Of a stretch of 64,000 nucleotides of DNA, positions 1 to 64,000 are shown piece after piece. Under the pieces are notes generated by a model. That model was not told the origin of the DNA. It saw only the letters and a program-made list of their open reading frames with translations, and made no database searches. This DNA is from Candidatus Aminicenantota bacterium (GTDB lineage Bacteria > Acidobacteriota > Aminicenantia > Aminicenantales > Aminicenantaceae): contig CP070825.1 of NCBI GenBank assembly GCA_020344415.1, positions 2,831,512-2,895,511 of the forward strand, in the 5' to 3' direction. Position numbers and translations under genes: made by a program. The first letter of the stretch is position 1, and the number at the start of each line of letters is the position of its first letter.

Positions 1-82
1 GCCTGAAGTTCAAAATTGATACTTTGTCCAGAAAGAATTAAGCCTTTGGAAAGGAATAAGTTAAAAGTGTAGACCTGACCCT
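1..82. repeat. Dispersed repeat family D, copy 1 (cut by window edge)
   Basis: These bases match positions 1105-1186 with about one difference and end in the same arm (taagttaaaagtgtagacct). The left arm lies outside the window. Together with the second copy it brackets the SDR gene in direct orientation. Confidence 0.85.
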
Positions 83-333
83 ATTATTTTATTATTTTAG
101 AAAAAGGAGGTTTTCATTCCAGAGACGAATATAATATAATGGCTTAACCAGAAAGTGAAAAAAATCAGGGAAAAAATGGCATTAAGAAAGACTCGTAGGG
201 ACTTGATTCATCAAGCCCACCTGCAGGATATCATTGTAAGCGTGCCGTGGCAATCTCAACCAATTTTGTTAAGAATTAGCTATGGAGAGAGATAAATAAA
301 AAAGCTAGAGAGAAGAGATTAAAAAGGATAGAA
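83..333. other. Intergenic stretch with a repeat fragment
   Basis: No convincing gene. Around 205-258 there is a diverged copy of the tgattcatcaagcccacct / gtggcaatctc sequence that recurs near 32835-32900 and 56785-56870, so this is repeat-derived DNA upstream of the SDR gene. An AAGGAT ribosome-binding site for that gene lies at about 323-328. Confidence 0.5.
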
Positions 334-1050
334 GTGAAAGGCAAAATAGCTTTAGTGACTGGGAGCAGCCGAGGGATCGGACGGGAAATTGCATTGAGGA
401 TTGTTGATGTTGCTTCTGGAGTAGCTGTTCATTATAAGACAGACAGGAAAGCTGCCAGCGATGTTATCGGAAAGATAAAGAAAAAAAGGAAGCTGGCTGC
501 TTCTTTCCGGGCTGATTTAACAAAAGAAAAAGAAGCTACATCCTTGGTCAGGAAGGTGGAGGGAAAATTCGGTAGAATTGACATTTTAGTCAATAACTTT
601 GGTCCGATTATTGTCAAGCCCTGGGAGAAGATGACATCATCGGAGTGGGATTACATGATGCGTAGCAATTTAATGAGTGCGCTGTATTGCCTGAAGGCTG
701 TTCTCCCGGGAATGAGGAAAAGAAAGTGGGGGAGGATTGTGAATCTTGGTTACAGCCGTGCTGAGCAGCTTGTAGCATTTTCAACAATAACTCCCTACGC
801 TATAGCTAAGACAGGTCTTTTAATTTTAACACGTACCGTAGCCGCCTCAGAGGCTTTGGCTGGAATAACGGTTAACATGGTCTCTCCAGGTTTGGTAGAA
901 GGGGGTATCCTACCTTTGAATAAAAATATCCCTAGGGGAAGATTAGGAGAGTTTAAAGACGTAGCCGAGGCAGTTTTGTTTCTCGTTTCAGAAGGAGCAG
1001 ATTTTATAACCGGAACTAATTTGATTGTTTCTGGTGGCTGGAAACTATAG
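334..1050 (+). CDS. SDR-family NAD(P)-dependent oxidoreductase
   Basis: A 238-residue short-chain dehydrogenase/reductase. It shows the nucleotide-binding motif TGSSRGIG near residue 9, the NN-G motif (NNFG) near residue 88, and a catalytic YAIAK (YxxxK) near residue 153 with a serine about 14 residues upstream. The length is typical of FabG-like enzymes. The start is GTG at 334 with AAGGAT upstream; no ATG fits better. FabG-like and sugar/alcohol dehydrogenase roles cannot be separated from sequence alone. It stands alone between two direct copies of repeat family D, so it is not obviously in an operon. Confidence 0.85.
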   Translation: MKGKIALVTGSSRGIGREIALRIVDVASGVAVHYKTDRKAASDVIGKIKKKRKLAASFRADLTKEKEATSLVRKVEGKFGRIDILVNNFGPIIVKPWEKMTSSEWDYMMRSNLMSALYCLKAVLPGMRKRKWGRIVNLGYSRAEQLVAFSTITPYAIAKTGLLILTRTVAASEALAGITVNMVSPGLVEGGILPLNKNIPRGRLGEFKDVAEAVLFLVSEGADFITGTNLIVSGGWKL

Positions 1051-1053
1051 CTC

Positions 1054-1186
1054 AGGGTCAGGTCTACACTTTTAACTTATCTCTTCGCCTCAATCAAACT
1101 GATAGCCTGAAGTTCAAAATTGATACTTTGCCCAGAAAGAATTAAGCCTTTGGAAAGGAATAAGTTAAAAGTGTAGACCTGACCCT
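1054..1186. repeat. Dispersed palindromic repeat family D, copy 2
   Basis: A 133-bp element bounded by a perfect 26-bp inverted repeat at 1054-1079 and 1161-1186 (agggtcaggtctacactttt... and its complement). Its right part repeats bases 1-82. It starts four bases after the SDR stop codon and ends just before the lexA promoter. The shape is that of a REP/RAYT-dependent palindromic element, but no transposase gene is present in the window. Confidence 0.85.
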
Positions 1187-1196
1187 AAATTTTTAC

Positions 1197-1225
1197 TTGA
1201 CAAAGCCCAGGGGAAGAGCTATTAA
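1197..1225 (+). promoter_or_regulatory. Probable sigma-70 promoter of lexA
   Basis: TTGACA at 1197-1202, a 17-bp spacer, and TATTAA at 1220-1225. The predicted transcript starts around 1231-1233, which leaves almost no leader before the lexA start. No LexA box of a type I know was recognised here. Confidence 0.6.
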
Positions 1226-1242
1226 TATATAAGGTGAACAAA

Positions 1243-1860
1243 ATGGTAAACAAGATTCGAAAAAAACTGACAGAAAAACAGAAGGAAGTTTTGAGGATTC
1301 TCGAAAATTTCATTCTCGAACATGGTTACTCCCCTACGATCAGACAACTGGGAAGACTCTTAAATATTATTCATCCTTCGGCTGTTTTTAAGCATGTCTT
1401 GAGCCTGGAGAAGAAGGGCTATTTGGAGAGGAAAAGAGGAGAACTGAGACTCACAGGCTTTCCATCTCTTCTGGAGAGTCAGGTCAGAGTGCCTTTAGTG
1501 GGTTTTGTACCAGCTGGTCAGCCGAAAGAGGTTTTCGATGTCTCGGGAGAAGCAGTAGAAGTTCCAGAGTGGATGGTGGGCCGAAGAAAAGGCAATATCT
1601 TCTGCATTCACGTTGATGGTAAGAGTATGGTGGATGCTTATATTGATGATAGAGACCGGGTGCTGGTGGAGAGGACAAGTTCGGCAAGTTCTGGCGACAT
1701 GGTGGTGGCCCTTCTAGATGATGGGTCGGTGACCTTGAAAAGACTGAGGATAGAAGATGGGAATATCTTCCTTGCCCCTGAAAACCCGGAGTTTGAACCG
1801 ATCGAGGTCAAGGAGCTGAGAGTCCTAGGAAAAGTCATTGGTGTGCTGAGAAAGTACTAA
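1243..1860 (+). CDS. lexA: LexA-type SOS repressor / self-cleaving protease
   Basis: An N-terminal winged-helix LexA DNA-binding domain (LTEKQKEVLRIL, about residues 12-23) is followed by an S24 peptidase domain. The Ala-Gly autocleavage site (VPAGQP), the catalytic serine (DGKSMVDA) and the catalytic lysine (TLKRL) are all visible, so it should undergo RecA-stimulated self-cleavage. I prefer ATG 1243 because AAGGTG lies six bases upstream; an in-frame GTG at 1234 would suit a nearly leaderless transcript. It is followed by a Y-family polymerase and a DnaE2-like polymerase on the same strand and probably controls them. Length is about 205 residues, normal for LexA. Confidence 0.93.
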   Translation: MVNKIRKKLTEKQKEVLRILENFILEHGYSPTIRQLGRLLNIIHPSAVFKHVLSLEKKGYLERKRGELRLTGFPSLLESQVRVPLVGFVPAGQPKEVFDVSGEAVEVPEWMVGRRKGNIFCIHVDGKSMVDAYIDDRDRVLVERTSSASSGDMVVALLDDGSVTLKRLRIEDGNIFLAPENPEFEPIEVKELRVLGKVIGVLRKY

Positions 1861-1862
1861 CG

Positions 1863-1887
1863 AAAAAAGGGGACAGTCCCCTTTTTT
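1863..1887. terminator. Perfect 25-bp palindrome (repeat family A), bidirectional terminator-like
   Basis: Six A, GGGGAC, a central A, GTCCCC and six T form a perfect palindrome three bases after the lexA stop codon. The A-tract/stem/T-tract form is that of a bidirectional intrinsic terminator. The same sequence recurs near 6150, 32805 and 63221. The rest of the gap, to 2037, holds a half repeat (agtctgtcccc) and no clear promoter. Confidence 0.55.
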
Positions 1888-2037
1888 CACAAGAGGGTAC
1901 GCTTCTCCTTTTCCAGGGTAAAAATCAATGTTATGGATCAGAGTTCTTGTCCCTTTTGTGGATTTGGAGATGCTTACCACAAGATGTCATTACGAAAAAA
2001 GTAGTCTGTCCCCCTAAGAAAAGAGGTGAAAGCAAAG

Positions 2038-3258
2038 ATGAAGAGGAGATGTATTGTCCACATTGACATAGATGCCTTTTTTGCTGCGGTCGAAGAACTT
2101 CTCGATCCATCTCTCAAAGGAAAGCCGGTCATTGTCGGCGGTCTTCCCCATGAGAGAGGAGTGGCTTCTACCGCCTCTTATGAGGCCCGAAGATACGGCG
2201 TCCATGCCGGCATGCCCCTGCGGAAGGCTTACCAGCTCTGCCCCAATGGAATATTCGTAAGGGGGAACTACCAGATTTACAAAACCTTCTCCAAAAAGTT
2301 TTTCCGCCTCATTTCCCAGTATACACCGGATGTGGAGGCCTCCCTGGATGAGGCCTACCTTGATCTGACCCGCTGCCGCCCTCTTTATTGTTCTTTTTCC
2401 CGCACGGCTCGAGAAATCAAACAAAGAGTGGAAAAAGAGCTGGGGCTTAACGTTTCGGTGGGAGTGGGACCCAATAAGATTCTGGCCAAACTGGCCACCA
2501 GCCAGGCAAAGCCAAGCGGGTTCTTTGAGATAAGGCAAGGAGAGGAAGAGGCATTCCTGAAGGACCTGGGTATAGAGTGTCTACCAGGAATAGGACCAAA
2601 GGCCCAGGTTATACTCAGGATGCTCAACATCCATAAAATCAAAGATTTATGGGGACTGCCCCGGGCAAGTCTCCGCTCTTTCTTCGGTTTGAATGGCGAT
2701 GAACTTTATCTTCAGTCCAGAGGGATTGACAGCCGTCCCTTGGTCGTTGCCTCTATCCCCAAGTCTATTTCCCGGGAGACGACTTTTTTAGAAGACCTTT
2801 GGGATAGACGCTTGCTTCTGGCTCACCTGGCTTACCTCTGCGATAGATTAACCCTTCCTTTGCGCAAGGGACGCCTTTTTGCCCATATCATTGAAGTCAA
2901 AGTCAGGTATTCTGACTTTAGGACCGAAGCCCGGCGTCACCTCCTCCTTACCCCTCTTCAGGAGATGGAGAAGATTTACAAAGTTGCCCAGGAGCTTTTC
3001 CTCAAGCTTTTCTCTTCTTCCCGCTTGTCCCTCCGCCTGGTCGGGGTGAAAGCTTCTGACCTAGTGAGAGCCAGACCTCTCTCCCTTTTCGAACCCTACT
3101 CAGAGCGTTCCGAAAGACTGGGGCTCGCTGTGGACGAGGTGAGAGCGAAATACGGCTTTGGCTCAGTGCTTACAGTCCGGGAGAAGATGCTGGAGAGTCT
3201 CTACAGTTTTGAGAAGAAACGAGGTTATGTGCTCAAGACAGCCTCCTTGACGAAATAA
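2038..3258 (+). CDS. dinB: Y-family DNA polymerase (Pol IV / DinB type)
   Basis: A translesion polymerase of about 406 residues. The first catalytic motif HIDIDAFFAAVE and the second, SLDEAYLD, keep the metal-binding acidic residues. The fingers/palm motif SVGVGPNKILAKLATSQAKP and a helix-hairpin-helix region (LPGIGP) follow. This separates it from ImuB, which lacks the catalytic acids. Near the C-terminus PLSLFEP resembles a beta-clamp-binding motif. ATG 2038 is chosen because AGAGGTG lies nine bases upstream; GTG 2026 overlaps that site. It sits three bases ahead of the dnaE2-like gene and downstream of lexA, as in SOS mutagenesis cassettes. Confidence 0.9.
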   Translation: MKRRCIVHIDIDAFFAAVEELLDPSLKGKPVIVGGLPHERGVASTASYEARRYGVHAGMPLRKAYQLCPNGIFVRGNYQIYKTFSKKFFRLISQYTPDVEASLDEAYLDLTRCRPLYCSFSRTAREIKQRVEKELGLNVSVGVGPNKILAKLATSQAKPSGFFEIRQGEEEAFLKDLGIECLPGIGPKAQVILRMLNIHKIKDLWGLPRASLRSFFGLNGDELYLQSRGIDSRPLVVASIPKSISRETTFLEDLWDRRLLLAHLAYLCDRLTLPLRKGRLFAHIIEVKVRYSDFRTEARRHLLLTPLQEMEKIYKVAQELFLKLFSSSRLSLRLVGVKASDLVRARPLSLFEPYSERSERLGLAVDEVRAKYGFGSVLTVREKMLESLYSFEKKRGYVLKTASLTK

Positions 3259-3261
3259 AAA

Positions 3262-6075
3262 ATGTTTGTTCCTCTTAGAGTTCATTCTGTCTATAGCAAA
3301 GGGAGAGGAGGGGCAACTCTGCAGGAGCTTGCCTCTTGGGCTTGCCTGAGAAGACTTTCTTCGGTAGCCCTCACTGATATAGGGAATCTCTATGGCTGGG
3401 GAGGATGGAAGAGATTTGCGCAAGACAGCGGTTTTGTTCCCCTTTTTGGCTGTGAGACAGAACTTCATGGGAAGAGATTTTTGTTTCTTGTCAAGAACAG
3501 AGAGGGATACTGGAATTTGATGGAAACCCTCAACCGGAAAGAGATAAAGGAGACAGAAGGGCTGGTTGTTGTCCTTATCCCTCAGCCCGGGGAGGAGGTG
3601 CTTCCAGAGAATTTCGACCTTTCCATGAAGGAGGATTTTTACCTGGGAGGTAATTTTTTTAACCTCAAAAGAACCCTGGCTTTGGCCCAGAACAGTGATT
3701 TGCCCCTTGTATGGGCAAATCCTTTGAAGTTCATAAAAAACCCTGAAAGACTTATTCTCCTCCACTCTATTCAGAAAAAAATCCCCTTCCCTCCAGAAAG
3801 GGATAAGTTGAAGGGCAGAATGAAACTTTTTGGTCCAGATCAAGAACTCTTGGCTCTTAAAAAATTTGGCTCCGAAGTGAAAACCCTCTTCAAGAATACT
3901 TTCGAGGTTGCAGAAAAATGCCGATTTTCTTTCGAGGAGATTGTTCCTCCTCTTCCCGAAGACATCTTCCCAACGACCTTGAGGGATGTGGTGATGGGGA
4001 AGCTGAGGAGTCTGAAAAACCTGAGCTGGAGAGAGAGACAGAGGGCCAAGAAGGAACTCGCTGTTGTGGAAAAGTCAGGTTTTGCTCCGTATTTTCTGGT
4101 AGTCCATGATGTCGTTGAGTTTGCCCGCCGCAGAGGAATCCTTCACAACCTCAAGGGTTCAGGGGCCTCCTCTTTTCTGGCTTATCTTCTGGGAATTTCT
4201 CGCATCAACCCTATCGAGTATGACCTCTACTTCGAAAGATTCCTGAACAAGGGCCGGAATGATCCACCGGATATAGACTTGGATTTTGACTCCAGAAAAA
4301 GAGACGAAGTGCTCTCCTATGTTTTAAGTAAATACGGCCAAGGGATGACTGGAGCGGCCTTTGTCTGTAGCCTGAAGAACTACCGCGCCCGTTCCGCCCT
4401 CTATGAGACAGCTCGCGCCTTCGGTATTTCACCTGGGGAAGCTAGGTCCTTGAGCAAGAAAGTCCCCTTTTTTGCTGAGCCTCGTTCCCTGAAGAGAGAC
4501 AAGCCCCTTCCCGGCTACATAGAAATATGGAAGGCAGCCTCTGACCTTACTTCTGTCTACTCCGAAAATTCCCTCCATGTAGGGGGGGTCATCCTTACGC
4601 CCTCACCAACGAGTCGGTATCTTCCGCTCGGGGAGTCAGCCAAAGGCTATCTCATGGCCCACTATGACCGAGATGCCGTGGAAGACTTGAGACTGGTGAA
4701 ACTTGACCTGCTTTCAGTGAGGGGGTTGGCTGCAATCTCCGAGACAAAGGAAAAGCTGAAAATCAGGAAAATCCCCCCTCAAGATGGAAAAGCCTATAGC
4801 CTGTTAAAAAAAGCCCAGACCATAGGTTGTTTCCAAGTAGAGAGCCCGGCTATGATGAATCTTCTCCGCCGGATGAGGCCGGAGAATATCTATGAACTCA
4901 CTCAAGCATTAGCTCTCATCCGACCCGGTCCGACCGAGAGCGGCATGAAAGAAGCTCTCCTCCGTAGCCGGGGAGGGAAGCCTGTTTTCCTGGACTCTTT
5001 CATGGCAAAGATACTTCCCGAGACAGGGGGGCTTCTCCTGTATGAAGAGCAGGTAATGCAGATTGCCGAGAGGGTGGCAGGGATGCCCCCTGAAGAGGGG
5101 GACCTCCTCCGCCGAGATCTCAAAAGAGGGGAGGTTGACGCCGAGTTTAAGGGACAGTTTTTCAGAGAAGCAGAAGAGAGGGGATACACTCCAGGCGAAA
5201 TAAAGAAGTTGTGGAAGACCATGGGGGAGTTCTCTTCTTATTCCTTTAATAAGGCACACAGTGCCTCCTATGCCAGCATGGCTTACCAGGCTGTCTATTT
5301 GAAGACTCACCACACAATCCATTACCTAACGGCTGTCCTCAATGCTGGAGGTGGCTATTACGGGTTAGCGGAATACATCGAGGAGGCAAAAAGAGGAGGG
5401 ATTAGAATTCTAGGGCCAGACGTCAACCGCAGCCACTACCAATTCAAGGTAGAAGGAAAGAATATTCGGGTGGGTTTTACTTCCATCAAGGGTTTGTCTC
5501 TGAAAACCATAGATAAAGTTATTGAAGAGAGAAAACACGGGGAATATCTTTCCATAGAAGATTTTCTCTGCCGTGTGCCCTCGACAAAGACAGAACTCCT
5601 TTCCTTCATCAAAGCAGGCGTCTTCGATTCCCTCGAGCCCAGAAGGACAAGACAGATTCTCTGTTATTTCAGAGGGTTGGAGGATATGGAAGAGGTTTCA
5701 GACCTGGATCAGAACCAGAAGGAAAAGATGCTCATCGAGTCTCTCGGCTTCGCACCCGAAGGAGATTCCCTTTCTCTCTTTGAAGGGAAAAGGCCGCCTC
5801 TTCGAGTAAAGGATTTGAGGGATTACGTAGGACGCGAAGTGGAACTTGTGGTCAGAATGGTGGATGCTCGCCAGAAAAAAGTGAGCCGCGGCCAGAAGTA
5901 CTTTTTTCTCTTTGAGGATGAGACCGGCCTTCTGGAAGGAGTAGGGGACTCGAAATGCCTGACTTTTGGTTCTCCGCCTGCCTGCTACTTGAGGGGAGAA
6001 GTCAGGAGTGACGGCGGCGGAAGACCGAAGATTTTCAATTGCTCCTTTCTCATGGGGTCGCGTCTCACCATTTGA
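3262..6075 (+). CDS. dnaE2: DnaE2-type error-prone DNA polymerase III alpha subunit
   Basis: A 937-residue C-family polymerase, shorter than replicative DnaE (about 1160) and most DnaE2 proteins. It has an N-terminal PHP-like domain, the polymerase metal site PDIDLDFD at about residues 336-343, the third aspartate region VKLDLLSVRGL, a helix-hairpin-helix region (LGPDVNRS onward) and a C-terminal OB fold (about 845-937). The PHP motif usually read as HLRVHS is PLRVHS here, so the first histidine is lost and the PHP domain may not bind metal. It starts three bases after the Y-family polymerase gene and is probably co-transcribed. The likely role is damage-induced translesion synthesis rather than replication. 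Confidence 0.88.
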   Translation: MFVPLRVHSVYSKGRGGATLQELASWACLRRLSSVALTDIGNLYGWGGWKRFAQDSGFVPLFGCETELHGKRFLFLVKNREGYWNLMETLNRKEIKETEGLVVVLIPQPGEEVLPENFDLSMKEDFYLGGNFFNLKRTLALAQNSDLPLVWANPLKFIKNPERLILLHSIQKKIPFPPERDKLKGRMKLFGPDQELLALKKFGSEVKTLFKNTFEVAEKCRFSFEEIVPPLPEDIFPTTLRDVVMGKLRSLKNLSWRERQRAKKELAVVEKSGFAPYFLVVHDVVEFARRRGILHNLKGSGASSFLAYLLGISRINPIEYDLYFERFLNKGRNDPPDIDLDFDSRKRDEVLSYVLSKYGQGMTGAAFVCSLKNYRARSALYETARAFGISPGEARSLSKKVPFFAEPRSLKRDKPLPGYIEIWKAASDLTSVYSENSLHVGGVILTPSPTSRYLPLGESAKGYLMAHYDRDAVEDLRLVKLDLLSVRGLAAISETKEKLKIRKIPPQDGKAYSLLKKAQTIGCFQVESPAMMNLLRRMRPENIYELTQALALIRPGPTESGMKEALLRSRGGKPVFLDSFMAKILPETGGLLLYEEQVMQIAERVAGMPPEEGDLLRRDLKRGEVDAEFKGQFFREAEERGYTPGEIKKLWKTMGEFSSYSFNKAHSASYASMAYQAVYLKTHHTIHYLTAVLNAGGGYYGLAEYIEEAKRGGIRILGPDVNRSHYQFKVEGKNIRVGFTSIKGLSLKTIDKVIEERKHGEYLSIEDFLCRVPSTKTELLSFIKAGVFDSLEPRRTRQILCYFRGLEDMEEVSDLDQNQKEKMLIESLGFAPEGDSLSLFEGKRPPLRVKDLRDYVGREVELVVRMVDARQKKVSRGQKYFFLFEDETGLLEGVGDSKCLTFGSPPACYLRGEVRSDGGGRPKIFNCSFLMGSRLTI

Positions 6076-6087
6076 CATTGTCACAAG

Positions 6088-6174
6088 GAAAAAAGGGACA
6101 GACTACTTTTTAGCATCAATAATTGTCGTTGCGAGCGAAGTGTGCAAGGAAAAAGGGGACAGTCCCCTTTTTTA
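6088..6174. repeat. Dispersed repeat (families A and B) after dnaE2
   Basis: Contains aaaaaagggacagactactttt, the inverted form of the gattgccacgcttcgctcgc unit (cgttgcgagcgaagtgtgcaa), and the family A palindrome at 6150-6173. It could terminate the lexA-dinB-dnaE2 transcript. Confidence 0.7.
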
Positions 6175-6228
6175 TTAGAAATTTCTTAAAGATTTTCTTA
6201 TACTTATAATTGCTGTTGGCTTGAGTAT

Positions 6229-6262
6229 CCTGGATTATTCATGTGAATATGAATAATTCAGG
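6229..6262. repeat. Inverted repeat family F, copy 1
   Basis: Arms cctggattattcat (6229-6242) and atgaataattcagg (6249-6262) with one mismatch and a 6-base loop. Related copies are at 17536-17575 and 23112-23150. A TATAAT at 6205-6210 just upstream could be the -10 of the next gene, but no good -35 accompanies it. Confidence 0.75.
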
Positions 6263-6313
6263 CTATTTGGAGCATCTTTAAAAAAGACATCTTTTGAACA
6301 AGGAGGGCCTAGG

Positions 6314-7006
6314 ATGAATAGCATAAGAGATTATCAAGGTCGCATATTCACGGGATTGTTGATTATCTTGATTGGAATTTTATTTTTGCTCGGCAATTTG
6401 GGCCAGTTGGATGTTGGAGAAGTTTTTTCAACATATTGGCCCCTCATTCTCGTTTTCATTGGCTTGTGGCATCTGATCACCCATAATTTTCGGGACACCG
6501 GTTTTGGGATACTCCTTATTGTGATTGGTGGATTTTTCATGCTGGTGAATTGGGATATACTGGGGGGGAATGTCTGGCATTATTTTTGGCCGCTGCTGAT
6601 CATAGCGGCTGGAGTGTGGATTATCTTCAAGCCTGGGTTTAAATACCATAGAGGAGAAGTCCCGCCTATCAAGGAGAAAGACTTAGATTCTTTTACGATC
6701 TTTTCCGGAATAAAGCGCCGTATTGATTCTAAAGGATTTCGAGGTGGCAAAGCGACGGTCCTGTTTGGAGGTATTGAGCTGGACTTTAGTCAAGCTGAAT
6801 TGGCCGACAATAAAGCGACTGTGGAAGTGACAGCAATTTTTGGTGGTATCGACATCTGGGTTCCAAGGGAATGGAAGGTTGTTGTTGATAGCAGTTCAAT
6901 TTTTGGAGCTGTTGAAGATAAACACAAAGGAGTTCCCAACGAGGAGCCGAAAGCTACCCTCTTTATCAAAGCAACAACAATTTTTGGCGGAATCGATATT
7001 AAATAG
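6314..7006 (+). CDS. LiaF/LiaI-like membrane protein (cell-wall stress sensor family)
   Basis: A 230-residue protein with about four N-terminal membrane segments (LLIILIGILFLLGNL; YWPLILVFIGLWHLI; GILLIVIGGFFMLVNW; YFWPLLIIAAGVWIIF). A C-terminal soluble domain follows with repeated FGGI(E/D)I-type strands (VLFGGIELDF, AIFGGIDIWV, TIFGGIDIK), the beta-helix-like signature of the LiaF/DUF2154 family. Family members modulate envelope-stress signalling in Firmicutes; here no partner kinase is adjacent, so the role is open. AAGGAGGG lies a good distance before the ATG. It is monocistronic between repeats and a gene remnant. Confidence 0.8.
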   Translation: MNSIRDYQGRIFTGLLIILIGILFLLGNLGQLDVGEVFSTYWPLILVFIGLWHLITHNFRDTGFGILLIVIGGFFMLVNWDILGGNVWHYFWPLLIIAAGVWIIFKPGFKYHRGEVPPIKEKDLDSFTIFSGIKRRIDSKGFRGGKATVLFGGIELDFSQAELADNKATVEVTAIFGGIDIWVPREWKVVVDSSSIFGAVEDKHKGVPNEEPKATLFIKATTIFGGIDIK

Positions 7007-7089
7007 TTTCTGCGCTCTTCCTAGAGGCGACTCCTTAGAATTCTAAAATTTAAAATTCATAATTTAAAGAACCAACTCCCTGAGGTACG

Positions 7090-7386
7090 ATGAGCACTTA
7101 CATACTCATGAAAATCCTTGAATCTGCTCCGAGCAGGTATGACTGGGGTATTCGCCTTTTCACACCAGGTAAGTTGGCGAAAACTTATGACCGATTGACT
7201 ACCTCCATCAACGAAGGTCAGAGTGTTCTTGATTTAGGCTGTGGAACAGGTGCCTTAAGCCTAAGAGCGGCCCTAAGGGGAGCAAAGGTAAAAGCAATAG
7301 ATATTAATCCGCGTATGCTAGAGATTACTCAGATTCAGGCTGAAAAAGCAAAGATAAACTATCCATCTTGTATGTTCTCGCAATAG
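7090..7386 (+). pseudogene. Truncated class I SAM-dependent methyltransferase
   Basis: Ninety-eight codons carry a methyltransferase N-terminus with the SAM-binding motif VLDLGCGTGALSLRAA and the acidic residue of motif II (AIDINPRMLEI). Translation then stops at TAG, where family members continue for about 100 more residues (motifs post-II to IV and the C-terminal strands). No continuation was found in the other frames before the convergent TSUP gene. It is most likely a 3'-truncated remnant and non-functional. Confidence 0.75.
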
Positions 7387-7421
7387 GTAGACGAGGGGGA
7401 AAATGACTTGCCTTTGACTTT

Positions 7422-8165
7422 TTAAAATAATAACAAGAAAGCCATTACAGCAATAGCGATGGCGAGAAAAATCCGGATGATTTTCTCCCCTCCTCTAATA
7501 GCAGCATGGGCACCCCACCATGCTCCCAAGGCATTCCCTGCTGCGAGGATAAGACCGAATTTCCAGTTTACATTGCCTGTGGTCGTAAAGATGAGCAAGG
7601 CGGGTATAGTATAGATCAAAATAATGAACACCTTGTGCATGTTCACGAAGACCAGATCGAGCCTAAGTAGATGATACAGCGCAGCCATAAACAAAAAACC
7701 CACCCCAACCTGTAGAAATCCGCCGTAAAACCCAATCCCGAGTAAGGCGAGATAAGTGAGCTTGTTTGAGCGATTATTCGGAGCTTCGCGTTCATGTTTT
7801 CGAGAATGAGAGAAGAACATGGAGATGGTAATAAGGATTAAAACTACGCCTAAAATGCGTTGAAAAAGGACATCGCTTACCCTTACTGCCAGAAAGGCTC
7901 CTATAATCGCACCAGGTAGTGTGAAGAGAGCAAACTGAAAGCTTAATTTAAATCGATGAAATCTGTTTTTGCGGAAAGAAGCCACGGCCGAGATGTTCTG
8001 AATCACAATAGCAATCCGGTTTGTGCCATTTGCCAGAGACGGCTCGAGTCCCATAAAAATTAGAGCAGGTAAAGTGAGGCTGGACCCGCCACCAGCCATG
8101 ACATTAGTGAATCCTGCAATGCTGCCGATCCCGAAAAGAAGAGCAAGTTTTAGGACGTCCATCAT
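7422..8165 (-). CDS. TSUP family (TauE/SafE) membrane permease
   Basis: A 247-residue protein with seven to eight hydrophobic segments, starting LALLFGIGSIAGFTNVMAGGG, the characteristic N-terminal half-repeat of the TauE/SafE sulfite/organosulfonate exporter family. A second similar half begins near residue 130 (LALLGIGFYGGFLQVGVGF). Substrates in this family include sulfite, sulfolactate and other organic anions; nothing in the context fixes the substrate. ATGs at 8165 and 8162 are both possible and neither has a strong ribosome-binding site. It converges on the methyltransferase remnant and is otherwise isolated. Confidence 0.85.
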   Translation of the reverse strand: MMDVLKLALLFGIGSIAGFTNVMAGGGSSLTLPALIFMGLEPSLANGTNRIAIVIQNISAVASFRKNRFHRFKLSFQFALFTLPGAIIGAFLAVRVSDVLFQRILGVVLILITISMFFSHSRKHEREAPNNRSNKLTYLALLGIGFYGGFLQVGVGFLFMAALYHLLRLDLVFVNMHKVFIILIYTIPALLIFTTTGNVNWKFGLILAAGNALGAWWGAHAAIRGGEKIIRIFLAIAIAVMAFLLLF

Positions 8166-8240
8166 TTGAAGCTTTCGATGGTTATAGACGTTTAGGGGGA
8201 ATCATACTGCTCTGACGTAAAAAACGCAATATATAGAAAG

Positions 8241-8326
8241 AAGGGGACAGGCAACTTTTTTATTCAACAGGAGAGATTGCCGCACTTCGCTCGCAACGAC
8301 AGGGGAAAAAGTGGCCTGTCCCCTTT
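8241..8326. repeat. Dispersed palindromic repeat family B
   Basis: Outer arms aaggggacaggcaactttttt and aaaaagtggcctgtcccctt enclose the unit gagattgccgcacttcgctc. It sits between two minus-strand genes, immediately 3' of the coiled-coil protein gene. Similar elements occur at 19089-19238, 32790-32984 and 56685-56915. Confidence 0.8.
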
Positions 8327-8335
8327 AAAAAATAG

Positions 8336-9715
8336 TTAGGCGCTTAATTCATCGTGAATAGAGGCTGAATAGTTCTCGTGGGGAGTGATTTTGGAATAAA
8401 AGCTTCTTTTTATTTTTTCTATTCGGTCATTGAAAAAGCTAAAGTTTTCTTCCTCGCTCCAATTCAGCATGCTCAAATGCTCCAAGATATCCCTGAGAAT
8501 GTTGATATTGAGAACTTCAGAAGAATATTCAGGCAGGAGGAAGGATTCTTTTTCATACATGTCGATAGTTCTCAAAAAGTATTTTCTCAGGTTCTCTTGG
8601 CTATTTCTGATCTCTTGCTTTATTTTAAATTGATCTTTAGGAGGGGAGTTTGGATCCAGATTTTGGTACAAATCTCTAGCTTGTTGTATGCGGCTGTCGA
8701 TAGCTGCGAACATGCATCTTCCATCTAAGACAGTTTTTTTCTCGCCTTGATAATAGATGATCTGATCCTCGCCCTCTACGGTTTCTGATTTTTTGAGCGT
8801 TTCCAACAAAGCCATTTTATCTCTTAAATCTGTTTCGCCTTCAGGCGGAGCTTGAGACATGACATCTTCTTTCGTGGTTTCTGATTCTTGTTCTGCTTCT
8901 GGAAGAGGTTCCTCTTCGAATATCACCTCTTCGCGAGAAGAGTCTTCTAATGCTTCTACTTTTTTCTCCTCCTCTGTTCCGGGCTCTTCAGCTTCAAGAA
9001 TCTCTGGCAGGGCTTCTTTCTCTTCGGTTCCTTCTTCGGGGCTGAGTTCTTCAGGCATCTTGGCTTCCGGGCTAACTTCTTCTTCAACCTTCTCTTCTGT
9101 CTCGATTTCTTCTGAAATCTCTTCTTCTTGCGGAACTTCTTCCATGCCTTTCTCTTCTGTCTTAGTTTCTTCTGCAGCCTTTTCTTCAGGTTTTTCTTCC
9201 TCGATTTGAGGAGGCTCAGCTAGCCCCAACAGCTCTTTGACCTTTCTCAGCTTGTTTAATTCTTCTTCTATGTTTGTCTTAAGATCCTCCTCACCCACTT
9301 CTCTTTCAGGCATACTGGGTGCGACTCCGTACTTTTCTTCGAGGCCCTGTTTTAGTTCTTCGGTTTTCTCTTCAGCCTCCTGGCGGTGCTCTCCGATCTT
9401 CTGATCGAGCTCCTCCATTTTCTTCAGCTCGTTCAGCTTTGACTCTGCTAGTTTCTCAATTTCTTTTTGGCATTGGATTGCTCTATCGAGGTGGTCTCCT
9501 ATCTTGCCTTCAAGATCAGTTTTATGCTTCTCAAGCTCAGCAATCTGTTTCTCAAAATTAGTTAATGTCTCTCTTCTTTTATCAATTTCTTCTTTTATTT
9601 GATTGACTTTTTCTTCTGCCTCTTCTTTTTTCTTTGCGAGGGTATTTTCTAGATGCTCTCCGATTTCCTTTGCTGCCAGGGAAGATTCTTTCAGAATATC
9701 CTTATTCTTATCCAT
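8336..9715 (-). CDS. Acidic, glutamate-rich coiled-coil protein, function unknown
   Basis: A 459-residue protein with no signal peptide or membrane segment. Residues 1-165 are a long heptad-rich coiled coil (Lys/Glu/Leu). Residues about 165-285 are a low-complexity Glu/Pro segment (repeated EE-x-x-PEE), probably disordered. Residues about 295-459 form a normal-complexity helical domain beginning MALLETLKKSETVEGEDQ. I do not recognise the C-terminal domain. AGGAG lies just before the ATG. The architecture suggests a cytoplasmic scaffold or spacer protein. It has its own upstream region (9716-9954) and a repeat at its 3' end, so it is probably monocistronic. Confidence 0.75.
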   Translation of the reverse strand: MDKNKDILKESSLAAKEIGEHLENTLAKKKEEAEEKVNQIKEEIDKRRETLTNFEKQIAELEKHKTDLEGKIGDHLDRAIQCQKEIEKLAESKLNELKKMEELDQKIGEHRQEAEEKTEELKQGLEEKYGVAPSMPEREVGEEDLKTNIEEELNKLRKVKELLGLAEPPQIEEEKPEEKAAEETKTEEKGMEEVPQEEEISEEIETEEKVEEEVSPEAKMPEELSPEEGTEEKEALPEILEAEEPGTEEEKKVEALEDSSREEVIFEEEPLPEAEQESETTKEDVMSQAPPEGETDLRDKMALLETLKKSETVEGEDQIIYYQGEKKTVLDGRCMFAAIDSRIQQARDLYQNLDPNSPPKDQFKIKQEIRNSQENLRKYFLRTIDMYEKESFLLPEYSSEVLNINILRDILEHLSMLNWSEEENFSFFNDRIEKIKRSFYSKITPHENYSASIHDELSA

Positions 9716-9954
9716 TATCTTTCTCCTAGGCCAGTCTTGATGTATCGAGGTGTGCGGAAATAAGCAGGCATGACGACACCTTCTTCCAAAATACGAAAAA
9801 AAGCATACTTTTCATCGTAACTTTCTATTATAATTACAGATATGGATTGGTTGTTCAATCGCCCTTAGAGATGATTCGAGGGGTGATTTTTTATCACCTT
9901 ATGAGAGTTAAGTCTTGGTGAGATAGAAGGAATCAAGAAGGTTCTGAAATATCC

Positions 9955-10506
9955 TTACTTGTTCAATTCGTAAAAAGAGAGGGAATCGTCGCCGATTGTC
10001 ACTCGCCGCTTGAGGCTAAAATATTTAGGCTCAAATCTTGTCTTATAATAATGCCGCAGTATTATTAAACCTTTTGGCTTGAGAATTTCTCTCTTTTTTA
10101 TGACCTTCAAAGGATCTCTTTCCTCTATGAGTTTATAAGGAGGGTCCAAAAAGGATAAATCAAACTTAGCGCCTTCTCTTGATAATTGAATGATGGCTCG
10201 ATTGAATTCTTTACGAATGACCTGAGCCTTGTCTAAGGCGTCACATTTTTCCAAATTTATCTTTATCACTTTTATGGCGGGGTAGTACTCATCGATAAAT
10301 ACAGCCCTTTTAGCCCCCCGGCTCAGTGCTTCGATCCCCACAGAACCTGTACCAGCAAACCCATCAAGGAATATACAGTTTTTAATCTTTTCTTGAATAA
10401 TATTAAACAGAGCCTCCTTGAGTTTGTCAGGGACCGGCCGGACAAGGGGGCTTGAGACATTCTTCAGCCGCTTCCCCTTATGAATTCCGCTAATAATCCT
10501 TATCAT
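9955..10506 (-). CDS. rsmD: 16S rRNA (guanine(966)-N(2))-methyltransferase RsmD
   Basis: A 183-residue RsmD-family enzyme that methylates G966 of 16S rRNA during 30S assembly. Diagnostic features are the N-terminal MIRIISGIHKGKRL, RPVPDKLKEALFNI, the SAM-binding motif FLDGFAGTGSVGIEALSRGA and the catalytic DPPY motif (SFLDPPYKL) near residue 120. Length is normal. The start ATG at 10506 matches the family N-terminus although no strong ribosome-binding site is visible. It lies 17 bases downstream of a small exported-protein gene on the same strand and may share its transcript. Confidence 0.92.
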   Translation of the reverse strand: MIRIISGIHKGKRLKNVSSPLVRPVPDKLKEALFNIIQEKIKNCIFLDGFAGTGSVGIEALSRGAKRAVFIDEYYPAIKVIKINLEKCDALDKAQVIRKEFNRAIIQLSREGAKFDLSFLDPPYKLIEERDPLKVIKKREILKPKGLIILRHYYKTRFEPKYFSLKRRVTIGDDSLSFYELNK

Positions 10507-10523
10507 GACGAAAACGTGAAATT

Positions 10524-10889
10524 TTAGATTTTTATGACAAGCGAGCTGAGCAAAAAAAGATCCGTGTTTTTATATCCAGGAAGAGGATGCGTACCATAAT
10601 TGAGTTGAAGGCTCGTTTTTCGAGCCAAATATCGGCTAATGGAAACAGAGATAGATGAATAGGAATCCAGCCTGTATTTTTCTAAATTCTCCATATTGAG
10701 AAAAAGGATCTCCTGCTGTGTCAATCGAGTAGAGGGAGTGATGTCAAAAGATAGTTTTACAGATTTTTCTCCCTCGCTTTCTTCCTTTTTTTCTGAACCC
10801 TCTTGACCGAAGACCGGATAGACAATTAGACCAGCGAGAAAAAGAACGAAGAGAAAAAGCTTCAGTTTCCCATGATTAATGCAGTTCAT
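10524..10889 (-). CDS. Small exported protein, possible outer-membrane strand protein
   Basis: About 121 residues from the ATG at 10889: a lysine, a hydrophobic core (LFLFVLFLAGLIVYPVFG), then a Glu/Lys/Ser linker. This is a good signal peptide, and the mature part is only about 93 residues. That part has alternating polar/hydrophobic segments (YSSISVSISRYLARKTSLQLNYG) like beta-strands of an outer-membrane protein, and it ends in a hydrophobic stretch (LFLLSSLVIKI). An upstream in-frame GTG at 10934 would put 15 charged residues before the signal peptide, so I reject it. It may be the C-terminal part of a formerly longer barrel. Function unknown. Confidence 0.55.
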   Translation of the reverse strand: MNCINHGKLKLFLFVLFLAGLIVYPVFGQEGSEKKEESEGEKSVKLSFDITPSTRLTQQEILFLNMENLEKYRLDSYSSISVSISRYLARKTSLQLNYGTHPLPGYKNTDLFLLSSLVIKI

Positions 10890-11325
10890 CTCGTTCTGAT
10901 TTTTCCTGTTAAAATGTTTACACCCAATTCCCACTCCAGTAGAGCCTGACTCTGGAGTTCGTTCAACTCATGAATAATCCACGTTATTTAAAAGAATAAT
11001 ATATGATATAACAAAAAATATTCACTGACAAACCTATGGCTATGGGGTCAGGCTTTCATAACTTTCATAACTTGCATTTATGCATATCGGGATTAGTCCT
11101 TTCTGGGGAAACACTCATTGTTAAAGCCATACGAATTTCTCTTCAAAATAACAGGGTTGACCCCATTTATCATGAGAACACAATAGAAAAAAGTTATGAA
11201 AGCCTGACCCCCTTGAAGTTTTCAGATTAAACGGGAATAATGAAGAAAGATTTTTAATATGAGAATAATGAAGAGAATTATTAAAATAAAGCGGACTCGT
11301 ATAAAAAAGTTTTAAGGGGGTTTCA
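10890..11325. other. 436-bp intergenic stretch between divergent genes
   Basis: About 170 bases are repeat family C (11044-11212). Near 10970 there is a half-copy of inverted repeat F (atgaataatccacg). The remainder is AT-rich. An AAGGGGG at about 11314 serves the nitroreductase gene. No clear sigma-70 promoter was found for either flanking gene. Confidence 0.5.
11044..11212. repeat. Dispersed palindromic repeat family C, copy 1
   Basis: Arms ggggtcaggctttcataact (11044 onward) and agttatgaaagcctgacccc (ending 11212) are inverted copies. A second, longer copy with the same arms is at 36365-36656. Near 11153-11165 a partial gttgacccca lies inside. Confidence 0.85.
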
Positions 11326-11880
11326 TTGGACGTCATTAAAGCCATCAACGAAAGAAGAGCTTATCGCTCTTTATTGCCAGTCAAAATAACAGAAGAATTG
11401 ATAAGGGATTTAGCTCGATGTTCAGGACTTGCTCCTTCCTGTTTCAATAATCAGCCAACACGGTTCGTTTTTGTTTATGAGCCTGAAGCCTTAAAGAATT
11501 TACATGATGCATTATCAAAGGGGAATGAATGGGCTCATTCAGCCTCTATGATCGTGGTAGTTTTCAGCAAAAGAGAGGATGATTGTATTATTAAAGATAG
11601 GGAGTATCATCAATTCGATTGCGGCCTTGCAGCAGCCTTTCTTATACTCAGAGCAACAGAGTTGGGCCTTGTGGCTCATCCTATAGCAGGGTTCAGTCCG
11701 AGAAAAACAAAAGAGATCCTTGGGATTCCCGATGAATATAAAGTCATCACTCTAATTGTTATGGGTAAGCATTCTGAGACTATCAGTCCAATTCTTTCAG
11801 AAAAGCAAGTTGAATGGGAAAAGAAGAGGCCGGAAAGATTTTCTTTTGAGAAGATTGTTCGTCTGAATCGATTCAAATGA
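11326..11880 (+). CDS. Nitroreductase family protein
   Basis: A 184-residue FMN-dependent nitroreductase-fold protein. The N-terminal INERRAYRSLLPVKIT is the usual RRSxRxY-type FMN phosphate site, LAPSCFNNQPTRFVFV corresponds to the SxxNxQPW region, and LGLVAHPIAGFSPRKTKEILGIP is the C-terminal FMN-contacting segment. The start is TTG 11326, with AAGGGGG upstream at good spacing. The physiological substrate cannot be told from sequence. Its 3' end overlaps the convergent lysA gene by eight bases. Confidence 0.88.
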   Translation: MDVIKAINERRAYRSLLPVKITEELIRDLARCSGLAPSCFNNQPTRFVFVYEPEALKNLHDALSKGNEWAHSASMIVVVFSKREDDCIIKDREYHQFDCGLAAAFLILRATELGLVAHPIAGFSPRKTKEILGIPDEYKVITLIVMGKHSETISPILSEKQVEWEKKRPERFSFEKIVRLNRFK

Positions 11881-13120
11881 TGATTTCTTCTGGTATATCT
11901 CTCAGATTGAAGTTAGAGGCCATGCTTCTGCAATAAGCTCCGGCGCATAACACAGCAAGGATATCCCCCCTCTTTGGCAGAGGCATTTCTATTTCCTTCC
12001 CGAAAACATCGCCAGTTTCGCACAGGTTTCCAGCAACGGTTATTTTCGCTTTCTTTTCCGAGTTAACTTCAGAGCAATTGATGATATGATGATTTGCTTC
12101 CGCATAGATTGCTGGTCGTGGGACGGAATTGAAGGTTCCGGCATTCACACAGGCAAAGATATTGCCATAGTTTTTCTTCAAATACTCAACCTTCACGAGC
12201 AAGATACCCGCGTCTCCCACAAGGTACCTTCCAGGCTCTACGGCTATTGTTTTGATCTGGAGGCCGGATTCTTCTATCTTCCTGCAGATATACTCTGCAT
12301 ACTCTTTTATCGGAAAAATTTCCTGATCCAAATAGTATTTGGGGCCAAACCCGCCGCCAAAATCGAGAAATTCAAGGCTAAATCCTTCTTTTTCTACTTT
12401 CAAAGCCATTTGAATTATCTTATCAACAGCGCATTTAACTTTTTCAAAGTCCTTCCTTATCCAACCTGAGCCGAGGTGCTGATGCAGGCCTATAGGGACA
12501 AAACCGCAGCTTATTGCTTCCTGGAAAACGGGAATGACTCTCTTTTCTTCCACTCCGAATTTAACCGGCATTCCACTACCTGATTTGATTCCAGCTGTGA
12601 CAGTTTTCGGAGAAAATCCTATTCCAATACCTGGATTCCATCTTATAGAAACAAGAATCTTTTTATTTTTAAACCATCTATCCCTGGTCTCTTTCATAAG
12701 CTCTAGCTGTTCTTCAGCATCGATGTTTACGATTGTGCCTTCTTGCTTGAATATCTGATGAAGGTCTTCCAGACTGACACTTGTACCCGTGTAAAGAATC
12801 TTTTTTCTTGGAAATCCAACATGGAGAGCCATATCGACCTCTCCGGGAGATACAGCATCTATGTAAGTTCCGTTTTCTCCTAGAATTTTCAGAATTCCTG
12901 GACTAGGATTTGCCTTCATTGCGTAGTATATCTTCAGTTCCAGGGACGTTTTATCCGTAAATACTTGCAGGAGTCTTTTAAGATTTGAAAGAATCTGCCT
13001 CTTGCTGTAGACAAATAGCGGAGTTCCGTATTCTTCAGCCACTTCTGTGGCTTCTTTTTCGTCAAGATAGAGTTTTTGGTTTTTAACTTTTAGAAAATCG
13101 TTTTCCCACCAGTTCATCAT
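11873..13120 (-). CDS. lysA: Diaminopimelate decarboxylase
   Basis: A 415-residue fold-III PLP decarboxylase, the last step of lysine synthesis (meso-DAP to lysine). Visible are the PLP lysine in YYAMKANPSP (residue 69), the HLGSG motif (LHQHLGSGW), the PLP-phosphate glycine loop LDFGGGFGPKY, the EPGR motif (AVEPGRYLVG) and the CETGD motif carrying the active-site cysteine. Length is normal. Carboxynorspermidine decarboxylase is shorter and diverges at the C-terminus, so LysA is favoured. No other lysine gene is nearby. A DUF72 gene lies 29 bases upstream on the same strand. Confidence 0.9.
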   Translation of the reverse strand: MMNWWENDFLKVKNQKLYLDEKEATEVAEEYGTPLFVYSKRQILSNLKRLLQVFTDKTSLELKIYYAMKANPSPGILKILGENGTYIDAVSPGEVDMALHVGFPRKKILYTGTSVSLEDLHQIFKQEGTIVNIDAEEQLELMKETRDRWFKNKKILVSIRWNPGIGIGFSPKTVTAGIKSGSGMPVKFGVEEKRVIPVFQEAISCGFVPIGLHQHLGSGWIRKDFEKVKCAVDKIIQMALKVEKEGFSLEFLDFGGGFGPKYYLDQEIFPIKEYAEYICRKIEESGLQIKTIAVEPGRYLVGDAGILLVKVEYLKKNYGNIFACVNAGTFNSVPRPAIYAEANHHIINCSEVNSEKKAKITVAGNLCETGDVFGKEIEMPLPKRGDILAVLCAGAYCRSMASNFNLRDIPEEIII

Positions 13121-13149
13121 AATAAATCAAATCTCGGCTTCCGAGACGG

Positions 13150-14046
13150 TTATGTTTCTTCGAATAGGTCAAGCTGATCTTTTTTTAGTTTGTCCACTAT
13201 TTCGTTTAGAGGGGGATATTGTTTGAGCAGAGAATTGGGAATCTCGAGTTTCTCGCCCGTAATCATGTTTTTGATCTGTAGAGCATTAGCAAGCGCCTGC
13301 CCTCTATAGTGGTTATTAGTAATGATGTAAACATTGCTGCTCTGATTTCCCAGCTCCTTTATTCTTTTTATCCAGTCCTCGAGCTCTTCTTTCGTGTAAA
13401 GATAATTGTACCTTTCATCTCTGCCAGCATCTTTTTTGAACCAGTTCTCATAGTTTCGCCCGTGAAGCCTTACATAGGAAAATTGGGAGTTGGTGCCAAT
13501 GGAGCTGGGTTGGATGGAATTTCGGAATACCGGCTGATCGATATTGCAGTAACACACATTGTATTCAGAAAGAAGCTTATAGAAGTTATCATTATCCCAG
13601 GAGGAATGCCTGACTTCCAAGGCCAAAGGATAATCCTTGAATAATACGAATAAATTAACTAAGTATTCGTTGTTGGCAGTTGTGCTGGCGAATGACCAGG
13701 GAAACTGGATTAAGATTGAGGCCAGCCTCTCTTTAGCGCGGAGAGGTTCCAGACCAAGTTTGAAGTCATCCACATCTTTCATAGAAAAATCTTTTCTCTG
13801 ATGGGTAAATATCTGGTGCAGCTTGATTGAGAAAAGAAAGTCTGGATAGTTTTCTACTTTTTTTACCCAGGAGAGAGACATATATATTGAAGGTGGTCTG
13901 TAAAATGTGCTGTTTATCTCTACAATATTGATATATCGGACTAAAAATATGAGGGGATGGAAATTCTGGCCCTTTTTCTCAGGGTAGACAATCCCTTCCC
14001 AATCTTTATAGCTCCAACCAGCTGTACCGATGAAGTAACGGGCCAT
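13150..14046 (-). CDS. DUF72 (YecE-like) family protein
   Basis: A 298-residue DUF72 TIM-barrel protein. It begins with the family's IGTAGWSYKDWEGIVYP, followed by FYRPPS, a KLHQIFTH segment, ILIQFPWSF, LALEVRHSSW and YVRLHGRNYENWF, all typical. Biochemical function is not established for the family. It is probably co-transcribed with lysA downstream, and its 5' end faces the divergent lipoprotein gene across 115 bases. Confidence 0.88.
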   Translation of the reverse strand: MARYFIGTAGWSYKDWEGIVYPEKKGQNFHPLIFLVRYINIVEINSTFYRPPSIYMSLSWVKKVENYPDFLFSIKLHQIFTHQRKDFSMKDVDDFKLGLEPLRAKERLASILIQFPWSFASTTANNEYLVNLFVLFKDYPLALEVRHSSWDNDNFYKLLSEYNVCYCNIDQPVFRNSIQPSSIGTNSQFSYVRLHGRNYENWFKKDAGRDERYNYLYTKEELEDWIKRIKELGNQSSNVYIITNNHYRGQALANALQIKNMITGEKLEIPNSLLKQYPPLNEIVDKLKKDQLDLFEET

Positions 14047-14105
14047 GAGGGGATTATTTTAAACAAATCGAATAGCTAGGTCTACAATATATCAATAAAA
14101 AATGA

Positions 14106-14134
14106 TTGCTACCTGGATATTTTTCCATTATCAT
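14106..14134 (+). promoter_or_regulatory. Probable promoter of the solute-binding lipoprotein operon
   Basis: TTGCTA at 14106-14111, a 17-bp spacer and TATCAT at 14129-14134, about 25 bases before the ATG at 14162. Inferred from consensus only. Confidence 0.45.
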
Positions 14135-14161
14135 GTTTAGGATAAGCGTAGAAAGATTCAG

Positions 14162-15160
14162 ATGAAAAAAATTTTTATTTTCATTTTGTTGTCTTCACTT
14201 CTTTTCCCGCATTGTCAAAAACAAAAAGAAGACCTATACACAATAGGCATCTTCCAGGTCAATGATGCTCCCACGCTTAATGAAGTCAGAAGAGGTCTTA
14301 TTCAAGCCCTTGAGGATAACGGATTAATAGATGGTGTGAACGTTCGATTGAGAATAGAGAATGCAATGAACGATCTTCCTAAAGTCCAGAGGATAGCTCA
14401 AGAATTTGTTAGAGAGAAAGTCGATATGATTGCCTCCCTCTCCACACCTTGTCTGCAAGCTGCTCTGATTTCAACAAGGGAGATCCCGATCATATTTGCT
14501 TCTGTAGCCAACCCTTATCGTGCCGGTGCCGGCAAGTCGGCCGAAGATCACTTGGTTAATGTTTCGGGAGTTTCTTCCAGAGGCCCGATTAAACAAGGAG
14601 TGGAATTTATCAAGGAAGTTATGCCAGAGGCAGGAAGGCTGGGAACTTTATGGACTCCGTCTGAGATCAATTCGGAATATTATCTGGAATTGGCAAGGGA
14701 AGGAGCAAGCGAGCTTGGGATGGAGATCATAGCCGTTCCGGTTGCGAATTCAAACGAAGTCCTTCTCTCTGCCCAAGTTTTAATCAACAAAAGAATTGAT
14801 GCCATTTATCAAATTTCTGACAATACAATCAACGCCTCTTTTGAAGCTCTCGGCAGGGTTGCCAATGATCTTGGGATTCCTCTTTTTGGTGGTTTCCCTC
14901 TCTTTACCAACCAAGGAGCTTGTGCTGCTATGGGCTGGGATTTTTTTGACATGGGGTATAAAGCAGGAGAAATTGTTCTGAGAGTGAAGAAAGGAGAAAG
15001 CCCAGGCGATATTCCCATTCAATATATGAGCAGGGTGAGACTTTACATAAATTTAAAAGCCGCAGAAAAGCAGGGCATTAAATTTTCTGATCAGGTTATG
15101 AATAGAGCGGATGAGGTTCTGAACACTGAAGTAGATGAAGAGGATAAATCAGATATTTAA
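14162..15160 (+). CDS. ABC-type substrate-binding lipoprotein (TrpX/DUF534 type)
   Basis: A 332-residue periplasmic binding protein of the ABC_sub_bind family. The N-terminus is a lysine-rich, hydrophobic signal (MKKIFIFILLSSLLFPHC) with a probable lipidated cysteine at residue 19, although PHC is not an ideal lipobox. The mature part shows the family features IGIFQVNDAPTLNEVRRG, the IPIIFASVANP strand and LFGGFPLFTNQGACAAMGWDFFDMGYKAGE. Relatives bind tryptophan or other aromatic/hydrophobic solutes. No permease or ATPase gene is next to it, which is unusual. Its stop codon overlaps the start of the penicillin-acylase gene (TAATG), so the two are translationally coupled. Confidence 0.85.
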   Translation: MKKIFIFILLSSLLFPHCQKQKEDLYTIGIFQVNDAPTLNEVRRGLIQALEDNGLIDGVNVRLRIENAMNDLPKVQRIAQEFVREKVDMIASLSTPCLQAALISTREIPIIFASVANPYRAGAGKSAEDHLVNVSGVSSRGPIKQGVEFIKEVMPEAGRLGTLWTPSEINSEYYLELAREGASELGMEIIAVPVANSNEVLLSAQVLINKRIDAIYQISDNTINASFEALGRVANDLGIPLFGGFPLFTNQGACAAMGWDFFDMGYKAGEIVLRVKKGESPGDIPIQYMSRVRLYINLKAAEKQGIKFSDQVMNRADEVLNTEVDEEDKSDI

Positions 15161-17472
15161 TGAGAAAGATACTTGGGTTTGCGGCAATTCTTCTCATTTT
15201 TTTTCTAATAGGATTTTTCCTTTTCTTCTTTATTTATATTCGTAAATCCATTCCTAACGTCGATGGAGAGGTTTCCTTAGAGGACCTGACAGCAGATGTC
15301 AGAATAATCACTGATACCTGGGGAGTTCCCCATATTTTTGCTCAAAACGAAAACGATCTCTTTTTTGCCTGCGGATTTGTACATGCTCGAGAAAGGATGT
15401 GGCAAATGGAACTCAGCAGGAGAGCAGGCCTTGGGAGGCTTTCTGAAATATTTGGCAAAGAGACTCTGGAAAGAGATATGTTTGCGAGAAATTTGGGTCT
15501 AAAAGAGGCAGCCTCAAAGGATCTCGAGATGCTGTCTTCCAAGATGAAAGACCTCCTCATCTCTTACAGCCAGGGAGTTAATTCTTGGATAAATTCAAGA
15601 AGGTTTAACTGGCCTCCTGAATTTTTGTTCTTGCGGTATCGTCCTGAACAATGGAGTATTATGGATTCTCTAATTATTAAGGAATTAATGGCCCTGCTTC
15701 TCTGTGGAGATTATGTGAGCGAATTCATGCGGGCAAAATTAGTGAAAAAGCTCGGTACCGAAAGAGCGCTTCAAATACTCGAAGATGGAATTGAAATTCC
15801 TTCCTTTCAAATAGAGGACCTCACATTGGATGGTTTGTTACACGTTCCGGGTTTTCAGGGAAGTAACAACTGGGTTCTAGCTGGGAACAGAACGGAGTCT
15901 GGAAAGCCTCTCTTAGCTAATGACCCTCATCTTGAAATCAGCCTTCCTCCTGTATGGTATGAAATTCATCTCCATTGTCCGACGCTGAATGCTGTCGGTG
16001 TAACTATCCCAGGGGTGCCTTTAGTGATTATCGGACATAATGGATCGATTGCTTGGGGAATTACTAACTCGTGTGCTGATGTCCAGGATCTGTACATAGA
16101 AAGATTGAATTCTTCTAAGGATATGTATTTAGATAAGGATGGATGGAAACCACTGCTCAAAAGCGAACAGATGATATGGATAAAGGGAGAGAAAAGACCG
16201 GAAACAATTGAAATAGGCTGGACAGCACACGGTCCTCTCATTTCTCCAATTATTATTAAAAGCCAGAATCCTCTTTCTTTGAGGTGGACGATTTATGAAG
16301 GAGGCAGAACTCTGGAGTCTATCTATCTTCTGAATAAAGCTCAAGACTGGCGCGAGTTTCAGGATGCTTTGAAACTGTTTGATTCTCCATCGCAGAATTT
16401 TGTTTACGCGGATAGGCTCAGCAACATAGGTTATTACCTGAGCGGAAAAATTCCTTTAAGAAAGGAAGAAGCAGCTCTTTTTCCTTATCCCGATTGGAAG
16501 GCGGACGGCAGTTGGGAGGGTTATCTTAAAGAGGAAGAGAAGCCCCATATTTATAACCCTGACGATGGTTTTATAGTAACTGCCAATAATAAAATCATAC
16601 CGCAAGATTTTCCTTATTATGTGAGCTTCGACTGGGGAGCCCCCTTCAGAGTAGAGAGAATAAAAGAGCTGCTGTTTAAGAAAGACAAACACACAGTCGA
16701 ATCCCTCAAAGGGATTCAGAATGATATTTTTTCAAAAAAAGGAGAGCATTTCCTTCCACTGCTAAGAGAGATAAAAGGAGTAAAAGGAAATTCAAATGAA
16801 GCCCTAGATATCATCAAGAACTGGGATTTGCTTATGACCTCAGGTAAGGAGGCGGCTCTCTTCAAGGTTTTTATGGACTCTTTTCATGCAGAAGTCTTTC
16901 AAGACGAGCTTGGCGAGGACTTTGAAAGTTTCGACCTGCTTTTCAGGCGAAAAAGGGCAGGGCTCCTTCGGATTCTTTCTGATCCTCTCTCTCCATGGTT
17001 TGATCGGAAGGATACGCCAACAGGTGAAACCAGAGAGGATATAGTAAAATCTACATTAGAGAAAGCTTACAATTGGATGAAGGAAAACTATGGCTCTCCC
17101 GAAAATTGGGATTGGGTAAAGATGAATTCCGTCCACTTTCAGCATGCTTTGGGCCGAGTGCCCGCTCTTAAGTTTTTCAATCGAGGCTCTTACCCTGTGA
17201 ACGGAGATGCCTTTACTGTAAGGGCTGCATATTCCAAGGAGTTTGGGACGACCCATGGAGCTTCTTATCGTCAGATCATCGATTTATCTGATTTGAGAAA
17301 TTCAATATGTGTTCTCACCTCTGGTCAAAGTGGACACTTCCTCAGCCGATTCTATGATGATCAGATCCCTCTTTGGTTAGAGGGTCGATATCATCCGATG
17401 CTCTTTTATCCAGAAGATATTGAAAAGAATTCTACAGGGCTATTGGTCCTGGAGTCTCTAATCAACGAGTAG
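15160..17472 (+). CDS. Penicillin acylase family N-terminal-nucleophile hydrolase
   Basis: A 770-residue Ntn-hydrolase precursor. A single N-terminal membrane segment (residues 4-28) anchors or exports it. The alpha-subunit region includes TDTWGVPHIFAQNENDLFFA and ARERMWQMELSRRAG. The predicted autocleavage point lies before Ser235 in FQGSNNWVLAG, followed by the usual GKPLLANDPHLEI and the oxyanion asparagine region IAWGITNSCADVQDLY. The family cleaves amides such as penicillins, acyl-homoserine lactones and cyclic or acylated amino acids; the substrate here is unknown. Coupling to a solute-binding lipoprotein suggests a periplasmic role linked to uptake of an amide or its product. Confidence 0.9.
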   Translation: MRKILGFAAILLIFFLIGFFLFFFIYIRKSIPNVDGEVSLEDLTADVRIITDTWGVPHIFAQNENDLFFACGFVHARERMWQMELSRRAGLGRLSEIFGKETLERDMFARNLGLKEAASKDLEMLSSKMKDLLISYSQGVNSWINSRRFNWPPEFLFLRYRPEQWSIMDSLIIKELMALLLCGDYVSEFMRAKLVKKLGTERALQILEDGIEIPSFQIEDLTLDGLLHVPGFQGSNNWVLAGNRTESGKPLLANDPHLEISLPPVWYEIHLHCPTLNAVGVTIPGVPLVIIGHNGSIAWGITNSCADVQDLYIERLNSSKDMYLDKDGWKPLLKSEQMIWIKGEKRPETIEIGWTAHGPLISPIIIKSQNPLSLRWTIYEGGRTLESIYLLNKAQDWREFQDALKLFDSPSQNFVYADRLSNIGYYLSGKIPLRKEEAALFPYPDWKADGSWEGYLKEEEKPHIYNPDDGFIVTANNKIIPQDFPYYVSFDWGAPFRVERIKELLFKKDKHTVESLKGIQNDIFSKKGEHFLPLLREIKGVKGNSNEALDIIKNWDLLMTSGKEAALFKVFMDSFHAEVFQDELGEDFESFDLLFRRKRAGLLRILSDPLSPWFDRKDTPTGETREDIVKSTLEKAYNWMKENYGSPENWDWVKMNSVHFQHALGRVPALKFFNRGSYPVNGDAFTVRAAYSKEFGTTHGASYRQIIDLSDLRNSICVLTSGQSGHFLSRFYDDQIPLWLEGRYHPMLFYPEDIEKNSTGLLVLESLINE

Positions 17473-17535
17473 ACAAAAAATATTATTTTATTTGGTTTTT
17501 CTGTATAATTTAAAATTCACCTGTTTTATGAATAA

Positions 17536-17575
17536 CCTGGATTATTCACGAAGTATTTTTTATGAATAATTCAGG
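17536..17575. repeat. Inverted repeat family F, copy 2
   Basis: Arms cctggattattcacg (17536 on) and atgaataattcagg (ending 17575), the same arms as at 6229-6262 and 23112-23150. It lies between the acylase stop and ptsN. A TATAAT at 17504-17509 may be the ptsN -10, with a poor -35. Confidence 0.75.
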
Positions 17576-17614
17576 ATAATTAAGCGATATCACTGGGAGA
17601 GGAAGAGCAAAGAT

Positions 17615-18076
17615 ATGGAAATCCATGGACTATTAAAAGAAGATCAAATTTTACTCGATTTAGAATCAGACGATAAAAAACATGTACTTGAAGAGTTTGT
17701 CTCAGCTTTAAAAAAGAAGAGAGTGATCTCCGAGGATAAGGTCATCCTTGAAGAGCTTTTGAAAAGGGAGAAATTAGGAAGTACCGGATTAGAAAAGGGA
17801 ATAGCTATTCCTCATGCTTTAATAGAGGGATTGGAAAATCCTCTACTTGCCTTGGCGCTCATAAAAAGGGGAATTGACTTTGAAGCTGTTGATCAAATGC
17901 CGACTTACATCATCGTTCTTCTTTTAGGGAATAAGGATAATCCGGGATTACAGCTTGAGGTTCTTGCGCATATTTGTCGCTTGGTCAAGGAAACCCAGTT
18001 TATAGAAAAAGTCAAAGTAGCTGAATCCTCCCAAGATATTCGTTTGATTTTGAAAGAAGAGGAAGAAAAGATTTAA
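17615..18076 (+). CDS. PTS EIIA-type (PtsN-like) regulatory protein
   Basis: A 153-residue fructose/nitrogen-type EIIA domain. The phosphorylatable histidine is in KGIAIPHALIEG (His67), preceded by REKLGSTGLEKG, both hallmark segments. It could be PtsN (EIIA-Ntr), a regulator, or a stand-alone EIIA; no EIIB/EIIC or HPr gene is in the window. An HprK-like gene lies 26 kb away but does not look like a true HprK. The stop codon overlaps a 28-codon membrane ORF (TAATG). Confidence 0.85.
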   Translation: MEIHGLLKEDQILLDLESDDKKHVLEEFVSALKKKRVISEDKVILEELLKREKLGSTGLEKGIAIPHALIEGLENPLLALALIKRGIDFEAVDQMPTYIIVLLLGNKDNPGLQLEVLAHICRLVKETQFIEKVKVAESSQDIRLILKEEEEKI

Positions 18077-18162
18077 TGAAAGCTCTTTTCGCTTTTAGCC
18101 TTCTTATTCTTGCAGCTTTTCTTGGTTCTCGATTCCTCTTCAAGACAAAAAGATTTTTTTAG
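18076..18162 (+). CDS. Tiny membrane-segment ORF coupled to ptsN (possible remnant)
   Basis: Twenty-eight codons beginning at ATG 18076 inside the ptsN stop (TAATG). The product is one hydrophobic segment (ALFAFSLLILAAFLGSRFLF) with a basic tail (KTKRFF). The coupling suggests that translation continued here, either into a genuine microprotein or into the first helix of a membrane protein now lost. No continuation was found downstream to 18256. Confidence 0.35.
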   Translation: MKALFAFSLLILAAFLGSRFLFKTKRFF

Positions 18163-18256
18163 AGTGCAGAAGTACGTTCGATTCAAAAAATACAGAGGAA
18201 GATCGATTTTTAAACCTTCTATTCAAGAATAGCGATAATTCATTAAATCTCCATTT

Positions 18257-19030
18257 TCAGAAGGGAAAAGAAAAGATGTGTTGGCCTTTACCAACACGGA
18301 TCGCTTTCCTGATTGCGTTATAAGTAAGTTCGGTAGCAAGAAGGCATGCGTTCTCTAATGATTTCCCTTTTGCTAGATAGCATAGAAGGCTCGAGGAGAG
18401 GAAGCATCCAGTTCCGTGGACGCTTTTATTGAATTTGTTTTTCTTAAAAAAGTGAAACTTATCCCCATCGTATAAAATATCAACTGTTCGTCCTGGGAGA
18501 TGCCCTCCTTTAATTAAACATGGAGTCTTCGTGAGGATCGAAATGATTTTTGCTGCTTCTTTCATGTCTTCAATGTTTTTTATCTTTTTTCTGGCAATCA
18601 GGCCTGCTTCCTCTATATTTGGAGTTAGAATAGAGGCTTTGCCGCTGATAGCTTCCATATAGCGGAGAATGGATTGTTTTTCCAGAAGCCATTTACCCGA
18701 GCTTGATCGAAAGACAGGGTCAATCACTCTCGGGATATTCGGGCTGCGAGATAGGATTTTCTTGATGACTTCTATATTTTCACCGCAGCCGACCATGCCG
18801 ACTTTAATTCCTGAGATAGCCACATCTTCAGAAAGAGTCTTGTATTGATGCCGAATGAGCTCAGCGGGAACACATTGCAGCTTCTTCACCTGTTTTGTAT
18901 TCTGAGAGGTAATAGCGGTCAAAACAGCCATGCCCTGGAAGTGCAGATAGCTGAAAATCCTTAAATCTAATGAAACACCAGCTCCTGATGTTGGGTCATA
19001 ACCAGCGACTGATAATAATATTTTTTTCAT
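18257..19030 (-). CDS. thiD: Hydroxymethylpyrimidine/phosphomethylpyrimidine kinase
   Basis: A 257-residue ribokinase-fold kinase that phosphorylates HMP and HMP-P in thiamine synthesis. Features are the N-terminal LSVAGYDPTSGAGVSLDL (family: SDSSGGAG), VLTAITSQNT, VIDPVFRSSSG, LTPNIEEAGLI and the C-terminal anion hole/catalytic SVHGTGCFLSSSL. The DPTSG variant differs slightly from the usual SDPSGG. No other thi gene and no TPP riboswitch are nearby. Length is normal. Confidence 0.88.
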   Translation of the reverse strand: MKKILLSVAGYDPTSGAGVSLDLRIFSYLHFQGMAVLTAITSQNTKQVKKLQCVPAELIRHQYKTLSEDVAISGIKVGMVGCGENIEVIKKILSRSPNIPRVIDPVFRSSSGKWLLEKQSILRYMEAISGKASILTPNIEEAGLIARKKIKNIEDMKEAAKIISILTKTPCLIKGGHLPGRTVDILYDGDKFHFFKKNKFNKSVHGTGCFLSSSLLCYLAKGKSLENACLLATELTYNAIRKAIRVGKGQHIFSFPF

Positions 19031-19088
19031 TATCTAGATGGATTAACTGTTATCAGTATCAAACTCAATTTTCGTTGTCAAATCATTA

Positions 19089-19238
19089 GGGGCAGGTCCT
19101 GTTTTTTGCTATTAAAAAAAAAGGGGATAGGCTACTTTTTATTCAACAAGGAGAGATTGCCACACTTCGTTCGCAATGACAATTAATTATATTAAAAAGT
19201 AGCCGGTCCCCGTTAATTAAGGACAAGTCCTGACCTGC
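19089..19238. repeat. Nested dispersed palindrome (families B and E)
   Basis: Inner arms aaggggataggctactttt (19121 on) and aaaaagtagccggtcccc (to 19211) enclose the unit gagattgccacacttcgttc. Outer arms ggggcaggtcctgttttttg and aaggacaagtcctgacctgc resemble family E at 28656-28757. It looks like one repeat inserted into, or co-evolving with, another. Confidence 0.7.
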
Positions 19239-19309
19239 TCTCTTTTTTCTCGAAATATAGCCCTTATTTACGATAAATGGGCTTTGTGCTAACATATAGC
19301 CGGTTTCAA

Positions 19310-19594
19310 ATGGACGCACGGGCAAATATCTTTGTATCAGGATTAGTGCAGGGAGTTTTTTTCCGGGATCATACACAGAGGTGGGCCACCTCTTTGAATC
19401 TTACAGGCTGGGTGAGAAATTTAAGGGACGGCCGAGTAGAGTTATTGGCTGAGGGGGATAAAGAAAAAATCGACGAACTCATCAGCAGGCTGGAGGAAGG
19501 GCCTCCTTTATCTCAGGTTGATAGGGTCGATGTGAGATGGGAGGACTACAAGGGAGAGTTCGAAGATTTCCGGATCACATGGGTCGGTTTCTAG
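19310..19594 (+). CDS. acyP: Acylphosphatase
   Basis: A roughly 94-residue acylphosphatase that hydrolyses acyl-phosphates. It has the signature VSGLVQGVFFRDHTQRWA with the catalytic arginine in FFRD, then GWVRNLRDGRVELLAEGD with the catalytic asparagine in RNLRDG. The ATG at 19310 gives the normal family length; an earlier in-frame ATG at 19277 would add 11 atypical residues. Neither has a strong ribosome-binding site. Confidence 0.9.
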   Translation: MDARANIFVSGLVQGVFFRDHTQRWATSLNLTGWVRNLRDGRVELLAEGDKEKIDELISRLEEGPPLSQVDRVDVRWEDYKGEFEDFRITWVGF

Positions 19595-19678
19595 TAATAT
19601 TTTCCGTCGTTCAGTAAAAGAAGTCCTGAAACCGAGCAGTTCATTCGTATTGAGGAATAAATAAAGCTTGAGACAAGG

Positions 19679-19948
19679 TTAGTGGGGTCTTTTTTGTTCT
19701 AAAAACTTCCGGCGGCACTCATTCGAGCAGAAATAATATTCTCTTCCTTCATAGACCTCCTTGATGGCATCTTCTTTAGGTAGATAAGTGTTGCAGGTTT
19801 CATCTTTCACCATCATACCAGAAGGATGTTCGGGAGCTCTTCTTGGGGATCTGCTCCTTTTGTTAATTGCATGGAAAAACCGGATAAGGATGTAAAAGAT
19901 ATAAGCCAGGAAGGCGTAGAAAATAATCTTGAAAATTCCTGCAATCAT
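19679..19948 (-). CDS. PP0621-like small membrane protein with YHS/TRASH-type motif
   Basis: An 89-residue protein with one N-terminal membrane segment (IFKIIFYAFLAYIFYILIRFF), a short basic linker, and a metal-binding-type domain. The domain has Cys-Asn-Thr-Tyr (CNTYLPKEDAI) and YYFCSNECRRKF, a three-cysteine pattern like YHS/TRASH and PP0621-family proteins. A heavy-metal or structural zinc role is possible but unproven. It has its own transcription unit, divergent from the acyl-CoA dehydrogenase gene. Confidence 0.75.
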   Translation of the reverse strand: MIAGIFKIIFYAFLAYIFYILIRFFHAINKRSRSPRRAPEHPSGMMVKDETCNTYLPKEDAIKEVYEGREYYFCSNECRRKFLEQKRPH

Positions 19949-20005
19949 ATTCTTAAATTTAGAGGATTTGAATCATCCTGTCAAATAATAACCCCTAATT
20001 TTTGC

Positions 20006-20034
20006 TTGATTAATGACTAGCTTAAAAGTAATAT
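20006..20034 (+). promoter_or_regulatory. Probable promoter of the acyl-CoA dehydrogenase gene
   Basis: TTGATT at 20006-20011, a 17-bp spacer and TAATAT at 20029-20034, giving a leader of about 85 bases before ATG 20125. Consensus-based inference. Confidence 0.4.
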
Positions 20035-20124
20035 GAAAAAGGATAAATATGGATGATTGGCCATCAAAAAATCAGAGCTTAATCATAGCTTTTTTTCATT
20101 GGATCGCCATAATAAGGAGAAATA

Positions 20125-21270
20125 ATGGATTTTTTACTCAGTGAAGAACAACAAATATTAAAAGATTCAATCAGAAATTTTGCCGAAAAAGAAATCCAGC
20201 CTTTGGTCAAGGAAAGCGATGAAAAAGGGGAGTGGCCAGAGGAGCTGACAAAGAAATTGGGAGATATGGGATTGTTGGGTATAGCCATCCCTCCCGAATA
20301 CTCAGGGGCAGGATATTCTAATGTGGATTATGTCATCACCTTAGAAGAGATTTCCAAGGTAGATCCTTCGGTGGGTCTGGTTGTGGCAGCCCATAACTCA
20401 CTCTGTTCTAATCATTTCAACCTCTTTGCAAGTGAAGAGCAAAAGAAGAAATACCTGGCAAGGCTTGCTTCAGGTCAGACTCTGGGTGCTTGGGGCCTTA
20501 CTGAGTCAGAAGCGGGTTCTGATGCAGCCGCTTTGAAAACCAAGGCCGTAAAAAAAGAAGATCATTGGGTACTTAACGGCACAAAGCGTTTCATTACAAA
20601 CGGTTCTTTGGCAGAAATCCACGTGGTTATAGCCGCTACAGATCCTGAAAAAGGAAGAGACGGTTTCTCTTCTTTTATTTTAGAGAAGGGAATGGAAGGC
20701 TTCCAGGTTGGCAAAAAGGAAGATAAGTTGGGCATAAGATCCGCTGACACCTCTGAACTTATTTTTGAAGATGTAAAAGTTCCTGCAGAAAACCTGATAG
20801 GAGAAGAAGGAAAGGGCTATAGGCAAGCCATGGCTATTTTAGATGGGGGACGAGTCAGCATCGCTGGTTTTTCACTGGGCATTGCCGTTGGGGCCTTAGA
20901 GTCGAGTTTGAAATACGCGAAAGAAAGGGTTCAGTTTAACCAGCCCATCGCCAATTTCCAGGCCATTCAATGGATGCTTGCCGATGGTTTCACTGAACTG
21001 GAAGCTGCTCGCCTTTTAACATACAGAGCTGCATTCCTGGAAGACCAGGGAAAGAAGATCCCCAAGGAATCCGCTATGGCTAAGCTCTTTGCGAGCGAAT
21101 TAGCCGTGAAAGCCTCCTCTATGGCCGTTCAGATTTTTGGTGGTTATGGATTTACGAAAGACTATCCTGTGGAGAAATTTTATAGGGATTCGAAGCTAGC
21201 TACCATAGGGGAAGGAACCTCTGAAATCCAGCGCTGGATTATTGCCCAGAAGGTTCTTTCTGAGTATTAA
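20125..21270 (+). CDS. Acyl-CoA dehydrogenase (short-chain/butyryl type)
   Basis: A 381-residue FAD flavoenzyme that oxidises acyl-CoA to enoyl-CoA. The N-terminal helical domain starts [20 protein letters not shown]. The signatures [15 protein letters not shown] and [20 protein letters not shown] are present, with the catalytic glutamate in [11 protein letters not shown] (Glu363), as in short-chain and butyryl-CoA dehydrogenases. AAGGAG lies upstream of the ATG. No etfAB is adjacent. With meaB just downstream it hints at fatty-acid/propionate-type oxidation. Confidence 0.92.
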
Positions 21271-21420
21271 AACAAATCCGTATTGACGTAAAGCCAGAGA
21301 GAACAAAGGGCAAAACCTGAAGAGAAAAATAGAGAAGAGAATAGGAGTTTGATTTATCAAAGCCGGAATAGAAAGAAATTTCATCTAATGGAAAGCCAAT
21401 CGCTGTCGAGATAGAGAAAT

Positions 21421-22356
21421 ATGAGAGACTTAGCCAAGGAAATAACTAAGGGCAAACATAGAGCCATTGCCCGAGCGATCTCTCTGGTAGAAAACAATTG
21501 GAGCAATGCTCAGGAAATGATGAAAAAGATTTTCCCCTATACGGGAAAGTCAGTTATTGTGGGGATTACAGGAGTTCCAGGTTCTGGCAAAAGTACTTTG
21601 GTTGACCAGATGTTAGGGCCCTTAAGGAAAAATAGAAAAAAAATCGGAATAGTTGCTGTTGACCCTTCGAGCCCCTTCAGCGGCGGCGCTATTTTGGGGG
21701 ATAGGATACGGATGATGCGTCACAGTATTGATCCTGATATTTTTATTCGGAGCATGGCGACGAGGGGTCATCTGGGAGGCCTGGCTAGGGCAACTGGGGA
21801 AGCAATTGCCATACTTGAAGCAGCAGGGAAAGATCTCATTCTAGTAGAAACGGTCGGAGTCGGGCAGGACGAGGTTGAAGTTGTTAAGCTGGCGGATGTT
21901 GTTCTTGTTGTTTTAGTACCGGGTGCGGGTGATGATATCCAAGTTTTCAAAGCAGGAATCATGGAAATTGCTGATATTTTTATTCTTAATAAAGCAGATT
22001 CTCCTGGAACTGAAAAAACAGAAAAGCAGTTAAAAGCTATGCTGGAATTGGGCCTTAAAAAAGAGCACATGCCTCCTGTCATAAAAACTGTTGCAACAGA
22101 AGGAAAGGGGACGGGACTTCTTCTTCGTGAAATCGATAAATTTATTGCGGGCAGCGATCAGGATTTTCTTGCCAGAAGAAAAAAAAGACTGATTTCTTGG
22201 ATGTTGAGAGATATCATAAACGAGAAAATCTATCAAGCTGTTATACAGAATATCCACGATTCAGAAATAGGGGATTTTGTAGAAAAAATATATCAGAGAG
22301 AAGTAGATCCCTATACTGTGGCAGATAACATAATAAAGAAGTTGAAGAGAGTTTGA
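21421..22356 (+). CDS. meaB: Methylmalonyl-CoA mutase-associated GTPase MeaB
   Basis: A 311-residue G3E-family GTPase that protects and loads cobalamin-dependent methylmalonyl-CoA mutase. It has Walker A GITGVPGSGKSTLVDQ, the MeaB signature VAVDPSSPFSGGAILGDRIR, switch residues in RSMATRGHLGGLA, ETVGVGQDE, and the NKAD base-specificity motif. Length is typical. It is followed one base later by the remains of a methylmalonyl-CoA epimerase gene, the normal meaB neighbour. The mutase itself is not in the window. Confidence 0.93.
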   Translation: MRDLAKEITKGKHRAIARAISLVENNWSNAQEMMKKIFPYTGKSVIVGITGVPGSGKSTLVDQMLGPLRKNRKKIGIVAVDPSSPFSGGAILGDRIRMMRHSIDPDIFIRSMATRGHLGGLARATGEAIAILEAAGKDLILVETVGVGQDEVEVVKLADVVLVVLVPGAGDDIQVFKAGIMEIADIFILNKADSPGTEKTEKQLKAMLELGLKKEHMPPVIKTVATEGKGTGLLLREIDKFIAGSDQDFLARRKKRLISWMLRDIINEKIYQAVIQNIHDSEIGDFVEKIYQREVDPYTVADNIIKKLKRV

Positions 22357-22357
22357 T

Positions 22358-22509
22358 ATGATAGTGAAAATCGATCATATTGGAATTGCGGTTAAGAATC
22401 TCGAAGAGAGTCTAGCCAAATGGAACGATGTGTTTGACTGATTGCCTTCATTCATCCAGAGCATGTTAACGGTGTTTTGATAGAACTGAAAGAGAAAAAC
22501 AAAGAGTAA
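22358..22509 (+). pseudogene. Methylmalonyl-CoA epimerase remnant (internal deletion plus frameshift)
   Basis: From ATG 22358 the frame reads the epimerase N-terminus (VKIDHIGIAVKNLEESLAKW) for 27 codons and hits TGA at 22439. From 22441, in another frame, the sequence reads IAFIHPEHVNGVLIELKEK to a stop at 22507-22509, a good match to the family's conserved C-terminus. About 85 central residues, including most metal ligands of the vicinal-oxygen-chelate fold, are missing. The remnant keeps the normal meaB-mce order, so the deletion seems to have happened in place. A functional epimerase, if any, must be elsewhere. Confidence 0.85.
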
Positions 22510-22512
22510 AAT

Positions 22513-23016
22513 CTAAATATCCTGCGTGCTAAGTGTCATAATTTCTGCAGCAAAGGTTTGGGCATCTTCCAAATCTCCCGAATCTGGATGATTGCGAGCA
22601 GATGCAGCCATTTCTGCCCAGATTTTGTGTTCCGGTGATTTGCTCAAAAACTCGAGAGCTGCTGAGGAAACCATCCCTCTGCAGGAAAAAGTTCCCAAGA
22701 CTTTCGCGTTTGAAGCGAGAACAGCGGCATGCTCAAGGGCTTCACGTGAGAGATGGCTCCCCTTTAGAGATCCATGAGTGGAAAAGAGCGCGATTTTTTT
22801 ACCTGGTGGAATCTTTTTGAGGAAATCTTCAATTTTGAACGGAACACTGTGGGCGTGGACAGGGAATCCTATGAAAACTACACGGTATTCAGAAGTGTCC
22901 TGGACTTCATCTATAGGCTTTATTATTTTCTCTCCCTCAAGGTTCTCGTAGATAGCTCTGGCAATTTTCTCTGTGTTTCCTGTTTGAGTGAAATAGGTTA
23001 CAAGGATCTTTGAAAT
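22513..23016 (-). CDS. Flavodoxin family protein with apparent ATT start codon
   Basis: An uninterrupted frame of 167 codons. The product begins (I/M)SKILVTYFTQTGNTEKIA, carrying the FMN-phosphate loop TQTGNT, then YRVVFIGFPVHAHSVP, KKIALFSTHGSLKGSH and a C-terminal helical tail. No ATG, GTG or TTG lies between the upstream in-frame TGA (about 23040) and this conserved N-terminus. The codon where methionine is expected is ATT (23016-23014), six bases after GGGAGG, an excellent ribosome-binding site. The first in-frame ATG, at 22698, would remove the FMN site. Either ATT is used for initiation, as known for infC, or the start codon has mutated. It converges on the epimerase remnant. Confidence 0.8.
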   Translation of the reverse strand: MSKILVTYFTQTGNTEKIARAIYENLEGEKIIKPIDEVQDTSEYRVVFIGFPVHAHSVPFKIEDFLKKIPPGKKIALFSTHGSLKGSHLSREALEHAAVLASNAKVLGTFSCRGMVSSAALEFLSKSPEHKIWAEMAASARNHPDSGDLEDAQTFAAEIMTLSTQDI

Positions 23017-23111
23017 CGTTAGCCTCCCTTTTCTAAAATGTCATCCTCAATCTTTTCTTTAATGTGTTAAAAAGGTGAATCATTTTCCCACAATCTTTAA
23101 GAAAAAACTAG

Positions 23112-23150
23112 CCTGAATTATTCGTAAAAATGCCTCGTGAATAATCCAGG
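23112..23150. repeat. Inverted repeat family F, copy 3
   Basis: Arms cctgaattattcg (23112 on) and cgtgaataatccagg (to 23150), the reverse orientation of the copies at 6229 and 17536. It begins four bases past the histidine-kinase stop codon, upstream of the flavodoxin gene. No T-tract follows, so it is not an obvious intrinsic terminator. Confidence 0.75.
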
Positions 23151-23154
23151 CAAT

Positions 23155-26100
23155 CTATTTTTGATTTAAGGGGAGCTTGATTAAGATCCTGGTTCCTTTT
23201 TTGGCTTGGCTTGAGGCTATGATTGAGCCTCCATGGTCTTCTATGATTTTTTTAGCAATGGGGAGCCCTAAACCTGTTCCGACATCTTTGGTTGAAAAAT
23301 AGGGTTCAAAAATTAGCTTCAGAGTATCCTTTTCTATTCCTACTCCGGTATCTTTGATTTTGAGCCTCAGGCTATCTCTCTCCTTGGCAAGTTCAATTTC
23401 AATCTCGCCCCTCTCGTGAACGGCCTCAATAGCATTTGTGAAGATGTTTCTAAGGGCGATCTTTATCTTTCCCTTATCTCCCACAAAGTGAAAATCCTCT
23501 CCTTTATAGCTTTCTTTGACTTTGATTCTTTCAGAAAGCATCTTTTTATAAGGAGTGATCGTTTCTAAGATAATCTCTTTTAAATCAAAGGATTCTTTAT
23601 GAAGAGCTGATTCTCTTGAGATTTCCAGGAATTCCTGCGCAATTTTTCTTAGATTTTCCACTTCCTTAATGATATAAGATGCAGATTCTTTTAGAGCCTG
23701 GTCAAAGTTTTTGCTTTTATCTGCATGGACTTTCAATATATGCTCTGCCGAGAGTTGAATAGGAGTGAGCGGATTTTTTATCTCATGGGCAACCTTCCTG
23801 GCCATTTCAGCCCAGGCTACCTTTTTACTCATCTCAGCCAGTTCTTGCTGGTGCTGTTTTAAATTCTTCACCATTGAATTGAATCCCTCGATCAGAGTTT
23901 TCATCTCATCCTGGTGTCTGTGCTGAATGGATATTTCAAGATTTCCTAGGCTGACTTCTTTTGTCCCAACCAGGAGTTCCTTTATCGGAGCAACGATCAT
24001 GCTTCCTATGGCCCGAGCAAATATGAGGACAACACCTAAAAAGAAAACAGATATGAAAAATAGAAACTCAATCAGATCTTCAGTGGCTCTTGAGATTTCT
24101 TGCTGCTCTAGGGGAAAGGGGAGTGAAATGAGGAGAAGAGAATCTGGAAGAAAATAGGGAATAGTGAGGGTGTGGAAAGAGTAGTCACCGATTTTTTGGG
24201 CTTGGGTATAGAAAGGGTTATTTTCGTATTGAATTTGATAATAAATTTCTCCATCGATAAGCTCAGGAAGAAGTCCATAGTCAAAAAATTCACGCCGGCT
24301 AGAAGAGATTAATTTTCCATTTTGGTATAAGTTCACATCATTCGAGATGGTTGAGCTTATCCAGAGCACATCATTCTCGGTGGGAACGGTCATGGAATAC
24401 TGTTCTGCTTCTTGAAGGAAGTTAATGTCTTTCATGACACGCTGAGCGATGTTGGCATGAGCTTCAGCCTTTTCGGTGAGCTGCTCGGTGAAAATACGCC
24501 CAAAGAAATTACGCGTGAAAATAGTAAAAAGGAGCAGCGGCACAAGAGCTATTACAACAAAAGATATGTATACACGGTTTGAGAAAGGCCATAGCGGGTT
24601 TTGCAATTTTCTAGGGCCAAAAATTATCCAGAAGAGAAAAGTGAAGAAGAGAGAGAAAAAAAGATATGAGAAGAAAATCCTGAAGAATTCGACAGAATAA
24701 TTGTAGAAATTTTTTTTCGATATGAACAAAGAGTGTATCCGTTGCTTTTCTCTGAAATAAAAAGAACTAAATTTTCTATTTTTGTCTATGAATGATGACC
24801 ATAAGGAGTCTTCAGATGAATGGATTCTCTGCAGCAGAGGGGGAGGAATACCCGACGATAATTTGTTCGGATTGAAAATCAGTTTTCCTTCTGTGTCATA
24901 TACTGCAAATCCAAAGTCCAACTGATTAAGGGATGGAATGGAGGTCGTCCTGATGAGTTCAAAATAAGGATTAGCTGAGTAGAGAAAAGGAAGCATATCG
25001 TAGTCCATTGAGAGATAGAGAGCAGTCCTTCCCAGATAGGTCTCTTCTTCAAACCAGTCTTTATATCCAAAAAGAAAATTCTTTTCCTTCCCCATGAAGG
25101 GAATTGTCTGGCGAGACAGCGTCCAATCCTTGTTTTGAGGGAGTTCAAAATCAGGGCGATAAAGTTCAGGAACGTTTAAAGAGAATCGGGAAAGGATCGC
25201 TTCATCTGGATTCAGTATTTCAAAGCTCGAATACCAGTTGAATTTTGCTATTAAAGTGCCCTGCCATACTGAATGTGCTAAATCACTGGGTCTGAAATCT
25301 TTTAAAAAAGAAATAATTAATTCTCTTTCTTTATCGATTTCCTCTAAAGATTGCCTTAACAAAAAGGTTCCCCATTGCTCCTGGGATTTTATGATGTTTT
25401 GAAGGGAATTCTGGATGAGTGATCGATTTCGGAGGGATGAGGAATAGTGCAGAGTAGTGTATATAAAAAGCGTACATATGAAAAAAGTTGAAAATAGGAC
25501 TTCTTTTCTTTTTATTACCCGTGGAAAAAATGCAAGAGATAAAATGAGAAGCAGCACCCCGGCTTGAAGAATGAATAGCAACGGGAAGCTTCTTTGTTTC
25601 AAAAAGAGAAGATATCCTACGAACTCAAGGGAGAAAATAACAATCGGAAGGGTAAGGTTGGGGGAAAATCGCGAAACAGCTCTCATAGTTGTCAAAGCAG
25701 CAAGGAGGAAAACAGAAAAAAGGAGAAGAATGCTCAAGTGGAGGAGATAAAAAGAGAGATTAAACGAGAAATGGAGGAGGTTTGTATTAGAATTAAGAAC
25801 GAGGCGGAACAGAATCTCTTGAAGGGAAAAAATTAAGAGAATCGAAAAAAGAATGAGGATAGAAATTAGAGCCAAAGAAGAAATAGAAGATGATTTCGTT
25901 TTTTTGTTCTTAAGACGATTTCGAAAATAAGCAAATAAACAACCTGTGATTAAGAAAAGGAACAGAGAAGTGAGAAAGATGTCGGCCGGAGATTTGGTGA
26001 GATTCCAAAGGGATAGAAAACTTGCAGATGAGGGGGAAAATATGGCAAGTGACTGAGTTTTTTCGAGATTACTTAGAGGGAGAAAGATAAACCTCAACCC

Positions 26101-27015
26101 GATCAAGGCCAATATGATGAGCATGCCGGCTAGAGGTTTCCGTTTATCATAAAATGAAGGTGATTTTACAAGGAAAATAATGATAAAAAAGAGCGATATC
26201 CCTAAAGTTATGTAGAGGATAAGAAGAATATTTTCTTTGCGCTCTGCAAGTTTAGAGGAGAGAGATGGAGAACTGAGAGTAACGGTAGCCACGATTCTAT
26301 TCTCCTCATTTCTTAGAGGAAAGAATATGGTTTGAATTTCGTCCCTGCGTCTTGGTTCTCCGATATATTCATCCTTGTGTCTGGAGAAAATCTCTTCGAA
26401 TCCTGAGACGTCCTCACGAAAATTCCAGTAGTCAATGTTGCAATTTTTAAGCAGTTTCGGGCTTAGGAAATGATATTCTCTGAGGTAAGGAGTCTTGAAT
26501 TGAGGAACAAACGCTAAGAGGCAATACGAGGCAATATACACGTCTTCATTGATTTTCTCGATAGACACAAGATATCGAGAGGCCTTTCTCTGGATTAAGA
26601 GAGAAGAATTATACTCCTGATTGAGAGCATTCTCTTTATTCATGGGGAATAGGGTTATCAAATCAATGACATTCCCTAACCAAAGGATGAGGTCCCCTTT
26701 TTTGTTGTAGTAAGCAATGCCTTCTTTTTCTGTGTCGAGGTTAAGTTTTTTAAACAGGTCGAAAATTTCATTTTTGTTTCGAGAAAAAGGAAAAGATTTG
26801 AGTTGTTCTTGCTTCTGGTTTATTTCAGAAATCAGGCTTTCAAATTCATTTTTAACTGCCTGAGCCTGATGCCTCAGTTGGCGCAAGTTTTTTGAGAAGT
26901 TATTTGAAGACGTAAAGGCAGGAAGGGCAAAGGAGAGAGCGAGGAAAATCGCTGATAGTAGTATTCCGAAAAGAAAAGCGTAAAGAAAGCCCTTTTTTTT
27001 GATCGTTCTCCTCAA
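23155..27015 (-). CDS. Very large NtrY-like multipass sensor histidine kinase
   Basis: About 1286 residues with roughly 12 membrane segments and at least three extracytoplasmic stretches. A HAMP-like region (IVAPIKELLVGTKEVSLGNL) follows the last segment, then a HisKA domain with the phospho-histidine in KVAHEIKNPLTPIQLSAEH (NtrY type) and an HATPase domain with DTGVGI, EPYFSTKDVGTGLGL and EDHGG. TTG 27015 is preferred because it overlaps the preceding stop as TTGA and has GGCGGAG upstream; a TTG at 27051 would overlap the preceding gene by 40 bases. The N-terminal membrane region is far larger than in standard NtrY. No response regulator is adjacent. Confidence 0.85.
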   Translation of the reverse strand: MRRTIKKKGFLYAFLFGILLSAIFLALSFALPAFTSSNNFSKNLRQLRHQAQAVKNEFESLISEINQKQEQLKSFPFSRNKNEIFDLFKKLNLDTEKEGIAYYNKKGDLILWLGNVIDLITLFPMNKENALNQEYNSSLLIQRKASRYLVSIEKINEDVYIASYCLLAFVPQFKTPYLREYHFLSPKLLKNCNIDYWNFREDVSGFEEIFSRHKDEYIGEPRRRDEIQTIFFPLRNEENRIVATVTLSSPSLSSKLAERKENILLILYITLGISLFFIIIFLVKSPSFYDKRKPLAGMLIILALIGLRFIFLPLSNLEKTQSLAIFSPSSASFLSLWNLTKSPADIFLTSLFLFLITGCLFAYFRNRLKNKKTKSSSISSLALISILILFSILLIFSLQEILFRLVLNSNTNLLHFSFNLSFYLLHLSILLLFSVFLLAALTTMRAVSRFSPNLTLPIVIFSLEFVGYLLFLKQRSFPLLFILQAGVLLLILSLAFFPRVIKRKEVLFSTFFICTLFIYTTLHYSSSLRNRSLIQNSLQNIIKSQEQWGTFLLRQSLEEIDKERELIISFLKDFRPSDLAHSVWQGTLIAKFNWYSSFEILNPDEAILSRFSLNVPELYRPDFELPQNKDWTLSRQTIPFMGKEKNFLFGYKDWFEEETYLGRTALYLSMDYDMLPFLYSANPYFELIRTTSIPSLNQLDFGFAVYDTEGKLIFNPNKLSSGIPPPLLQRIHSSEDSLWSSFIDKNRKFSSFYFREKQRIHSLFISKKNFYNYSVEFFRIFFSYLFFSLFFTFLFWIIFGPRKLQNPLWPFSNRVYISFVVIALVPLLLFTIFTRNFFGRIFTEQLTEKAEAHANIAQRVMKDINFLQEAEQYSMTVPTENDVLWISSTISNDVNLYQNGKLISSSRREFFDYGLLPELIDGEIYYQIQYENNPFYTQAQKIGDYSFHTLTIPYFLPDSLLLISLPFPLEQQEISRATEDLIEFLFFISVFFLGVVLIFARAIGSMIVAPIKELLVGTKEVSLGNLEISIQHRHQDEMKTLIEGFNSMVKNLKQHQQELAEMSKKVAWAEMARKVAHEIKNPLTPIQLSAEHILKVHADKSKNFDQALKESASYIIKEVENLRKIAQEFLEISRESALHKESFDLKEIILETITPYKKMLSERIKVKESYKGEDFHFVGDKGKIKIALRNIFTNAIEAVHERGEIEIELAKERDSLRLKIKDTGVGIEKDTLKLIFEPYFSTKDVGTGLGLPIAKKIIEDHGGSIIASSQAKKGTRILIKLPLNQK

Positions 27016-27452
27016 AATCTTCTCTCCGCCTTGATTTCGATTATTTTCCAATTGCTTTTGAGTTTTTCACTCTTTTTTGAGGCTTCATCCATCAAGTAAA
27101 AGAAAATATGGAAAACATATTGGTTATTCGTTTTTTTATCTTTAAATGACCATCTTGCCTTGAAGATAAAATTTCTTATTTCAGGTGAGGCGGGGAGCTT
27201 GCTTTCTGAATAGAATTCGAAAGTTGCATAAGAAGAAAATGTTCTTTTGAAGAGAAAATAGGCTTGTTGGTGAGAGAGTTGATCAGAGAAGGATATTGGC
27301 TCAGGAAGTGAAATGTTAATTGAGCTTCGGGAAGAAAAAAGTGAGTAGAGAATTTTTGGGTTATTCTGCAGGAAGGCTTTTTCTATGTCTTGAATTGTCG
27401 AAGGTAAGATGGAGACGAGAAGCGTTAGGAGAATAGTATTGAGAAAGGCCAC
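27012..27452 (-). CDS. Small exported DUF4783-like protein
   Basis: A 146-residue protein with a short signal-like start (FLNTILLTLLVSILPSTIQD), then a cystatin/NTF2-like pattern: IEKAFLQNNPKILYSLFSSRSSINISLP, QAYFLFKRTFSSYATFEFY, and NWKIIEIKAERRF at the end. This matches the general layout of DUF4783, a lumazine/NTF2-like family of unknown function. GTG 27452 is the start. The stop overlaps the kinase start as TTGA, so the two products are translationally coupled and the small protein may be a periplasmic accessory of the kinase (inference). Confidence 0.65.
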   Translation of the reverse strand: MAFLNTILLTLLVSILPSTIQDIEKAFLQNNPKILYSLFSSRSSINISLPEPISFSDQLSHQQAYFLFKRTFSSYATFEFYSESKLPASPEIRNFIFKARWSFKDKKTNNQYVFHIFFYLMDEASKKSEKLKSNWKIIEIKAERRF

Positions 27453-27558
27453 TTAAGAAATATTATCATAGCTTTTCTGGGATAGGCAAGTAGGGAAAAA
27501 CAATATGAATCAGGCTTGGCCCATATTGTTATTAGGATATGGAGGTGTTTATATGTTT

Positions 27559-27954
27559 TTAGCCTGCCTTGCTTTTTGTCTTGATTTCTTGGGTGACAAT
27601 ATTTTGAAGTTCTTTTTTTATTTTGTTTATTTTTTCTAGTTTGCTCGAGATCTTTGTAAAAAGATCTGCTTGGTTCTTTATTCCTTCCTGAATAAGGAAA
27701 GCTGCACTTTCGGAACGACTTCTAAACAAACCCGCCTCGACTAGCATATTCAGCTTCTTATTGCTTTCATCGTTGACTCGGATAGTCAACACGGTGTTTC
27801 TTGAGGCAAGAGCTTTTTCCACAGCTTTTCTGATAGATTCTGCGGTTTTCACAGCGAACTTCTCCACAGATGCCCCCAATTCATTGAGGGAGCTCTGCGG
27901 TTTCTTGGTTGTTTGTTTTGATTGGGCTTTTTGTTTTTCTTTTTTATCTTCCAT
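27559..27954 (-). CDS. Ribbon-helix-helix DNA-binding protein, likely autoregulator
   Basis: About 131 residues from ATG 27954, which has AAGGAG seven bases upstream; an in-frame upstream start at 27999 lies inside the promoter and is rejected. A Lys/Gln-rich N-terminal tail is followed by a helical segment (SVEKFAVKTAESIRKAVEKA) and a ribbon-helix-helix fold (TVLTIRVNDESNKKLNMLVEAGLFRSRSESAAFLIQEGI, written here only for its positions, about 53-92; key parts TIRVND and SRSESAAFLI). A coiled C-terminal tail ends it. RHH proteins are mostly repressors binding paired half-sites. A perfect 12-bp inverted repeat overlaps its promoter, which supports autoregulation. No toxin gene is adjacent. Confidence 0.75.
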   Translation of the reverse strand: MEDKKEKQKAQSKQTTKKPQSSLNELGASVEKFAVKTAESIRKAVEKALASRNTVLTIRVNDESNKKLNMLVEAGLFRSRSESAAFLIQEGIKNQADLFTKISSKLEKINKIKKELQNIVTQEIKTKSKAG

Positions 27955-27967
27955 AATAATCTCCTTC

Positions 27968-28009
27968 GTAATTTGTAATTTAGTTACATAATACAACATT
28001 ACAAATTAC
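27968..28009. promoter_or_regulatory. Perfect 12-bp inverted repeat, probable RHH operator
   Basis: GTAATTTGTAAT at 27968-27979 and ATTACAAATTAC at 27998-28009, exact complements 30 bp apart start to start (about three helical turns). One arm fills the -35/-10 spacer of the RHH gene promoter and the other lies just downstream of the transcription start, an ideal layout for repression. Confidence 0.65.
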
Positions 28010-28016
28010 ATGTCAA
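27988..28016 (-). promoter_or_regulatory. Strong sigma-70 promoter of the RHH gene
   Basis: On the minus strand: TTGACA (28016-28011), 17-bp spacer, TATTAT (27993-27988), about 35 bases ahead of the ATG at 27954. Confidence 0.7.
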
Positions 28017-28083
28017 GAGTTTATGTGGGTCTTTGAGTATTTGTTTGTGCTGACAGAAAGGAGGGATTGCCGCTTTTTAAAAA

Positions 28084-28105
28084 AGCCCTCTTAGAAAAGA
28101 GGGCT
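28084..28105 (-). terminator. Intrinsic terminator downstream of the repeat-tailed membrane protein
   Basis: AGCCCTCTT and AAGAGGGCT form a perfect 9-bp stem with a 4-base loop, followed on the minus strand by a T-tract. It lies about 105 bases past the stop of the 110-residue membrane-protein gene. Confidence 0.75.
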
Positions 28106-28210
28106 AATAAAATCTATAAATAATTTTAGAGAATGGATGTTTAGACTCAGACTTTTATATTGAAAGAAAGACTTCTTCTAAGCAGAAGTGATCTTATTTT
28201 TTAGATTTTA

Positions 28211-28543
28211 CTATTCTGTCTTTTCCTCTTCTTCCTCTTCTGTTTCTTCTTCTGCTGCCTGCTCTTCAACTTTCACTTTTTCTTCTTCTGTTTCTTCTTC
28301 TACTGCTGGCTCTTCAACTTTCACTTCTTCCTCTTCTGTTTCTTCTTCTAGTTTTTTGGTTCTCTTTGCATCTTTTATACTGCTGATTCCCGCGATGAGA
28401 GCAATCAGGCCGCCAAAGAAAAGAATAGGAGGGATGCAGCCAAAAATGAGTTCTATAAATTCCTGTCTCCATACAAAGACAGCTAGAACTACGCCGCCTA
28501 CCATAGCGATTAGGCCTCCAAGGATGGCTAAGGCTTTACCCAT
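28211..28543 (-). CDS. Two-segment membrane protein with Glu-rich tandem-repeat tail
   Basis: A 110-residue protein with two membrane segments (LAILGGLIAMVGGVVLAVFVW and LIFGCIPPILFFGGLIALIAG), then a cytoplasmic acidic tail of Glu/Val/Lys. The tail contains a 16-residue repeat (VKVEEPAVEEETEEEK, then VKVEEQAAEEETEEEE), encoded by a 48-bp tandem DNA repeat over about 28228-28323. GGGAGG lies ahead of the ATG. Function unknown. The repeat could expand or contract by slippage without changing frame. Confidence 0.7.
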   Translation of the reverse strand: MGKALAILGGLIAMVGGVVLAVFVWRQEFIELIFGCIPPILFFGGLIALIAGISSIKDAKRTKKLEEETEEEEVKVEEPAVEEETEEEKVKVEEQAAEEETEEEEEEKTE

Positions 28544-28655
28544 AGAAGCACCTCCCTCAAAATTAATAAGTTAAAAGCTTTTCAGTGGCGCATTATAACA
28601 AATAGAAAATTAAGAAGCAACATAAAAAAGAATAAAAAAAAACTTGTAAAAAAAA

Positions 28656-28757
28656 CATGGGGTCAGGTATTGTTTTTTGCCATATCCGCCACCTTTTTTT
28701 GCCTTATAATTAGTGGGTCTCTCCTATATAGGGAAAAAAACAAGACCTGACCCCATG
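28656..28757. repeat. Dispersed palindromic repeat family E
   Basis: Arms catggggtcaggtattgttt and aaacaagacctgaccccatg, complementary over about 23 bases with one mismatch, enclose a 55-base centre. It lies between divergent genes. The outer arms of 19089-19238 are similar. Confidence 0.8.
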
Positions 28758-28840
28758 AGTAAATGGGTAGACCTGAGCTGGGCAATGGGATAGAATAACG
28801 AGCATGAATTCTCAAAAATGGAGAGGAGGTTAAGAAAATC

Positions 28841-29908
28841 ATGGCTTGGAGATATCCAAAAGTTCTATCGATATGTTTTCTCTTGTTATTGGGTTTGACC
28901 TTATTTTCATGGTCATTTGAAGGAAATGATACATTTATCATCGGCGATCTTAAAATCGTACCTGGAGAAGCTATGTCAGGCTATTTATCTGTCCCTGAAA
29001 AAGATAATATTGGCACTTTCATTCCGGTAACCATAATCAATGGCGCAAAAAAAGGGAAAGTCCTGGCGCTTGTTGCAGGTGTTCACGGTTATGAATACCC
29101 ACCAATTCTGGCTCTTTATCGACTGAAAAAAATGATCGACCCCCAATCCCTGAGTGGAACATTGATTATAGTTCATATTGCTAACCTCCCTGCTTTTCAA
29201 AAACGGATTGTCTATTATAATCCCTATGACTGGAAGAATTTGAACAGAGTGTTTCCCGGAGATTTGGAGGGGACTCTTTCCCAGCGGATTGCTTATGTCT
29301 TGAAAGAAGAAGTTATAGAGAAGTGCGATTTTCTTATCGATCTTCACTGCGGAGATGGAAATGAAGCTCTGATTCCCTATTGTTATTGGATGGTCAGCGG
29401 TGATGAAAGAGTAGACAAAATATCTAAGGATATGGTCTTAGCCTTTGGGATAGAGCATATTATTATCGACAAAACTCGAAGCAAAGACATCGCTCATTCC
29501 AAATACTGCGCGAACACAGCTATTTTGCATCGAAAACCGGCCATAACTACAGAATCCGGTTACCTGGGCAAGACCGATGAAGAGGCGATTGTTCGCAATA
29601 TTAAAGGGACTTTGAGCGTTATGAGGCTCTTTAAAATGATAGGGGGAAAGCCAGAGTTTGTCTCAGAGCCTGCTTGGATTGATCGTTATGAAGTTATCTA
29701 TTCTGACCATGATGGACTTTTCTATCCCTTAACGAAGATGGGCTATTATGTCACAAAAGGCCAGAAAGTTGGCTACATTACAGATTTTCTCGGCGAAGTA
29801 AAACAAGAGCTCAAGGCACCCTTTAGTGGAATGATCCTTTATATCATCAATACTCCTCCCACAAGCAAGGGAGAGCCTGTTTTTGAAGTAGGAAGGATTA
29901 AAGAATGA
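28841..29908 (+). CDS. Exported succinylglutamate desuccinylase/aspartoacylase-type (M14) hydrolase
   Basis: A 355-residue protein with an N-terminal signal peptide (KVLSICFLLLLGLTLFSWSF). The zinc-carboxypeptidase-like AstE/AspA domain has the ligands in VAGVHGYEYPP (HxxE) and LIDLHCGDG (His), plus NRVFPGD with a substrate-binding arginine. The C-terminal beta domain includes YPLTKMGYYVTKGQKVGY and a final KAPFSGMILYI segment. AGGAGG is upstream of the ATG. Export is unusual for aspartoacylases and suggests action on an extracellular N-acyl or peptide substrate. Confidence 0.83.
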   Translation: MAWRYPKVLSICFLLLLGLTLFSWSFEGNDTFIIGDLKIVPGEAMSGYLSVPEKDNIGTFIPVTIINGAKKGKVLALVAGVHGYEYPPILALYRLKKMIDPQSLSGTLIIVHIANLPAFQKRIVYYNPYDWKNLNRVFPGDLEGTLSQRIAYVLKEEVIEKCDFLIDLHCGDGNEALIPYCYWMVSGDERVDKISKDMVLAFGIEHIIIDKTRSKDIAHSKYCANTAILHRKPAITTESGYLGKTDEEAIVRNIKGTLSVMRLFKMIGGKPEFVSEPAWIDRYEVIYSDHDGLFYPLTKMGYYVTKGQKVGYITDFLGEVKQELKAPFSGMILYIINTPPTSKGEPVFEVGRIKE

Positions 29909-29924
29909 TGGAGATAGGACTTTA

Positions 29925-30515
29925 ATGAAGTTGAGATGTGTTATTTTTGATCTGGACGGCACAATTGTTGATGTTCCCTATGATTGGGATAAGATAAGAG
30001 TAGAGCTCGAAACCCAAGGGATTCCGATACTCCATTTCCTCAACAGTCTTGAAGAGCCGGAAAGATCAGAGAAATGGCAAATATTAGAAAGATATGAAGA
30101 TGAGGCCACAAGAAAAGCAGAATTAAAGCAGGGGATGCATGAACTCCTGGATTTGTTAACCAAAAAAGGGATAAAAAAAGCCGTGGTAACGAATAACTCT
30201 CAGAAGAATGCTTTTTATCTTTTGGAAAAATTTAACCTGAACTTTGATTACATCATCACTCGGGAGAGCGGGCTGTGGAAACCTTCCGGCGCTCCTTTTC
30301 TGGAAGTCATGAAGAAGCTAGGACTAAAGAAGGAGGAATGTTCTGTTGTTGGAGATTCTCCTTTTGATGTAAGAGCAGCCAATGAGGTAGGTATTTCAAG
30401 AGTTTTTATCTTGAGCGAGAATAGAGAAAGATTCGCTTCCACTGATGTAGAACTGTTTAACTCTGTGGAAGCGCTCAGACAAGAGCTAGAAAAGCTGCTT
30501 AAAAAAACGGAATGA
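29925..30515 (+). CDS. HAD-superfamily phosphatase (phosphoglycolate-phosphatase-like)
   Basis: A 196-residue HAD hydrolase. It has motif I VIFDLDGTIVD with the nucleophilic Asp, motif II VVTNNS, a lysine in WKPSGAPF (motif III) and motif IV VVGDSPFDVRAA. A small helical cap lies between motifs I and II (subclass IA). Phosphoglycolate phosphatase is the nearest general class; the substrate is uncertain. It starts 16 bases after the M14-type gene, so they may be co-transcribed. Confidence 0.85.
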   Translation: MKLRCVIFDLDGTIVDVPYDWDKIRVELETQGIPILHFLNSLEEPERSEKWQILERYEDEATRKAELKQGMHELLDLLTKKGIKKAVVTNNSQKNAFYLLEKFNLNFDYIITRESGLWKPSGAPFLEVMKKLGLKKEECSVVGDSPFDVRAANEVGISRVFILSENRERFASTDVELFNSVEALRQELEKLLKKTE

Positions 30516-30653
30516 TAGATCGAGGGCTTTAGCTCATCTGCCTGGGGAGCTGGCACATAGAAAAGCAAAAGGGCAATTCATGAAACTTTCTTCATGAAAG
30601 AGGAGTTTTATTCTAAGAGAGCAAAAAGAATCGTAAGATTAGAGAGGTCAAGA

Positions 30654-32762
30654 ATGAAAAAGAGCAGAACATATAAATTTTTCTCTATGATCCTTTTTCT
30701 TCTTCTTTTTTATTTTGTTACAGCCGATCTGCTGGCAGACGGATTCATCATTCCTAGGCCGAGGCCGGGCGAGAAGATCCCCCCTTTAACCGTGAAATAT
30801 CACCGTGCAAATGTTGAGATCATAAATCAAGTGGCTAAGACTTCTGTCGACCAGGTATTTATTAACAATCACCGAAGAGATATCGAAGGAGATTTCATTT
30901 TTCCATTGCCTGAACGAGCAGCCATTTCAGAGTTTGCCATGTATATTGGAGATAAAAAAGTTGAGGGAAGGGTTCTAGATAGGAACGAGGCACGCCGGAT
31001 CTATGAAGATATAGTCCGGAGGCTTAAAGATCCTGCCCTTCTGGAATATGTGGGACGCAACATGTTCCGAGCCAGAGTCTTTCCGATTCCTGCTAATGGA
31101 GAAAAGCGAATAAGATTGTCTTATACTCAGGTTTTAAAGGCAGAAGGAAACCTTGTCCGATATGTCTACCCGTTAAATACAGAGAGATTTTCTCTCCACC
31201 CGATCAAGGAGGTTGCAATCTCTGTGAATATTGAATCGAAAATTTCTCTTTCAAATATATACTCTCCTTCCCACAAGGTTTCTACAAGAAAAATAGCAGA
31301 AGGCGAGGCACGAGTGAGCTTTGAAGGAGCAAACATTAAACCAGAAAAAGATTTTGTCCTCTATTATTCTTTTTCCAAAGATGATATTGGACTTTCCTTC
31401 ATGAATTGGGAAGGTTCGGAAGAAAATTATTTCATGTTCCTGGCTTCGCCCCCTTACGTGAGCAAAAAGGAAAAGATCATCAACAAAAACCTTGTCTTCG
31501 TCATCGACAGTTCAGGAAGCATGAGTGGAAAAAAGATCATACAGGCTAAAGATGCTGTTCGCTTTATCATCAATCATTTAGATGAAAAGGATAAGTTCTC
31601 ACTCATTGATTTCGATGATGGAGTCAGCGTGCTTTCCTCAGAGATTATCTCTGCCAGCACAGAAAACAGAGAAAAAGCACTTCGTTTTGTGGATGAAATA
31701 GAGGATTCTGGGGGGACAAACATAAATGATGCCCTCCTTCAGGCTTTAAAGATGATAGAGTCTGGGAAAAGACCCAATTATATCCTTTTTCTTACAGATG
31801 GTCTTCCTACGGTCGGTATTACTGATGTGGCAGAAATATTGAAGAATATAAAGAAAACCAATGAGCTGAGTTCCCGGATATTTGTCTTTGGAGTCGGATA
31901 TGATGTCAATACGGAGCTTTTAGACAAGATTTCAGCCGAAAACCGCGGGACTTCGGTCTATGTGGATGAGAATGAGAATCTAGAGCTTGCAATATCAAAT
32001 TATTATGAGAAAATCTCCTCGCCCCTTCTTTCTGACCTGAATGTCGATTTTAATGGCATCAAGGTAAGAGATGTTTATCCGAGAGTAATGCCTGACCTAT
32101 TCAAAGGTTCTCAACTTGTTCTCATCGGAAAATATGATGGAGCGGGTCCAGTTGAAGTAAAACTTGCAGGAGAAGTGGAGGGGAAAGAGAAGAGATTTGT
32201 GCTCAAAGGTCAAAAGCTTGTTGAGAATGAGGCATATAATTTCCTGCCGCGACTCTGGGCAACAAGGAGGATTGGCTACCTCCTCGAGGAGATTCGCCTC
32301 CATGGAGAGAATAGAGAGCTCGTGGAGGAAGTGAAAAAGCTGGGATTAAAGTATGGAATTGTAACTCCATACACTTCGTTCCTTGTGACTGAAAAAGAGA
32401 GAGGCACGATTGATGCGGCAGCACCTGTGGCTGAAGAAGCTCTTTTGGCCAGGAAGAAAACAGGCGAAGGTGCCGTAAAAATAGCCAGAATCTCGCAGAA
32501 ATTGAAAGGAGAATTTCAGGCTGCTCAAGTGGTCTCTCAGAAAATCAGATATAAGAAAGACAAGACTTTTTACCTGAAGGATGGATACTGGGTGGATAGC
32601 TTATATAAAGAGGGAAGTTCTGTTAGAGAAATTTTATTTGGTTCAGAGAAATATTTTCGCTTGCTTTCTGAGAAACCCGGGATTGCCAAATATCTTTCAG
32701 TGGCCTCGAATATCATTATCCGTTATGAAGGCGTGAATTATAAAATAAGCGCCACCGATTAA
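30654..32762 (+). CDS. Exported VIT + von Willebrand factor A domain protein
   Basis: About 702 residues from ATG 30654, which has AGAGAGG six bases upstream; an ATG at 30594 would place 20 basic residues ahead of the signal peptide (FFSMILFLLLFYFVTADLLA). A VIT domain follows (VNQ/INQ-like EIINQVAKTSVDQVFINNH, FPLPERAAISEFAMYIGD). Then comes a vWA domain with a complete MIDAS (DSSGSMSG, a threonine in GGTNINDA, and LTDGLPTVG). The C-terminal 200 residues resemble inter-alpha-trypsin-inhibitor-like bacterial proteins (YGIVTPYTSFLV). No sortase or C-terminal anchor is seen. Likely a periplasmic/outer-surface adhesion or assembly protein. Confidence 0.85.
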   Translation: MKKSRTYKFFSMILFLLLFYFVTADLLADGFIIPRPRPGEKIPPLTVKYHRANVEIINQVAKTSVDQVFINNHRRDIEGDFIFPLPERAAISEFAMYIGDKKVEGRVLDRNEARRIYEDIVRRLKDPALLEYVGRNMFRARVFPIPANGEKRIRLSYTQVLKAEGNLVRYVYPLNTERFSLHPIKEVAISVNIESKISLSNIYSPSHKVSTRKIAEGEARVSFEGANIKPEKDFVLYYSFSKDDIGLSFMNWEGSEENYFMFLASPPYVSKKEKIINKNLVFVIDSSGSMSGKKIIQAKDAVRFIINHLDEKDKFSLIDFDDGVSVLSSEIISASTENREKALRFVDEIEDSGGTNINDALLQALKMIESGKRPNYILFLTDGLPTVGITDVAEILKNIKKTNELSSRIFVFGVGYDVNTELLDKISAENRGTSVYVDENENLELAISNYYEKISSPLLSDLNVDFNGIKVRDVYPRVMPDLFKGSQLVLIGKYDGAGPVEVKLAGEVEGKEKRFVLKGQKLVENEAYNFLPRLWATRRIGYLLEEIRLHGENRELVEEVKKLGLKYGIVTPYTSFLVTEKERGTIDAAAPVAEEALLARKKTGEGAVKIARISQKLKGEFQAAQVVSQKIRYKKDKTFYLKDGYWVDSLYKEGSSVREILFGSEKYFRLLSEKPGIAKYLSVASNIIIRYEGVNYKISATD

Positions 32763-32789
32763 AAAAGGTAAAATAAAAAAAATAAAAAA

Positions 32790-32984
32790 GGGGACTGTCC
32801 CCATAAAAAAAGGGGACTGTCCCCTTTTTTAGATGTTTGATTCATCAAGCCCACCTTTTTGCGAGCAATGAAGAAGATTGCCACGCTGTGCTCGCAATAG
32901 GCTGTGCAATCCCCAAAAACGAGGAGCTTGCCACGCTTCGCTCGCAACGACAATTATTGATGTTAAAAAGTAGTCTTCGCCCTT
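32790..32984. repeat. Composite of dispersed repeats A and B between convergent genes
   Basis: Contains ggggactgtcccc at 32790-32802 and a palindrome of seven A, GGGGACTGTCCCC and six T at 32805-32830. A ttgattcatcaagcccacct segment follows, then two copies of the gccacgctt/ctcgcaa unit, one within a hairpin (gcgagcaa...tgctcgc). The palindrome can terminate transcription from both the vWA gene and the ABC operon. Confidence 0.7.
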
Positions 32985-32991
32985 TTTGTAT

Positions 32992-34122
32992 TTAGATTTT
33001 TCTCAACTTAAAAAACCTTACTGCCAAAACGAGAAAAACCAGTGCAAAGATAGAAAGGATGAGGATGTTGAAAAGGACGGATTTGAGTCCATGGCCGAAG
33101 AAAATCAGCTGATGGAAAGCATCCATAGCCCATCCGGTTGGGAAGATATAGGTCACTTTCTTCATACTTGCAGGGAATAGCTCCAAGGGTATCCAACAGC
33201 CACCCAATGCTGACATGAGATTGGCAAAGATTATATTAAAGACGATGAGCACTTCCTCCTTCTTGATAATACTTCCAAAAAGGATGCTCATGCCAGCTAT
33301 GGTTCCGCAGAAAAAGAAGGCCACAAGGAATAGGGCAAGGATTGAGTTTCCAAGGTGAGTTCTAAATATTATTTTTCCGATTAAAAAAAGAAGAGTGATC
33401 TGTGCCATACCGAGAAGAAAAGCGCTCGTCCATTTTCCAGCGATGATGGATGAGAAAGACGCAGGGCTTAAATAGATTCTTTCCAATTGACCTAATCTGC
33501 GTTCTTCAAGAAGTGTTATTCCTCCATACATGAGTACAGTGAAGAGAATGAACATGACGGAAGAGGCTGGAATCATATGATTGAAACCACCCGGAATAGC
33601 CCCAAGTTTCCCTGCAAGCTCTGATTTTAGAATTATTAGCTTTTCTATGTCATGCTGATCGAATTTTTCTTGGAGTTCACTCTCATTCTGGGAAGCCAGA
33701 GTAACTAGTTTGGTCAGGATCTTGATGACAGCTTTTAAAACATTCGAATAAGCGGCCTGAGAAGCTTCTATATTGCTTTCTGCTTCTTTTTCAAGGATAA
33801 GCTCCACTTGTTTTCCTTCCAAAATATTTTTGGAAAAATTCTCAGGGATGATGAGAGTCCTTATTTTTCTATCCGTTTCTTTTTCTAAAGATTCAACTGT
33901 ATATTTTTCACCCTCCAGCTCTGTTATCAACGCTTGAGAAAGGAGACCTTTATCATTATCTATAACATTAAGTGAGATTTTTTGGATGCTTTCTGAAGAT
34001 TCCGGAAAGGCGAGGCTGAATACGACTGCAAAGAGGAGAGGGAATACGAGGAGCCAGAAGAAAAACATCTTGTCTTTGAACGCGAGCTTCAGGTCCTTAA
34101 AAGCAATGTTCCAAGCAGTCAT
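32992..34122 (-). CDS. ABC-2 type transporter permease (second permease)
   Basis: A 376-residue ABC-2 exporter permease. One membrane segment (FFFWLLVFPLLFAVVFSLAF) is followed by a large extracytoplasmic domain (about residues 40-185) with a Glu-rich helical part, then five membrane segments (ASSVMFILFTVLMYGGITL onward), and LEERRLGQLERIYLSP, the typical inner-loop motif. Its ATG overlaps the previous permease stop as ATGA. With its neighbours it forms an ATPase plus two different permeases, as in DrrAB/YhgE-like drug or lipid exporters. Confidence 0.87.
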   Translation of the reverse strand: MTAWNIAFKDLKLAFKDKMFFFWLLVFPLLFAVVFSLAFPESSESIQKISLNVIDNDKGLLSQALITELEGEKYTVESLEKETDRKIRTLIIPENFSKNILEGKQVELILEKEAESNIEASQAAYSNVLKAVIKILTKLVTLASQNESELQEKFDQHDIEKLIILKSELAGKLGAIPGGFNHMIPASSVMFILFTVLMYGGITLLEERRLGQLERIYLSPASFSSIIAGKWTSAFLLGMAQITLLFLIGKIIFRTHLGNSILALFLVAFFFCGTIAGMSILFGSIIKKEEVLIVFNIIFANLMSALGGCWIPLELFPASMKKVTYIFPTGWAMDAFHQLIFFGHGLKSVLFNILILSIFALVFLVLAVRFFKLRKI

Positions 34123-35372
34123 TTAAACAACCCTCTTCTCAAACTCCTATTTAAGAAATAAGAACCGATTAAAGAAAGGAGAATACCAGCAAAAACCATC
34201 CCGATGAGAATCGGGAAGACCCTTTGAAAGCCTTCTCCCACCACAGTAAGATGAAAGGCTTTGATGCCCCAATAATTCACAGTCAATTTTGAGAAGTTTA
34301 GGATAAATGGAGGAAAGTTTTCTGCGGGCATCATACTTCCTCCCAACAGAGACATTACAAGAACCACGGGAGTAACCACTGCTCCTGCCTGTCTTTCTGT
34401 TCGCACGAAGGAATAGAGGAAGGAGATGAGACCAGCTATCAGAATATTGAGCGAGAGGATAATGAGAAAGACCGAAAAAGGATTTCCCCAACGGATAGAA
34501 AAGATGATCCTTCCCAATATAACTAATGTCAAAGTACAGATGATTCCTATTATGGCTGAGGTGAGGATTTTGCTCCAGACGAAATCAGCGATTTTCATCG
34601 GTGATATGCTCATCCGCAACAGAGTCCCCTTTTCTTTTTCCCTCAACAGGTCTTCGAAGACAATATTGCATATAAATAGGAGGAACATGACAGCCATAGC
34701 CGGGAGGATATAGCCATAGACAGAAATAGGAGTTTCTTCCTCCTCTTCTTTTTCTTCGATTGTTCTTTGTTTTATAGTGATAACAGGAGGGAAGACATAT
34801 TTGGAAATTCCCTCTATCCTATGTTTGATCTGAACTGCGAGAGAAGAGATTTCTATATCAGGAAATTCTTCGATATCAATAAAGCTTTTTATTGTGCCTA
34901 ACTCATCAGAGAAAACTGAAAAAATAGCCGAGAATACAAGAGAGGCAATATCACAGATTTCTTCTACTACCTGAGGAAGAAACTGTTCTGAAGGATTCTT
35001 GAGAAGCGAGAGTTCCACTGGCTTTCTATTCCATATATTTTCTTCAAAATTTTGAGGAATGATAAGCAAGGCTGAGGCTTTGCCTCTGTCCATGAGCTTG
35101 CGGCCTTCTTCCTCTTCGACTTTCTTAAGCTCGATCATTTCATTGAGTTCTCCCTGCTTAAAAGAGTTCAAGAGGAATTCAGAGAAGAAGCTTTGATCCT
35201 TATCGACTGCTAGGACACGGATGCGGGGGAGTGTTTCTTCTTCAGATGGACCAAAGATTATTCCCAAGATAAAGGAAAAGAGAAGAGGAATCAGCAAGAA
35301 ACCGATGATGACAACTGGATTTCTCCACTTTCGGATGAAATCCTTGCGGGCTAGAAGGAAGACTTTGTTCAC
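34119..35372 (-). CDS. ABC-2 type transporter permease (first permease)
   Basis: A 417-residue permease with the same layout as its partner. One N-terminal membrane segment (NPVVIIGFLLIPLLFSFILG) is followed by an extracytoplasmic domain (about 40-220), then membrane segments beginning YGYILPAMAVMFLLFICNIVF, with LLREKEKGTLLRMSISP as coupling loop. The start is GTG 35372, overlapping the ATPase stop as GTGA. Sequence similarity to the second permease is low outside the architecture, so a heterodimer is likely. Confidence 0.87.
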   Translation of the reverse strand: MNKVFLLARKDFIRKWRNPVVIIGFLLIPLLFSFILGIIFGPSEEETLPRIRVLAVDKDQSFFSEFLLNSFKQGELNEMIELKKVEEEEGRKLMDRGKASALLIIPQNFEENIWNRKPVELSLLKNPSEQFLPQVVEEICDIASLVFSAIFSVFSDELGTIKSFIDIEEFPDIEISSLAVQIKHRIEGISKYVFPPVITIKQRTIEEKEEEEETPISVYGYILPAMAVMFLLFICNIVFEDLLREKEKGTLLRMSISPMKIADFVWSKILTSAIIGIICTLTLVILGRIIFSIRWGNPFSVFLIILSLNILIAGLISFLYSFVRTERQAGAVVTPVVLVMSLLGGSMMPAENFPPFILNFSKLTVNYWGIKAFHLTVVGEGFQRVFPILIGMVFAGILLSLIGSYFLNRSLRRGLFK

Positions 35373-36295
35373 TCTCTGAGTTCCTTGCCTGTGAGCTTAA
35401 GAAAAACACTTTCTAGGTTTGGCTGTTTTATGGAGACATCATCGATTGATATCCTCTCTTTAAAAAATTCCTCAAGGAGAACAGGTATTCTCTTTGATGC
35501 TTCCAGCGACAACACAACTTTTCCATCTTTTAAAGAAAGGATTGTTGCATCCTTAAGGGGCGTCAGGATTTTTTGTCCTTGGTCAGCGTTGAAATTTCCG
35601 CTTATGAGTACGATATCTTTTTCTTCAACAATCTTTATCAATTCGGTCAAGGTCCCCCTGGCCAGAATCTTTCCCAGGTCCATGATTCCTATCCGATGAC
35701 AGAGTTCTTCTGCCTCTTGCAGATTATGGGTAGTGTAAAGGATGGTTGTTCCAGAAGAAGAAGCCTCTTTGATTATCTGGTAGATGTTGAGTCGAGTTTG
35801 GACGTCGATGCCTATTGTTGGCTCATCAAGGAGTAGAAGCTTTGGCTGGTGAATCAGGCCGATGATGAGGTTAATTCGTCTTTTCATCCCCCCAGAATAT
35901 TTTTTTAAAGGTTCGTTTTCTCTCCCTGTAAGCCCAGTTTTTTCCAGATAATATTTGATTCTTTCTTCCAAGATTTTCTTTCTGAGACCCTGAAGCTTCT
36001 CCCAGAAGATTAAGTTTTCTTTAGCTGTCAATTCTTCATAGAAAGCCATATCTTGAGGGACTACTCCCATGACCTTCTTGATCTTCTTTAAATCTTTATC
36101 GATATCGAGGGAATCGATGATGATTTTTCCGGAATCTGGTTTTAAGAGGCTTGCGATCATAGATATAGTTGTGGTTTTACCGGCTCCATTGGGGCCCAGC
36201 AGCCCGAATATTTCCCCCTCTTTAATATCGAAAGATATGTCGTCAACCGCTTTGAGAGAGTCAAAGGTTTTGGATAGATGGGTGATCTGAAGCAT
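35369..36295 (-). CDS. ABC-2 exporter ATP-binding protein
   Basis: About 308 residues from ATG 36295, which begins the family's MLQITHLSKTF; an upstream TTG at 36355 adds an atypical hydrophobic leader. It has Walker A GLLGPNGAGKTTTI, Q-loop VPQDMAFYEELTA, signature YSGGMKRRINL, Walker B LLLLDEPTIGID, H-loop YTTHNL, and a C-terminal extension typical of DrrA-like ATPases. First gene of a tightly overlapping three-gene operon. Substrate unknown. Confidence 0.92.
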   Translation of the reverse strand: MLQITHLSKTFDSLKAVDDISFDIKEGEIFGLLGPNGAGKTTTISMIASLLKPDSGKIIIDSLDIDKDLKKIKKVMGVVPQDMAFYEELTAKENLIFWEKLQGLRKKILEERIKYYLEKTGLTGRENEPLKKYSGGMKRRINLIIGLIHQPKLLLLDEPTIGIDVQTRLNIYQIIKEASSSGTTILYTTHNLQEAEELCHRIGIMDLGKILARGTLTELIKIVEEKDIVLISGNFNADQGQKILTPLKDATILSLKDGKVVLSLEASKRIPVLLEEFFKERISIDDVSIKQPNLESVFLKLTGKELRE

Positions 36296-36741
36296 TTTTT
36301 TCTTCGCGAAAAAAAATTTGAAAACAATATTATCATAAAAGACGACATTTTCCAAAATCGCATTGGGGTCAGGCTTTCATAAGTTTCATAACTTGAATAT
36401 TTAAAAACTTCGGGATCAGGTCTTATCCTAGGGGTACTTAGATAATAAGAAAGAGACAGGGTTCTCTAGTAACTGTCAAGGCCTGACACCAATTAACGTA
36501 AAAATTAAAGTTATGAATACCTGATCTCATTATTCTTGGCTAATAGATTTCATAAATTTACATACCATTATTTGATTATATAGGTTTATACGATAGAAAA
36601 ATCGGAAAAGTATGACTCTATTGTAAAAATTATAAAACTTATGAAAGCCTGACCCCTTTTGACCCCTTTTGAACAATTATAACTTGATTTATCAGAGACA
36701 ATTGATAAAAATGGAAAGAGATTTTGCGTTAAGGAGCGAAA
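36296..36741. other. 446-bp intergenic region dominated by a repeat
   Basis: Mostly the repeat family C element at 36365-36656. After it, gacccctttt is directly duplicated (36651-36670). The last 70 bases before the aminotransferase hold GGAG but no clear promoter. A TTG-initiated extension of the ABC ATPase frame reaches 36355 but is judged non-coding. Confidence 0.5.
36365..36656. repeat. Dispersed palindromic repeat family C, copy 2 (292 bp)
   Basis: Arms ggggtcaggctttcataag (36365 on) and cttatgaaagcctgacccc (to 36656). Internally it has cgggatcaggtcttatc, gcctgacaccaattaac and acctgatctcat, partial related arms. It is more complex than the copy at 11044-11212, as if smaller palindromes are nested. 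Confidence 0.8.
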
Positions 36742-37896
36742 ATGCAAAAGGAAAAACTGCTCATGATTCCCGGGCCGAGTCCTGTTCATCCTCGCATCTT
36801 AAACAGCCTCTCGCTGCCTACCGTTTCTCATGTCAGCCCTGAGCTTGTCGCTGAATTAAAGGAGGCATTGACCAACTTAAAGAAAATTGTCTTCTGTGAG
36901 GAAGGCGAGCCATTCATTGTAGCTGGAGCAGGGACATTGGCTATGGAAATGGCCCTTCTCAACACCGTGGGAAAAGGAGAAAATCTTTTAGTCCTTTCCC
37001 AAGGTTTCTTCGGAGAAAGAATGACTCAGATTGCTCGAAGCTTCGATTTGAGCTTTGATCTTATTGAAAGTGAATGGGGAAAAGCTGTTCTACCCGAGGA
37101 ACTGGAAAAAAAGATTTCTGAGAAAGAGTATAGAGCTGTAGTCTCTACTCATGTGGATACATGTACAGGAGCGTGTGCCCCTGTTATGGAATACGCAGAA
37201 AAATTAAAGAGAAGGGACATTCTCTTTATTGTAGATGGCGTATGTGCTACTGGAGGGATAGAAGAGAGAATGGACGATTGGGGGATTGACGTTATCCTTA
37301 CTGCGGCTCAAAAGTGTTTTGGTGCACCACCGGGTTTATCGGTTTTGGTCCTCTCAGAGAGAGCTATGGAAAAAAGAAGAGAGATGAAAGCTATTCCAGC
37401 CTATTATTCTGACCTCCTCAACTGGCTTCCGATTATGAAGGACCCATCAAAATATTTTTCCACTCCCTGTGTTAATGAGATTAGAGCTTTTTATGAGGGT
37501 ACAAAGATAGTCCTTGAGGAGGGAATGGAGAAAAGATTTCTGCGCCATGCTCGTACAGCTGAGGCTATCCGAAAAGCTCTACTAGCGCTGGGCTTTTCTC
37601 TTTTTACTCAGGAGCCATTTTTAGCGGATACGCTTTCTGTGGTTCAATATCCGGAGGAGATCGAAGATAAATCTTTTAGAAGCAAATTCGCAGAAAACGG
37701 AGTTGTGGTGGCCGGAGGGCTGGCAGAGATGGCAGGAAAGGTTTTCCGGATAGGGCATATGGGCAATCTGTCTATTTCTCAGGTTCTGTTCGCGATCGAT
37801 GCCCTGGAAATCACTCTCTCTTCATTGGGTTATAGTTTCGAACGAAGCACTGGGCTTAAAGTGGCCCGGGAAATTTTAGAGGAGACGGTGAGTTGA
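36742..37896 (+). CDS. Alanine-glyoxylate / serine-pyruvate type aminotransferase
   Basis: A 384-residue class V PLP aminotransferase. MIPGPSPVHPRILNSL and the AGAGTLAMEMAL loop are typical of the AGXT/SgaA group. The PLP lysine is Lys191 in LTAAQKCFGAPPGLS, with the aspartate in FIVDGVCATGG. Substrate (serine, alanine or an aminophosphonate) cannot be set from sequence. The gene's stop overlaps the start of the next gene as TTGA, so it is coupled to the DUF362 ferredoxin-like protein. Confidence 0.88.
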   Translation: MQKEKLLMIPGPSPVHPRILNSLSLPTVSHVSPELVAELKEALTNLKKIVFCEEGEPFIVAGAGTLAMEMALLNTVGKGENLLVLSQGFFGERMTQIARSFDLSFDLIESEWGKAVLPEELEKKISEKEYRAVVSTHVDTCTGACAPVMEYAEKLKRRDILFIVDGVCATGGIEERMDDWGIDVILTAAQKCFGAPPGLSVLVLSERAMEKRREMKAIPAYYSDLLNWLPIMKDPSKYFSTPCVNEIRAFYEGTKIVLEEGMEKRFLRHARTAEAIRKALLALGFSLFTQEPFLADTLSVVQYPEEIEDKSFRSKFAENGVVVAGGLAEMAGKVFRIGHMGNLSISQVLFAIDALEITLSSLGYSFERSTGLKVAREILEETVS

Positions 37897-38981
37897 AAGT
37901 TCAGAATAAGTTACCGAGCAAAGTTTATTTTATCCCTGCAAAAAGGGAAGATGGACATAAAGCCGTAGCAAAAAAAGCGGAGAAGATTTTTCTTCAGGCA
38001 GGGTTCTTAGACCAAATCGAAAAAAATTCTTATGTGGCTCTGAAGATTCACTTCGGTGAGAAAGGCAATACCGGATTTATAAAGCCGCAATGGCTTAGGG
38101 ATATTATAAGCCATATCGAGAACAAAACATCTCATATGTTTCTAACAGACACAAATACCCTTTATGTAAGCCAGAGGTCAAATTCTGTTGATCATCTTCG
38201 CTTGGCACAGGAACATGGTTTTACTCAAGATGCTGTCGGGATACCTGTTGTCATTGCCGATGGCCTTATTGGACGGGATGGTGATGAGATCCAGATCGAT
38301 TTACCACGAGTTAAGGCAGCCAAAATTGCCAGTGCAATCCTTGATTCAGATCTGCTCCTCTGTCTAAGCCATTTCACCGGCCATATGATGAGTGGTTTTG
38401 GAGCTGCCATAAAAAATCTGGGTATGGGATGTGCATCTCGAGCCGGGAAGCTTGAACAGCATTCTGATGTTCATCCGTGGGTAGATGCTAAGAAGTGTAC
38501 GGGTTGCGAGGTCTGTGTGGAATACTGCCCTGAGCAGGCCATTACTGTGGAAGATGAAAAAGCAGCGATTGAAGATGAAAAATGCATCGGATGTGGAGAG
38601 TGTCTTGTTGTGTGTACTGTTAATGCTGTTAAATTCAGTTGGGATTCCGATGCTTTGCGATGTCAAGAGAAGATGAGCGAATATGCATACAGCGTCTTCA
38701 AGCATTTTAAAGGCAAAATTAGCTTTATTAATTTCTTGCTCAAGATTACTAAAGACTGTGACTGCATAGGGCAGGATGAGTCAACTATAGTTGAGGATAT
38801 CGGGATTTTGGGTTCTTCTGATCCTATAGCTTTAGATAAAGCCTCTGTGGATTTGGTGAACAGCAGAAGCGGGAAAGATATATTACGAGTTGGATATGAT
38901 GTGGATTGGTCTATGCAGCTCAGACATGGAGTTAAGATCGGTTTGGGCAGCATGGATTATGAATTGATTGAGCTAGATTAG
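37893..38981 (+). CDS. DUF362 protein with two 4Fe-4S ferredoxin clusters
   Basis: A 362-residue protein. The N-terminal DUF362 domain (VALKIHFGEKGNTGFIKP, LLLCLSHFTGHMMSGFGAA, IKNLGMG) is followed by a ferredoxin insert with two clusters, CTGCEVCVEYCPEQAI and CIGCGECLVVCTVNAV (residues about 200-245), then the rest of DUF362. The start is TTG 37893, overlapping the aminotransferase stop. The family is of unknown biochemical role, probably redox. Translational coupling to the aminotransferase suggests a joint pathway. Confidence 0.87.
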   Translation: MKVQNKLPSKVYFIPAKREDGHKAVAKKAEKIFLQAGFLDQIEKNSYVALKIHFGEKGNTGFIKPQWLRDIISHIENKTSHMFLTDTNTLYVSQRSNSVDHLRLAQEHGFTQDAVGIPVVIADGLIGRDGDEIQIDLPRVKAAKIASAILDSDLLLCLSHFTGHMMSGFGAAIKNLGMGCASRAGKLEQHSDVHPWVDAKKCTGCEVCVEYCPEQAITVEDEKAAIEDEKCIGCGECLVVCTVNAVKFSWDSDALRCQEKMSEYAYSVFKHFKGKISFINFLLKITKDCDCIGQDESTIVEDIGILGSSDPIALDKASVDLVNSRSGKDILRVGYDVDWSMQLRHGVKIGLGSMDYELIELD

Positions 38982-39126
38982 ACACAACCTCTCTTTCAGC
39001 AACAGCCCTCGAAGAGAAGCACATGTTGGCAACAAATTTAGATTTCCTTCTTGCATTTTAACCTTTTAACCTATTTAAGATTCATATTCCTTTTTCATAT
39101 CTTCTTTTCTTCCTTTTTCTGGTATT

Positions 39127-39155
39127 TTGACATTCATTTTTCGCTGATGTATAAA
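39127..39155 (+). promoter_or_regulatory. Strong sigma-70 promoter before the arylsulfotransferase-like gene
   Basis: TTGACA at 39127-39132, 17-bp spacer, TATAAA at 39150-39155. This gives a leader of roughly 75 bases to GTG 39237. Confidence 0.65.
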
Positions 39156-39236
39156 TCGCAAAGATGTCAACCTGTGAAATTTTGAACAGAGAGTGAAGAG
39201 AAGTCCTAGCAATAGGAAGAATGATAAGAGAATAGG

Positions 39237-40889
39237 GTGAAGTTAAAAAATATAGTGAGAGTGATATTAGGCCTGGCAGTTTTTGGATCTTTTTTAAGTT
39301 TATTATTAATAGGTTTTATTTTCGGGTTTAGGTATGTCCCCCTTGTATTTGTTACTTTTCACCTTATTTCCTATTTATATGTACTTTTGTTCTTCTTTCT
39401 GTTCATTCTGGTATCAAAATTATTTTGGTTCCTATCCCCGTCGAACATAAAAAATCTATACACAGATAATAAAAGCCAGTTTAGAGGCATCATTCTAATA
39501 TGTTTTTTATTTTTCTCTCTTTGTCTCTGGATAATGAATCATTATGTCTATGACTATAGATTCAATCTTGTAAGCATTTTAAGCAATACAGGTATTTCTG
39601 TTTTTATGGTCTCTTTATCCTTGATTCTACTGAAGCCAAGCGCGGCAAAATATGTATTTTTATTTTCTTCGAGTTTAATTTTTATGGCTTCCTTATTTCT
39701 TTCACTTGTAAGTGTTGATCAACAGGATATGGCTTCCTCAGCGCAGAAGACGGTGCTCAGGTCTTTGCCGTATGCCAGATGGGTGTCAGCAGAGAAATCC
39801 ATGGAAAAGACAGGAGTTACTAAGTATGTCCCACAGAAATCTTATCAAGGGATAAACATTTATAATTCTCGCCATTCCCCACATTCTTATCTTATGGATA
39901 TGTTTGGGAATGTGCTCCATACCTGGACTGTGAAAATGAGAGGTAGAGAGAATGATATTTGGCATCATGTTAGGATGTGCAGAAATGGAGACTTATTAGG
40001 AATTAGCGAAAAAGATTTGTTCGTAAGATTGGATTGGAACTCCAGTATTAAGTGGAGTAAAAAATTGCCTTTTCACCATGACATCGATATAAACGAAGAT
40101 AGCGATATTTTTTCTTTGATCCATAAGGATGAGATTCTGTTTTCTTTAGGCTTTCCGATAGTTATTAAAAATGATTATCTTGTAATTTTATCTCCCTCCG
40201 GAGAAATAAAGAAGGAGATATCTTTATTTAAAATCTTGAAGAATGAGGTTCCACTTTTTCGATTGAAGAAGATACTCTTGTGGCTGGTTGATCCGAAAGA
40301 CTTTTTAACGAGAATTGAAAAGAATTTAGCGCCTCCGAGGGAAATTGCTGGCATTACTGCTGATATTCTTCATGCAAATACCGTTAAAGTGATAGATAAA
40401 GATATCAGCGATAAGTTCAAAAAAAGTAATGTCTTGATCTGCTTAAGAAACCTGGATTCACTCGCAGTATTAGATATTCAGGAAGAAAAGCTTATATGGA
40501 GCTGGGGAAAAAATCACCTTGAAGAACCTCATCACTCGACATTGCTGGAAAGCGGGAACATTTTGGTCTTTGATAATGGAACACGACGAGGCTATTCGCG
40601 TGTAATCGAATTGAATCCTTTTATTGGAGAGATTGTCTGGGAATATACAGCCAGTCCTCCTGAGTCATTTTTTTCTGATTGGGCAGGGGCGAGTCAAAGG
40701 TTGCCCAACGGGAATACGCTTATAACAGAAACTGCTAAAGGTCGAGTATTTGAGATAACAAAGGATAAAGAGATTGTGTGGGAATTCTATAATCCTGTGA
40801 TGAGAGGAAAAAGGAGAGAGGTTATTTACCGCATGATGAGAATTGCCGATACAGAGAATTACCCTATTCTGGATAAACTTAAGGAATAA
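39237..40889 (+). CDS. Membrane-anchored arylsulfotransferase (ASST)-like protein
   Basis: A 550-residue protein. About five membrane segments occupy residues 8-160. A beta-propeller domain resembling arylsulfotransferase follows: YQGINIYNSRHSPHSYLMD, NVLHTWTVK, DIWHHVRMCRNGDLLGI, DILHANTVKVID, LIWSWGKNHLEEPHHSTLL and SQRLPNGNTLITETAKGRVFEI. The histidines in WHH, LHAN and PHHS parallel the ASST active-site region. The multipass N-terminus is unlike classical periplasmic AssT. A true sulfotransferase or a propeller-only role are both possible. The start is GTG 39237. The 3' end overlaps the convergent GT2 gene by 11 bases. Confidence 0.75.
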   Translation: MKLKNIVRVILGLAVFGSFLSLLLIGFIFGFRYVPLVFVTFHLISYLYVLLFFFLFILVSKLFWFLSPSNIKNLYTDNKSQFRGIILICFLFFSLCLWIMNHYVYDYRFNLVSILSNTGISVFMVSLSLILLKPSAAKYVFLFSSSLIFMASLFLSLVSVDQQDMASSAQKTVLRSLPYARWVSAEKSMEKTGVTKYVPQKSYQGINIYNSRHSPHSYLMDMFGNVLHTWTVKMRGRENDIWHHVRMCRNGDLLGISEKDLFVRLDWNSSIKWSKKLPFHHDIDINEDSDIFSLIHKDEILFSLGFPIVIKNDYLVILSPSGEIKKEISLFKILKNEVPLFRLKKILLWLVDPKDFLTRIEKNLAPPREIAGITADILHANTVKVIDKDISDKFKKSNVLICLRNLDSLAVLDIQEEKLIWSWGKNHLEEPHHSTLLESGNILVFDNGTRRGYSRVIELNPFIGEIVWEYTASPPESFFSDWAGASQRLPNGNTLITETAKGRVFEITKDKEIVWEFYNPVMRGKRREVIYRMMRIADTENYPILDKLKE

Positions 40890-41895
40890 ATGCTTCCCGC
40901 CATTTCGATAAGATTTTTTTGACCATGAATATACCTGTGGCTGAGATTAGAGTGATAGAACTGTAGAATAAATAAAACCAGTGGAGAAAAACAGAGAGGA
41001 TTGCGAATTTCCATCCTTTTTTCAGTAAATAAAATCGATAAAGTTTTCGATTCATGTAAAAAAGAGCGCCTGCAAACATGATGGATATGAACACACAGGG
41101 GACGTACCACCATATTACGATGAGGCTAATCGGTGTCAAACAAGCCAGGATTCCGCTTATTCTATCCGAGAGTTTGAAGTTTAGATCGTATGGAAGTCCC
41201 TTTTCTAAGGAAAGTCTGGCCCAGGGCACGGCGCGTTGGAAGATATCTGTTTTTAAAAGATTCAAAAAATTCCATTTCTTTAGATGCTTAACTTGCAATT
41301 CTTTCACGAGTCTTATCTCGATGGCTTGTTCTTTTAATTTATACCCCATTTCAACATCTTCAATAGCTGGGGATGAGTATCTCTCAGGAAATCCGCCAGC
41401 TTCTAGAAAAACTTTTTTCCTGATAGCTCCACAGCCAGCCCAGAAAGTGCTGGCCTCAGTCTTTGCGTTTTGATGCACAAAATGATGAAAAAGATTTTTG
41501 TATTGAGAGAAGAAATCCTTACAATGAGGGTTGTCGTCGTAAGACCCGAAGACAGCTCCAATGTCAGGGTTTTCTTCCAAAAATTTCACAATACGGGAGA
41601 TAGAATCAGGCGAAATCTCTACGTCTGCATCTAAATAAAAGAGAATCGATCCTCTGCCTTTATCAGCACCTTTATTTCGGGCTTTCCCCGGGGCTCCTTT
41701 TATTCGCATTGAAATCAAAATGTCAGCATATTTCCTGGCAGTTTCCGCAGTACCATCGGTTGAATGATCATCCACAACGATAAGTTCATAATAAGGATAA
41801 TCGGATTTTTTTATCGCGGGAAGTGAACGAGCCAGGTGATCTTCAGCATTGTAAGCAGGAACGATGATGGAAACAGAGACCTGATTGGCGCACAT
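40879..41895 (-). CDS. Family 2 glycosyltransferase, membrane-associated
   Basis: A 338-residue GT-A glycosyltransferase. It has SVSIIVPAYNAEDHLARSL, LIVVDDHSTDGTAE, KARNKGADKG, the metal-binding DxD (LFYLDADVEIS) and a later ED motif (PAIEDVEMGYKL). The last 110 residues carry two to three hydrophobic segments (ISGILACLTPISLIVIWWYV; FYLLKKGWKFAILSVFLHWFYLFY), so it sits on the inner membrane, like dolichyl-phosphate-mannose-type or polysaccharide GT2 enzymes. It is the only minus-strand gene between two plus-strand members of the locus. Confidence 0.85.
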   Translation of the reverse strand: MCANQVSVSIIVPAYNAEDHLARSLPAIKKSDYPYYELIVVDDHSTDGTAETARKYADILISMRIKGAPGKARNKGADKGRGSILFYLDADVEISPDSISRIVKFLEENPDIGAVFGSYDDNPHCKDFFSQYKNLFHHFVHQNAKTEASTFWAGCGAIRKKVFLEAGGFPERYSSPAIEDVEMGYKLKEQAIEIRLVKELQVKHLKKWNFLNLLKTDIFQRAVPWARLSLEKGLPYDLNFKLSDRISGILACLTPISLIVIWWYVPCVFISIMFAGALFYMNRKLYRFYLLKKGWKFAILSVFLHWFYLFYSSITLISATGIFMVKKILSKWREAFIP

Positions 41896-41993
41896 AAGGC
41901 TGAAGTTTTTTGAATATTTTAGCGAGTTTATAGCACAGAAAAATTTATTATCAAAAAAGCTCTTAACTTACAAGTCTTATTTTTCGCCTCTGA

Positions 41994-42022
41994 TTGATTT
42001 TAAACGCTAAATTCTTTATAGT
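41994..42022 (+). promoter_or_regulatory. Probable promoter of the flavoprotein-kinase pair
   Basis: TTGATT at 41994-41999, 17-bp spacer, TATAGT at 42017-42022. The transcript would have a leader of about 150 bases to 42180, in which I see no conserved riboswitch-like structure. Confidence 0.4.
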
Positions 42023-42179
42023 GAACCTGTTTTAATGAAACCATTATCTTATTTGGGGATTGAATCTTCCAAAAAACTCATGAGCATTATAGAAGAGAGG
42101 TAAACTTGGAGGATCTCGGTCAAAAAATCCTACGGCTCCAATCACCCTGCTCGAAATAACTAAAAGTTTGGATAAAAAC

Positions 42180-43592
42180 ATGACTATCTCTTCTGATAAA
42201 GTTGTCATCATAGGAGCAGGTCCGGCTGGAGTTGCATGTTCTTACGCGTTAGGTAAAGAAGGACAGTCTTCCCTTGTAATTGAGAAAAATACAAACATCG
42301 GCGGGCTCTGTCAGACCATAGATTTTAATGGCTATCTTTTTGATATCGGCGGTCATCGGTTTTTATCTAAGTCCAAAATAATCAATGATCTATGGAATAG
42401 AATCATGAAGAGTGATCTGCTTAGAGTCGAAAGATTATCGAGGATATTCTACAGAAAAAAATTTTTTGACTATCCATTATCCTTTTTCAATACATTCTGG
42501 AACCTGGGTGCAGTTGAGAGTGCCCAGTCTATCGCAAGCTATTTGTATGCCAGGATAGCAAGAGACGCCGATGATAACACATTCGAGGGATGGATCATCA
42601 ACCGCTTCGGAAAGAGATTGTACAGAATATTTTTTAAATCCTATACTGAGAAAATATGGGCTATGTCATGTAACAATATTTCTGCAGATTGGGCGGCACA
42701 GCGGATCAAAGGTCTCTCTTTAAGAGTAGCAATCAAAACAGCTTTATTGAGAAACAAAAAGACCACGCCCACGACATTAGCTCAGAGTTTTTTGTACCCG
42801 AGGAGAGGTCCAGGAGAATTCTTCAATAATCTTGCGCAAGTTGCAGCTAAACACGGGGCTAGATTCGAACGAGAAAAAATAGTGACAGGAATCAAGCACG
42901 ATAGTGGGAGGATCCTTTCCGTTGAAGTTAAACATACTAATTGTCACGGAAAAGAAGAAATACCGGTGGAATATCTTTTCTCGAGCATACCATTGCCCTG
43001 TTTTATAAAATCTTTGATTCCTCCGCCTCCGATAGATGTTATAGATGCTGCGTCCCGATTGAATTTTAGAAGCTACATTGCTGTGAATGTAGTCATTAAC
43101 AAAGAAAATATTTTCCCGGATCAATGGATTTATATACACTCACCTGAAGTCAGATTGGGGCGGATCCAGAATTATAAAAATTGGAGTCCTGCTATGGTCG
43201 TTGACCCGAAAAAGACGACTCTTGGATTAGAATATTTCTGCACAGAAGGAGATAACTTCTGGAAGATGAGCGATTTTAACCTTATTGATTACGCAGTCGG
43301 AGAGCTGGAAAGAACAGGGATTGTGTCCCGCAAGCATCTTATAACTGGATTTGTTGTTCGGAGGTCAGAAGTTTATCCAGTGTATTGTCTTGATTACCAT
43401 AAGCATTTGCAGGTTGTTCGCAGCTATCTCGATCAGTTTTCAAATTTTCAGCCAATAGGAAGGGCTGGTCTTTTTCGTTATTGCAATTCCGATTATGCCA
43501 TGCTAACAGGAATTTTTGCGGCAAAAAACTTTTTAGAGAAAATATCTTATGACATTTGGAAATTGGGTGCAGAACAGGAATACTTTGAATGA
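42180..43592 (+). CDS. FAD-dependent UDP-galactopyranose-mutase-like / amine-oxidase-fold protein
   Basis: About 470 residues. It has the Rossmann FAD motif VVIIGAGPAGVACSYALG, the acidic end of the second strand (VIEKNTNIGGLCQTIDFNG), FDIGGHRFLSKS, and the mutase-like FKSYTEKIWAMSCNNISADWAAQRIKG. The GHR and TEKIWG-type motifs are shared with UDP-galactopyranose mutases and protoporphyrinogen-oxidase-like proteins found in glycan loci. ATG 42180 is chosen over TTG 42168 because the conserved strand begins soon after; neither has a good ribosome-binding site. Followed 48 bases later by the kinase-like gene. Confidence 0.8.
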   Translation: MTISSDKVVIIGAGPAGVACSYALGKEGQSSLVIEKNTNIGGLCQTIDFNGYLFDIGGHRFLSKSKIINDLWNRIMKSDLLRVERLSRIFYRKKFFDYPLSFFNTFWNLGAVESAQSIASYLYARIARDADDNTFEGWIINRFGKRLYRIFFKSYTEKIWAMSCNNISADWAAQRIKGLSLRVAIKTALLRNKKTTPTTLAQSFLYPRRGPGEFFNNLAQVAAKHGARFEREKIVTGIKHDSGRILSVEVKHTNCHGKEEIPVEYLFSSIPLPCFIKSLIPPPPIDVIDAASRLNFRSYIAVNVVINKENIFPDQWIYIHSPEVRLGRIQNYKNWSPAMVVDPKKTTLGLEYFCTEGDNFWKMSDFNLIDYAVGELERTGIVSRKHLITGFVVRRSEVYPVYCLDYHKHLQVVRSYLDQFSNFQPIGRAGLFRYCNSDYAMLTGIFAAKNFLEKISYDIWKLGAEQEYFE

Positions 43593-43640
43593 CAAAATAG
43601 CGATGTCGATTTTATTGATTGTTATTAAGAGCATGTTTAA

Positions 43641-44639
43641 ATGAAAGAGTACTTCAATTTTTATGATTTTACGATAGGGGTATCTAGCGCATCAGCAGGT
43701 CTATTGGAAGAGATACGACGTGACTTTTCCTATTTTCGGGTCCCTGTTGGAAAAAACGATATGCAGATTAAAATAAACATTTCCCCTCCTCCATATTCAG
43801 AGCTTCCATCAGTGCCGGCCACTCTCATCACTCCTCGTAATGTTTGTTTCAGGAATAATAAGACTACCTATGTTGACTATTTTGGAAAGGGCATGGCGAT
43901 TTATGATCGGCAAAATAGAGATTGTGTGATCCACGGAATTGACCCTGATCTTGTTCATGAAATAGTGTATCATTTTATATTGTCAACAGTAGGGCAGTAT
44001 TTGGACAGCAAAAGAATCCATCGGATTCATGCCCTGGGGGTATGCTACTATCAGCGGAATATTCTTTTGGTCCTTCCATCGGGTGGAGGAAAGAGTACGC
44101 TGGTGCTGAAACTGCTCCACTGTCCAGGATTCAAGCTTCTGAGCGATGATACGCCGCTAATAGACCGGCATGGTAACATTCTGCCTTTTCCCCTAAGACT
44201 CGGAGTCCAACCCGGTCAAACGCAGGGAATACCGGAAAAAAGTCTCCGTACGGTAAAACGGATGGAATTTGAACCAAAAACTTTGATTGACCTCGAATTC
44301 TTTAAGGACCGCTTAGCTGAGTCAGGCCCGCCGGATTTTCTTTTAATCGGTGAACGAAACCTCGGCGAAGTCTCTGAGATTACCCCCTTGGCAAAGAGGA
44401 AGGTTCTTAAAACTCTTATCAGGTATATGGTTGTTGGACTTGGCATATATCAGGGATTAGAATTTTTGCTTGAGAGGGGAGTCTGGGATATTGCCCTCAA
44501 AACAAGGTTAATCCTATCACGACTGTATAATAGTATGCGATTGCTCTCTCGTTCACAATCTTACAGATTTGTATTAGGTCGAAACACAGAAATAAATTAT
44601 ATGACTCTTCACGACTTTATTCAAAAAAAAGGCAAATAA
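43641..44639 (+). CDS. HprK-like P-loop kinase family protein
   Basis: A 332-residue protein. Residues about 1-120 are beta-rich and unrecognised. A P-loop follows (LVLPSGGGKSTLVLKL, about 149-164), then LLSDDTPLIDRHGNILPFPL, equivalent to the HPr-kinase Walker B/HxDD region. True HprK has an N-terminal DRTGG-like domain and the K/M-loop and binds HPr; these are not seen. The match is rather to HprK-related kinases found beside lasso-peptide, exosortase and glycan clusters. Target unknown: it might phosphorylate a protein, a lipid-linked sugar or a peptide. Confidence 0.7.
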   Translation: MKEYFNFYDFTIGVSSASAGLLEEIRRDFSYFRVPVGKNDMQIKINISPPPYSELPSVPATLITPRNVCFRNNKTTYVDYFGKGMAIYDRQNRDCVIHGIDPDLVHEIVYHFILSTVGQYLDSKRIHRIHALGVCYYQRNILLVLPSGGGKSTLVLKLLHCPGFKLLSDDTPLIDRHGNILPFPLRLGVQPGQTQGIPEKSLRTVKRMEFEPKTLIDLEFFKDRLAESGPPDFLLIGERNLGEVSEITPLAKRKVLKTLIRYMVVGLGIYQGLEFLLERGVWDIALKTRLILSRLYNSMRLLSRSQSYRFVLGRNTEINYMTLHDFIQKKGK

Positions 44640-44719
44640 TCAGCGACACCTTCTCCTTCCTTTGAGATCTTCAAATTTTACAGAAACTTCAAAGATTATT
44701 ATTATGTTATAGGGAACAG

Positions 44720-45961
44720 TTAATGGAGCAGTCTTTTCACTAACCAGAGAGTGAAGCCTGTATGAAGCAAGGCAGCAGAAATCCTTGAGATCACTGCACC
44801 GTACACGCCAATAAGGGGAAGTAGTACCAGATTCAAAATCAATCCCGCCAGCGTACTTATGATCAGGGCATTGAGTGTCTCCTTTTCCTTGTGTAATGCC
44901 TGCAAAACGTATACTAGAAACAATCCCGTGAAATTAAGGGGAAATAGCAGACTTAAAGGACGCAGCAGGGGGCTTATGGATTCAGAAATTTGTCCATACA
45001 TCAAGTGGGTCAATGGCTCGGCAAGAATGTAAACAGCTGTCATCATCAAGAAACCTATAACAATTAATATGGTTGTTATTTGAACAAGGCTACGACGGTT
45101 GCTGGATGTCAGACGATCTGCTGCCAGGCGTTGATAGAATACCGATCCCAGGGAGCCGGGAATAAAGAAGGAGGCGAAAATAATACGTGATGCGAGGTTA
45201 TAATGTCCGACTGTTTCATAATCTGTAAACAGCTTCAGCAACAGAGTATCTAGCTGAAATTGAAGGATTGTCAGCAGAGTGAGGAGCAGGAAAGGGAATC
45301 CTTTCCTGAGCAACGACAGGTTCAAAGATATACTGGGACGTCCTATGCATATTGTCGTAACAAACAAGGCAGCAGTGACCAGGCACACAGAACGGAATAG
45401 GTAAACAGCCAATAGGGTGTTAAGGGAGGGTAATACGAACATGGCCCAGAGGAAAACAGCTATAAACAGAGTCTGGACCGATACTCCTATGGATACGTTG
45501 TAAATAATTTTCCGAAGCGCGATAAAAAGACTGCCGAAAGTGAAATAGTAATGATCAAAAAGTGTAAAAAGAGCGGTTATGAAAACAACAAACCCCACTC
45601 TCCCTCCGATGAATAAAGCGATGCTTCCCAGGCAAAGAAGATATAAAGGGCCGCTGACCAGGCGTATTCCCAGGAGATCAGAAAAATGTATCCCCGCTTT
45701 TTCCTGTTCAGCAGCAATCTGTCTAACCGTTACTGGATCGACGCTCAAGGTGATAATCACAGAGAGCATCTCTGCTATAGAGAGGGCAAAGAAGAAGATG
45801 CCGATGTCCATCTCGGAAACGCGGCGGGATAAGACAACAAGGATAACAATGCTGGCCAGCCTGTAATAAGCCTGGGCTCCCAGAAACAACACCAAGTCTC
45901 TACCGAGGCGGCTCCGTTTAAATATTGAGATTGGCTTGATTAGAGAATTAATGTCAATCAC
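44720..45961 (-). CDS. Wzx/MATE-type oligosaccharide flippase
   Basis: A 413-residue integral membrane protein with about 12 hydrophobic segments and the polysaccharide-biosynthesis-export layout: LVLFLGAQAYYRLASIVILVVLSRRVSEMDIG at the start (positions 24-55), FFFALSIAEMLSVIITLSVDPVTVRQIA, and a mid-protein GHYNLASRIIFASFFIPGS. It probably flips an undecaprenyl-linked glycan. G+C rises here compared with the two genes to the left. It is the last gene of a minus-strand trio with the GT4 and nucleotidyltransferase genes. Confidence 0.85.
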   Translation of the reverse strand: MIDINSLIKPISIFKRSRLGRDLVLFLGAQAYYRLASIVILVVLSRRVSEMDIGIFFFALSIAEMLSVIITLSVDPVTVRQIAAEQEKAGIHFSDLLGIRLVSGPLYLLCLGSIALFIGGRVGFVVFITALFTLFDHYYFTFGSLFIALRKIIYNVSIGVSVQTLFIAVFLWAMFVLPSLNTLLAVYLFRSVCLVTAALFVTTICIGRPSISLNLSLLRKGFPFLLLTLLTILQFQLDTLLLKLFTDYETVGHYNLASRIIFASFFIPGSLGSVFYQRLAADRLTSSNRRSLVQITTILIVIGFLMMTAVYILAEPLTHLMYGQISESISPLLRPLSLLFPLNFTGLFLVYVLQALHKEKETLNALIISTLAGLILNLVLLPLIGVYGAVISRISAALLHTGFTLWLVKRLLH

Positions 45962-46140
45962 AGCATTTCTCTTTAAGAACAGCCCATGTATGTTGTTTTT
46001 TTATACACGGCAAAACAGGCGAAGTCTCGCAGCGCTCCTTAGAGGCGCTGTGTTAAAACAATTCATCTCCTGTCTACAGCAATAAAAGATAAACGGTATT
46101 TTATATATTCATCCAACCAGAAAAATAATTACGTATTACT

Positions 46141-48216
46141 TTACAAATAAATTGAAAAAGCATCATACGTGGCACATCGCGTTTTTCCAAGCAGGGGATC
46201 GGGTCGAATGATCCGTACCTGATATTTACCGGCTACCAAAGGTACGGATACCTCTGTAACATCCTTTGGCTGTTCTCCCAAGAATGATCGAAGCGATTCT
46301 AACTTTCCTTTAATAGTTTCTCCTGGATTTAAAACAATAGCCCATTCTGCAGCCAGGGTGCTTCTTGCTACAATTTTGCAGTTCTCGAAAGAGCCATCCC
46401 ATCGGTAAAATAAAAAGCCTGCTTTGCGGGCCTTCAACACATCATTCATATTGACATAACGAGTAAACAAGCATAACACTTCTTCTCCAGGGCTTTTTAC
46501 CTTTTTTATGTATTTTAGGGATTTTTTTGGGGATTCGTCATCTTGAACACAAAGAATCCAGGAAAGTGAATTCCTTAAATTCAATTTTTGCTTATCAATT
46601 AGGTTTTTTTTCTGCGCTGTATATTCAAGAGCTCGCGTTTTCTCAAGGCAATCAGCGATTTTCAAGCCTACGCGCTTCAACAAGTGATGCTTTTCACAGT
46701 ATTCTCTTCCGCGCATGCCTTTTTCCCTGGCTTCAGATTTATTTTCAAAAACGTGGCGGAGGATAGCGCGCAAATGTTTTACATTAGGAGCATAAAACCG
46801 ATCTCCTGCATAAGCTGGGCTGTCAGGGTGTTTGGAAACATATGAGGCACCTGTTGAGACAAGATACCCATGTTGATCATTCAAAAAATCAACAACTCCG
46901 CTGTAGTTCAACCCGATTACCGGAGTTCCGCAAGCCATGGCCTCCAAATGTGTTAAGCCGAAGCCTTCGTTGCTGGGCAGGACATATGCATCGGCTCGCG
47001 TATAAAAATCACGAAGGTTGGATCGGCTTATATATTCAGTAGAAATAAATAGTGGGGCGCTTTGTTTGGCATAGCGATTTTCCCATCCTGCAATATCCAA
47101 AGCAACATTTTGCGCTGTTGTAAAAAACTCAGGACGAATGAGAAGAAACAGGGCAACATCTTCATGTTCTCTAAACTCTTCTAAGAATGCTCTGACGATA
47201 TGCTTGATGTTTTTTCGTTCCACCTGTGATGAGACTGTCAAAAAGTTGAATTTTCTGCCTCCAGGTAAGCTCTGACTCTCATTGCATGGTGCATAGAAAT
47301 CAAGGTCTACTCCGTGAGGGACTATATAGATGGGGCAGTGAACTCCAGAGGATTTGAAAGCAGAGGAAACAAATTTTGTGGGGGCAATAATCGAGGTCAT
47401 CATGTTGCAGCGTTCAACTAATCCAGGCAGGATGCTTTTCGTTTCACACACAAACAGTCCAATATTGGGTACATCCGATGCTATCCTTGAATAGAGCGGA
47501 GGCGCAACGTGAAAGCGTAGATCAGGTGCAGCTGTTGTATTGAAAAGCCTAAAAAAATCGGTTTTCCGAGAGCTCTTATCGTCATAGGCATAAGAGCGAA
47601 ACATCAAGTTAAAGCGTTTTTGCGAGATAAGTTCTTCAGCAGTCATTATTCCGTTCAAAGGTAGACCGGACCTTAGATTGTGCCAGTCAAACACCATTTC
47701 AACATTGAGGCTTCCTGGATTAAATTCATGCTTGTGATAGAAAAGCTCACCCCATCGCATTAGACGGCCTGTCCCACGGCCTAGGATAGAAACTGGAGAT
47801 TTTGCGTTATCTTCAGAAAGATAAAGCTCCTGCTCAGGATGGACGAAGAATGAAAAATTTTTTTCATAAACATTTCTCCCGACTTTAAGTCCGGTTGTCC
47901 CAGGTCCAATACGCATGCATAAGATTATGCTTTCCGATTTGTTCGATGGAGCAGCTAATACTCGTATTATACTCTTGTTTCCTTCCCCATTTATTATGAT
48001 TTCGCCGGTTTTTTTATTGTGCACTGACCCCATAACATGGCCATTTTTAGTGACAAGGTCAAACAATTTCCCGTTTACCTGATTATCTGTATATTCAAAG
48101 CAGAAATAGCTGTCCCGGTCGGGTGTAAAGACAACAGCAGCCTCATCAACCTGATGGCTGAAAAAGAGGGCTGAAGATATGCTCTTTGAATACCGAAAAT
48201 CAATAAAGGTCGTCAT
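46141..48216 (-). CDS. Multidomain family 4 glycosyltransferase with extra N- and C-terminal domains
   Basis: A 691-residue protein. Residues 1-150 are a beta-rich domain I do not recognise. A GT-B domain spans about 160-560 with IYIVPHGVDLDFY, FLTVSSQVERKNI and the donor-site motif NEGFGLTHLEAMACGTPVI (catalytic EGFGLTxLE). Residues about 565-691 look like a GT2 fold (LSWILCVQDDESPKKSLKYI; ARSTLAAEWAIVLNPGETI), but the metal-binding DxD is replaced by NPGE, so it is probably catalytically dead. The layout suggests GT4 catalysis plus a pseudo-GT binding or scaffold module. Confidence 0.8.
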   Translation of the reverse strand: MTTFIDFRYSKSISSALFFSHQVDEAAVVFTPDRDSYFCFEYTDNQVNGKLFDLVTKNGHVMGSVHNKKTGEIIINGEGNKSIIRVLAAPSNKSESIILCMRIGPGTTGLKVGRNVYEKNFSFFVHPEQELYLSEDNAKSPVSILGRGTGRLMRWGELFYHKHEFNPGSLNVEMVFDWHNLRSGLPLNGIMTAEELISQKRFNLMFRSYAYDDKSSRKTDFFRLFNTTAAPDLRFHVAPPLYSRIASDVPNIGLFVCETKSILPGLVERCNMMTSIIAPTKFVSSAFKSSGVHCPIYIVPHGVDLDFYAPCNESQSLPGGRKFNFLTVSSQVERKNIKHIVRAFLEEFREHEDVALFLLIRPEFFTTAQNVALDIAGWENRYAKQSAPLFISTEYISRSNLRDFYTRADAYVLPSNEGFGLTHLEAMACGTPVIGLNYSGVVDFLNDQHGYLVSTGASYVSKHPDSPAYAGDRFYAPNVKHLRAILRHVFENKSEAREKGMRGREYCEKHHLLKRVGLKIADCLEKTRALEYTAQKKNLIDKQKLNLRNSLSWILCVQDDESPKKSLKYIKKVKSPGEEVLCLFTRYVNMNDVLKARKAGFLFYRWDGSFENCKIVARSTLAAEWAIVLNPGETIKGKLESLRSFLGEQPKDVTEVSVPLVAGKYQVRIIRPDPLLGKTRCATYDAFSIYL

Positions 48217-48256
48217 TTTTTTTCTTTCGGGTAGTTACAAACCAGCTGTGTCCTGT

Positions 48257-49873
48257 TCAATGATTTGATTCCAGCATAAATCGGACCTGTTCAAAGGCAT
48301 CTTGCCCCATATTTTTCGTAAGCCTGTCGACATTGAGATTCCCATATTGCTTTAGAAAGGCTATCGGATAATCAGGATCCTCTTCGGCTTTGATTTCACT
48401 GTAATGGAGAACAGCCTCTTCCGCGTTGGAAGGCGCCCATCCTGTTCGTTTAAATACAAACAATCGGGGATAATGAAGGGTTACAGCATCATATAACCCG
48501 ACCTTTAGATGCTCAATATATATTTGATGTTTATACATCGAAAACGAGAGGATTTCCCGTTTTATCTCATCTTCTTTTGAGAAAAAATTTGATGAAGAAG
48601 CGAGAGATTCCTGGTACAAAGCTGGATTGCCGTATAACACAGATCCGTGACGAAGTGCGAAATTATTTACGAAAGGCCAGATTTCCAGGTGGCAATCTAA
48701 CATCCGTTTTGAATAAACTAAAGGTGCCTTGGCTGGAAAATGTTCATTAAACCAGGAATCGTCATAGACTCGAAATATAATATGCAAGTTTCTCAAAGCT
48801 TTCCCGATTTGACAAAGTGTCAGATTATCCTTAAGTACAACGACCAGAACGTACCCCCGAGGCGATCCATTGGAGGAAAGAAAGATGGCTTCAAGATCAT
48901 GTTCAAGCAGTTGCGAGATACTGTCAGCTATTTGTCGGGTCCGCCTCAAAACTTCGGCATAATTACGGGGAGACATCCTTTTTTTGCCAGGCGAATCTTT
49001 CATTAGCGCCGAAGGAAAGCAAATATCCCTAACTTTTAACGCCTGATCTATCTGTTGAAAGGCTAGGGCAGTTATCTCATAACTCGGGTTAGTAATGTGA
49101 CCGCTTTGGAACCTGTTTTCCGCTGTCTTGATCAAGTCATCTACAGCCTCGAAGGGCCCATGTTCACTATTCCACAAGACTATGCGATCTCGTTGACGCG
49201 GTATTTGAAGATACTCAGGATATAAATGGAATAGTGAGAAGCAAAATCCTTTGTAAAGCTCTCTTCGAGCTATGATGGAGAAAATAGAGGAAACCGGCTC
49301 CTCTTTCAGTGCTGCAGTAATGAGTTTCAGGTAACTCATGAGTGAAAGGCGAAGTCGGTCCCGTTCGGCTTGTCTTGTGGATAGGTCCCATCCTTTCTGC
49401 CTCACATCATGACCATATGCGCAACGCCAGTGTTTAACTTCATCAACCGGCTCCATCCCGCCGCCTAATCGCTGCCATTCTTCAAATTCTTCACTTGTGA
49501 ATACAGAGACATCCTGAATCGGAAGCCATTGAACAAGCCGTGCCCTCATTCTTCTAAGGGCCGTGTGGAACCCTTTGAGGTCCTTGGTTTCACATATAAC
49601 GATGAGGTCAAAATCGCTTAGTCCAGGATATCGCTCACCGCTTACTTGACTGTGAGTCAAATAGATCGCGATAATGGCAGGAATTTTACTCAAATATCGT
49701 ATGATAAGATACTCAAAAAAATCATACAGCCAGCCGTGGAGGCGATGCAGGAACGCATTGCGGTTGCCCTTTACCATTACATTCCGGATCCAGCAGACTG
49801 TATCGGTTAGTAATTGGCTGAATATTCTGGCATTTGGAAATATGAGGGAATGAGAGTTTGCCGTTTTCGACAT
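48257..49873 (-). CDS. Pol-beta-fold nucleotidyltransferase-like protein, possibly with a second degenerate domain
   Basis: A 538-residue protein. Around residues 65-150 there is a nucleotidyltransferase motif: ERYPGLSDFDLIVICETKDL with the paired acids DFD, and a third candidate acid in WLPIQDVSVFT. A helical middle (about 170-320) follows. Residues about 330-430 show the same order of elements (LEAIFLSSNGSPRGYVLVVV, then KALRNLHIIFRVYDDSWF) without the acids, as if a duplicated inactive copy. Sugar-activating nucleotidyltransferases have a different fold, so a minimal-nucleotidyltransferase (AMP/UMP-transfer to protein or small molecule) role is more likely. Confidence 0.6.
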   Translation of the reverse strand: MSKTANSHSLIFPNARIFSQLLTDTVCWIRNVMVKGNRNAFLHRLHGWLYDFFEYLIIRYLSKIPAIIAIYLTHSQVSGERYPGLSDFDLIVICETKDLKGFHTALRRMRARLVQWLPIQDVSVFTSEEFEEWQRLGGGMEPVDEVKHWRCAYGHDVRQKGWDLSTRQAERDRLRLSLMSYLKLITAALKEEPVSSIFSIIARRELYKGFCFSLFHLYPEYLQIPRQRDRIVLWNSEHGPFEAVDDLIKTAENRFQSGHITNPSYEITALAFQQIDQALKVRDICFPSALMKDSPGKKRMSPRNYAEVLRRTRQIADSISQLLEHDLEAIFLSSNGSPRGYVLVVVLKDNLTLCQIGKALRNLHIIFRVYDDSWFNEHFPAKAPLVYSKRMLDCHLEIWPFVNNFALRHGSVLYGNPALYQESLASSSNFFSKEDEIKREILSFSMYKHQIYIEHLKVGLYDAVTLHYPRLFVFKRTGWAPSNAEEAVLHYSEIKAEEDPDYPIAFLKQYGNLNVDRLTKNMGQDAFEQVRFMLESNH

Positions 49874-49934
49874 TCACCGACCGTCCAGAAGATGGAGCTT
49901 ATATTTGATATAAATATGAAAAAGGACCATTTTC

Positions 49935-49963
49935 TATATATTGACATTCAGGAACATGTGCAA
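49935..49963 (-). promoter_or_regulatory. Probable promoter of the nucleotidyltransferase-GT4-flippase unit
   Basis: Minus strand: TTGCAC (49963-49958), 17-bp spacer, TATATA (49940-49935), about 60 bases before the ATG at 49873. Confidence 0.4.
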
Positions 49964-50076
49964 TCACATATATTATAAGGAAGATTTGTGCGGAGTAAAA
50001 GAAATTTCATCCAACAGTCATAATATATCCCAATTTTCTTGTAGACGGACTGGGAGCATATCAGGTATAAGGGCTA

Positions 50077-50151
50077 TCGGGGCGAGGGGATTCGAACCCC
50101 TGACCCCAGCGTCCCGAACGCTGTGCGCTAACCAGACTGCGCCACGCCCCG
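50077..50151 (-). tRNA. tRNA-Pro(CGG)
   Basis: A full cloverleaf of 75 bases: acceptor CGGGGCG/CGCCCCG, D-arm GCGC-GCGC, anticodon stem CAGCG/CGCTG with loop TTCGGGA (anticodon CGG), a 5-base variable loop and T-arm AGGGG-TTCGAAT-CCCCT, discriminator A. CCA is not encoded. A TATAAT at 50171-50166 may be its -10. Its 3' end faces the glycan locus. Confidence 0.95.
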
Positions 50152-50333
50152 ATCGTATTGTCTAGATTATACCCTTTAATTGTGAGAGATAAAAGTCTAG
50201 CCCTGAATTGCCGGAAGAACATGATGGCGGATCCCTTCTGAACCTCATATTTTCAATGAAGGTCGGTTTCGAAAGGTGCGGTCCATATCGGATTGAGGAA
50301 GGCCTCCTCTATAAGCAGGTTCAGAGGAATAAT

Positions 50334-51323
50334 TTATATGAGAAGTTCGATGATATCTTCGTCTTCAAGAAGATAATCACGGTTAACCTTTTGTCCCTGA
50401 TATTTGTTTTTGCTCCAAATCCGCGCATACTTCAGATTCTGGGAAAAATCCTTATGGACGGCTTTGGCCATATCCATGACCGAGCTTCCCCTTTTAAGGG
50501 TAAACGGATCCTTGAGGTCAACTTTTTTGCCTGGAACCTTGCTGTAAACCCTGAGGATATTGAGTAGAGAAAAAATATTTTTCTTTAGATCTTCAAGGCC
50601 GTCCCCGTGTGCCGCAGAAACGACAAATAAGCTGAGCCTTGGTTCCACGGTTTTTCTTAAGAGGCTGATTTTCTCTTCTCCTGTAGCGGCATCCTTTTTA
50701 TTTGCTACTATCAACGTTTTCTTATGAAAGAACCATGTTTCTGCTGGAACTTTTTGGCCTTCGCCAATGAATTCTATTCTTTTCTCTTTCAATTTAGATG
50801 AAAGAATCTCGAAGACTTCAGTTGGATTAGGATCAGTCAGATCTAAAAGAAACAAAACAGCGTCTGCTCCTTTGATCAGCTCTGTGTGCCAGATTTCAAT
50901 GTATTCGGGCGTGATCGGGGGTGTATCTATGAGTTGGATTTGAATATTCTCGTATTTCATCATAGCGGGATAGGGACTGTGGGTAGTGAAAGGGTAATCC
51001 CCGATTTCAGGTTCTGCGTTTGTCAGGAATTTTATGAGTTGAGATTTACCTGCATTTGGGGGACCAATCAAGACAACCTGACCTGCCCCTGCCTTCTCGA
51101 TGTGATGGCTGGGCCCGTGTTTGGCTACTGAGGGCTTTTTTTGAGAGGACGATCTAAGTTTGGAAATCTTTGTTTTAAGGAGAGCCTGCAGCTTTTCTGT
51201 GCCTTTGTGTTTTGGGACTAAAGAAAGAAGCTCTTCCAGAATTTCAATTCTTTCTTGAGGTGTCTTGGCTGTTTTTAGTTTTTTTTCAGTTTCGAAATAT
51301 TGAGGCGGCAAATTTGCGGGCAT
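50334..51323 (-). CDS. DRG/Obg-like GTPase with C-terminal TGS domain
   Basis: About 329 residues. It has the N-terminal segment MPANLPPQYFETEKKLKTAK, G1 LIGPPNAGKSQLI, G2/G3 region IGDYPFTTHSPYP and LIDTPPITPEY, G4 NKKD and G5-like VSAAHGDGL. A TGS domain (about 245-329) ends DFSQNLKYARIWSKN. The ATG at 51323 gives the start normal for DRG-like proteins; upstream in-frame codons at 51344, 51365 and 51371 are possible but would add atypical residues. The family usually acts on ribosomes or RNA; exact function unknown. Confidence 0.85.
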   Translation of the reverse strand: MPANLPPQYFETEKKLKTAKTPQERIEILEELLSLVPKHKGTEKLQALLKTKISKLRSSSQKKPSVAKHGPSHHIEKAGAGQVVLIGPPNAGKSQLIKFLTNAEPEIGDYPFTTHSPYPAMMKYENIQIQLIDTPPITPEYIEIWHTELIKGADAVLFLLDLTDPNPTEVFEILSSKLKEKRIEFIGEGQKVPAETWFFHKKTLIVANKKDAATGEEKISLLRKTVEPRLSLFVVSAAHGDGLEDLKKNIFSLLNILRVYSKVPGKKVDLKDPFTLKRGSSVMDMAKAVHKDFSQNLKYARIWSKNKYQGQKVNRDYLLEDEDIIELLI

Positions 51324-51542
51324 TTTAATATCTCGCTCACTCATTATAGCCAAACATGGGCCCATTTTCAAAAAGTGATTTTATGCAATATGAGAAAAAT
51401 GAACGATAGAACCGTCCCCATTTTGTGTGCTTATTTTTGATTTCTAAACAGCTTTCTGGAGACTTCCAGTTTGTCTTAAGATTTCGGTGATTCTGCATAT
51501 GAAAATTAAATAAAAAAAAGGGGAAAAAAAAGGGATTTTTCC

Positions 51543-51571
51543 TTTACTAAATCGTGAAAATTAGATATAAT
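51543..51571 (+). promoter_or_regulatory. Probable promoter of gyrB
   Basis: TTTACT at 51543-51548, 17-bp spacer, and a perfect TATAAT at 51566-51571, about 80 bases before the gyrB ATG. Confidence 0.6.
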
Positions 51572-51605
51572 TTCCCCTGAGAAATATGCCCATTGGGTTA
51601 TGTGA

Positions 51606-54035
<2,430 letters not shown>

Positions 54036-54042
54036 TAATAAG

Positions 54043-54228
54043 GGGACGTTCCCCAAAGTACTACCCTTTAATCATAAATGGGGACAGTTCTATTTTTTTA
54101 AATTTAAAATTTGTCCTGACAGAGTTATTTTTATTCGTCAGAGAAAAATAGAGCCGTCCCCCTTCTTTTAGTGATGCAGGAATGGAATTTTTGAGTTTGA
54201 AAAGCATCGTGCTTTGGGGAACCTCCCC
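54043..54228. repeat. Nested palindrome between gyrB and gyrA
   Basis: Outer arms ggggacgttccccaaag (54043-54059) and ctttggggaacctcccc (54212-54228) enclose an inner pair tggggacagttctatttttt (from 54079) and aaaaatagagccgtccccc (to 54162). The whole 186-bp spacer is thus one folded structure with a second inside. It belongs to the GGGGACA repeat group. Confidence 0.75.
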
Positions 54229-54249
54229 TCTTTTTAAAAAGGAGAATTG

Positions 54250-56670
54250 ATGAGTACTAAGCCTACTGTGGTTAGCCTCGAAGAGGAGATGAAGCGGTCC
54301 TACCTCGACTACGCGATGAGCGTGATCATAGGCCGGGCCATTCCTGATATTAAAGATGGACTGAAACCAGTTCACCGCAGGACTCTTTACGCAATGTATG
54401 AAGCCGGCAATACTTGGAACAGGCCCTATAAAAAATCTGCCCGGATTGTAGGAGATGTCATAGGTAAGTTTCATCCTCATGGAGATGTCGCTGTCTACGA
54501 TACCCTTGTTCGAATGGCTCAAGACTTCAGTCTGCGTTATCCCTTGGTAGACGGTCAGGGCAATTTTGGCTCCGTTGATGGGGACCCTCCTGCTGCCATG
54601 AGATACACTGAAGTCAGGATGAAAAAAATTGTCCAGGACCTTACGGCAGATATTGAAAAAGATACAGTCAATTTCGTCCCTAACTATGATGGAAGCCTCC
54701 AAATGCCTGAAGTTTTTCCTGCAAAAATACCCAACCTTTTGATCAACGGAGGATCAGGCATTGCCGTTGGCATGGCTACAAACATCCCTCCCCATAATCT
54801 TGGGGAGGTTATAGATGGTATTATCCACCTTATTCAGAACCCCAAGGCAACTATAGAAGAAATCATTAAGTTTGTCCCTGGCCCAGATTTTCCAACGGGT
54901 GGATATATCTTTGGCTTAGAAGGAATAAAAGATGCCTACAAGACAGGCAGGGGCATCATTTTATTAAGAGCGAGAGCTATGATTGAGAAAGGGAGGAAGA
55001 ACGAAAGAGCCCGGATTGTCATCACCGAAATTCCTTATCAGGTCAATAAAGCTCGACTCCTGGAAAACATTGCAGACCTTGTGAATAGCAAAAAACTTGA
55101 AGGTATTGCCGATATAAGAGATGAATCAGACAGGGAAGGCATGAGGATCGTCATCGAAATAAGAAAGGGAGAGTATCCTGAGATTATCTTGAACAACCTC
55201 TACAAACATACAGCTCTTCAGTCCACTTTCGGTATTATCATGCTGGCAATCGTCGAGAAACAGCCAAAGGTACTCAACCTTATTGACGTGATACGCTACT
55301 TCATCTCTCATCGCCAGGATGTTGTTCGCCGCCGCACACGTTTTGAATTAAAAAAGGCAGAATTAAGGGCTCACATTCTGGAAGGATTGAATATTGCCCT
55401 GGATCATCTGGACGAGATCATAAGCCTTATCCGTTCTTCTCGAACAGTAGAACAGGCAAGGAAAGGGCTTATCACCAATTTTCACCTGACCAAGATTCAA
55501 GCTCAGGCCATTCTGGATTTGCAGCTTCAGAGATTAACTCGATTGGAGAGAGAAAAAACTCAGAATGAATACAAAGAGTTGAAGAGAATAATCATAAGGT
55601 TGAAGAAGATATTAGGCAGTGAAAAGCTTATTCTGGATATCATCGTGGACGAACTAAAGAAAGTAAAAGAAGACTATCAGGATGAGAGGAGGACAGAGAT
55701 AAAAAAGGAGACCATATCAGAATTAAAGCCAGAAGATTTGATAAAAGAAGAAGATGTCGCAGTCACCTACACATCATCCGACTATGTCAAGAGGACTTCC
55801 CTGAGCTACTACCATTTCCAGATCCGTGGAGGGAAGGGAAAAAGAGGGATCAGCATGAAGGCTGAGGATGTTGTACAAAACCTCTACATTTGCTCTACGC
55901 ACAGCTACCTTCTCTTTTTCACCAGTAAAGGACGCCTATACTGGCTGAAAGCTCATGAGATACCTGATGTGGGAGTTTCAGGTAAGGGGAAATCTATCAG
56001 GAATCTTATTGAGCTCGCCCCAGGGGAAAAAGTCCATTCTGTCGTTTCCGTGATGGATTTTTCTGAAGATTTCTATGTTGTCATGCTAGCCTCAGATGGG
56101 AAGATAAAGAAGTCAAGATTGAGTGATTTTAAAAACATTCGCAAAGGCGGAATTATTGCTATAAGCCTCAGCCGTAAAGCTGAATTACTGACGGCCAAAT
56201 TGACGAATGGGAAACAGGATATTTTGATCGGTACAAAGCTGGGAAAAGCAATCAAGTTTAAAGAGTCTGAGGTGAGACCCATGGGACGGCAGGCAGCCGG
56301 TGTGAAGGCTATCTCCTTGGCTCGTAAAGATGAAATTATCGGAATGATTGTAGTGGGGAAAGACGATGAGTATGTATTTACTGCAAGCGAGAAAGGCTGC
56401 GGAAAAAAGACAGATATCAACCTCTATCCAAAGCGTCGAAGGGGAGGAAAGGGCGTTCTTAATCTCAGGATTAGCCCTAAAATCGGCAAGGCTATAGGGA
56501 TGGTAGGAATTTCTAAGGAAGAAATGCTTCTGATCACAGAACTGGGTAAGATTATTCGAATAAAAACAGAGCTGCTCAGGTCTATTGGGAGAGCAACCCA
56601 AGGGGTAAGAATAATTAACTTGGAAAAAGGCGATCGAGTCGTTTCTATTGCTAAAGTAAGAGAAAGATAA
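54250..56670 (+). CDS. gyrA: DNA gyrase subunit A
   Basis: The roughly 806-residue breakage-reunion subunit. The N-terminal WHD/tower domain has the catalytic tyrosine in [10 protein letters not shown] (Tyr119 from ATG 54250). The coiled-coil gate follows ([21 protein letters not shown]), then a C-terminal six-bladed beta-pinwheel with a GyrA-box-like (Q)RGGKG motif ([12 protein letters not shown]). ATG 54250 follows AAGGAG; a TTG at 54247 is rejected. In the quinolone-determining region [11 protein letters not shown], the residue equivalent to E. coli Ser83 is valine, while the Asp87 equivalent is kept. Confidence 0.93.
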
Positions 56671-56684
56671 AATAAAAAAAGAAA

Positions 56685-56915
56685 AAGGGGACAGGCTACT
56701 TTTTCCCGCATTTCTTTATGAGATTGCCACGCAAACTTGGGTTTGCTCGCAATGACAGAGGAAAAAAGTAGACAAATTCCTTTTTCTATAGGGACTTGAT
56801 TCATCTGCAGTGATCTGATTTATCAAACCCACCTTTCTGTCATTGCGAGCGAAGCGTGGCAATCTCTTCTATTGAAAAAAGCAGCCTGTCTCCATTTTTC
56901 AGTCCCCTTTTTTCT
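56685..56915. repeat. Composite of dispersed repeats (family B) between gyrA and the acyl-CoA ligase
   Basis: Arms aaaaggggacaggctacttt (56685 on) and gaaaaaagcagcctgtctcc (near 56874-56895) enclose the gattgccacgc/ttgctcgcaatgaca unit at about 56731-56757, the tgattcatc...caaacccacct segment, and an inverted copy of the unit (tgtcattgcgagcgaagcgt, 56838 on). The rest of the 305-bp gap is the promoter below. Confidence 0.75.
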
Positions 56916-56918
56916 GAC

Positions 56919-56948
56919 TTGACACAAGAATCTTAACTTATTTAAAAT
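56919..56948 (+). promoter_or_regulatory. Probable promoter of the acyl-CoA ligase gene
   Basis: TTGACA at 56919-56924, 18-bp spacer, TAAAAT at 56943-56948, then TAAGGAGG just before ATG 56976. The promoter lies right at the edge of the repeat. Confidence 0.55.
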
Positions 56949-56975
56949 TTAGACACAAAAAGTAAGGAGGGTGAA

Positions 56976-58757
56976 ATGGTTGAGACAATAAACCAGCTTT
57001 TTTTCAATACTGTCAAATCCTATCCGAAAGATGATTTGATTCTTTACAAAGAAAAAGGAAAGTATGTTCCTATCTCCACTGAAGAGTTTTCGAATAGAGT
57101 GAAATATTTTTCTCTTGGACTGAAGGAATTGGGGCTTGAAGCAGGGGATAAGCTTATCATCCTTTCTGCCAACAGACCAGAATGGATTATAACTGATTTA
57201 GCAAATTTGTGCCTGGGTGGAATCACTGTTCCTATTTATCCAACCTTAGTCTCCGCGCAAGTCAAATATATCATAAACGATTCTGATGCTAAGGTAGTCG
57301 TCTGCTCTGACGAAGAGCAGTGGCAGAAAGTTGAGGCCGTAAAATCGGAGCTGACAAAGATCACCCATTATATTACTTTCTTATCAGAAGCGCCTGAAGG
57401 TATTTTAACATTTGCTGATGTCATGGAAAGGGGCAAAAAAGCGGTTCATGAAAATCCAGGGCTTTTTGAAAAAAAGGCGTCGGAAGCTATGCCTGACGAT
57501 TTGGCTTCCATTATCTACACTTCCGGTACGACCGGGCCTCCAAAAGGAGTCATGCTGACTCACAGTAATTTCGTGAGTAATGTCACCACCTGTGCAGCTC
57601 TCCTTCCCTATTCAGATAAGGATACAGCCTTATCTTGGGCTCCTTTATCTCATGTAATGGAGAGAACGGTCACTTTTTCCTATCTCTATAAAGGCACCAC
57701 AATAGCTTATGTTGAGACTATGGAAACCTTGATTGAAAACTTGGGCGAGGTGAGACCCCACGTGATGGTCCTCGTTCCGAGGGTGTTTGAAAGGTTCTAT
57801 TCGGGAGTTATGGATAATGTTCTTTCATACCCTCCATTGAAAAGAAAAATTTTCTTCTGGGCTACAAAAGTGGGGCGGAAGTATGGACAGAAAAAGCTTG
57901 CGAAGCAACCAACATCTGCTTGGCTTGAATTTAAAAGAAATTTAGCTCATAAGCTGGTCTTTTCAAAGATTTACGAAAAAGTTGGGGGGAGAATCAGGTT
58001 TTTTGTCTCGGGTTCTGCTCCTCTTTCCAAAGACATTGCAGAATTTTTCTATGCCATGGGAATTGTTGTTCTTGAAGGGTATGGTTTGACAGAAACATCT
58101 CCGGTTATCTCGCTCAGCACATTTGATGACCCAAAGTTTGGAGCGGTGGGAAAGCCCATTCCTGGAGTGGAGGTTAAGATTGCCGAGGATGGTGAGATAT
58201 TAACAAGGGGACCACATGTGATGAAGGGCTATTATAAAATGGAAGCAGAAACTAATGATGCCTTTGAAGGAGGATGGTTTCATACGGGAGATATCGGTTA
58301 TTTAGATGATGAAGGCTTTCTCATTATTACGGATAGGAAAAAGGACCTCATTGTTACGGCCGGAGGAAAGAATGTTGCTCCACAACCTATAGAAAACCTT
58401 TTGAAGACTAATTCTTACATTTCTAATGTCATGGTTATTGGAGACAGAAGAAAATTCATATCAGCTCTCATCGTGCCAGAATTTGAAAAATTGGAAGGAT
58501 ATGCCAAATCCAGCGGCATTTCCTATGAAAGCGTTAGTGATTTGACGAAGAAAGAGGAAATCCTAGATTTTTTGCTTAACGAAGTTGATAAAAGCACTCC
58601 TAACCTTGCCTCTTATGAGAAAATTAAGAAAATTGCCCTCCTGGACAGAGATTTTGATATTGGGAAGGACGAAGTCACTCCTACATTGAAAGTCAAAAGA
58701 AATATTGTGGAGAAAAAGTACAAAGATCTTATTGATTCGCTTTACCAGGAAGCTTAG
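56976..58757 (+). CDS. Long-chain acyl-CoA synthetase (AMP-forming)
   Basis: A 593-residue ANL-superfamily ligase. It has the P-loop-like AMP motif IIYTSGTTGPPKGVMLTHSN, the aromatic/gate region WAPLSHVMERT, A4/A5 motifs FFVSGSAPLSKD and VLEGYGLTETSPVISLS, and the A8 hinge FLIITDRKKDLIVTAGGKNVAPQPIE. The C-terminal lysine region is LKVKRNIVEKKY. The length and motifs match bacterial FAA1-like long-chain fatty-acid ligases. It activates fatty acids for beta-oxidation or lipid synthesis. A strong promoter and ribosome-binding site are present. It is probably monocistronic. Confidence 0.9.
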   Translation: MVETINQLFFNTVKSYPKDDLILYKEKGKYVPISTEEFSNRVKYFSLGLKELGLEAGDKLIILSANRPEWIITDLANLCLGGITVPIYPTLVSAQVKYIINDSDAKVVVCSDEEQWQKVEAVKSELTKITHYITFLSEAPEGILTFADVMERGKKAVHENPGLFEKKASEAMPDDLASIIYTSGTTGPPKGVMLTHSNFVSNVTTCAALLPYSDKDTALSWAPLSHVMERTVTFSYLYKGTTIAYVETMETLIENLGEVRPHVMVLVPRVFERFYSGVMDNVLSYPPLKRKIFFWATKVGRKYGQKKLAKQPTSAWLEFKRNLAHKLVFSKIYEKVGGRIRFFVSGSAPLSKDIAEFFYAMGIVVLEGYGLTETSPVISLSTFDDPKFGAVGKPIPGVEVKIAEDGEILTRGPHVMKGYYKMEAETNDAFEGGWFHTGDIGYLDDEGFLIITDRKKDLIVTAGGKNVAPQPIENLLKTNSYISNVMVIGDRRKFISALIVPEFEKLEGYAKSSGISYESVSDLTKKEEILDFLLNEVDKSTPNLASYEKIKKIALLDRDFDIGKDEVTPTLKVKRNIVEKKYKDLIDSLYQEA

Positions 58758-58786
58758 AGGTCGTAACAAATAGCCTCTAATCGGGC

Positions 58787-59491
58787 TTATTTTGGCCAGT
58801 ATAATATCCTGCCGCAGTTCTCGCAGAGGTAAATCTCTTTTTTTCCCTTCAGTTCATTTAATACTTGAGGTCTGATGCGCATGTGACACATAGAGCAGAA
58901 ATCATCTTTTACTGGAGAGAGCGCAATTTGCTTTTTATTATTGAAAATCTTGAGATAGAGTTTGACTTGCTCTGAGGGGATGTGCGGCGTAAGTTCTTTT
59001 TTCTCTTGCGTCAATTTTTCTCGCTTTTCTTCCATCTTCCTTATCTTCTGATTCAGAACCTCTTTTTCCTTTGAAAACTTATCTTCTGCTTCGGTATATC
59101 TCTGATCGGACATCTTGATTTCTTCCTCGATTTCATCTGCAGAGAGCATTTCACTGATTATCTCTTCTTCTAGCTTATCGACTTTTTGTTGGCCTTCTTC
59201 GATTTCTTTTAAGAGTAAGCTGTACTCTTTATTGGTTTTTACCTCATTGAGCTGGCGTTTATATTTAGCTACATGTTCTTTTATATCCTTGACTTCTGCT
59301 TCTAATTCCCTTCTTTTTTTCTGGTTTTGAGCCATTTTCTCTTTGGCCAGGGAAACAATTTGGAAGCTTTTTTCTATTTTAACGTTGATTTCTTCGATTT
59401 GGGGGGGGATGTTTTCGAGAGATAAAGATATTTTGCCTATTTCGCTATCAAGGTTTTGCAGGTGAATTAGTTTTTCAAAATCAATATCCAC
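58787..59491 (-). CDS. Coiled-coil protein with C-terminal C4 zinc ribbon
   Basis: A 234-residue protein with an antiparallel coiled-coil hairpin (about 1-180, heptads of Lys/Glu/Ile) and a C-terminal zinc ribbon: CSMCHMRIRP and LCENCGRILYW. This is the CT398/CdsZ/DUF164-type family, which in bacteria is often next to core genes and is linked to RNA or secretion-chaperone roles; the exact role here is unknown. The tRNA(CAT) gene lies 22 bases upstream on the same strand, behind dnaG-rpoD, so this could be the last gene of that operon. Confidence 0.85.
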   Translation of the reverse strand: MDIDFEKLIHLQNLDSEIGKISLSLENIPPQIEEINVKIEKSFQIVSLAKEKMAQNQKKRRELEAEVKDIKEHVAKYKRQLNEVKTNKEYSLLLKEIEEGQQKVDKLEEEIISEMLSADEIEEEIKMSDQRYTEAEDKFSKEKEVLNQKIRKMEEKREKLTQEKKELTPHIPSEQVKLYLKIFNNKKQIALSPVKDDFCSMCHMRIRPQVLNELKGKKEIYLCENCGRILYWPK

Positions 59492-59512
59492 ATCTTTTCC
59501 TCATGGGATGAA

Positions 59513-59584
59513 TGGGCCTACCAGGATTCGAACCTGGGACCTGCCGGTTATGAGCCGGTGGCTCTACCGCTGAGCTATAGGCCC
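59513..59584 (-). tRNA. tRNA with CAT anticodon (elongator Met or Ile2)
   Basis: A 72-base cloverleaf: acceptor GGGCCTA/TAGGCCC, D-arm GCTC-GAGC, anticodon stem ACCGG/CCGGC (one A-C mismatch at the top) with loop CTCATAA, T-arm CCAGG-TTCGAAT-CCTGG, discriminator A. CCA is not encoded. It lacks the initiator signature of a mismatched first acceptor pair. A lysidine-modified Ile2 tRNA cannot be excluded. Confidence 0.93.
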
Positions 59585-59669
59585 TTCATTTCTTATAGCA
59601 GATATGAAAAATCAAGTCAATTTAGCAAATGAAAAAGGCGGGGATTTCAGTTTTTTTTAATAATTCAGA

Positions 59670-61292
59670 TTAGTTGTCGTCAGTGAAAGATTTCAGCTTG
59701 CGGCTACGGCTTGGATGTTTAAGCTTTCTTAGAGCTTTGGCTTCGATCTGCCTGATTCTTTCTCGAGTGACCTTGAATTGCTGTCCAACTTCTTCCAAGG
59801 TGTGTTCATTCCCATCTCCCAATCCGAATCTCATCTTCAAAACTTTTGCTTCCCTCTCCGTGAGAGATTTTAAGGCTTCTTCAATCTGCTCTCTTAGATT
59901 GATATGAATCACGGTTTCAGGAGGAGAAGGCATGACCTTATCTTCAATAAAATCGCCCAGATGACTGTCTTCTTCTTCTCCTATAGGAGTCTCGAGCGAG
60001 ATGGGTTCCTGGGCGATTTTTATAATTTTCCTTACTTTGCCGATTGGCAGATCCATTTTCTTTGCAATTTCTTCACTACTTGGCTCTCTTCCAATTTCCT
60101 GGACAAGGCTCCTCGATACTCTGATAAGTTTATTAATGGTTTCTATCATATGAACAGGGATTCTTATCGTTCTTGCCTGATCAGCAATAGCTCGGGTAAT
60201 GGCTTGACGTATCCACCAAGTAGCATAGGTTGAAAATTTATATCCTCTTCGGTATTCAAATTTGTCCACTGCTTTCATCAGGCCCATGTTCCCTTCCTGG
60301 ATGAGATCAAGAAATTGGAGTCCCCTGTTGCTGTACTTTTTAGCGATGGACACCACAAGTCTTAAGTTGGCAGCAACCAGCTCTTTTTTTGCTTGATCAC
60401 TGATTTTCTTTCCTGTGGTGATGGCTCGGACCGTTTTTCTTAAAGTCCGTGAATCTAGCCCAATCTCTCTCTGATAGGTTCTTGTGAGTTTATTGATTTC
60501 TTTTGTTTTTTGCTTTACCTCTTCTTTTGCTCTTTTCCCTTTTGCTTGGCTGAGCGATAAATTCAATTCCTCTTTTGTTTCTTCTAATTCATTTATGACT
60601 TTAAGTTTCTCCCGGAGGTTATCGATAATTATTTCCCGGTGGGCAGAACGGATATTGAGTTCCATGATAATGTTGCTCATTTTGACGATATAACGCCCAC
60701 GAGGAATAGTGTTTCTTTTTAACGCAGGAATACTCTCCAATTTCTTGCTTAGGTCTCTGATTTTTTTGATTTTGGTTAAAATCTCCTTCTTTTTTTCTTC
60801 CAGTTTTGCTTCAGCAATGTCTTCTTCACTTATGTCGAACATCTCGAACATGACTTCAGGAGTATCCTTTATCCCATCTTCCAGGGCTAGGACCTTATTG
60901 AGGACGAGACGTGTCTTGGAGAGAGCTTTAATGATAGCTTTTTCACCTCGTTCTATTTCTCTTGCGATGGCAATCTCCCCCTCACGGGTTAGAAGCGAAA
61001 TATTACCCATTTCCCTCAAGTAGAGTTTCACAGGGTCTGTTGTCCGTTCTAAGCCATGGAGAGAGACGAGGTCACTCTTTCTTCTCTTTGGAATGATCTC
61101 TCTTTGTTTGGTGTCGAGGATTTTGATTCCATAGTCGTCCATGGAGCTGAGGAATTCATCAAATTCGACTTCGGAGTCCGTGTCGCTCTGAAAGGTTTTA
61201 TCGATTTCGTCAAAAAGGAGATATCCCTGTTTTCTCCCTTTGGAAATCAGTTGGTGGATTTCGTCTTTTTGGTACTTATTATCAGAAGACAA
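59670..61292 (-). CDS. rpoD: RNA polymerase primary sigma factor RpoD (sigma-70)
   Basis: A 540-residue primary sigma factor. A short region 1.1 (1-80) is followed by region 1.2 ([20 protein letters not shown]), a compact spacer with Lys/Glu-rich helices, region 2 ([40 protein letters not shown] with the -10 recognising YATWWIRQ), region 3 ([11 protein letters not shown]) and region 4 with the helix-turn-helix [20 protein letters not shown]. The start lies two bases after the dnaG stop. dnaG-rpoD is a classical macromolecular-synthesis operon; here rpsU is absent. Confidence 0.94.
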
Positions 61293-61294
61293 TG

Positions 61295-63079
61295 CTAACT
61301 CCTCTCTTTCATTGTATTCGCCGATTTTATATAACTTTGATTTTGATAGTTTCGTTTCGATAATATTTCGAGTTGCTTTTTTGTTTCGATTAATTGCTTC
61401 ATGAGCGTGGGAAGCTTTTCCTTTTCTCCCTTTCTTTCATACCTTGTGATTTCGGCCTTGAGTTTTTTTGCTCTGTTTTCAAGCGATAATTGCCTTAATG
61501 TATATAGATAGTCTAAGGCCTCCTCTGTTGTCGGCGTATGTTCTTCCTCTATCCTAACCTTGGTCAAATATCTTAAAAGGGAAGGATCTATTTTTTGCTC
61601 AGGTTCATGGAAGTTTGGCTCTTCTCCTTTTTTGAAACACTCTACAAGTAAAGAAAAGATAGGCTCGCTCTTGAGGCCCTGGAAATCTTCTTTTTTCATT
61701 TCAGGGAAAATATTGGGTGCGATTTCTTTATTTTCAATGAGTATCTGAAGAAGCCTTTTTTCAGCCAGAAAAAACCCGCCTTTCTCTTCTTGCATCTCCT
61801 CGGAAGGCTTCTGTTGGATCATGCTTCTAAACGTTGCTTCATCAACAGAAAGGTATTCGCTGGCACGCTTTAAATATTCACTTCGGACAACAGAGTCGGG
61901 CATTTTTTCAATCTCTTTTGCCACTTCCTTCACAACCTTTGCTTTTTCTTCTGGAATATTGATATTTGCCTTCTTTAGCATAGAGTCCATCAGAAAAGTA
62001 AGTCCTGGTAGACTCTTTTTAATAAGCTCGTTATATTTCTCTGGTCCGTATTTCTTAAGAAAACTGTCAGGATCAAGGTCTTTGGGCAAGATGAGGACCC
62101 TAATTTGAGCTCCGTTTTCAAAACATATAGAAATTGCGCGCAAAGCGGCCGCTTTTCCTGCCGCATCGCTGTCAAAACTGACGATTATTCTTTGCGCGAA
62201 ACGTCTGGCAAGTGAGACTTGTTGAGATGTTAAGCTCGTTCCTAGAGGAGCTGCGATGTTTGTTATTCCCTCTTGATAGAGAGCAACGAAATCTGTATAT
62301 CCTTCCACAAGTATGACTTCACCCTTTTCCCGGATGGATTCTTTACAGAAATTCAGACCATATAGAAGATTTCCTTTGGAATATACGGGGGTATCAGGAG
62401 AGTTGAGGTATTTCGGATCTTCTTCAAAAATAGTTCTTCCTCCGAATCCGACAGTTTTTCCACTCAGGTCGAATATAGGAAAAATGATTCTTCCTCTAAA
62501 GCGGTCGTAGTAGCCTTCTTTCTTTTCTCTTCGAAGAACCAGCCCTGCTTTCTCAAGAACATCGGCGGAGATGTTTTTCCCTTTAAAAAATGAAAGGAGA
62601 GAATCCCAGGAATTCAAGGCATAACCTATCTTTAGTTTCTGGATGACCTCTTCAGGAATATTCCTTTTTTTCAGATAATCAAGAGCTTTATGTCCTTCTT
62701 GAGTGTTAAATAGGTTTTTTTTGAAAAACGCAAGGGTGTCTTCGTTGATTTTGTATAATTTTTCATTCTGCTTTTGGCGTTGTGGAGAGAATTTTTTTCT
62801 GGTCGGGATAGGAATATTGTATTTTTCTGCTAGGTAGTTTAAAGCTTCTGGAAAGCTGAGGTTTTCTTTTTCCTTGACTAGAGTAAAGATGTCTCCCCCG
62901 GCTCCGCAGCCGAAACAGTGAAAGAGCTGTTTTTCGTCATCAACGGTAAAGGAAGGAGCTTTTTCTGAGTGGAAGGGGCAGAGTCCTACGAACTTCCTCC
63001 CGCGTTTTCTCAAGGTGGTGTACTGCGAGGCGATATCAATTATATTCGCAGCTTGCCTTATTTGTTCAATAAATTCCAT
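61295..63079 (-). CDS. dnaG: DNA primase
   Basis: A 594-residue primase. It has the N-terminal CHC2 zinc-binding domain (Cys34, His37, Cys55, Cys58 in [13 protein letters not shown] and [11 protein letters not shown]). The catalytic core includes [31 protein letters not shown] with [11 protein letters not shown], and a C-terminal helicase-binding helical domain (about 425-594). It synthesises RNA primers for replication with DnaB. First gene of the operon with rpoD two bases downstream. A strong promoter lies 37-65 bases ahead of its ATG. Confidence 0.94.
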
Positions 63080-63115
63080 GGAGATTCCTTTTTGGGCAAA
63101 AGAAAACTACTAGTA

Positions 63116-63144
63116 AATATAAGTAGCAGACCCCTCCTTGTCAA
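63116..63144 (-). promoter_or_regulatory. Strong sigma-70 promoter of dnaG-rpoD
   Basis: Minus strand: TTGACA (63144-63139), 17-bp spacer, TATATT (63121-63116), about 35 bases upstream of the dnaG start. Confidence 0.7.
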
Positions 63145-63214
63145 GCGCCTAAATTATTTATAATTAAAGTGTTATATTTTATAATCATCGTTCGTTGGAG
63201 TTAGACTTTGAAAG

Positions 63215-63312
63215 CTATAGAAAAAGGGGACAGTCCCCTTTTTTGTAAGAAAAGAAATGGGAAACAAATAAAAGGGGACTGTCCCCTTTTTCTATGTGTC
63301 CCCTTTTTCTAT
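63215..63312. repeat. Dispersed repeats (family A) between larB and dnaG
   Basis: Two palindromes, AAAAAGGGGACAGTCCCC with T6 at 63221-63244 and AAAAGGGGACTGTCCCC with T5 at 63270-63291. Flanking arms ctatagaaaaagggg (63215 on) and cccctttttctatg (twice, to 63312). The first two can form bidirectional terminator hairpins behind larB. Confidence 0.75.
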
Positions 63313-63367
63313 GACTCCGAAAAAATTCAAGCTTTAAAGGTCTAAATCCGTTGTGGATATTCTGGAG

Positions 63368-64000
63368 TTAGAGATGATTTATCAGGCTTGCCAGGTATCC
63401 GGCACCAAAGCCATTATCTATATTGACTACAGCCACTCCGCCTGGACATGAATTGAGCATAGCCAACAGGGCAGCTAATCCATTAAAGCTTGCCCCATAG
63501 CCGATGCTTGTGGGAACAGCTATTATCGGGCTATTGGTGATTCCGGCTACCACACTGGGCAATGCCCCCTCCATTCCAGCGACTGTAATAATGATTCTTG
63601 CTTCTTTTATTTTTCCATATTCGCCAAATAAGCGGTGGAGGCCAGCTACACCGACATCATATATTTTTTCGATTTCATTGCCTAAAATATCGCAGGTGAC
63701 AAAAGCTTCTTCGGCAACTGGGATATCAGAAGTCCCTGCTGTCATTATGATTACTTTGCCTTTTCCAAGGGAAGGTTTTTTTTGTTTGAGATATGCAGCC
63801 TTGGCCAGAGCATTGTAGTGAATTTTAGGGATTTTTTTCTTTATCTTCTTAAAAACCGATGGCTCCAGTTTGGTGATAAGCAGATTGCTTCCTTTTTTGA
63901 GAATTTCTTGGGCAATTTTTGAGATTTGACTGTCAGTTTTTCCAAGGCCGTAGATAATCTCAGGAAAGCCTCTTATTATTTCTCTGTGATGATCGATCTT
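63368..64000 (-). CDS. larB: LarB, pyridinium-3,5-biscarboxylic acid mononucleotide synthase (5' end outside window)
   Basis: A 211-codon partial frame open to the window edge. LarB carboxylates NaAD in the first step of the nickel-pincer nucleotide cofactor of lactate racemase. The visible part has DHHREIIRGFPEIIYGLGKT near the edge, a KVIIMTAGTSDIPVAEEA strand typical of the PurE-like domain, IITVAGMEGALPSVVAGI, and SPIIAVPTSIGYGASFNGLA with the conserved serine/glycine loop. It starts beyond 64000, and larC/larE are not in the window. The ATG at 63745 is internal, since conserved LarB sequence continues upstream. Confidence 0.9.
   Translation of the reverse strand, partial: KIDHHREIIRGFPEIIYGLGKTDSQISKIAQEILKKGSNLLITKLEPSVFKKIKKKIPKIHYNALAKAAYLKQKKPSLGKGKVIIMTAGTSDIPVAEEAFVTCDILGNEIEKIYDVGVAGLHRLFGEYGKIKEARIIITVAGMEGALPSVVAGITNSPIIAVPTSIGYGASFNGLAALLAMLNSCPGGVAVVNIDNGFGAGYLASLINHL

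What the first reader, a model, noticed from the sequence alone, without database searches (positions are those of the whole stretch)
39237..49873. Glycan-like locus with an HprK-like kinase and a Pol-beta-type nucleotidyltransferase
Two glycosyltransferases, a Wzx-type flippase and a UGM-like flavoprotein suggest export of a galactofuranose-type or similar glycan. They sit with an HprK-like P-loop protein, a nucleotidyltransferase-fold protein and an arylsulfotransferase-like membrane protein, none of which is a standard part. HprK-like proteins and nucleotidyltransferases co-occur in peptide-modification clusters, so phosphoryl or nucleotidyl tailoring of a glycan or carrier is conceivable. 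This is the best candidate in the window for an undescribed system.
Basis: inference. Interest (0 to 1): 0.62.

Follow-up and report, generated by a model that had tools for sequence, protein, structure and literature searches.

The report
Kinase–nucleotidyltransferase pair in glycan loci
This bacterial gene cluster for exporting a sugar polymer carries an unusual kinase and an unusual nucleotidyltransferase that travel together in at least three bacterial phyla, which suggests that some bacteria decorate a sugar chain with phosphate in a way so far seen only on small peptides.

Summary
In detail: seven intact genes at 39237-49873 (ASST, GT2, UGM-like flavoenzyme, HprK-like kinase, Wzx, GT4, nucleotidyltransferase). 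The kinase belongs to a distinct clade (100/100 support) found in only about 1-2.5% of sampled genomes. Twelve of the 15 kinase-bearing genomes also carry the same nucleotidyltransferase family, and no strong nucleotidyltransferase hit occurred in any of 620 kinase-free genomes. The two genes are often side by side, mostly in glycosyltransferase loci with a Wzx or ABC exporter, in the window's phylum, Omnitrophota and Actinomycetota. The nucleotidyltransferase is fused to a GT4 in one genome and to a GT2 in another. The kinase has the HprK/PEPCK fold with its key motifs kept. The nucleotidyltransferase has a Pol-beta-type domain but no named family. No peptide-maturation part was found in the cluster, so a glycan or lipid-linked sugar is the likelier target. 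The best mechanism, inferred from the studied lasso-peptide pair PsmK/PsmN, is phosphorylation of a hydroxyl followed by addition of a sugar or nucleotide to that phosphate. The galactofuranose idea is not supported, and the ASST is not part of the conserved set. Function is untested.

The parts
43641..44639 (+). HprK/PEPCK-fold kinase (P0002, 332 aa). Motifs: H130 (RIHALG), Walker A GGGKST 148-153, LLSDD 166-170, MEF 208-210
48257..49873 (-). Nucleotidyltransferase of an unnamed Pol-beta-type family (P0001, 538 aa). N-terminal catalytic domain (GLSDFDL at 84-90), divergent C-terminal half
40879..41895 (-). GT2 glycosyltransferase. Homologues sit beside or near the kinase in most relatives
46141..48216 (-). 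GT4 glycosyltransferase (691 aa) directly beside the nucleotidyltransferase. GT4 is also beside or fused to it in relatives
42168..43592 (+). PRK07208-type FAD flavoenzyme (UGM superfamily, not a UGM equivalog). Also present in 5 relatives' loci
44720..45961 (-). Wzx-type flippase. Replaced by a Wzm/Wzt-like ABC exporter in several relatives
39237..40889 (+). ASST-like membrane protein. Probably a neighbour, not part of the conserved module
   Evidence: PF14269; absent from relatives
50076..50152 (-). tRNA-Pro(CGG) at the right edge of the cluster

Best explanation
This is a surface-glycan assembly and export locus that contains a conserved two-enzyme tailoring module. Steps shown by computation: the kinase has the HprK/PEPCK fold with its ATP-binding and acidic motifs kept, the partner has a Pol-beta-type nucleotidyltransferase domain, and the two co-occur with GT2/GT4 enzymes and a Wzx or ABC exporter. 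Steps inferred: the kinase phosphorylates a hydroxyl on the lipid-linked glycan or its sugar acceptor; the nucleotidyltransferase-fold enzyme, working with the neighbouring GT4, then adds a nucleotide or sugar to that phosphate; the tailored glycan is flipped or pumped out.
For: Kinase clade at 100/100 support, separate from HprK_rel_A and other HprK-like kinases. It was found in 6/285 genomes of the Omnitrophota sample, 5/199 of the class of the Solirubrobacteraceae genome and 3/376 of the window's phylum. Strong nucleotidyltransferase hits occur only in kinase carriers (Fisher 5.6e-8, 7.9e-8 and 9e-5). With profile-founder genomes excluded, 3 of 3 new hits in the Omnitrophota sample fall in kinase carriers, P 2.6e-6. 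G149 and G759 also carry it, on contigs other than the kinase's. Immediate adjacency in L019, L041 and L042, and a Wzm-Wzt-kinase-GT4-nucleotidyltransferase order in L040. GT4 fusion in L063 and GT2 fusion in L089. Precedent: PsmK phosphorylates a serine and PsmN is needed for hexose addition to it (PMC9266682).
Against: No substrate or product is known. The first glycine/serine motif and the third acidic residue are not kept in all nucleotidyltransferase members, so nucleotidyl transfer itself may be lost or altered. The family shows no detectable homology to the lasso-type nucleotidyltransferase PF14907 beyond the SD-x-D motif, so the PsmN analogy is functional, not by descent. In some genomes the two genes lie on different contigs, and in L017 the kinase stands outside any glycan locus. 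Several profile rows were taken from kinase neighbourhoods, so part of the co-occurrence statistic is not independent.
Confidence: 0.42

Rival explanations
1. The pair makes an activated sugar: the kinase forms a sugar phosphate and the nucleotidyltransferase converts it to an NDP-sugar, which the GT2/GT4 then use.
For: Kinase plus nucleotidyltransferase is the usual logic for NDP-sugar supply (general knowledge), and both sit beside glycosyltransferases.
Against: Pol-beta-type enzymes usually transfer nucleotides to hydroxyls, and NDP-sugar pyrophosphorylases have another fold (general knowledge). Fusion to whole glycosyltransferases suits a transfer or tailoring step better.
Confidence: 0.18
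2. The kinase and nucleotidyltransferase are regulators that modify a glycosyltransferase or the exporter (Ser phosphorylation, nucleotidylation) to control chain length or export.
For: HPr kinase itself is a protein kinase, and Pol-beta enzymes such as GlnE modify proteins (general knowledge). Both genes lie beside glycosyltransferases.
Against: The exporter is not a constant target: Wzx in some loci and ABC in others.
Confidence: 0.15
3. It is a peptide-modification (RiPP) cluster of the paeninodin or LPP kind hidden in a glycan locus, with an unrecognised precursor.
For: HprK-like kinase plus NTP transferase are typical of lasso and LPP clusters, and the LPP authors note that such clusters can be embedded in glycosyltransferase-rich loci (PMC13381572). 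L035 holds a member of this kinase clade beside PqqD, radical SAM proteins and a signal-peptidase-like protein.
Against: The nearest PqqD/RRE gene is about 75 kb away, outside the window. No lasso cyclase, leader peptidase or convincing precursor in or between the cluster genes. In L019, L041 and L042 there is no room for a spare gene between kinase and nucleotidyltransferase.
Confidence: 0.12
4. Chance neighbourhood: unrelated genes gathered in a glycan island.
For: Glycan loci are mosaics (general knowledge); the UGM-like and ASST genes vary between relatives.
Against: Kinase and nucleotidyltransferase share the same rare genome distribution in three groups.
Confidence: 0.05

Closest known systems
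Lasso-peptide tailoring pair PsmK/PsmN (pseudomycoidin) and PadeK (paeninodin)
   Same: HprK-like kinase paired with a nucleotidyltransferase-annotated partner; the kinase phosphorylates a hydroxyl and the partner is needed for hexose on that phosphate
   Different: Peptide substrate with RRE, leader peptidase and cyclase; here none of these was found, and the nucleotidyltransferase shows no detectable homology to a PF14907 member
LPP family of phosphorylated linear peptides (LppK/LppN)
   Same: HprK-like kinase plus NTP transferase plus exporter, sometimes in glycosyltransferase-rich surroundings
   Different: Needs RRE, signal-peptidase-like LppS and a precursor, none seen in the window's cluster. 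L035 is the nearest to this type
HprK-related kinase A (TIGR04352) with PqqD and PF14907
   Same: Homologous kinase core (hhalign probability 92%) and the same kinase plus nucleotidyltransferase pairing in L082
   Different: Distinct clade, 19-23 bits against a cut-off of 200; partner nucleotidyltransferase not homologous at a detectable level
WbdD-type O-antigen chain-capping kinases (from general knowledge)
   Same: Kinase acting on a growing exported glycan, in ABC-exporter loci
   Different: WbdD has another kinase fold and a methyltransferase domain; no nucleotidyltransferase partner. Not compared with tools here

Membership tests
HPr kinase/PEPCK superfamily | HprK/PEPCK fold | tested here: met
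   AF2 model pLDDT 82; Foldseek PEPCK E 3e-10
HPr kinase/PEPCK superfamily | Walker A, acidic pair after it, upstream histidine | tested here: met
   GGGKST 148-153, DD 169-170, H130; K151, D170 and H130 invariant among the five aligned members
HPr(Ser) kinase proper (PF07475/TIGR00679) | Family score above cut-off | tested here: not met
   No PF07475 hit for the window protein; L018 at 17 and 21.5 bits against cut-offs of 33 and 240. The genome has a separate true HprK
HprK-related kinase A/B | Score above 200 bits | tested here: not met
   23 and 24 bits; separate from the HprK_rel_A member in the tree
Pol-beta-type nucleotidyltransferase | Nucleotidyltransferase fold and D-x-D motif | tested here: met
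   By sequence: 1ylq E 6e-6; PF01909 above cut-off in L037; S86, D87, D89 invariant. The structure model failed
Pol-beta-type nucleotidyltransferase | GS motif and third acidic residue | tested here: inconclusive
   Variable across members
PF14907 lasso-type nucleotidyltransferase | Detectable homology | tested here: not met
   hhalign probability 0.5%; no Pfam hit
Lasso/LPP RiPP cluster | RRE/PqqD, leader peptidase, precursor peptide in the cluster | tested here: not met
   Nearest PqqD about 75 kb away; no such genes or convincing precursor among or between the cluster genes
UDP-galactopyranose mutase | TIGR00031 above cut-off | tested here: not met
   46.7 bits against 303.75; PF03275 20.9 against 26.3
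Wzx/ABC-exported glycan locus | Glycosyltransferases plus flippase or ABC-2 exporter | tested here: met
   PF00535, PF00534, PF01943
Wzx/Wzy-dependent glycan | Wzy polymerase and initiating sugar-phosphate transferase | not tested
   No annotated candidate among the seven genes; the rest of the genome was not searched

The most novel reading that the evidence does not exclude
A kinase and a Pol-beta-fold enzyme build a phosphate-linked cap, branch or anchor on an exported glycan, a glycan counterpart of the phosphate-glycosylated lasso peptides, with the nucleotidyltransferase fold acting as a sugar- or nucleotide-phosphate transferase together with a GT4.
Probability: 0.3. Interest if true: 0.75.

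Novelty: new variant of a known kind. Interest (0 to 1): 0.57.

Why it matters
In the papers found here, HprK-like kinases paired with nucleotidyltransferases are studied as peptide-tailoring enzymes, and what the nucleotidyltransferase does chemically is still open (PMC9266682, PMC13381572). A separate kinase clade with a different nucleotidyltransferase family in glycan loci would suggest that the pairing arose more than once. It would give a second setting in which to find the chemistry, and would point to an undescribed phosphate decoration of bacterial surface glycans in little-studied phyla.

Tried and rejected
Galactofuranose glycan: rejected, the flavoenzyme is not a UGM equivalog. ASST as a part: rejected, not seen in relatives. 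Defence system: no PADLOC match. Plasmid spread: no relatives in the plasmid collection. Composition island: GC 38-44% through the cluster, no anomaly. Precursor peptide: only unconvincing short frames in the gaps. AF2 of the nucleotidyltransferase failed (two rows, pLDDT 37), so no fold search was made with it. A viral-contig scan with the nucleotidyltransferase alignment could not run. Literature searches for such kinases in O-antigen, flippase or polysaccharide contexts found nothing relevant in the held papers. The original pseudomycoidin paper is not held, so PsmK/PsmN is cited from a review.

Full report
Observation. The window holds seven intact genes at the stated places. Pfam and NCBIfam identify the ASST, GT2, flavoenzyme, Wzx and GT4. 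The kinase and the nucleotidyltransferase match no Pfam family, and the nucleotidyltransferase no NCBIfam family either. The flavoenzyme is a PRK07208-type protein (575 bits), not a UDP-galactopyranose mutase (46.7 bits against 303.75).

Kinase. An AF2 model from four family members (mean pLDDT 82) matches PEP carboxykinase in the PDB at E 3e-10. The ATP-binding loop GGGKST, the acidic pair and the upstream histidine are kept. Sequence similarity to solved HPr kinases is weak (E 0.29). Similarity to HprK-related kinase A is clear over the core (hhalign 92%). A tree of 33 kinases places all 16 copies of this family in one clade with 100/100 support, apart from HprK_rel_A and other HprK-like kinases of the phylum. 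The genome has its own true HPr kinase elsewhere.

Nucleotidyltransferase. The family profile matches the minimal nucleotidyltransferase AF0614 (1ylq, E 6e-6), and one relative exceeds the PF01909 cut-off. The SD-x-D motif is invariant in the aligned rows. The first GS motif and the third acidic residue vary, so I do not claim that every member transfers nucleotides. The C-terminal half is divergent. A structure model failed.

Co-occurrence. The kinase clade was found in 6 of 285 genomes in the phylum sample centred on an Omnitrophota genome, in 5 of 199 of the class of a Solirubrobacteraceae genome, and in 3 of 376 of the window's own phylum, with none in the five other sampled genomes of its own family. 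Strong nucleotidyltransferase hits (E below 1e-10 with the profile) appeared in 4 Omnitrophota and 4 actinobacterial genomes, all kinase carriers; in the own-phylum sample of 149 the single-protein search found only the window's genome and G026, both kinase carriers. Only three weak hits (E 3e-5 to 7e-5) fell in kinase-free genomes. Fisher values are 5.6e-8, 7.9e-8 and 9e-5. Several profile rows came from kinase neighbourhoods, so I also counted only hits that were not rows: three of three in the Omnitrophota sample fall in kinase carriers, P 2.6e-6, or 2.6e-5 if the two weak hits there are counted against it. A follow-up search found the nucleotidyltransferase in G149 and G759 as well, on other contigs. 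In total 12 of 15 kinase genomes carry it. Of the remaining three, G178 has a divergent candidate right beside the kinase and G545 a different, unverified candidate directly after it. G214 has only a weak PF14907-like one.

Neighbourhood. Kinase and nucleotidyltransferase are adjacent in L019, L041 and L042. L040 reads Wzm-Wzt-kinase-GT4-nucleotidyltransferase-GT4. A GT2 lies beside or near the kinase in the window, L018, L019, L035, L037, L038, L039, L043, L044 and L081. PRK07208-like proteins occur in L018, L037, L038, L042 and L081. Exporters are Wzx/MATE type in the window, L039 and L042, and Wzm/Wzt-like ABC in L019, L037, L038, L040 and L041 (several read by eye from the sequence, not scored). 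A GT4 is next to the nucleotidyltransferase in the window, L040, L059, L060 and L088. The nucleotidyltransferase is fused to a GT4 in L063, in a genome without a detected kinase of this clade, and to a GT2 in L089. L017 is an exception: its kinase stands outside any glycan locus.

Mechanism. The studied precedent is the lasso-peptide pair: PsmK phosphorylates the terminal serine and PsmN is needed for one or two hexoses on it. The authors of the review leave open whether PsmN is a glycosyltransferase or a true nucleotidyltransferase (PMC9266682). LPP clusters use the same kinase plus NTP transferase logic, and LppN had no detectable effect in the heterologous host (PMC13381572). In the window's cluster the peptide parts are missing, so I propose the same two-step logic on a glycan or lipid-linked sugar. 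That step is inference.

Limits. The window's phylum is not named by the tools. That it differs from Omnitrophota is inferred from the two samples sharing no genome handles and having different genome sizes. All relatives come from genome assemblies, several fragmented. No biochemical evidence is known to me for any member.

Noticed in passing
window 51651-56670; L039 2-4621; L088 2433-7318: gyrB-gyrA lies close to the glycan or nucleotidyltransferase genes in the window, in G230 and in G149. This could be a shared insertion spot or a conserved neighbourhood.
   Followed up: no
L035 1880-10055: A kinase of this clade sits beside radical SAM proteins, PqqD and a signal-peptidase-like protein with a weak NTP_transf_5 stretch: a possible peptide-modification cluster using the same kinase clade.
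   Followed up: partly
L082 8478-11165: Small leader-like protein, PqqD-like small protein (read by eye), HprK-related kinase A and PF14907 nucleotidyltransferase in a row in a genome of the window's phylum.
   Followed up: partly
L063 5866-13312: Three nucleotidyltransferase-like genes, one fused to GT4, in a glycan locus with an ABC exporter and no kinase of this clade detected in that genome.
   Followed up: partly
L081 9551-10648 and L037 9288-10313: Kinases from the window's phylum and from Omnitrophota group together with 100/100 support, which suggests transfer between phyla.
   Followed up: no
window 36742-38981: PhnW/BhcA-like aminotransferase followed by a protein with a 4Fe-4S ferredoxin domain, just left of the cluster and probably unrelated.
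   Followed up: no
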